A DNA stretch of 22,733 nucleotides from a virus, in the IMG/VR virus record IMGVR_UViG_3300000233_000026, positions 2,850-25,582 of that record. One strand, written 5' to 3'. The position numbers and the translations under genes were made by a program. Numbering within the stretch: the stretch's first letter is position 1; every line of letters starts with the position of its first letter. Of the stretch, positions 1 to 22,733 are shown in pieces. The notes below the pieces were generated by a model. It did no database searches and was not told the DNA's origin. It worked only from the letters and a program-made list of their open reading frames with translations.

Positions 1-2
1 TG

Positions 3-992
3 TTTGAGGAGTTGGAGGGATATATAGGGCATAGTGTCGCTGATCGTAGTGATATACAATCCCGAAAAGGTTTCCAACACAAAATAGAGAGCCAGGCAAA
101 GTGGAGGGAAGAGGCAAAAAAAGCCCAAAAGTCGGATTTTTTGGAAAAACTTAAATTAAAAAAATCCAACATTGGGGTAGAGGTAAAAATGGCCATTTCC
201 CCCGATGAGCTGCAGAAAATAATCGATGATTGGGTAGAACATCTCTATGAAAAAAGAGAACACTCCAGTATAAAAACCTCCCCCATCCAAAAGTTCAAAT
301 CCCAAGCAATCCCCGTAAAGGGGATAAGCGATCCACGGATGCTGGACATCCTGCTATCGGAAAGTTTTGTCCGAAAAGTGGGAAAAAAAGGGTTACGGCT
401 GGATGGATGTGAATACGTACACGTGCATCTTGCACACCACGTTGGGGAACACGTCCGTATAATGACAACCCCCGACATGGGGTATGTTACGGTCTATAAG
501 ATGGATTTTACCCCTATTTGTGTGGCGGAAGATGCAGCGTATACGGGGAGAAGTAGAGCAGAATTCGCGGAAGGGAAGCGCATATCAAAACGTATCGCCC
601 GTGAGTTTTCGCGGGTGATGGAACAGTGGGAGGAGTTAAGCAGAACCATAGACCCAAGCATACGGGATAGAATACAAGCGGAAGCGATGAAAATAGCACC
701 ATCTCTACCCATTACCTTTGCAGTAGCAAAAACTACCGAGGTGATCCGTGCCGTAGAAGAAGGGATGAATGCTTTTGCTGCACAGGATAAGGAGAGTGTT
801 AAAGCCTCCAACGTTATGACCATACAGGGGGAAAAACTTCTCCCAAGTGGTCGTCCGATGTTCAAATTTGTTCGAGACCGATTTATGTGGGATCTTGAAC
901 ACAATACTGTTGATGAAAGTACTAAGGCATTGGCAAAAGCTAACAAAACATTATGGGAGAGTGCAGAGAAAGAATATAAAAAGATTGGATAG
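3..992 (+). CDS. Mu-type transposase A, C-terminal part (5' end outside window)
   Basis: C-terminal part of a DDE transposase that would carry out integration and replicative transposition of the phage. The frame is open to the window edge with no stop, so the gene starts upstream; a TTG at 12 is not a credible start. The segment ELEGYIGHSVADR near the left edge resembles the stretch that follows the catalytic glutamate of MuA, so the DDE aspartates and HTH domains lie outside the window. Residues around LSESFVRKVGKKGLRLDGCEYV, continuing through HVRIMTTPD and VYKMDFTPICVAED, fit the Mu-transposase C-terminal beta-barrel. The charged helical tail corresponds to the MuA region that contacts the target-capture ATPase. 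The MuB-like gene follows directly, as in Mu. What is visible is intact. The family call is firm from pattern and synteny; the catalytic triad cannot be checked here. Confidence 0.9.
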   Translation, partial: FEELEGYIGHSVADRSDIQSRKGFQHKIESQAKWREEAKKAQKSDFLEKLKLKKSNIGVEVKMAISPDELQKIIDDWVEHLYEKREHSSIKTSPIQKFKSQAIPVKGISDPRMLDILLSESFVRKVGKKGLRLDGCEYVHVHLAHHVGEHVRIMTTPDMGYVTVYKMDFTPICVAEDAAYTGRSRAEFAEGKRISKRIAREFSRVMEQWEELSRTIDPSIRDRIQAEAMKIAPSLPITFAVAKTTEVIRAVEEGMNAFAAQDKESVKASNVMTIQGEKLLPSGRPMFKFVRDRFMWDLEHNTVDESTKALAKANKTLWESAEKEYKKIG

Positions 993-1010
993 AGGAGCCT
1001 TTCGCTCCTC
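992..1010 (+). other. Intercistronic hairpin between transposase and MuB-like gene
   Basis: A 7-bp perfect stem (GAGGAGC/GCTCCTC) with a 5-nt loop starts on the last base of the transposase stop codon. No T-tract follows, so it is more likely an mRNA processing or stability element, or a partial attenuator, than a full terminator. The spacing to the MuB-like RBS is about 30 nt. Confidence 0.4.
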
Positions 1011-1054
1011 GTTCGAGTCTTTGGGATACAAGGACTATGATAGAGGAGGTAGAG

Positions 1055-1789
1055 ATGAGAGAAGAAGATTTTGTGGAAACACAGAACTTTATTACTATGT
1101 TGGAGTGCTTTATGCGACTAAAGGAGCTACCTGTAGACTCTCCCCGCATGGGGATAGGATTTGGTAATTTTGGGCTTGGAAAAACCGTTACGTTGGAGAA
1201 AATTGCGTCCCAAGAACACGCAATTTTGCTACGAGCAGAACAGACATGGACAAAGGCATCTTTGTTACGAAAGCTATGTTTTGAGATGGATGCGATTCCT
1301 GCAGTGGAAACCACCATCAATAGCTCTTTTCTACAGAGTAGGCTCACCGAGGCACTCTTGGTAGACCCAAGACCAATTATTATCGACGAGATTGACACCT
1401 TATTAAAGAGTGACAAAGCCCCCGTTCTGGAGCTACTACGTGACATCCATGATATGACGGGATGCGTTATCTTCTTCGTCGGTATGGAAGAGGCAAATGC
1501 GAAGCTAAAACGATTCCGACACTATTACAGCCGTGTTGTGGAGGTGATTAAATTCCAACCGATTGGTGAGGGTGATATTCGTAAATTTTGTGATAAATCA
1601 ACGCTAAAAATAGAGGATGATTTGATTGAATTTTTCGTTAAGCGGTATCCGAACCTACGGCAGATAAAAGTATTGCTTATCCGCTTGGAAAAGGTGTGTG
1701 AGATTAATGGAATTAAAGAAGCTAATCTCGAATTGTTCAAAACCAGCGGAGTAGAACATGGAATCGAAGTACAAAAAAATCCCAAATAA
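1055..1789 (+). CDS. MuB-like target-capture AAA+ ATPase
   Basis: A 244-aa ATPase expected to bind target DNA and stimulate and direct the transposase. Walker A is GNFGLGKT (about residues 37-44) and Walker B is PIIIDE (about 107-112), followed by ID and a hydrophobic strand VIFFVGM typical of sensor 1. The start at 1055 is preferred over the in-frame ATG at 1037, because AGAGGAGG (1042-1049) lies 5 nt before it. Mu B is about 312 aa. This protein has only about 36 residues before Walker A, so it lacks the N-terminal appendage of MuB. It sits directly after the transposase and overlaps the next small winged-helix gene by 32 bp, implying coupled translation. The function is inferred from motifs and synteny. 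Confidence 0.9.
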   Translation: MREEDFVETQNFITMLECFMRLKELPVDSPRMGIGFGNFGLGKTVTLEKIASQEHAILLRAEQTWTKASLLRKLCFEMDAIPAVETTINSSFLQSRLTEALLVDPRPIIIDEIDTLLKSDKAPVLELLRDIHDMTGCVIFFVGMEEANAKLKRFRHYYSRVVEVIKFQPIGEGDIRKFCDKSTLKIEDDLIEFFVKRYPNLRQIKVLLIRLEKVCEINGIKEANLELFKTSGVEHGIEVQKNPK

Positions 1790-2003
1790 TCAGAAGCAAA
1801 AGATTTGGAGTTATATGCGACGGAACAGACGCTTTACTATTGCAGATGTCCTCCTTATTGTCCCAGTGCATACAAATTTTATCCGTGGAATCTGTAAAAA
1901 GCTAATCGACATCGGGGCTTTAAAAGCGCAAAACGATGCGTGGAAGGTTACTGAGCGCGCCTACCTGTTAGTAGTGGATAAGGGGGCAAGATGTCCCGTT
2001 TAG
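1758..2003 (+). CDS. Small winged-helix-like DNA-binding protein
   Basis: An 81-aa basic protein in the early operon. Residues about 13-55 (KQKIWSYMRRNRRFTIADV, then NFIRGICKKLIDIGALK) read as a helix, turn and recognition helix, followed by a short wing-like segment (AWKVTERAYLLV). This is the usual pattern of winged-HTH domains in which a short N-terminal helix precedes FTIADV. The gene overlaps the MuB-like gene by 32 bp and the following gene by 13 bp, so it is probably translationally coupled to both. It could regulate early transcription or bind DNA alongside the MuB-like ATPase, which lacks its usual N-terminal appendage; this is inference. I do not recognise a named family. Confidence 0.7.
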   Translation: MESKYKKIPNNQKQKIWSYMRRNRRFTIADVLLIVPVHTNFIRGICKKLIDIGALKAQNDAWKVTERAYLLVVDKGARCPV

Positions 2004-2305
2004 ACCTACTTAGAGAAGCGTGCAAAATACATGGACAACGGGGGGTCGCGAAAATCCTTAATCGAAGTCCTACAGCTATAAACCATGTTTTAAATGGAAA
2101 ATATCCAAATCCTGAACCGATATTGGAGATGACGCAATTAGCTTTTGCACACCTTGGAAACATGGTTGTATGTTGCCCTGTACTGGGAGATATACATACT
2201 AAGACATGCGCAAAATACAAACGGCTTGCGATAACCAACAAGATTATCGCGGATCGCCTTTACTTAGAGGCAAAAGAAACGTGCAACACCTGCACGAGAG
2301 GATAA
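1991..2305 (+). CDS. HTH (Cro/XRE-like) protein with cysteine-rich C-terminus
   Basis: A 104-aa early protein. Residues 1-45 form a helix-turn-helix of the type found in small phage regulators: GQRGVAKILNRSPTAINHVLNGKYPNP has the AKxLxxSxxxxxxxLNGKY signature of Cro/XRE or LacI-like headpieces. The C-terminal half holds VVCCPVLGDIHTKTC and ETCNTC. The order CPVLG-x-I-x(4)-C, then C-x-x-C near the end, matches a pattern I know from Mu-like phage HTH proteins of proteobacteria and could bind zinc through four cysteines (inference). The gene overlaps its upstream neighbour by 13 bp. Probable role: early transcriptional control; the target is unknown. Confidence 0.75.
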   Translation: MSRLDLLREACKIHGQRGVAKILNRSPTAINHVLNGKYPNPEPILEMTQLAFAHLGNMVVCCPVLGDIHTKTCAKYKRLAITNKIIADRLYLEAKETCNTCTRG

Positions 2306-2309
2306 AAAA

Positions 2310-2513
2310 ATGGGTGAATATTACATGATTAAAAAATCAACTGTTAAGTGGACGGCGTGCATCGTCGTGATTATGATGGCGGTAGCTGCATTGGTTAAAT
2401 ATGCTTGGGTATATGTTCAAGTGGTATTTTTGAAGTTGGTATTGGTGTTTTTTATTGCACTGTTTATTGCCTTTTTAACATACGTAGTAGTACAACATGG
2501 AAAGAAGCACTAA
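2310..2513 (+). CDS. Small two-helix membrane protein
   Basis: A 67-aa protein dominated by two hydrophobic helices, about residues 14-31 (TACIVVIMMAVAALVKYA) and 37-60 (VVFLKLVLVFFIALFIAFLTYVVV), with basic ends (IKKSTVKW; QHGKKH). GAGG of the preceding gene's end lies about 8 nt before the ATG; a second in-frame ATG at 2325 is possible. Located among early regulators, it could be an early host-takeover or exclusion protein comparable in position to the small early Mu ORFs (kil region). No family is recognised. A holin role is less likely given its early position. Confidence 0.6.
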   Translation: MGEYYMIKKSTVKWTACIVVIMMAVAALVKYAWVYVQVVFLKLVLVFFIALFIAFLTYVVVQHGKKH

Positions 2514-2820
2514 ACCCTACTGGATAAGCTCCGAAGCCTTTGGGCTACACTTTAATTACTCTCAACACTCCCTTATACAACTTAAACAAAAAGACTTCCG
2601 AAAAGGTCGACATGATCGTTTTAGGATGGCTTGTGATTGCCTTTTTGTAAATGCAAATGCGTTTACTATTCGGTACTCCGCGGACTTTGAATATACGTTT
2701 AAGGAGATAGGAGAAGAATTTGGAATAAGCACCTGTAGAGCAGAACAAATTTATCACGCGGCAATGCGAAAAATACAAAAAATATTACAAGGGAATGAAT
2801 ATGAAAAAAATATGGTTTGA
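2497..2820 (+). CDS. Small protein with sigma-70 region 4-like HTH
   Basis: A 107-aa protein whose C-terminal third (about residues 66-97; FKEIGEEFGIS, then CRAEQIYHAAMRKIQKIL) closely follows the sigma-70 region 4.2 pattern T-x-x-E-I-G-x-x-F-G-[IV]-S-x-x-R-x-x-Q-I-x-x-x-A-x-x-K-[IL]. The N-terminal 60 residues have no recognisable sigma region 2 and include two cysteines (CDC). It overlaps the upstream membrane-protein gene by 17 bp and the following DUF3164 gene by 26 bp. It may bind a -35-like element or modulate host RNA polymerase. The region-4 match is visible; a role as a sigma-like factor or anti-sigma decoy is inference. Confidence 0.7.
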   Translation: MERSTKPYWISSEAFGLHFNYSQHSLIQLKQKDFRKGRHDRFRMACDCLFVNANAFTIRYSADFEYTFKEIGEEFGISTCRAEQIYHAAMRKIQKILQGNEYEKNMV

Positions 2821-3385
2821 TAAAAGGGGGAACGAAGTACACCCCGATATGGTACGGGCGGATGAGAAGCTCAAGAGCGAAATGTTGGAAAAAATCATTG
2901 GCAAGGTTATTAATGCTCAGGATGAGAGAATAATGCTTCTAGTAGAAATTGATGAGGAGATCGAGGGATACATGAACCTCTTACGGGATGTGTATAAAAT
3001 CCCGACGAAAGAGACCAAGGGTAATGTGACATTGGTCTCTTTTGATGGAAAAATCAAGATCCAAAAAGCGGTAAGCGAGGTCATCGAACTCAATGAAAAA
3101 CTTCAACTTGCAAAAGAGAAGATCGATGAAGTGATAAAAAAAGAGACCACAGAGGCTACCGCACTTATCAAAACACTGGTGAATCAGATCTTCGAGGTGG
3201 ATAAAAAAGGGACGGTCAATACCCGTCAAGTCTTGGCATTGCGTGGGTATGCGATTGATGACCCGCTTTGGAAGGAAGCCATGGCACTTATTGATGAGGC
3301 AATTACGGTTACGGGTACAAAAAAATACACCCGTTTTTATTACCGTGAATCGGTTACTGATGCATGGACGAATCTTGTATTATGA
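2795..3385 (+). CDS. DUF3164-type phage early protein
   Basis: A 196-aa protein beginning KKIWFDKRGNEVHPDMVRADEK and continuing with KETKGNVTLVSFDGKIKIQ. That layout is characteristic of the DUF3164 family carried in the early operon of many Mu-like phages: an N-terminal D-x-x-G-x-x-V-P/H-x-x-x-V, a central helical segment, then GNVTL-x-SFDG. The family's biochemical function is not established. The middle is long helical, charged sequence (E/K-rich, about residues 95-135), probably coiled coil. The length is close to the usual family size. ATG 2795 is followed by another ATG at 2801; either could be used. It overlaps the preceding gene by 26 bp, and its TGA overlaps the next ATG (ATGA). Confidence 0.75.
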   Translation: MNMKKIWFDKRGNEVHPDMVRADEKLKSEMLEKIIGKVINAQDERIMLLVEIDEEIEGYMNLLRDVYKIPTKETKGNVTLVSFDGKIKIQKAVSEVIELNEKLQLAKEKIDEVIKKETTEATALIKTLVNQIFEVDKKGTVNTRQVLALRGYAIDDPLWKEAMALIDEAITVTGTKKYTRFYYRESVTDAWTNLVL

Positions 3386-3747
3386 AATCGGTGTCCGTTA
3401 AAAAAAACACTTCCCTTACTATCCCACCCACCACAGCTGCACCACCCGAACTTATAGAGATGTTTGTCCAGCATCGTAAGGAGCTAAAAAAGCCCCTTAC
3501 CCAAACCGCGCTTGAGCTAAATATCCGCAAGCTTGAAAAGATGGAGCGGGATGGAATAAATGTTATAGAGGCGATCGAACACTCTATTGCTAGCGGGTAT
3601 CAGGGGATCTTCCCTGCGCCGAAATCTAAGGCTCCGTGGGTGGATGCACGGGACGTAAAACGGAAGAAAGGTGAGCAACTGCAAGCTGCTTTACATAATC
3701 AGGGGTTTTATAACTTCTTTGACTACTTGAGAGAGAGGGGAGAATAA
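3382..3747 (+). CDS. Phage early hypothetical protein with LTxxAxxL/GYQGIFP signature
   Basis: A 121-aa protein. Residues 22-76 (PELIEMFVQHRKELKKPLTQ, continuing through LRKLEKM-type helices to AIEHSIASGYQGIFP) match a module common in phage replication/early regions and in C-termini of some phage replication initiators: 'hRKxxKxPLTxxAxxLxxxKL...IEQSIxxGWxGxF'. Its function is not established; association with replication proteins is known only from context. The C-terminal part is basic and ends in a YNFFDYLRERGE helix. The start at 3382 overlaps the upstream stop as ATGA and is preferred to the ATG at 3364. The gene ends by overlapping the next ATG (TAATG). Confidence 0.65.
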   Translation: MKSVSVKKNTSLTIPPTTAAPPELIEMFVQHRKELKKPLTQTALELNIRKLEKMERDGINVIEAIEHSIASGYQGIFPAPKSKAPWVDARDVKRKKGEQLQAALHNQGFYNFFDYLRERGE

Positions 3748-3935
3748 TGATGGATTTAGAAAGAGCACTAGTAGAATCCGAATCTATGCGAGACACAATA
3801 GAAGAAATGATGAGTTATATGAACGAATGCACTGATAAAACTATCACCAAGCGATTTGTAGGCGAGTTTCTTCGAGAGATTAAAAACAGTGTAGATCTAC
3901 TTCGTGAGTATGTAGATGAGCTAAAAAATGAGTGA
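3747..3935 (+). CDS. Small acidic helical hypothetical protein
   Basis: A 62-aa, highly charged, almost entirely helical protein (EEMMSYMNE; FLREIKNSVDLLREYVDELK) likely to form a short coiled coil. The RBS AGAGAGGGGAG lies just upstream, and the start overlaps the previous stop (TAATG). Its own stop overlaps the following 45-codon ORF (ATGAGTGA). No family is recognised. The overlapping arrangement and good RBS support its being a real gene. Confidence 0.6.
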   Translation: MMDLERALVESESMRDTIEEMMSYMNECTDKTITKRFVGEFLREIKNSVDLLREYVDELKNE

Positions 3936-4065
3936 TTATGGACCCGTCAACGAGAGAGACTTTCGACAGGAACGGTTTAAAAACGCGGATCCAAATGATT
4001 ATGAATTTCGCTCTGATGGAGAAATAGTAAGAAATTTGTATGTTAATTCATCAGCCCGCACTTAG
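3928..4065 (+). CDS. 45-aa hypothetical phage protein
   Basis: A short ORF starting with ATG inside the end of the preceding gene (ATGAGTGA, an 8-bp overlap) and ending at a TAG in the loop of a hairpin. The protein contains the run DFRQERFKNADPNDYEFRSD followed by GE. This resembles a small acidic motif (…F-x-x-ADP-x-D-YE-x-x-x-DGE…) seen in short early proteins of several transposable phages. Function is unknown. It is the last gene of the early overlapping string before the inverted-repeat cassette. Confidence 0.6.
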   Translation: MSDYGPVNERDFRQERFKNADPNDYEFRSDGEIVRNLYVNSSART

Positions 4066-4072
4066 GTGCGGG
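4055..4072 (+). terminator. Hairpin at end of early gene string
   Basis: A perfect 7-bp GC-rich stem (CCCGCAC/GTGCGGG) with loop TTAG; the loop contains the stop codon of the 45-aa ORF. The downstream sequence (TGATTGAGTTTACT) is only weakly T-rich, so it may be an attenuator or 3'-end stabiliser rather than a strong intrinsic terminator. Confidence 0.5.
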
Positions 4073-4112
4073 TGATTGAGTTTACTATCGTTTTAAATTC
4101 AAAATTATTTTT

Positions 4113-4166
4113 ACAACACCAAACAACCTGCTTTAGGGCGTGTTGTATGTGTTGTATGTGTTGTAT
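4113..4166 (+). repeat. Left arm of 54-bp inverted repeat flanking the ATPase gene
   Basis: Positions 4113-4147 are a perfect 35-bp reverse complement of 5114-5148. The match continues to 4166/5095 with two mismatches over 54 bp. The inner part consists of 9-bp units (TGTTGTATG). It lies about 20 bp upstream of the ATPase start codon, so it occupies the likely promoter/leader of that gene. Confidence 0.9.
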
Positions 4167-4174
4167 GTGTTGTA
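4141..4174 (+). repeat. Iteron-like 9-bp tandem repeats
   Basis: Three perfect TGTTGTATG units (4141-4149, 4150-4158, 4159-4167) plus a partial TGTTGTA (4168-4174). The mirror array at 5095-5120 has diverged units (on the minus strand TGTTGTAGG, TGTTGTACG, TGTTGTAT). Units of just under one helical turn resemble protein-binding iterons. Which protein binds is unknown. Confidence 0.8.
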
Positions 4175-4184
4175 AAGGAATTAA

Positions 4185-5087
4185 ATGTTTAATTTTTGTA
4201 AGAAGGAATGGCAATTATGCCACACACAATTAGAGGAGAAGATTGAATATCTTATTCCAAATTTTCTCCCACGGGAGCAGATAACTATGTGGTACAGCAG
4301 GGAAAACCAAGGGAAGACATGGTTCTCCCTTGGGGTTGCAAAATATCTATTGGATAACTGCAATCTAAAGATGGTTGTCTATATGGACATGGATAATGGG
4401 AGAAAAGGTCTAAGCGACCGAAACATAAAAATACTCCTAGAGAATCCTTCCTTTAAATTCTTTCACCGTTCAACGATTCCTATGTCTCCAGCCGAATTTA
4501 TTATTGAAATAGCCAAGGAGGCGTACGGGACACAGTTTAAAGACTGTGTCTTCATCTTAGATTCAACGCGAGATTTCGTAGATGGGGACCTTGGGAATGA
4601 TCACAAGGTAAGAGCATTGATGGGTATTTTTAAGGACATTCGAGAGAGTGGCGGGACAGTGTTGCTCAACCATCATACGACTAAAAACGGCAAGGGAATC
4701 GATGGTTCGGGGGAGTTTGCAAAAAGCTTAGATAATCTCTATTTGCTTAAACAGCACTCCAGAATTCTTACAAAGCTTAATTTTAAGTTGTTTGTTGAAA
4801 AAGAGCGTTCAGACATACAACATTCTGCATTTTCCGTAAATACGGAAGATTTATCCCTGATGGTAGCGGATGACTCTATACTAAATATGGATAAGAAGGA
4901 AGAGGAATTTGTAGAAAAGATAAAAGAGATTTTGTCAACTGGATCATTGTCCCAATCTCTCCTGATGGAAGAGTATGGGGTAAGCAAAGCCGATAAGACA
5001 ACCAAAGCGAATATTGATAAGTTCTGCGGGATTTTTTGGAAGGTAGAGGATGGAGAAGGGAAACGTAAAATATATTCCCTAATCTAA
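4185..5087 (+). CDS. RecA-fold (RepA/AAA_25-like) ATPase
   Basis: A 300-aa P-loop ATPase. SRENQGKT (residues 38-45) is a Walker A of the short form used by RepA-type helicases and RecA-like phage ATPases (MWYSRENQGKTWF after an ITMW strand). CVFILD (121-126) is Walker B. LNHHTTKNGKGIDGSGEF (161-178) corresponds to the conserved H-x-x-K...GS strand/loop of this superfamily. The C-terminal 80 residues look like a winged-helix tail (SQSLLMEEYGVSKADKTTK). The RBS AAGGA lies 5 nt before the ATG. It is probably a hexameric DNA helicase or helicase loader for phage replication; substrate and partners are inference. The first Walker glycine is replaced (S38), which is atypical. It sits alone between the two arms of a 54-bp inverted repeat, unlike the overlapping genes upstream. 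Confidence 0.8.
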   Translation: MFNFCKKEWQLCHTQLEEKIEYLIPNFLPREQITMWYSRENQGKTWFSLGVAKYLLDNCNLKMVVYMDMDNGRKGLSDRNIKILLENPSFKFFHRSTIPMSPAEFIIEIAKEAYGTQFKDCVFILDSTRDFVDGDLGNDHKVRALMGIFKDIRESGGTVLLNHHTTKNGKGIDGSGEFAKSLDNLYLLKQHSRILTKLNFKLFVEKERSDIQHSAFSVNTEDLSLMVADDSILNMDKKEEEFVEKIKEILSTGSLSQSLLMEEYGVSKADKTTKANIDKFCGIFWKVEDGEGKRKIYSLI

Positions 5088-5094
5088 AAAAAGC

Positions 5095-5148
5095 ATACAA
5101 CACGTACAACACCTACAACACGCCCTAAAGCAGGTTGTTTGGTGTTGT
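5095..5148 (+). repeat. Right arm of 54-bp inverted repeat
   Basis: Reverse complement of 4113-4166 (perfect over 5114-5148). It starts 7 bp after the ATPase stop codon and ends just before the RBS (AAAGAGGAAAG) of the GemA-like gene. In a through-transcript it could pair with the left arm across a loop of roughly 0.9 kb. No flanking target duplication is evident. Confidence 0.9.
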
Positions 5149-5164
5149 GCAAAGAGGAAAGATA

Positions 5165-5500
5165 ATGACTGAAAAACAAAAACAAACCTGTGAGCGTTTA
5201 GTTAAAAGTGTGCATCTGTCTGCACGGTATCAGAACTATTTTAAGTACAACCGAGAGGAATATACGCAAATGCTTCTAAACGCGTTTGGAAAAAATTCCT
5301 CTCTATCCCTCACCATCGGGGAGCTTATTCTTTTGGTAGATTATTGCAATTTTAAAATAGAAAAGCTTCCCGTTTTTGTCCCCTCTTTAGCATCCCAACA
5401 ACAGATTTTTAAAATAGGGGCATTGTGGGAGGAAAAAGCACGAGATAAAAGCCGTTATGCGTTGCAGAAATTTATTAATAGGGTAGCAAAAATGAAGTGA
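5165..5500 (+). CDS. GemA/Gp16-like protein (DUF1018 type)
   Basis: A 111-aa protein. The N-terminal half (LVKSVHLSARYQNYFKYNRE, then EYTQMLLNAFGKNSSLSLTIGEL) and the C-terminal helix run (SQQQIFKIGALWEEKARDKS, ending in LQKFINRVAKM) match the two-part layout of Mu gp16/GemA family proteins: a 'YR-x-x-L-x-x-x-G-x-x-S-x-x-x-L-x-x-x-E-L' segment followed by 'Q-x-x-K-I-x-A-L-W…A-L-x-x-F-I-x-R'. GemA in Mu is an early gene reported to affect host gene expression and DNA topology. The ATG at 5165 follows AAAGAGGAAAG, whereas an upstream TTG at 5135 would lie inside the inverted repeat. The next gene is the Mor-like activator, the same order as gp16-mor in Mu. Confidence 0.8.
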   Translation: MTEKQKQTCERLVKSVHLSARYQNYFKYNREEYTQMLLNAFGKNSSLSLTIGELILLVDYCNFKIEKLPVFVPSLASQQQIFKIGALWEEKARDKSRYALQKFINRVAKMK

Positions 5501-5577
5501 TTTAAACGCCCCCTTTGAAAGAGGCGTATGATTCAATAGAGGTACCGAATTATACACTATTTTTTAGGATGGATAAA

Positions 5578-5841
5578 ATGGCTATAACAAATTTTGAAAT
5601 TTTTGAGCAATTCTATAAGCGTATTGCACAGGATGGGGCTAGCTTGTCCGATCTTATGAGGGAGTATGGTGGTATGCCCATTTACGTCCCCTCTTGGGGA
5701 TCCAATGGGCGAAATAAAGAGCTTGTTGAGGATTACTTAATCAACAAGCTGTCCCCTAAAGAATTAGCTCTAAAATACCACCTCTCTCTATCTCGTGTGT
5801 ACGAGATTTTAGGGGAGACTAGAACCCCATCACTTTTCTAG
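5578..5841 (+). CDS. Mor/C-type middle/late transcription activator
   Basis: An 87-aa DNA-binding activator. Residues 31-38 (GGMPIYVP) are the hallmark beta-strand of the Mor/C family. Residues 58-79 (LSPKELALKYHLSLSRVYEI) form the C-terminal HTH with the S-x-x-R-V-Y recognition helix. Mu Mor is 129 aa and C is 140 aa, so this is a short version with a minimal N-terminal dimerisation helix. ATG 5578 is chosen because AGGATGG lies at the right distance; ATG 5569 and TTG 5515 lie in the same frame and would add N-terminal residues. It should activate the divergent head and tail promoters (14220-14356); that target is inference. Its 3' end overlaps the convergent gpG gene by 12 bp. Confidence 0.85.
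   Translation: MAITNFEIFEQFYKRIAQDGASLSDLMREYGGMPIYVPSWGSNGRNKELVEDYLINKLSPKELALKYHLSLSRVYEILGETRTPSLF
5720..5750 (+). other. Inverted repeat inside the Mor-like gene
   Basis: Ten-bp perfect arms AGCTTGTTGA (5720-5729) and TCAACAAGCT (5741-5750) separated by 11 nt, within the region encoding the helix before the HTH. It could form an mRNA hairpin or be a binding site. Both codon contexts are ordinary, so its significance is uncertain. Confidence 0.4.
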
Positions 5842-6312
5842 GTACTCCTTTAAAATAGCTATAATCTCCTCTCCTGCCCCGCTGTAAAGCTCTCCTTGTA
5901 CATCTACTGGCATAAATGGACGTGAGGGTATCTTATCATTCTTTGTTGTCCCAAACTGGTGGACAGCTGGATAAGGGTACCCTTTACTGCTATAGGCATT
6001 TACCCCCACTATAACCCCCTCCTCATCCGCTTGGTATCCAACACTCTCCCTTAGCGTTCTGCTCCCACTTTGTAATATCTTATCTCCACCATGCTTTTCT
6101 TTGTATTTTTTAGTACTCTCTGCCAAGGGACTCCACGCCTCCCCACTGGGAGATGTTTCGGTATCGAAGCTCTCCTCTGCCACGTTGGAAAGGTAGCTTC
6201 CAATCGCTTCCATTGGCTTTTTTAAATTTTTTGTTTTGGTTAAAAGCTCTCTTAGTGCGTCTTCTATGGCATCCATACCTGTAACGGAAATAGATATTTG
6301 TTCATATGCCAT
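5830..6312 (-). CDS. Virion morphogenesis protein, Mu gpG-like
   Basis: A 160-aa protein of the phage virion morphogenesis (gpG / P2 gpS tail completion) family. Typical features are the N-terminal amphipathic segment (ISISVTGMDAIEDALRELL), the middle TSPSGEAWSPLAESTKKYK (family form 'D-x-x-G-x-x-W-x-x-L-x-x-x-T') and YPAVHQFGT…IPSRPFM ('HQ-x-G…I-P-x-R-P-F'). It acts in joining or completing head and tail. It is the last gene of the minus-strand head operon, directly downstream of gpF and the structured RNA element. An AAGGT stretch about 6 nt upstream of the ATG is a modest RBS. Its end overlaps the Mor-like gene on the opposite strand. Confidence 0.9.
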   Translation of the reverse strand: MAYEQISISVTGMDAIEDALRELLTKTKNLKKPMEAIGSYLSNVAEESFDTETSPSGEAWSPLAESTKKYKEKHGGDKILQSGSRTLRESVGYQADEEGVIVGVNAYSSKGYPYPAVHQFGTTKNDKIPSRPFMPVDVQGELYSGAGEEIIAILKEYLEK

Positions 6313-6326
6313 TTTTTACCTTTTTT

Positions 6327-6335
6327 TGGTATAAT
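6327..6335 (+). promoter_or_regulatory. Extended -10 promoter (TGGTATAAT) reading into structured RNA
   Basis: A perfect extended -10 (TG-N-TATAAT) preceded by two T-runs (6312-6317, 6321-6327). This fits the T-rich upstream pattern that replaces a -35 box in many Campylobacterota sigma-70 promoters. The predicted start is about 6342, at the 5' arm of the RNA hairpin. It is oriented opposite to the surrounding head genes. Confidence 0.6.
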
Positions 6336-6339
6336 TTTT

Positions 6340-6421
6340 TAAAAGAGCGAGTGGAAAGGTTAGGCGATACAGGCAACGCCCTGAGTCCTCCCACTTTTAA
6401 TCCTGTCAATCGGCTCTTTTA
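6340..6421 (+). ncRNA. Candidate structured RNA with predicted pseudoknot
   Basis: About 82 nt fold into nested helices. P1 is TAAAAGAGC (6340-6348) with GCTCTTTTA (6413-6421), 9 bp. P2 is AGTGG (6350-6354) with CCACT (6391-6395). P3 is AGG/UUA/GGCG (6357-6366) with CGCC/UGA/CCU (6377-6389, small bulges). The 10-nt P3 loop contains ACAGG (6369-6373), complementary to CCTGT (6402-6406) in the P2-P1 joining strand, giving a possible pseudoknot. On the plus strand it lies immediately after an extended -10 promoter and ends with a stem rich in T, like a built-in terminator. It could equally act on the minus strand as an element in the gpF-gpG intercistronic mRNA. It covers the gpF stop codon. I do not recognise the class. 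Confidence 0.5.
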
Positions 6422-7569
6422 TACATAAGCTTCCCGCTTCTTTTTTGTTCAAGCGTACTCCCACCATCGATGTAATAGAATGTTACACCTTGTGTTTTAT
6501 CTTCATTATATTCAAATAGTGCCATCGTCGCGCGCTTCCCTCCGCCCTCAGACTTAAAATACCTAAAAAGTTTTTTTACAAGTTTCTCTCGTTTTTTGTC
6601 AAATGCAATGTAAATTTCATCGGGATTTGCAATAGTTTTTGCGAATTCATCCACAAAAAGCTCTCTTCCTACGCGCTTTTTATCTTTTAGCTTATCATAT
6701 CCACCATTTCCAACAAAGAGATTCTCATCTATAGACATAGGATCACCGATCTTGTCTATGAATAGATCACCTTTTTTTACTTCAAGATCAGCATAAAATT
6801 TTTTCTTTAATTCTTCGCTTGATAGTTCTTTATATTCCCGCTTTGGTAATACGGTTGGTAGGATACCAATACTGCCATCAAGATCAATTTTTTTAATTTT
6901 CCCCACATTGCTTCCCCATCCTGGATTATATGCCCAATCGGGGGTTGCAATATCTTCTGAAGGTGTGGAAGATACGCTCCACCCCCGATTTTTTACTTGA
7001 CGTTCTGACCATGTACGCACTTCGCAGTGGCACCCCCACGCATTTATGGGGTAATTTTTCCCCCACCATGGATCCTCTTTTGGCAGAATAATCCCATTTT
7101 TTGCAAGATGGGAAGATCGCGGGTGATGCGAAAGTCCCCCTATATACTGCATATAGGGTAGATCACTCTCCATCTGTTGCCGATAGCGCGCGGTGGAGCG
7201 GGCTACGAGGGTATTTGTCTTAAAAATAGTTCTAAGCCTATTTCCCCCAATGGTAATGGTTTTTACCTCTCCCGTGCTTGGGTTTACAATATCCTTTTCC
7301 CCCCACCACCCTTTTTTCTCAAGATCGGGGATAATATTTTTCTTCCACTCTTCAAAGCCAATTCCACTCTCCATGGCAGAGGTGATGGTAGTGTGGAGAT
7401 CGTAGAGAATGTCTGCCCTCATGGCTTTAGCAGCGGTAAAACTTGTATTGTGCATCTCTTTTGCTACCTCTTGGTAGTTAAAAGAGATTTTATACCCCTT
7501 ATCCTGTAGCGTCTTTATTGCCTCTGTGGGCTTTAGGGCAAAGGAGAAGGAAGGGGAGGGAAGAGACAT
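6406..7569 (-). CDS. Mu gpF-like minor head protein with C-terminal PBECR-like nuclease domain
   Basis: A 387-aa protein. Residues about 30-195 are the Mu F / SPP1 gp7 minor head family. They comprise a helical segment, GNRLRTIFKTNTLVARSTARY (108-129), YMQYIGGLSHHPRSSHLAKNG (139-159) and NAWGCHCEVRTWS (176-188), with the conserved C-x-C. Residues about 255-387 form a separate domain: LFVDEFAKTIANPDEIYIAF, a basic strand LVKKLFRYFK, then TQGVTFYYIDGG. This layout follows the phage-Barnase/EndoU/colicin E5-D/RelE-like (PBECR) nucleases described at the C-termini of head morphogenesis proteins. The protein attaches to the portal/capsid; the extra domain may enter the host with the DNA (inference). 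It starts one base into the end of the portal gene. Confidence 0.85.
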   Translation of the reverse strand: MSLPSPSFSFALKPTEAIKTLQDKGYKISFNYQEVAKEMHNTSFTAAKAMRADILYDLHTTITSAMESGIGFEEWKKNIIPDLEKKGWWGEKDIVNPSTGEVKTITIGGNRLRTIFKTNTLVARSTARYRQQMESDLPYMQYIGGLSHHPRSSHLAKNGIILPKEDPWWGKNYPINAWGCHCEVRTWSERQVKNRGWSVSSTPSEDIATPDWAYNPGWGSNVGKIKKIDLDGSIGILPTVLPKREYKELSSEELKKKFYADLEVKKGDLFIDKIGDPMSIDENLFVGNGGYDKLKDKKRVGRELFVDEFAKTIANPDEIYIAFDKKREKLVKKLFRYFKSEGGGKRATMALFEYNEDKTQGVTFYYIDGGSTLEQKRSGKLMYKRAD

Positions 7570-8963
7570 TAGTCTTGTTCCTCTTCAAATTCTACGTCTG
7601 CTGTTCCTAGGATATAAGAACTTTGCATAGCACTATCAAGAGCGTCTTGCAGAGCTATAGTATCCAGTGTCGGATAGGCTTTATAGAGTGCATCTAATGC
7701 TTCATCAAACGTTGTCGCACTATCGACAATGTCTAAAATTTGTGTTTGAAATGATAGTGCGATAGCATTGGTATCTACTGCATTGTTTACATCATTTAGG
7801 TTTTTAATAGGCTTTGTAGCACTTAGGGCATAAATCTTTTGTAGCGAATTTGGAATAACGTTTTTTTGATCCTCTATTGGATTAACTTGGATATTATAGG
7901 TGCGTTGGATATATTCTTGTGTTGGTCGGTATCCCATATTAGTTATTCGCTCGTCACGCTCTGCGAGAGCGAGGTTTGGATCATCCTCGTCTTTAAGGCT
8001 AATGGATACGGATAACGTTGGTAGGTTATTAACCCGTTTAAATGCCTCTATCGTGCTGTTTAGGATATGCAGGAGGAGTTTTTCATCCCCCATGGCAATG
8101 TCCTCTCTTATGTTGTTATGCACATTTGTAGCGGCATACGAACCCCCACCTCTGACACTTCCTGTGAGATTCCCCCCTAAAATGCACGAATTTATCTGAT
8201 CGTCGATGTACTCTAAAATTTCCTTGAAACTACCACTTTGCGTAGCGGTTTTTATCTCTACAGAATCTTCTAAATCCACCACTGCAGCATCCCCTGCGAG
8301 CATATTGTAAAGCTCCTGCGCCATTAGGTCTTTGTCCCCATCGGTTTTTCCAACCGCCCAGGGCGAGCCGTATTTCTCTAGGAAGCGTACCCAAAATTCT
8401 AAAGAGGAATTTTTGAATTTAACATACCAAAACAGAGTTTTAACCAGTGGTTTCCCCATGGGGTTGGAGTGGTCATCCTCCCATGTTGCGTAAACAACCT
8501 TGTTTTCGGGGATAGGTTCCAATCCACCAAAGGGTCGGAAATAGAGAGTTTGGTTAAATACCAAAAACTCTTTATAACGTCTATCAATTAGCCTTGGGAT
8601 AGCGTAACCATCTTTATACTCCCAATTCAACTCATAGACACCAACCCCATGGTAGGGGATATCCAACACTTTCCTTACTGTATCATAGGGGAATATGGAT
8701 GCAAGCATGGGGGCAAATTCCTCTTTGTCCGTTTGGATAATAAGCTCTTTTTTTAGGGTTGCTGCCTTTCGGCTTCCCATTGCAGAAATAACTTTTGGAT
8801 CCCTCATAATTTTATTAATTTCGTAATCGCTTAGCCATTCCTGATGGACAGGAAGCGAATCCATAATGCTTTTTAATACGTCATTTGTGGGTGCAGCGGA
8901 CATTATCCGCTTCTCTTGTTTGGGTGCGGTATTTCTAAATACATTCACTAGCTTACTAAACAT
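7569..8963 (-). CDS. Portal protein, Mu gp29-like (DUF935 type)
   Basis: A 464-aa portal subunit through which DNA enters and leaves the capsid. Recognisable segments: SDYEINKIMRDPKVISAMGSRKAA (N-terminal, D-x-x-V-x-x-x-x-x-x-R), IPYHGVGVYELNWEYKDGY (G-x-x-x-x-E-x-x-W), LEFWVRFLEKYGSPWAVGK ('F-x-E-x-x-G-x-P-x-x-x-G'), and LGGNLTG in the wing/stem part. The ATG at 8963 overlaps the terminase stop by 8 bp and follows GAGGTTTT; longer in-frame extensions upstream lie inside the terminase gene and are rejected. Mu gp29 is about 512 aa. It sits between terminase and gpF as in Mu. Confidence 0.92.
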   Translation of the reverse strand: MFSKLVNVFRNTAPKQEKRIMSAAPTNDVLKSIMDSLPVHQEWLSDYEINKIMRDPKVISAMGSRKAATLKKELIIQTDKEEFAPMLASIFPYDTVRKVLDIPYHGVGVYELNWEYKDGYAIPRLIDRRYKEFLVFNQTLYFRPFGGLEPIPENKVVYATWEDDHSNPMGKPLVKTLFWYVKFKNSSLEFWVRFLEKYGSPWAVGKTDGDKDLMAQELYNMLAGDAAVVDLEDSVEIKTATQSGSFKEILEYIDDQINSCILGGNLTGSVRGGGSYAATNVHNNIREDIAMGDEKLLLHILNSTIEAFKRVNNLPTLSVSISLKDEDDPNLALAERDERITNMGYRPTQEYIQRTYNIQVNPIEDQKNVIPNSLQKIYALSATKPIKNLNDVNNAVDTNAIALSFQTQILDIVDSATTFDEALDALYKAYPTLDTIALQDALDSAMQSSYILGTADVEFEEEQD

Positions 8964-10659
8964 TAAAACCTCTATTTGTCTTTTGGGTGAAATTACGCAC
9001 ATTTGTACGTGGCTTGGATGTTTTGTTGGCTTTTGCCATTTTGCTAAGTCGGTACACACAGACCAGACCATCGGGCGCATCATCATGTTTACCTTCAGGG
9101 AAGTCATCCAGTTGTTGCAGCAAGATGGTCTGTTCTGTGTGGAATACTATTTGTCCATTTTCTACAACAAGCTCTAGCTCTGCTATACGCTCAAGTTTAT
9201 TGTCTGTATTACTCACCCCTTTTAGGGGCATATGGATACCTTGTTTAAATGCCTCTTCTAAAATAAAGGGCTTGAGATGGAATTGCCCACCGTTTAGTTC
9301 AAATCCAAATTTTTTACATTGGTATTTGTCTTGATAGTAGGCTATTTTTTTGGTTATCTCTTTGCTCCCAATAACCGCGTTATAGCTTTCTAGCACATAA
9401 GCAATATTACTTTTTTTATCCACCCCAAAAATAGTAATATTAGTAAAGTCAGATTTTTCGGTCTCCCCCGCAGGGTCACAATAACCGTATATTTCCATCT
9501 CCCTAAGTGCTGGGTGATAGGTGTAAAATTTAAGGGTTTCTAACTTAAAAACCTTATTGGCTTGGTCGGGACTATTTTGCATCTCCTTGGTAAACGCCCG
9601 TGGTGCTTCTATACGCTTACGCATTAGCTTATCCAGTGGTACGGCATCGCCCCATAATACCATCGCCCCATGATCCATAGAGGGCTTATTGGCGTGGTAA
9701 TACGCTGTGGCCTCCGCTAGCCCTTGTGTGGTGTAGAGTCGTGCGTATTCTTCCCACAGATCCATTCGGTTGGGAAAGGAGATGATAGCTCTGAATATGG
9801 CAGGATTCCAAAACTGTAGCTTTAACTTACGTGCCAAAACGCTATCCCTATGGAGGATTGTCCCTATGTAGAGAATATCCATAGATCCATCTACGTTCCC
9901 AAGGTTCGCGATGGCTTCATCCATCCACGCTTCAAGTTTATCCCGCTGGGTGCGACTGCGTACGTTGTCGTCATTTTCAAGATCATCAACGATGGCGAGG
10001 TCAGGGCGGTGTACGCCGTGTTTGATACCCCGTACGCGCTTTCCTGATCCGAAGCCTTTTACGCGGATTCCATTTGTGGTTACGATGTCCCCTACTTTCC
10101 ATACTTTGCCGATATTGGTTGCGTCAGGGAAATCGGCTTTGAGATTGTCATTTTCAGAGAGTTCTGCTTTGATTGCCTCTATAAGGGTTTCGGTCAACTC
10201 AATGGCATCCGAAAAAATTGTAATGAAATTTTTAAAATTGTTGACGATGCACCAAATGGGGAATACTAGGGAAACATCGGTACTTTTACCGTGTCCACGG
10301 GGGGCGGCAAGGGCGTGTTTTGTCCCCTCGTGTGTGGTGACAATACGGGCATAAATGTTTTCTAAATGCGCTTGTAACGCACTTTTTCCCGCTAAAAAAT
10401 AGTAATGAGGAAAATAGGTACGACGGAAAAAATCAAAATCTGTTTTTTGTCTCATTGTGCGTTCATCTCGTCCCATTGGGTCAAGCGTTGCGTTTGCGTG
10501 AATAGCATCTTTTAGTTCTTGCGTGTATCCATCAAGCCATTTGAGGTATTCTTTTTTGGTGATTTTTACAATGGTATCCTTGCTAACACCCTCTTTTTTG
10601 AGTGATTCTTGTGTGTCATGGAGGAGATTTTTTAACTCCTCTTGGTCAAAAAGCGACAT
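8956..10659 (-). CDS. Large terminase, Mu gp28-like
   Basis: A 567-aa DNA-packaging motor. ATPase: Walker A APRGHGKST (119-127) and Walker B DLAIVDDLE (220-228, with the catalytic acidic pair DD), then the coupling motif region ILYIGTILHRDS. Nuclease (RNase H fold): YCDPAGETEKSDF (first aspartate D394), GFELNGGQ (E453) and DDAPDGLV near residue 535 (last acidic cluster). All the acidic residues expected of an active headful nuclease are present. Size and order match Mu gp28 (551 aa). Its start overlaps the small terminase end by 14 bp. Confidence 0.95.
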   Translation of the reverse strand: MSLFDQEELKNLLHDTQESLKKEGVSKDTIVKITKKEYLKWLDGYTQELKDAIHANATLDPMGRDERTMRQKTDFDFFRRTYFPHYYFLAGKSALQAHLENIYARIVTTHEGTKHALAAPRGHGKSTDVSLVFPIWCIVNNFKNFITIFSDAIELTETLIEAIKAELSENDNLKADFPDATNIGKVWKVGDIVTTNGIRVKGFGSGKRVRGIKHGVHRPDLAIVDDLENDDNVRSRTQRDKLEAWMDEAIANLGNVDGSMDILYIGTILHRDSVLARKLKLQFWNPAIFRAIISFPNRMDLWEEYARLYTTQGLAEATAYYHANKPSMDHGAMVLWGDAVPLDKLMRKRIEAPRAFTKEMQNSPDQANKVFKLETLKFYTYHPALREMEIYGYCDPAGETEKSDFTNITIFGVDKKSNIAYVLESYNAVIGSKEITKKIAYYQDKYQCKKFGFELNGGQFHLKPFILEEAFKQGIHMPLKGVSNTDNKLERIAELELVVENGQIVFHTEQTILLQQLDDFPEGKHDDAPDGLVCVYRLSKMAKANKTSKPRTNVRNFTQKTNRGFNV

Positions 10660-11134
10660 CTAACTCATCCCCTATGGTATCAATAAGCTGTACAAACTGC
10701 GCTAAGCACTTAGGGTCACCCTGTTCTTTAATCGCTTTTCCAATAAGGTTTATGACGTGTTTAATGATTCCATGCTTATAGGCTACGGGATCCTCATGGC
10801 GGATGACACTGCGCATTTTGGTAAAGGCATCGGCAAGTTTTACGGTAAGGTCTGCTTTTTCCAATGCAGTAAGCGAAGATTCCCTTACCTCTGTGATGCT
10901 TTGGTGCATGTACTCAACAAAATTACCATAAAGATTTTCTCGTTGTGCGGGATCTACACTGAGATGTTTTACCGCGCGCAACACGTCCCAGTCTTTCCCC
11001 GCTTTTGCGTCCATGCTTTTATAATTTTGCACGGTTCTCTTAGTAATTTCGGAGATTGAGGCAATCTCATCCTCCGTTTTTCCAGCAAGGTATAGGGCGC
11101 GTGCTATCTCAATCTTTTGGTCTCTAGTAGCCAT
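10646..11134 (-). CDS. Small terminase, Mu gp27-like (DUF1804 type)
   Basis: A 162-aa protein with an N-terminal HTH (EIARALYLAGKTEDEIASIS, then EITKRTVQNYK) typical of packaging-site recognition by small terminases, followed by helices for oligomerisation (TALEKADLTVKLADAFTKM). The 'A-R-x-L-Y-x-x-G-x-x-x-x-E-I-A' beginning is characteristic of Mu gp27/DUF1804 proteins. It precedes and overlaps the large terminase gene by 14 bp, and its start abuts the gp36-like stop. It should recognise the phage end for headful packaging. Confidence 0.85.
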   Translation of the reverse strand: MATRDQKIEIARALYLAGKTEDEIASISEITKRTVQNYKSMDAKAGKDWDVLRAVKHLSVDPAQRENLYGNFVEYMHQSITEVRESSLTALEKADLTVKLADAFTKMRSVIRHEDPVAYKHGIIKHVINLIGKAIKEQGDPKCLAQFVQLIDTIGDELDVAF

Positions 11135-11517
11135 CAGATGAATCCTCTGAAATTAATGGGTTTGGTACCGTGACGAAAGGCGTTGGCTATCCCTGTACTC
11201 TTTTGGGGTTGACTTGTGGTGGTTGGGATTGTCCCCCTGCTCATCTTTGTCAACGTGGTTTCAAGCTCTTTGCGATCTTTCGGATCGTTTAGGTCGTGGA
11301 GCTTTCTGAGTTCGTAGATGGCGAGATCGACGGCGATGGTTCTTAGGTATGGTGTTGGATTCGAGGGAATTACGAGAAATGAGGAGATAAAGGCTATCGC
11401 GTCCTTGATAGCATCATCGACAATTACGGTGTCAATAACCCCTAATCCATTTAGATCACTAAGCTGTAAAAGTTCCTGATTGGAGAGCTCTTTTTGTAAA
11501 TCGGTAATGGTAATCAC
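11134..11517 (-). CDS. Mu gp36-like head protein (DUF1320 type)
   Basis: A 127-aa protein beginning MITITDLQKELSNQELLQLS. It has the DAIKDAIAFISSFLVIP helix and the VDLAIYELRKLHD motif, which together define the gp36/DUF1320 head-tail connector family. It probably forms an adaptor at the portal. The RBS AAGGAGAG lies directly before the ATG. It begins a sub-operon, since it is preceded by a 141-bp gap with a hairpin and a candidate promoter/operator. Confidence 0.85.
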   Translation of the reverse strand: MITITDLQKELSNQELLQLSDLNGLGVIDTVIVDDAIKDAIAFISSFLVIPSNPTPYLRTIAVDLAIYELRKLHDLNDPKDRKELETTLTKMSRGTIPTTTSQPQKSTGIANAFRHGTKPINFRGFI

Positions 11518-11531
11518 GACACTCTCCTTTT

Positions 11532-11562
11532 TAGGTGTTTAATAGGTGTTTAAAAACGCCTA
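11532..11562 (-). promoter_or_regulatory. Repeat/dyad upstream of gp36-like gene, with candidate -10
   Basis: Two perfect tandem 11-bp copies of TAGGTGTTTAA (11532-11542, 11543-11553, plus-strand reading). The second copy is the left half of a 20-bp near-palindrome (11543-11562, TAGGTGTTTAAAAACGCCTA, one G/T pair). On the minus strand this lies between a candidate -10 TATAAA (11585-11580) behind a T-run and the gp36 RBS, a plausible operator position. The rest of the 11518-11658 gap holds only the hairpin at 11635-11657. Confidence 0.4.
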
Positions 11563-11634
11563 GAAATGGTTAAAAACTCTTTATAGTAAAAATACTCATA
11601 CAAAGGTTTTAACAATTTTTAGGGCTATGTATGG

Positions 11635-11657
11635 ACTTCCCCTTGGGAGGGGGAAGT
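11635..11657 (-). terminator. Hairpin after the major capsid gene
   Basis: A perfect 8-bp stem (ACTTCCCC/GGGGAAGT) with a 7-nt loop, one base beyond the major capsid stop codon. In the minus direction no T-run follows; a TTTT follows on the plus side. It is more likely a 3' stabiliser, or a partial terminator that raises capsid transcript over the genes below. Confidence 0.45.
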
Positions 11658-11658
11658 T

Positions 11659-12615
11659 TTAGAGGACTTTCGCGCTGCGCATTGCTCCAACGATTGGGAT
11701 AGGAAGGGGGGTAGAATAAGAAACAAGCTTGGTCCCGTTTGGGTCTTTAACTGGGATGGGCTCCACGAAAAAAGCGGTAGCTCCCGCTCCCTCTACGTCG
11801 ATCGCCATGTATCCCATTTTCCATGGGTACGTTGTTCCCCGACCGATGATGGTTCCTTGTGGGACGGCGGGTACTTGTGTACTATTCGATGGATTGGTAT
11901 AGGTATAAGGGAATTGGGTGATGGTATAGGCACCCAACTGGATACTGTTCCCCTCTACCCGTGCATTAATGCGGGTATCGTTTGCAATGCTAACTGCCAA
12001 GTTAAAGATAAATGCAAATACGTCTTCAGCAACGAAGAACTCCATCCCCATACCGTATCCTGCTTGTGCAACTTGATTGGACATGGTGTTTAGGAGTTTT
12101 AAAACATCTCCCAACTTAGTGGAAGAATTCCACAATGAGCTAGAGATGTTGGCAATGGTTCCAAACTCTACTGTATATACGTCAGAAGCCCCCCCCTCGC
12201 TTTTGATGGCATGAGAGATTTTTCCCGTTAGGGATTGGATTGCTAAGGATTCCGTCGTAGCCTTAGTGTTGTTTTTTAGTTCTTGCATGGCGTTATTTAG
12301 AATGTAGTTTTTAGCATCCTCCCGCACCATGAGCATATCGTTAGCCTCCTTCTGGGAGATAAATTGGTTTAGCTTAATGGGCTGTGGTTCTACTACTTGT
12401 ACGTTTGTTTTTGGGTCTGCGATGGCAATGGATTGCCCATTACGCTTTACCAGTGGGCGGGATTTTGCAAATCCCTGTAACACCCCAATCCCAATCGTAG
12501 GATAGGGATGATTAAAACGTGCGGAAATAGGATAGAGGGCATCCGTAATAGGGGTTGGGTAATCCTGTAAAAATTCAACGGCATTGATAATGGCAGCAGC
12601 AGTGATAATAGACAT
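11659..12615 (-). CDS. Major capsid protein, lambda gpE-like family
   Basis: A 318-aa shell protein. The overall layout is that of the lambda E (HK97-fold) family rather than Mu gpT: a short N-terminal helix (ITAAAIINAVEFL), an E-loop region with VQVVEPQPIKLNQFISQKEA (compare the VKP-x-x-x-V-N-P stretch of lambda E), and a long acidic-to-hydrophobic A-domain. The C-terminal run KMGYMAIDVEGAGATAFFVE, then PIPVKDPNG…LPIPI, is like the 'sAPLMLLADPDEFV' end of E. It is preceded in the operon by a lambda D-like decoration gene, which supports the assignment. The RBS GGAAAAAA is close to the start. Confidence 0.85.
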   Translation of the reverse strand: MSIITAAAIINAVEFLQDYPTPITDALYPISARFNHPYPTIGIGVLQGFAKSRPLVKRNGQSIAIADPKTNVQVVEPQPIKLNQFISQKEANDMLMVREDAKNYILNNAMQELKNNTKATTESLAIQSLTGKISHAIKSEGGASDVYTVEFGTIANISSSLWNSSTKLGDVLKLLNTMSNQVAQAGYGMGMEFFVAEDVFAFIFNLAVSIANDTRINARVEGNSIQLGAYTITQFPYTYTNPSNSTQVPAVPQGTIIGRGTTYPWKMGYMAIDVEGAGATAFFVEPIPVKDPNGTKLVSYSTPLPIPIVGAMRSAKVL

Positions 12616-12624
12616 ATTTTTTCC

Positions 12625-12963
12625 TTAGTCAACAAAAAATCCCGCCTTGTGCAGTGCTTGCACAATAGCGGGTGACATAGTTGCATTACCTGCAACCAAC
12701 ACAGCATCTTCACGAACAGTACCATGCACCAGTGCGGTTCCATACTGGATAGTAGTAGAGGCGGGACACGATTCTAACAGTACTCCGTAGATAGGAGAGG
12801 TCGTATCCCATGCCTCACAGTTTCCATCCGCATTAACCTGTACAACATCCCCCTCTTTCAGGGGTGACGTGATAATGGCAATGGAAACATTACGGATAAT
12901 AGGAGGATGCCCATGCGTGTAGATGGGACCTTTGTATTCTACGGTTTCAATAATTGCATTCAT
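12625..12963 (-). CDS. Head decoration protein, lambda gpD-like
   Basis: A 112-aa protein that would trimerise on the capsid surface and stabilise the expanded shell. The sequence follows the D-family pattern: ITSPLKEGDVVQVNADGNCE ('x-x-G-x-V-L-x-x-D-G'), AWDTTSPIYGVLLESC, GTALVHGTVREDAVL ('A-x-V-x-x-G-E/R-V-x-x-x-x-L') and a C-terminal helix ALHKAGFFVD ('L-x-x-x-G-I'). Length is like lambda D (110 aa). It lies directly before the major capsid gene (9-bp gap), the lambda D-E order. Confidence 0.85.
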   Translation of the reverse strand: MNAIIETVEYKGPIYTHGHPPIIRNVSIAIITSPLKEGDVVQVNADGNCEAWDTTSPIYGVLLESCPASTTIQYGTALVHGTVREDAVLVAGNATMSPAIVQALHKAGFFVD

Positions 12964-12975
12964 TTTTTTCCTTTT

Positions 12976-13260
12976 TTAAAATTTCGTGGCATCAACGGAC
13001 ATATTTTTTGGCGTGTCCAATGGGTTGCTATTTGGAAAAACGTTATTTGGTGGAAGTGTTACGAGTGGTTTTGCCGTGTCTAAGAATGTTTTAAACTCCG
13101 CCATATCTCCCTTGCACATTTTAAGTGCGGATTCTTTTTGTTCAGGTGCAATTTTTTTTAAAGCAATTGCATTGGCTACCATCTCCTCTGCTTGTGTATC
13201 CAACAATAATTTGTTTTGCGCACGCAATGTTTCCATTTCTGCTTTTTCTTCTTCGGTCAT
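12976..13260 (-). CDS. Nested scaffold protein (Mu Z-like), in-frame internal start
   Basis: An internal ATG at codon 177 of the protease gene is preceded by a near-perfect RBS, GGAGGAG, 8 nt upstream (13275-13269). The 94-aa product begins TEEEKAEMETLRAQ and is charged and helical. In Mu the 3' part of gene I is separately expressed as the Z scaffold in the same way. The RBS and ATG are seen directly; expression is inferred from the Mu precedent. Confidence 0.7.
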   Translation of the reverse strand: MTEEEKAEMETLRAQNKLLLDTQAEEMVANAIALKKIAPEQKESALKMCKGDMAEFKTFLDTAKPLVTLPPNNVFPNSNPLDTPKNMSVDATKF

Positions 13261-13788
13261 CTTTTTTTCTCCTCCATTTGTTTTTTTGTTTGCTAGTACG
13301 TCATCGGGATCATCTCCCTTAAATAAGTCAGAGAGATCCTCTAAAAAAGGCTTATTGGTAAGGGCAACGCTATGTAGCGTCCACCCAATGTTTGCCCCAT
13401 CTTCTTGGCGGATGGTATTTGGGGCGTAGACGGGAGATAGATAACGGTACTCTCCTGCGTCTATCATCCCCTTCGCCTTATCTGTCCAAGCAATTTTTGC
13501 CAAAAGGTTTCCCTCTTCTGTTTTAAGGTTTCCTTTAGAAATCCACCCACTCGCGGGTGCAATTTCCCCGATAAGGGTTTGATGTTCGTAGTCTGCAACA
13601 ATGTCAATGCTACTGTTCTTAAAATTTTCCACCATCTGAGAAAAAGTGCCGCTGTCCATAGAAAAGCTTCCAACACTATGTCCATCCCATTTGCCTGTTG
13701 TCCCAATTACAATCCACTGATCGTCATCCTCCTTTGTAATAGAAATAGATGCTGCAATGCTAAGGGCAATCAATTTACGTTTTAACAT
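12976..13788 (-). CDS. Prohead protease, Mu protein I-like
   Basis: A 270-aa protein. The N-terminal 160 residues match the Mu-like prophage I protein: WIVIGTTGKWDGHSVGSFSM, IDIVADYEHQTLIG ('x-x-x-D-Y-x-H-Q') and ASGWISKGNL, then GMIDAGEYRYLSPVY ('A-x-x-x-I-x-x-x-x-Y-R-Y-x-S-P-x-F') and LHSVALTNKPFL ('L-x-x-x-A-L-T-N-x-P'). This domain matures the capsid. The C-terminal 94 residues form a charged helical scaffold (EKAEMETLRAQNKLLL…) with its own RBS and start (see 12976-13260). It overlaps the preceding gp37-like gene by 7 bp. Catalytic residues are not assigned. Confidence 0.88.
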   Translation of the reverse strand: MLKRKLIALSIAASISITKEDDDQWIVIGTTGKWDGHSVGSFSMDSGTFSQMVENFKNSSIDIVADYEHQTLIGEIAPASGWISKGNLKTEEGNLLAKIAWTDKAKGMIDAGEYRYLSPVYAPNTIRQEDGANIGWTLHSVALTNKPFLEDLSDLFKGDDPDDVLANKKTNGGEKKMTEEEKAEMETLRAQNKLLLDTQAEEMVANAIALKKIAPEQKESALKMCKGDMAEFKTFLDTAKPLVTLPPNNVFPNSNPLDTPKNMSVDATKF

Positions 13789-14219
13789 TCTTCCTCCGTT
13801 GGATAATTTAACGTGGTAGATATAGCCATTTGGTAGACGGTTAGGTACATCCCATCTTTTGCGTCATCAAAAATTTTTTTGATGCGCTTAATGTTAATAG
13901 GGTAGCTACCACTAACTACTGCATAATAAAGAGACTGTCTCACCGAGTGGATAAAATCCAGGAGGGTAATATCTCCCTGTTTACGCATATACTCTTGTTT
14001 GGAATACGTTGCGTGAACAATATAAAGGGAAAATGTCACCTCGTCGGAATAGGGGGCTTGTGGGGTAGCATCCACAAAATCGACCATAATGCCAGGCAAA
14101 AAAGTTTTAAAAATTTTTGCGTCTGAGGGTCGTGTGAATTCCCCAAAATAATCTTTTACATTGTTAAATCCCTTATCTTTTAGGTATTGGATAAGTGCGG
14201 TCTGAAACGTAGAGATCAT
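13782..14219 (-). CDS. Mu gp37-like protein (DUF1834 type)
   Basis: A 145-aa protein, first gene of the minus-strand head operon. The pattern 'M-I-x-x-x-x-x-A-L-x-x-x-L…V-K-x-Y-x-G-E-F-x-x-x' (FQTALIQYLKDKGFNNVKDY, then FGEFTRP) and SLYIVHATYSKQEYMRKQGD correspond to Mu gp37/DUF1834 proteins, proposed to work at the head-tail interface or tail terminator. ATG 14219 is chosen because an AGG lies 7 nt upstream; the longer frame up to 14372 runs through the divergent promoter region. In Mu gp37 follows gp36; here it has moved to the head of the operon. Confidence 0.7.
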   Translation of the reverse strand: MISTFQTALIQYLKDKGFNNVKDYFGEFTRPSDAKIFKTFLPGIMVDFVDATPQAPYSDEVTFSLYIVHATYSKQEYMRKQGDITLLDFIHSVRQSLYYAVVSGSYPINIKRIKKIFDDAKDGMYLTVYQMAISTTLNYPTEEEC

Positions 14220-14356
14220 GTTTTTGCCTGCTCCTATCCAAAAAATTGTCCGTATTGTGTCAGTATTCTGTTCCACTTTTCTATTCAAGTTGCTTTGTTT
14301 TAAAGCAGAACGGAATGGGGGTAGACTTCGGCAATCAAAAATTTCAGGAAAAAAAA
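14220..14356. promoter_or_regulatory. Divergent head/tail control region
   Basis: 137 bp separating the head operon (minus) from the tail operon (plus), with no ORF of its own. It contains a dyad TGCTTT-GTTTT-AAAGCA (14291-14307) that could be an activator site. A candidate -10 on the minus strand (AATACT around 14264-14269) is weak, and no convincing plus-strand -35/-10 pair is seen. Both features fit promoters that need the Mor-like activator. All of this is inference from position and symmetry. Confidence 0.55.
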
Positions 14357-14599
14357 ATGCTGATGGATACAATCACCTCTTTCTTACCTCTTCTCCAATT
14401 TGCGGTTGCAAGTATTATTATTCCTCTGTATCGCACTATTAAAAACCAGGAAGAGGAAATCCATTCCCTAAAGCGTATTATCGAAAACCAACAAGTTCAA
14501 ATCGAATTGCTGGAGGCAATTACTTTTGATACTGCCAGTCCAGAAATTATTACTAAACACCTCTCTAAACGCCATTCGTTCGATCATCACGGGAAGTAA
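14357..14599 (+). CDS. Small membrane-anchored coiled-coil protein
   Basis: An 80-aa protein with one N-terminal hydrophobic helix (about residues 5-24, TITSFLPLLQFAVASIIIPL) followed by a heptad-rich segment (IKNQEEEIHSLKRIIENQQV, then QIELLEAI; about 28-55) and a basic tail. AGGA lies 7 nt before the ATG. It leads the tail operon, 2 bp upstream of the V gene. Topology resembles single-TM spanin/Rz-like or holin-accessory proteins, but no lysis gene is adjacent; a membrane-associated tail-assembly role is also possible. Family not recognised. Confidence 0.65.
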   Translation: MLMDTITSFLPLLQFAVASIIIPLYRTIKNQEEEIHSLKRIIENQQVQIELLEAITFDTASPEIITKHLSKRHSFDHHGK

Positions 14600-14601
14600 C
14601 C

Positions 14602-15150
14602 ATGCTAGCTGAATTGCAACGTCGTATAAATAACCTTGTCCAGTTCGGGGAGATTCATTCTTCCCAAAGCGAAGAAGGGAAGATGTTGGCTACGGCGATT
14701 GTTGATGGAAGAGTTACGGATACCCTTCCCGTTCTTAGCATTGGAAATCCGTTTAAAAGGCATTTTTTGCCTATGCGTACGGGGGAACAAGTTGTTGTTA
14801 TTTCTCCATTTGGTAATGGGGATTATGGCTTCATCCTCCGTAACATTTTTAGCAAAATGTGTAAGGAGCCAATCGGTGGGGATCAAAACACCGAAATTAT
14901 AGAATACGAGGATGGCGCACGCTTTAGCTATAACACGCAAACAAAAGTGCTTGCGTTTAGTACAACAGGGGAAGTAAATATCCACGCTACTACTCTAAAT
15001 GTAGTTGGGGAAACAAATTTCACAGGTGGTGTAAACATAGAGGGTGCATTATCCGTATCTAAAACCATTACGGACGAAAAAGGATCCGTAACAAGCCATG
15101 CACACAGCGGTGTTATGGCCGGAGGTCAGGTATCAGGGGATCGAACGTGA
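14602..15150 (+). CDS. Baseplate assembly/spike protein V (P2 gpV-like)
   Basis: A 182-aa central spike of the contractile tail. The OB-like N-terminal domain includes NLVQFGEIHSS and ATAIVDGRVTDTLPVLS. Next come MRTGEQVVVISPFGNGDYGF ('x-P-x-x-G-E-Q-V-x-x-x-x-P-x-G') and a beta-helix of repeating strands (ARFSYNTQTKVLAFSTTGEV, NIHATTLNVVGETNFTGGVN). The C-terminal tip holds SHAHSGVMAGG; an H-x-H at the apex is the metal-binding arrangement known from P2 V. It overlaps the next gene by 4 bp (GTGA). Confidence 0.9.
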   Translation: MLAELQRRINNLVQFGEIHSSQSEEGKMLATAIVDGRVTDTLPVLSIGNPFKRHFLPMRTGEQVVVISPFGNGDYGFILRNIFSKMCKEPIGGDQNTEIIEYEDGARFSYNTQTKVLAFSTTGEVNIHATTLNVVGETNFTGGVNIEGALSVSKTITDEKGSVTSHAHSGVMAGGQVSGDRT

Positions 15151-15440
15151 CTAAACAAATTTCTGTAGAGGATTCTATTGCACGCATCCTATCCACAGCG
15201 GTCGGTACACGGGTTATACGCCCCGAATACGGAAGCCGAATCCATGAACTAATAGATAAAAATACCGATGCGGATTTTAGAGTAAAAATGTCAGCTTACG
15301 TCTATGATGCAATCGAGAAAAATGAACCACGCGCTATATTGAAACGCGTGCTTGTTACTTCGGTGGAGCCGTTTAATATCCTAATCGAATACTTAGCGGA
15401 TGGGGTAGATAACACACTAAATTTAGGAGGGTTGATTTAA
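15147..15440 (+). CDS. Baseplate protein W (gp25-like)
   Basis: A 97-aa wedge component of the T4 gp25 / P2 W family: ISVEDSIARILSTAVGTRVI, then RPEYGSRIHELID ('x-x-I-x-x-I-L-x-T-x-x-G-E-R-x-x-x-P-x-Y-G-S-x-L') followed by a helix (AYVYDAIEKNEPRAIL) and a C-terminal strand. In this family the usual 'GER' is GTR here. It starts with GTG overlapping the V stop codon (GTGA), with translational coupling likely, and its stop overlaps the J start (TAATG). Confidence 0.9.
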   Translation: MTKQISVEDSIARILSTAVGTRVIRPEYGSRIHELIDKNTDADFRVKMSAYVYDAIEKNEPRAILKRVLVTSVEPFNILIEYLADGVDNTLNLGGLI

Positions 15441-16531
15441 TGTTGCTTGCTGATATTCCACAGCCTACCTTTATCGAAACCCTAGACAGCGAGGCGATTG
15501 TTGCGCGAAAAACGGCATCCGTACAAACAATCCTTGCATCCAAGGGGATAGTGTGGATTCCCTCCGAATCGGATGATCTCTTAACGATGATAGAGGCGGA
15601 TGCGTATGATGAAGTACTCTTGCGCAGTGCGATCAATGATCGCATTGCGCAGCAATACATTACCTACGCGACAGGATCAAACCTTGATGCAGTAGCGACA
15701 AAATATTATGATACACGACTACAGGGGTCTAAACCTACTGCAAATTTTACCTTTACGCTAACGGAGATTAAACCCTTCGATGTCATTATCCCTGCAGGGA
15801 TGATTTTGGGGGATGGGGGGATTCTTACCGCAACATTGCTCAATAGTATAACGGTATATGCAGGAGCATCTACTGCGGACGGAATTGTGGAGCTTGATAG
15901 CTATGTGTCGGATTCCGACGTACAGACCACTAATATCTATACGCCTGTCCCTCATCTTTTGTCTGTCACGCAAAACTCCTCCTACACGGGGGGAGTAAAC
16001 GCGGAGGATGACGATACCTTCAGGGAGCGCGTGTGGACGGGGAGAGAGAAGAAAACAACGGCCGGGTCTAAAAATATGTATAAATATTACACCATGCTTG
16101 CGGATGCGCGCATAAAGGACATATATATAGCAAGTCCTACCCTAACGGGGGAGGTGGACATCGTTATCGCCTTTGACCGCGCGATAGCGGACAGCATCGC
16201 GATCAATCGGGTCTATGCTGCACTTAATGCGGACGATGTGCGCCCCGTGTCCGATCGCCCTACTGTACGCAGCGTCGTGATCACAGATGTAACTGTAACG
16301 GCCACGGTCACCCTCGCTAGCTTATTGGATCAGGGGGATGTAAACACTTTCCTAAACACACAGGTACAAAATAATTCGTGTATTTTTGGGAAATCCCTCC
16401 CTATGTCTAAGCTCTATGCGCTATTTGCAGATAGCAGAATTAAGGATGTTTCTATCGCATCCCCCCTAAGCGGGATAGCATTAGATTCGGATGAAATGGC
16501 AAATATTATTTTGGATGTTACCTATGTTTAG
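15440..16531 (+). CDS. Baseplate protein J
   Basis: A 363-aa wedge protein. Signatures of the baseplate J family: LRSAINDRIAQQYITYATGS, then NLDAVATKYYDTRLQGSKP ('x-G-x-x-L-D-x-x-A-x-x-x-x-x-x-R'), PFDVIIPAGMILGD, and NAEDDDTFRERVWTGREKKT ('G-x-D-x-E-x-D-x-x-x-R-x-R-x') followed by AGSKNMYKYYTMLADARIKD and PVSDRPTVRSVVITD. The length is a little over the P2 J size (about 302 aa). It overlaps the next gene by 8 bp. Confidence 0.92.
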   Translation: MLLADIPQPTFIETLDSEAIVARKTASVQTILASKGIVWIPSESDDLLTMIEADAYDEVLLRSAINDRIAQQYITYATGSNLDAVATKYYDTRLQGSKPTANFTFTLTEIKPFDVIIPAGMILGDGGILTATLLNSITVYAGASTADGIVELDSYVSDSDVQTTNIYTPVPHLLSVTQNSSYTGGVNAEDDDTFRERVWTGREKKTTAGSKNMYKYYTMLADARIKDIYIASPTLTGEVDIVIAFDRAIADSIAINRVYAALNADDVRPVSDRPTVRSVVITDVTVTATVTLASLLDQGDVNTFLNTQVQNNSCIFGKSLPMSKLYALFADSRIKDVSIASPLSGIALDSDEMANIILDVTYV

Positions 16532-16973
16532 TGCCGTCCTCCCACAATATATCAGTATGCACCTGCAAGCCTACTTTGAGGTAAGTTGCGCGGATCGTCG
16601 AGCGCTTCCGCTGGATAGTCTTATTGTTCCTGTGGATGCCGAAGTTAACATTGGGATCATTGGACCTGCAAAGCGCATGGCACAAGCATACGGGTTAGAT
16701 CTACTGGAGGGGAATTTTGGATTTCCCTTAGATGGAACGGTTGCACTCGATGGATTGGGGATACTTGGAGGTGGAGGGATATGGAACGGTGTGCATCTAA
16801 AAACCACTCTCCCCTACCAATACAAAGTTGGGGTTGAGGCTTGCAATAATTTACTGTCAATATTTCCTGCACGTACAAAGCTAATAGCACTCCATCATGG
16901 CGGCATTCCCTTAAATGGAACGGTTGCACTGGATGGAAAATACACACTTGGAGAAATAAATGCCTTTGGTTAA
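16524..16973 (+). CDS. Tail protein in the gpI position, with PLxGTVALDG repeats
   Basis: A 149-aa protein between J and the fibre, the place of P2 gpI. The C-terminal half carries two copies of P-L-[DN]-G-T-V-A-L-D-G (in 'FPLDGTVALDGLGILGGG' and 'IPLNGTVALDGKYTLGE'), the LDG/LNG-type repeats often found at the C-terminus of phage tail protein I and its links to fibres. The N-terminal part (MAQAYGLDLLE) is compatible with, but not clearly diagnostic of, gpI. ATG 16524 overlaps the J stop by 8 bp; an upstream in-frame ATG at 16491 would lie within J. The stop overlaps the fibre start by 14 bp. Confidence 0.65.
   Translation: MFSAVLPQYISMHLQAYFEVSCADRRALPLDSLIVPVDAEVNIGIIGPAKRMAQAYGLDLLEGNFGFPLDGTVALDGLGILGGGGIWNGVHLKTTLPYQYKVGVEACNNLLSIFPARTKLIALHHGGIPLNGTVALDGKYTLGEINAFG
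16723..16937 (+). repeat. In-frame 32-bp direct repeat in the gpI-position gene
   Basis: 16723-16754 and 16906-16937 are identical except at two positions. They lie 183 bp apart (61 codons), and each encodes PL[D/N]GTVALDG. The near-identity at DNA level suggests recent duplication or gene conversion. Confidence 0.8.
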
Positions 16974-18060
16974 GTTACCTGAAACTTCAAATTGGGATAC
17001 AGACATAAATGTCCCTGATACCTCGGATAACGCTTATGGCGGGATTAACGGGAATATGTTTGTGGGACTAAAGTCTCTTGTTAATCGTGTGCTGTGGCTA
17101 AAAAATGCCATAGCAGCACTCTCTAGTGCCACGAGTGGAACCAATACAGGCGATGAGACTGCAACAACTATCAAAACTAAATTAGGTGTAAGCACCTTTT
17201 TCGCGGGGTTATTTGGAAGTGCGGATGCCAGTGCTCTGCGTACTAGCATTTTGGCAGCGCCTTTAGCATCCCCTGCGTTTACTGGTACTCCAACGACACC
17301 CACAGCCGCGGCGGGAACAAATACTACGCAGATTGCTAATACAACTTTCGTAGCGACTGCCATCGCCAATCTGGTAGCGAGTTCGCCCGCTGCATTAGAT
17401 ACATTAAACGAGCTTGCGGCTGCACTTGGTGATGATCCGAACTTCGCGACAACGGTAACTAGCGCTCTCGCCGCCAAGCAGCCCTTAAGCGCAGTTTTGT
17501 CGGATTTTGTGAATTCACAAAAATTACCCGTGTTAAACCTAGCAAATGCTGATGCTAACAGCATTCAACAATCTTGTATTGCTGTTGTTGGTGCTAACGT
17601 AACAAGTTTACCTGCTAATGCACAATTTCTATTAACCAATTTTTGGAATAGCTTAAACATCCAACAAACCTGTTATACGCGGGAAAATGGTGGGATTTTG
17701 ACGCGTCGGAATACAGGGGGCGGGTGGACAACTTGGACAAAAAGTGGCGTGGAAAAAAGCGTAGATACAGTAGGTATTATTGGGATAGCATTGTCATGGA
17801 ACACCTTTAGGCTGGTTAGTAAGGAGACCACGGTCTATGTTGATGCATCATCATTGAACAGTGGTCATCTGTTTATGTATGCAACGATTAGGTTAGGTGC
17901 TAATGATTATGTTATACCCGTAGGTGTTTCGGCGAACAGCGGCACAGGACAACACGCGGCGGGAACTTTTATTGTACCTAGTGGGGCATACTATAAGTTA
18001 AGTTATGACACAGATGGCGGTGTTGTTCCCGTTGCATTTGGTGTAAGGGAGATGTCTTAA
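16960..18060 (+). CDS. Tail fibre protein
   Basis: A 366-aa fibre that would determine host binding. The N-terminal segment (LPETSNWDTDINVPDTSDNA, then YGGINGNMFVGLKSLVNRVLWLK) is an attachment region. ATSGTNTGDETATTIKTKLG (about residues 57-76) and SPAFTGTPTTPTAAAGTNTT followed by QIANTTFVA (about 103-131) are stock tail-fibre shaft motifs. LDTLNELAAALGDDPNFATT and VTSALAAKQ make up another shaft unit. The C-terminal third (ITRRNTGGGWTTWTKSGV-like, then a beta-rich YATIRLGANDYVIPVGVSAN) forms the receptor-binding tip. It is shorter than the roughly 670-aa P2 H. No second, inverted fibre end or Gin-type recombinase is seen. Confidence 0.85.
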   Translation: MPLVKLPETSNWDTDINVPDTSDNAYGGINGNMFVGLKSLVNRVLWLKNAIAALSSATSGTNTGDETATTIKTKLGVSTFFAGLFGSADASALRTSILAAPLASPAFTGTPTTPTAAAGTNTTQIANTTFVATAIANLVASSPAALDTLNELAAALGDDPNFATTVTSALAAKQPLSAVLSDFVNSQKLPVLNLANADANSIQQSCIAVVGANVTSLPANAQFLLTNFWNSLNIQQTCYTRENGGILTRRNTGGGWTTWTKSGVEKSVDTVGIIGIALSWNTFRLVSKETTVYVDASSLNSGHLFMYATIRLGANDYVIPVGVSANSGTGQHAAGTFIVPSGAYYKLSYDTDGGVVPVAFGVREMS

Positions 18061-18061
18061 A

Positions 18062-18421
18062 ATGATTTATACAAAAAACGAGAGCGGCACGTATGTTTGG
18101 GATTACAACCAAGAGTTATTGATTCCGAAAGATCATAAGAGAATGACGGATGAAGAAGTAACGACGCATCTTAATCCGCCAACACCGACAGTTACCATGG
18201 AAATGGTGAATATAGCTGTACAAAATCTTACGGATGCGCAAGCGCGTACCATGGGTTTCAAAAACATGGTTGACGCATATAATTGGGCTATTATGTATCA
18301 GGATGCAGACGCGATACGTCTTCAAGAGTGGGATAAAAAATGTTGGGACGCAGTGGATGCACTCAATGGCGTTGCGCCATTAGACCTAAACGCATTCCTA
18401 AACACTTTACCTAAATTTTAA
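18062..18421 (+). CDS. Tail fibre assembly chaperone-like protein
   Basis: A 119-aa protein following the fibre gene with a 1-bp gap. The N-terminal YTKNESGTYVWDYNQELLIP fits the W-x-x-x-x-x-x-x-x-I-P theme of fibre assembly proteins. The helical C-terminal (LTDAQARTMGFKNMVDAYNW, IRLQEWDKKCWDAVDALNGV) ends in FLNTLPKF, like the 'F-x-x-x-L-P-x-x' ends of short fibre chaperones in P2- and Mu-type phages. Role inferred mainly from position (P2 G). Confidence 0.6.
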   Translation: MIYTKNESGTYVWDYNQELLIPKDHKRMTDEEVTTHLNPPTPTVTMEMVNIAVQNLTDAQARTMGFKNMVDAYNWAIMYQDADAIRLQEWDKKCWDAVDALNGVAPLDLNAFLNTLPKF

Positions 18422-18431
18422 AGGAGAATAA

Positions 18432-19553
18432 ATGTCACTTAATCGAGGGATTGTTGTAGATGTCACTAGCACATCATCGAGACCTATTACTATCAACAGT
18501 ACCATCCCCATTGCCCTTGTCCTCACGTCCGACAACGTAACGGGGATGCATGTATTCGACACATTAGACAGTGCGCTAGCAGATAGCACTATCAATGGGT
18601 CAATGGGGGGGAATCTCCTAAAATATCTCAAATTTGCGCAGCGAAAGTGGACGTTAAACGTTCCCATCGTAATCAGTGTCGCGGCTACTACTGTATCGGA
18701 GTTGAAAAGTAATGTTATTAATGCCATTACTGCCTTGTCTCTTGTTCCCAGTATCTACGGAATCCGCCCCGATGTTATCGGGGTAGAAGGATCGGAAGAT
18801 CCCGACATCGCCAATACACTTATCGCAACCTGCGAAAAGTTAAAAGCACGTTGTTTCATCGATCTTTGTGCTACGGACAATGCAAGTGCTATTGTAAAGC
18901 GCAACCTTTACGGGAGTGAACGTGCAACGCCTGTATTTACGGAAATCTATGACTACAACCCAGAAATCAATGCCAATGATGTCTATAGCTCCTCGATCGT
19001 GATGACGTTTTTACGCTCGGTCACTGATGGAAGCAAAGATATTGGATATAGCTATAGTATCTCCAATCAAGTGCTTAACGTCAGTAATCCCGTCGTTAAT
19101 CGGGCATTTCTTGCAGGGATGCAAGATGAGACCGATATTCTTACCGACAATCAAATTACAAGCTACATCCGCTACAAGGGACTTCGCACGTGGAACTATA
19201 AAACGTGCAGTGCGGACGCCATTTGGCAAGATGCACGGCGCGTACGTATCTTTGATATGGCAAGTTTTGCCGTATTGGATGGAATCTTCTTTGCAGTAGA
19301 CAAAGACCTAAGTGCTTTGGACAGTGCCAAGAACTCACTTCGCGCCTTTATGGCGGATTTAGTCGGGGCAGAGGTAATGTTAGGATTTACCATAGAGCTG
19401 GATCTTAAACGTACCACCCCTACGGCTATTACGGCTAATAAATTTTATTTCATCATCCACGCGCAAGAAACACCATCACCTGAGTATATCTCAGTGACGT
19501 TCGATCGAGTAGATAGCTATGCCAGTGTTGTATATCAACGCTTTCAACAATAA
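18432..19553 (+). CDS. Tail sheath protein (P2 FI-like)
   Basis: A 373-aa contractile sheath subunit; P2 FI is 396 aa. It begins LNRGIVVDVTSTSSRPITIN and proceeds through ISTIPIALVLTSDN-like strands. It contains the sheath signature of an alternating helix/strand domain (IANTLIATCEKLKARCFIDL), then SNPVVNRAFLAGMQDETDIL, YIRYKGLRTWNYKTCSADAI ('R-x-x-G-x-R-x-W-G-x-R-T-x-x-x-D' form) and VRIFDMASFAVLDGIFFAVD. The RBS AAAGGAGAA is 4 nt before the ATG. It is followed by the tube gene, the FI-FII order of P2. Confidence 0.93.
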   Translation: MSLNRGIVVDVTSTSSRPITINSTIPIALVLTSDNVTGMHVFDTLDSALADSTINGSMGGNLLKYLKFAQRKWTLNVPIVISVAATTVSELKSNVINAITALSLVPSIYGIRPDVIGVEGSEDPDIANTLIATCEKLKARCFIDLCATDNASAIVKRNLYGSERATPVFTEIYDYNPEINANDVYSSSIVMTFLRSVTDGSKDIGYSYSISNQVLNVSNPVVNRAFLAGMQDETDILTDNQITSYIRYKGLRTWNYKTCSADAIWQDARRVRIFDMASFAVLDGIFFAVDKDLSALDSAKNSLRAFMADLVGAEVMLGFTIELDLKRTTPTAITANKFYFIIHAQETPSPEYISVTFDRVDSYASVVYQRFQQ

Positions 19554-19573
19554 ATAATTAAGGAGCAAAGGAA

Positions 19574-20059
19574 ATGGCAGAACGAAGAACTCCCTCGGTC
19601 GTAAGGGACATTAACGTGCTTGTAGAAGGGATCGGTTTTTTGGGACAGGCAGAGAGCTGCAAGCTCCCAAGCATCAAAACCAAGGTTGAAGTTATCTCGG
19701 GGCAGCATGTAGACACAGGCATGTTGGAACCCATGGAAGCGGAGATCGAAATCCGCGCCATGAATTCCATCATCTACGATGCGGTCACAAAGATGGGCAA
19801 TGCAACCATTATGCTAAAAGGTGCATTCCTAGAAAACGGCGTAGCACAATCAGGGCGTGCAGTCCTTGGAGGGATAGTGGAAATCGACCACGACGCGTGG
19901 AAGATGACCGATGGTATCAAGGTTAAGATCAAAATGCACGTCAATGTGTTTCATCTTGAAATTGATAATAAAGAGGTGATTGACATCAACAAAACAAAGG
20001 GCTTTGCAAAGTTCAATGGCGTCGATCTGTACGATAAAATTAATAGCGCAATTGCGTAA
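19574..20059 (+). CDS. Tail tube protein (P2 FII-like)
   Basis: A 161-aa inner tube subunit; P2 FII is 172 aa. Signatures: RDINVLVEGIGFLGQAESCKLPSIKTK ('x-N-x-x-x-x-G-x-x-x-x-G-x-x-x-x-x-x-L-P-x'), MLEPMEAEIEIRAMNS (the central 'G-x-L-E-x-L-E-A-x-x-x-x-x' strand), a GGIVEIDHDAWKMTDGIKVKIK strand pair ('G-x-x-x-x-x-D-x-x-x-W-K-x-G-D/x'), and IDNKEVIDINKTKGFAKFNG at the C-terminus (the common 'E-V-x-x-I-D-x-x-x-x-x-x-x-x-G-V-D' ending). RBS AAGGAGCAAAGG. Confidence 0.93.
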   Translation: MAERRTPSVVRDINVLVEGIGFLGQAESCKLPSIKTKVEVISGQHVDTGMLEPMEAEIEIRAMNSIIYDAVTKMGNATIMLKGAFLENGVAQSGRAVLGGIVEIDHDAWKMTDGIKVKIKMHVNVFHLEIDNKEVIDINKTKGFAKFNGVDLYDKINSAIA

Positions 20060-20072
20060 AAAGGAAAAAAAA

Positions 20073-20324
20073 ATGTCAGGAAAATTTAAAGATTTAAAAG
20101 ATGAAGAGTTTGAAAAAGCTATTGAGGGGATGAGAAAACCAACGGCGATTGATGTTGGGGCTGTTTCTCATCTAGCTTCTGCATTTGATCAAGAAATTGC
20201 AATTATTGCTAACCTTTTGCTGGTAACACCAGCTGAAATTATGGAGCTGGATGCAGCTAAACTTTTCTACGTACGGGGAAAGTTCCAACTGCTAGCTACG
20301 TATATTCCGACATCAAAGAGATAA
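20073..20324 (+). CDS. Tail assembly chaperone E (unshifted product)
   Basis: An 83-aa, mostly helical protein between the tube and tape-measure genes, the position of P2 E. RBS AAAAAGGA is near ATG 20073. The segment EIMELDAAKLFYVRGKFQLL is followed by a short tail that exits into the -1 frame at GGGAAAG. Tail assembly chaperones coat the tape measure protein while the tube polymerises. An ORF reading upstream into the tube gene (from 19980) is not the true start. Confidence 0.85.
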   Translation: MSGKFKDLKDEEFEKAIEGMRKPTAIDVGAVSHLASAFDQEIAIIANLLLVTPAEIMELDAAKLFYVRGKFQLLATYIPTSKR

Positions 20325-20449
20325 TCTATTATGTAATAAGAGGGGGGACAGAAGAAGGATACCCTAGTGGCTTTAACTATAGGGACTGCATTGAGATGCC
20401 CCTTGAGGACCTATTGTTTTTCTACAATAAAATTCAGGGGGAATATTAG
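20073..20449 (+). CDS. Tail assembly chaperone E-E' fusion made by -1 frameshift
   Basis: At G-GGA-AAG (20276-20282) the zero frame can slip back one base. The -1 frame is then open from there to TAG at 20447-20449, giving a 125-aa fusion: 70 residues of E, then VPTASYVYSDIKEIIYYVIR and EGYPSGFNYRDCIEMPLEDL, ending in FYNKIQGEY. The extension is well-formed protein with no start codon of its own and ends in the L-E-D-L-x-F-F-Y motif typical of E'/T extensions. The arrangement matches the lambda G/GT and P2 E/E+E' strategy. Confidence 0.85.
20276..20282 (+). other. Programmed -1 frameshift slippery heptamer G GGA AAG
   Basis: In zero frame the bases fall as CG[G GGA AAG] TTC. Both the GGA and AAG codons keep pairing after a -1 slip (GGG, AAA). 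This heptamer is the one used in lambda G/GT. The -1 frame has a stop just upstream (TAA at 20258), which confines the shift to 20261-20324, and this is the only canonical heptamer there. No strong downstream stem-loop is obvious. Confidence 0.85.
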
Positions 20450-20619
20450 CTTTTTGTAAAAAGTCTATACATAGTTAATGCATTCAAAAAAATAAATACT
20501 GGCCATCCAATATAACCGCTTGCCTCATCTGAAATGGCAATAGCGGTTACTACCATAATTATTATTGTTATTATAAGTGTGGCAAACAAAGATGCCATTA
20601 ATTCAAAAACTGTTTTCAT
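20446..20619 (-). CDS. Antisense small membrane protein (moron candidate)
   Basis: A 57-aa ORF on the opposite strand to the tail operon, filling the gap between E' and the tape-measure gene. The sequence has two hydrophobic helices: about residues 10-29 (SLFATLIITIIIMVVTAIAI) and 36-50 (YIGWPVFIFLNALTM), with a short DEASG turn and a basic end (YRLFTKS). No RBS is seen. Instead a TATACT box (20631-20626) lies 6 nt before the ATG, as expected for a leaderless mRNA starting at the AUG. The stop overlaps the E' stop by 3 bp on the opposite strand. It could be a lysogenically expressed exclusion/immunity protein; function not known. Confidence 0.6.
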   Translation of the reverse strand: MKTVFELMASLFATLIITIIIMVVTAIAISDEASGYIGWPVFIFLNALTMYRLFTKS

Positions 20620-20625
20620 GAGAAT

Positions 20626-20631
20626 AGTATA
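20626..20631 (-). promoter_or_regulatory. Candidate -10 box for the antisense membrane protein
   Basis: TATACT on the minus strand, preceded by a T-run (TTTTTTAG) and followed after 6 nt by the ATG of the 57-aa ORF. This fits a Campylobacterota-type promoter without a -35 box and a leaderless transcript. The T-run is the complement of the A-run beside the tape-measure RBS, so part of the match could be coincidental. Confidence 0.45.
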
Positions 20632-20651
20632 ACTAAAAAAGGAGAGAGAAT

Positions 20652-22703
20652 ATGGGAGCTATGATGACATTGGGTCTAATGTTAACCGCAAAAGATATGC
20701 TTTCTCCTATTTTAGGTAGGGCTTCTGAATCTGTTATTAAGCTAAATACCTCTGCTAAATCATTATCAAGTCCTCTAATGGAATTGTCTTCGCGAACGGA
20801 GCTTGTTGGAGGAAAATTCAAATTTGGAACTACTGCTATCACTGGAATGGGTAGCGCATTAAATCCATTGACTAATAAGTTTATAGGGACAAAAACAGTC
20901 TTGAGAGATTTTTATACGGAAGTTGAAAAAACAGCGGATAAAACCACGTCTTTTATGGATAAACTAAAAGAGGGTGGGCTTGCCTATGGTGGTTTTTTTG
21001 CGGTTGGAAAAGGGCTAGCCTCTACGGTACTCAAAGATTTTGGGGATTTAGAAGACGCTCAAAATAAATTAAAAAGCACTCTCATGGATTCCAAGGGTGC
21101 TATTTCGGGCTATTATCAAAAAATTGCTACCGAATCGGATAAACTAGGTTCAGCACTACCGGGTACGGCGGCTGATTTTTATAACATGGCTTCCTCTCTC
21201 AAATCCCTTGGTATTTCGGAGGAGAGTATCGTAGGCGGTGCACTAAAATCCTCTGCGTATCTTGCAACCGTAATGAAAATAAGCTATGAGGAAGCTGCGG
21301 ATTCCACGGCTAAGTTTAAATCAGCGTTTAATATCGCCAACAAAGACCTGCTCCCTTTTGTTGACGACATACAGCGCATGGGGCATATGGGGGTTAAAAT
21401 CGGAGAAATGGCTTTTGGTTTCTCCAAAGTCGGGGCAACCCTTAAAGGGGTCGGACTAGAAGGGATCAAAGCGGCGCGAAGTGTGGAGCCTCTCCTTGGA
21501 CTACTTATTCAAAATAAGTTTAGTGGGGAGGAAGGGGGTAGTGCGATTGGGGATATCATTAAAAGTGCAGTGGTATACAAGGGGTCAAAAAAAGAAAAAG
21601 ATAACCTTAAAATGGGTGTAAGTCTTAATTTCGTTGATGAAAAGGGGAGTTTTAAGGGTATTGATAACATGATGACAGAATTGTTAAAGCTTAACAAATT
21701 CTCCACTGTCAAAAAAGCAAACATCATGGAGAACCTTGGAATTTCACCAAAATCGGGGGCAGGAAATGCCCTCTTCGTCTTATTGGCTTCAGGTCAAAAA
21801 GGAATAAATGCCTTTAATGCCGACATGAAAAAGCAAGCCGACTTAAACCAAAGGGCTAAGCTTGCCTCTCAGGGACTAATAAGCACATGGGAAGCCCTTA
21901 CGGGTACCGCTAGTAACTTAGCTGCTACTATCGGCTCTTCAATTGCCCCTGAGCTTAAAGGTCTAGCCAATTTTTTTAATGCGGCTACAGATAAAATCAC
22001 AAAATTTTCAAAACAGCATCCAATACTAACGCATAATGTTGCGCTTGTTACGGGCGGGTTTATTGCCATTTCGGGGGTTCTTGGTATCACCGCGTTGGGG
22101 ATTAGCGCCCTAACTTATGGATTCACTGCAATGGGGATAAAAACTCTTTTTTCTGCAACGGCTCAGTGGGCATTTAATACCTCGCTTGGTAAGAGCTTCC
22201 TTACCATGGGATGGGTCATTGGGCGAATGGTTATCATGGGTGGAATTTTAGGTGGAATGGCAATAAAAACGGGAGTCGTAACTGCTGCACAATGGCTCCT
22301 TAATGGTGCTATGCTGGCTAATCCTATCGGAGCATTAGTGCTTGGTTTTACGGCACTGGTTGGTATTGGTGTTGTTTTATATAAAAATTTCCTACCTTTT
22401 AGAAATCTTATAGATAGTATAAATCAATCTATAGATCATGTTCTTGGAAAAGATGGGTGGCTTGGAAAAATAGCAACTCTTGGGATAGATGCACCCACTG
22501 CGCCAAAATTCCCCACTGCGCAAAAGCCTGCGGTATTAGCAGCTTCGGCACCACGAAAAGTAACGGTTCCGACGCTTAAAAAAAGAGAACCTCTACACTC
22601 TACTACTAACAACCATGTAAACATAGTAGTAAACAATCCTAAAAGTAACGTGGACGTAACCAAAGCGGTCCACCGTGCTATTGGATACGGAGACCGCCCA
22701 TGA
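20652..22703 (+). CDS. Tape measure protein (P2 T-like)
   Basis: A 683-aa protein that sets tail length and is expelled with the DNA. It starts MGAMMTLGLMLTAKDMLSPILGRASESV, a common N-terminus of P2/Mu tape measures. The body is long helical sequence, with the phage tail tape-measure core around AYGGFFAVGKGL, continuing LEDAQNKLKSTLMDSKGAIS, then PGTAADFYNMASSLKSLGIS. A hydrophobic block at about residues 460-590 (LVTGGFIAISGVLGITALGI; ANPIGALVLGFTALVGIGVV) would form membrane-spanning helices used in DNA injection. RBS AAAGGAGAGAG is close to the ATG. The gene ends with ATGA overlapping the next gene. Expected tail length from 683 residues is about 100 nm (inference). Confidence 0.92.
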   Translation: MGAMMTLGLMLTAKDMLSPILGRASESVIKLNTSAKSLSSPLMELSSRTELVGGKFKFGTTAITGMGSALNPLTNKFIGTKTVLRDFYTEVEKTADKTTSFMDKLKEGGLAYGGFFAVGKGLASTVLKDFGDLEDAQNKLKSTLMDSKGAISGYYQKIATESDKLGSALPGTAADFYNMASSLKSLGISEESIVGGALKSSAYLATVMKISYEEAADSTAKFKSAFNIANKDLLPFVDDIQRMGHMGVKIGEMAFGFSKVGATLKGVGLEGIKAARSVEPLLGLLIQNKFSGEEGGSAIGDIIKSAVVYKGSKKEKDNLKMGVSLNFVDEKGSFKGIDNMMTELLKLNKFSTVKKANIMENLGISPKSGAGNALFVLLASGQKGINAFNADMKKQADLNQRAKLASQGLISTWEALTGTASNLAATIGSSIAPELKGLANFFNAATDKITKFSKQHPILTHNVALVTGGFIAISGVLGITALGISALTYGFTAMGIKTLFSATAQWAFNTSLGKSFLTMGWVIGRMVIMGGILGGMAIKTGVVTAAQWLLNGAMLANPIGALVLGFTALVGIGVVLYKNFLPFRNLIDSINQSIDHVLGKDGWLGKIATLGIDAPTAPKFPTAQKPAVLAASAPRKVTVPTLKKREPLHSTTNNHVNIVVNNPKSNVDVTKAVHRAIGYGDRP

Positions 22704-22733
22704 AAACAGTATGTCTTTTCGGGTTTGCATTCC
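22700..22733 (+). CDS. P2 gpU-like tail protein (5' end only)
   Basis: Starts with an ATG overlapping the tape-measure stop (ATGA). Only 11 residues are visible, MKTVCLFGFAF, resembling the 'M-x-x-x-x-G-x-F-x-F' opening of P2 gpU-type tail proteins, and the position (after T) supports this. In P2 this gene is followed by D (late control/baseplate hub). Identification is therefore mostly positional. Confidence 0.6.
   Translation, partial: MKTVCLFGFAF

What the first reader, a model, noticed from the sequence alone, without database searches (positions are those of the whole stretch)
6327..6421. Compact pseudoknot-like RNA with its own promoter, antisense to the head operon
The 93-bp gap between the gpF and gpG genes, plus the end of gpF, holds a stacked fold: a 9-bp closing stem, a 5-bp second stem and a third stem whose loop ACAGG is complementary to CCTGT in the joining strand. 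Such coordinated pairing is unlikely by chance in an intercistronic gap. On the plus strand it is preceded by a perfect extended -10 (TGGTATAAT) at the right distance, and its closing stem has the A-tract/U-tract form of an intrinsic terminator. It therefore looks like an independent sRNA of about 80 nt. On the minus strand it would instead be an element in late mRNA near the gpG start. I do not recognise a ribozyme or riboswitch core (no hammerhead CUGAUGA, for example).
Basis: partly seen in the sequence, partly recalled or inferred. Interest (0 to 1): 0.72.

Follow-up and report, generated by a model that had tools for sequence, protein, structure and literature searches.

The report
RNA antidote to phage head nuclease
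Next to the phage gene for a head protein that carries an RNA-cutting toxin domain sits a tiny gene for a folded RNA, and across many phages the two come and go together, so the RNA is probably the antidote that keeps the phage's own host from being poisoned.

Summary
In detail: window 6340-6421 (+) has an extended -10 box, a 9-bp closing stem and a pseudoknot (ACAGG/CCTGT). Homologues keep the pseudoknot by compensatory changes (AUAGG/CCUAU, AGAGG/CCUCU, GUCGG/CCGAC). It is one case of a widespread arrangement. The minus-strand gene it overlaps, gpF, is a MuF head protein with a C-terminal BECR-type nuclease domain (PBECR2). In Mu-like phages of Campylobacterota and Proteobacteria, gpF proteins with such a C-terminal domain nearly always have a promoter-driven, 70-120-nt structured RNA gene on the opposite strand at their 3' end. 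gpFs without the domain never do (0/13). PBECR2 goes with pseudoknot RNAs; the other nuclease superfamily (MuF_C) goes largely with tRNA-like RNAs (T-arm 23/48 vs 0/35). Phage Mu, whose domain has lost a conserved His and is described as inactive, lacks the RNA; an E. coli Mu-like sibling with the His has one. Best explanation: an RNA antitoxin/immunity factor (in some families a tRNA decoy) for a nuclease probably packaged in the head. The RNA and its linkage are shown by comparative evidence; expression, binding and neutralisation are inferred. No Rfam match; no description found in the open papers searched.

The parts
6327..6335 (+). Extended -10 promoter TGGTATAAT of the RNA gene
   Evidence: conserved in relatives. 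TGxTATAAT without a -35 box is the sigma-70 consensus of Campylobacter (PMC3656092)
6340..6421 (+). Structured RNA gene (proposed RNA antitoxin / immunity RNA), about 80 nt
   Evidence: Covariation; homologues at the same place in related phages
6340..6348 (+). P1 5' arm TAAAAGAGC
   Evidence: Pairs with 6413-6421; paired in nearly all homologues with double changes
6413..6421 (+). P1 3' arm GCTCTTTTA, within the last codons of gpF
6349..6354 (+). P2 5' arm GAGTGG
   Evidence: Pairs with 6391-6396
6391..6396 (+). P2 3' arm CCACTT
6363..6366 (+). P3 5' arm GGCG
   Evidence: Covaries GGCG/CGCC to GGCA/UGCC
6377..6380 (+). P3 3' arm CGCC
6369..6373 (+). Pseudoknot strand 1, ACAGG in the P3 loop
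   Evidence: Three of five pairs covary on both sides among 11 sequences
6402..6406 (+). Pseudoknot strand 2, CCTGT
6406..7569 (-). gpF: MuF head protein (residues 58-184) with C-terminal nuclease domain; proposed toxin
   Evidence: Pfam PF04233 and PF18810
6418..6786 (-). PBECR2 domain (residues 262-384 of gpF), predicted BECR-fold RNase
   Evidence: Pfam 4.7e-16; AlphaFold2 pLDDT 85.7; best PDB match is CDI toxin 6cp9, weak
5830..6312 (-). gpG (Phage_tail_S); its start codon lies just beyond the RNA promoter
   Evidence: Pfam PF05069

Best explanation
The + strand of 6340-6421 encodes a small pseudoknotted RNA, transcribed from its own sigma-70-type promoter, that acts as the antitoxin (immunity factor) of the nuclease domain at the C-terminus of gpF. 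Shown here by sequence: the RNA fold, its strand, its promoter, and its close linkage to gpF proteins that carry a nuclease domain, with RNA class following nuclease class. Inferred: the RNA binds and blocks the nuclease, as a substrate mimic where the RNA is tRNA-like, so that a lysogen and a phage-producing cell survive gpF. gpF is presumably packaged in the head and delivered with the DNA, where the nuclease would act in cells that lack the RNA.
For: 1) Covariation: 11 homologues keep P1, P3 and the pseudoknot with double-sided changes; tool count 98.5% paired, 7 pairs double-changed vs 2.8 in shuffles and 0-2 in slid controls. In 31 PBECR2-linked RNAs the P1-P2-P3-pseudoknot arrangement beats shuffles at p<=0.1 in 23, while 12 MuF_C-linked controls do not. 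2) Presence follows the domain: -10 plus closing stem at 69 of 87 gpFs with a C-terminal extension >=170 aa, 0 of 13 without (Fisher 3e-8). 3) Class follows the domain: T-arm in 23/48 MuF_C-type and 0/35 PBECR2-type (p=2e-7; background 1/101). 4) Loss with activity: in the MuF_C superfamily a His in the conserved motif region is present in 44/44 RNA+ and 2/6 RNA- proteins (p=7e-5). Mu gp30, called catalytically inactive by Iyer 2017 (PMC5512222), overlaps gpG and has no RNA; an E. coli Mu-like relative with the His has a tRNA-like RNA. The one RNA-less PBECR2 protein (L164) lost the otherwise invariant Arg. 5) RNA and domain switch together: 20 inferred class changes on the MuF tree, with near pairs such as L114 (no domain, no RNA) and L109 (PBECR2, RNA), 83% identical in the MuF domain. 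6) Fresh genomes: eight further distinct PBECR2 genes all have the antisense RNA, two truncated ones do not. 7) Immunity-locus behaviour: tandem RNAs at one gpF (L010, L118) and two tRNA-like RNAs near mor with no gpF in the fetched stretch (L204).
Against: No transcript, binding or neutralisation data. The window's own gpF has Glu where most PBECR2 proteins have His (L002 has Gln), so its activity is unsure, although the invariant Arg is kept. L088 and L050 keep a His but lack a recognised RNA. The statistics treat related phages as independent and the His region was chosen after seeing the alignment. The fold match to a tRNase toxin is weak (E=0.011) and the MuF_C model has no match. No terminator, so the RNA 3' end is unknown.
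Confidence: 0.7

Rival explanations
1. The RNA is a partner of gpF in the virion: it is bound by the C-terminal domain, packaged, and used as a cofactor, scaffold or guide (compare phi29 pRNA), not as an antidote.
For: Same linkage and covariation data; gpF is a head protein.
Against: Loss of the RNA with loss of catalytic residues and two RNAs near mor without gpF fit immunity better; phages with short gpF do without it.
Confidence: 0.13
2. The tRNA-like and pseudoknot RNAs are decoys or replacement tRNAs against host tRNA-cutting defences, and merely sit in a hotspot after gpF.
For: Phage tRNAs do evade such defences (PMC10264068, PMC11555353); a T-arm is present in many.
Against: Does not explain absence at gpFs without the domain or the match of RNA class to gpF domain class.
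Confidence: 0.07
3. A cis-antisense RNA that silences the head operon (gpF end and gpG start) during lysogeny.
For: Position and orientation.
Against: Antisense pairing needs no fold, yet the fold is kept by compensatory changes; only 16 nt of the RNA overlap gpF; absent where gpF lacks the nuclease domain.
Confidence: 0.06
4. A short peptide is encoded on this strand (25 codons from GTG in the window).
For: The frame is open in the window, L002, L018 and L019.
Against: Broken by a 1-nt insertion in L098, not recovered in L109; only 6 of 38 RNAs have ORFs at p<0.1 against shuffles.
Confidence: 0.02

Closest known systems
Type III toxin-antitoxin systems (ToxIN, CptIN, TenpIN)
   Same: RNase-like toxin proposed to be neutralised by a pseudoknotted RNA
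   Different: Here a single-copy RNA, antisense and 3' of the toxin, own promoter; the toxin is a BECR-type domain fused to a phage head protein, and some partner RNAs are tRNA-like
AbiF/Abi_2 with RCd22 RNA (prophage of C. difficile, PMC12373285)
   Same: Prophage-encoded protein neutralised by a cognate structured RNA through direct binding
   Different: Unrelated protein (Abi_2, Cas13-like) and RNA; not a virion protein
MuF polymorphic toxins of temperate phages (Jamet 2017, PMC5576092)
   Same: MuF head domain with exchangeable C-terminal toxin, encoded after the portal gene
   Different: Their immunity is expected to be a small protein encoded just downstream; here a structured RNA gene occupies that place
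PBECR domains of MuF and polyvalent phage proteins (Iyer 2017, PMC5512222)
   Same: The gpF C-terminal domain is this family; predicted RNase injected with the virion
   Different: No RNA partner was mentioned in the passages read; Mu's inactive copy lacks one
BECR tRNase toxins such as colicin D/E5 and CDI toxin 6cp9
   Same: Predicted fold class and likely RNA target
   Different: Neutralised by immunity proteins, not RNA

Membership tests
Type III toxin-antitoxin | RNA antitoxin of short tandem repeats upstream of and co-transcribed with the toxin gene | tested here: not met
   Single RNA, 3' of gpF, opposite strand, own promoter
Type III toxin-antitoxin | Toxin of the ToxN/CptN/TenpN families | tested here: not met
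   Pfam finds only Phage_Mu_F and PBECR2
Type III toxin-antitoxin | Pseudoknotted RNA that binds and inhibits the toxin | tested here: inconclusive
   Pseudoknot supported by covariation; binding not testable
MuF polymorphic toxins | MuF domain encoded next to the portal gene, with variable C-terminal toxin domain | tested here: met
MuF polymorphic toxins | Small immunity ORF immediately downstream | tested here: not met
   gpG follows after 93 bp; the gap holds only a non-conserved 25-codon frame
PBECR2 RNase family | Match to PF18810 above the curated cut-off | tested here: met
   59.5 bits vs 27.1
PBECR2 RNase family | His in the N-terminal helix of the active site | tested here: not met
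   Window Glu, L002 Gln; most relatives His; invariant Arg kept
tRNA | Recognised tRNA with T-arm | tested here: not met
   No T-arm and no ARAGORN hit in the window; T-arm only in relatives with MuF_C-type gpF
Any Rfam 15 family (incl. Mu-gpT-DE) | Score at or above gathering threshold | tested here: not met

The most novel reading that the evidence does not exclude
A new kind of immunity: virion-borne polymorphic nuclease toxins of Mu-like phages are paired with exchangeable RNA immunity genes, several independent RNA folds having been recruited, some of them tRNA decoys, so that toxin and RNA travel as one cassette across phages of several proteobacterial classes and Campylobacterota.
Probability: 0.6. 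Interest if true: 0.93.

Novelty: new variant of a known kind. Interest (0 to 1): 0.87.

Why it matters
MuF toxins are widespread, but phages of Proteobacteria have many C-terminal extensions of unknown function with no evident immunity protein (PMC5576092). If the immunity factor is an RNA on the other strand, that explains the gap, identifies hundreds of unannotated RNA genes (in E. coli RefSeq labelled 'tRNA-OTHER'), predicts which head proteins are active nucleases, and adds RNA decoys to the known ways of neutralising polymorphic toxins. It is directly testable in E. coli K-12.

Tried and rejected
Ribozyme (my first thought was twister-like on the minus strand): no Rfam match and the conserved pairing and strand signals disagree. 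Intrinsic terminator: none found. tRNA gene in the window: ARAGORN negative. Coding peptide: frame not conserved. Free-standing copies of the window-type RNA: model R1 over 298 Campylobacterota genomes gave three marginal hits without gpF or gpG genes nearby, judged chance. The first genome scan with gpF patterns found nothing; a terminase profile worked. PDB sequence search gave nothing.

Full report
WHAT IS IN THE WINDOW. The window lies in a 25.6-kb virus record that encodes a Mu-like phage; the closest annotated relatives are prophages of Helicobacter and Campylobacter. The head operon runs on the minus strand: portal, gpF (6406-7569), a 93-bp gap, gpG (5830-6312). gpF is a Phage_Mu_F protein with a C-terminal PBECR2 domain (Pfam). 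On the plus strand the gap contains TGGTATAAT at 6327-6335 and then a folded element 6340-6421, whose 3' arm overlaps the last 16 nt of gpF. Nested folding energy alone is not striking.

THE FOLD IS REAL. The nearest relative (L002, gpF 79% identical) has the element in the same gap with the pseudoknot changed from ACAGG/CCUGU to AUAGG/CCUAU. Further relatives have AGAGG/CCUCU and GUCGG/CCGAC, and fresh genomes give GCGAG/CUCGC and GUAAG/CUUAC (read from the sequences). In a tool-made alignment of five sequences 98.5% of cells are paired, 7 pairs change on both sides against 2.8 in shuffles and 0-2 in slid controls. Among 11 hand-aligned sequences P1, P3 and the pseudoknot covary, with 6 G-U and 0 A-C pairs, which favours the plus strand. 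In 31 PBECR2-linked RNAs the architecture P1 [P2 (P3 with loop) linker ] with loop-linker pairing reaches p<=0.1 in 23; twelve RNAs linked to the other nuclease class, as controls, do not.

IT IS A GENERAL ARRANGEMENT. In related phages the place between gpF and gpG holds, on the antisense strand, a -10 box followed by a structured RNA of 70-120 nt closed by a terminal stem, also outside Campylobacterota. The RNAs differ in fold. An objective scan (-10 plus closing stem) is positive for 69 of 87 gpFs with a C-terminal extension of at least 170 aa and for 0 of 13 without (Fisher 3e-8); at least eight of the 18 misses have an RNA by other signs (T-arm, tandem or weaker promoter).

RNA CLASS FOLLOWS NUCLEASE CLASS. 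The extensions fall into two main superfamilies, PBECR2 and a MuF_C type that includes Mu gp30. T-arms with canonical T-loops occur in 23 of 48 MuF_C-type loci and 0 of 35 PBECR2 loci; background 1 of 101. ARAGORN recognises only two of 18 such loci, and NCBI's pipeline labels the E. coli ones 'tRNA-OTHER'. Their closing stems are longer than an acceptor stem and the anticodon arm is often aberrant or reduced (read from sequence).

THE RNA IS LOST WHEN THE NUCLEASE IS LOST. In the MuF_C superfamily all 44 RNA-positive proteins have a His in the conserved motif region; of six RNA-negative long proteins four have none (Mu, JBD18, L067, L185) and two do (L050, L088). Mu's domain was described as catalytically inactive (PMC5512222); in Mu, gpF and gpG overlap and there is no RNA. 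A Mu-like prophage on an E. coli plasmid keeps the His and has a tRNA-like RNA. In PBECR2 the single RNA-negative protein, L164, lacks an otherwise invariant Arg. On the tree of the MuF domain the class changes about 20 times, and near neighbours show RNA and domain lost together, e.g. L114 versus L109. In 298 freshly drawn Campylobacterota genomes, eight new distinct PBECR2 genes all have the RNA, while truncated genes L198 and L200 do not.

MECHANISM. MuF proteins are head components with effector domains thought to be delivered with the DNA (PMC5512222, PMC5576092). A producer cell must be protected; for polymorphic toxins the immunity gene normally lies just downstream. Here that place is taken by a constitutive-looking promoter and a structured RNA. 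The simplest reading is an RNA that binds and blocks the nuclease; where it is tRNA-like it would act as a decoy substrate. The predicted structure of the window's domain (pLDDT 85.7) has a CDI toxin, 6cp9, as its best PDB match, although weakly (E=0.011); that this toxin is a BECR-type tRNase is my own knowledge.

LIMITS. Nothing here shows expression, binding or toxicity. Related phages are not independent samples. The window's own PBECR2 has Glu in place of the usual His. L088 and L050 are exceptions (a His, no recognised RNA). No terminator was found, so the RNA length is inferred from P1. The literature check covers open-licence papers only.

VERDICT. The element is best explained as the RNA antitoxin/immunity factor of the gpF nuclease, one of a large, largely unannotated set.

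Noticed in passing
L204 (E. coli STEC17-183) 2496-2691: Two tandem tRNA-like RNAs beside a mor gene with no gpF in the fetched stretch (annotated tRNA-Tyr and tRNA-OTHER): look like orphan immunity RNAs.
   Followed up: partly
L205 1603-1683, L206 1611-1690 and the same place in about 200 complete E. coli genomes: PGAP annotates 'tRNA-OTHER' antisense between gpF and gpG of Mu-like prophages, including O157:H7; the 601-bp region covering gpF end, gap and gpG start is in 222 of 5,426 genomes.
   Followed up: partly
L010, L016, L021, L118, antisense strand after gpF: Two or three different structured RNAs in tandem at one gpF, reminiscent of arrays of orphan immunity genes.
   Followed up: no
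L063 3587-3652 and L054 3732-3791: Type II hammerhead ribozymes elsewhere in Mu-like prophages of Desulfovibrio/Bilophila (Rfam gathering hits).
   Followed up: no
L069 4669-4754: C4 antisense RNA (Rfam) in a Mu-like prophage that also has a tRNA-like RNA after gpF.
   Followed up: no
window 6406-7569 (-): The window's PBECR2 domain and that of L002 carry Glu/Gln where most relatives have the putative catalytic His, although the RNA is retained.
   Followed up: partly
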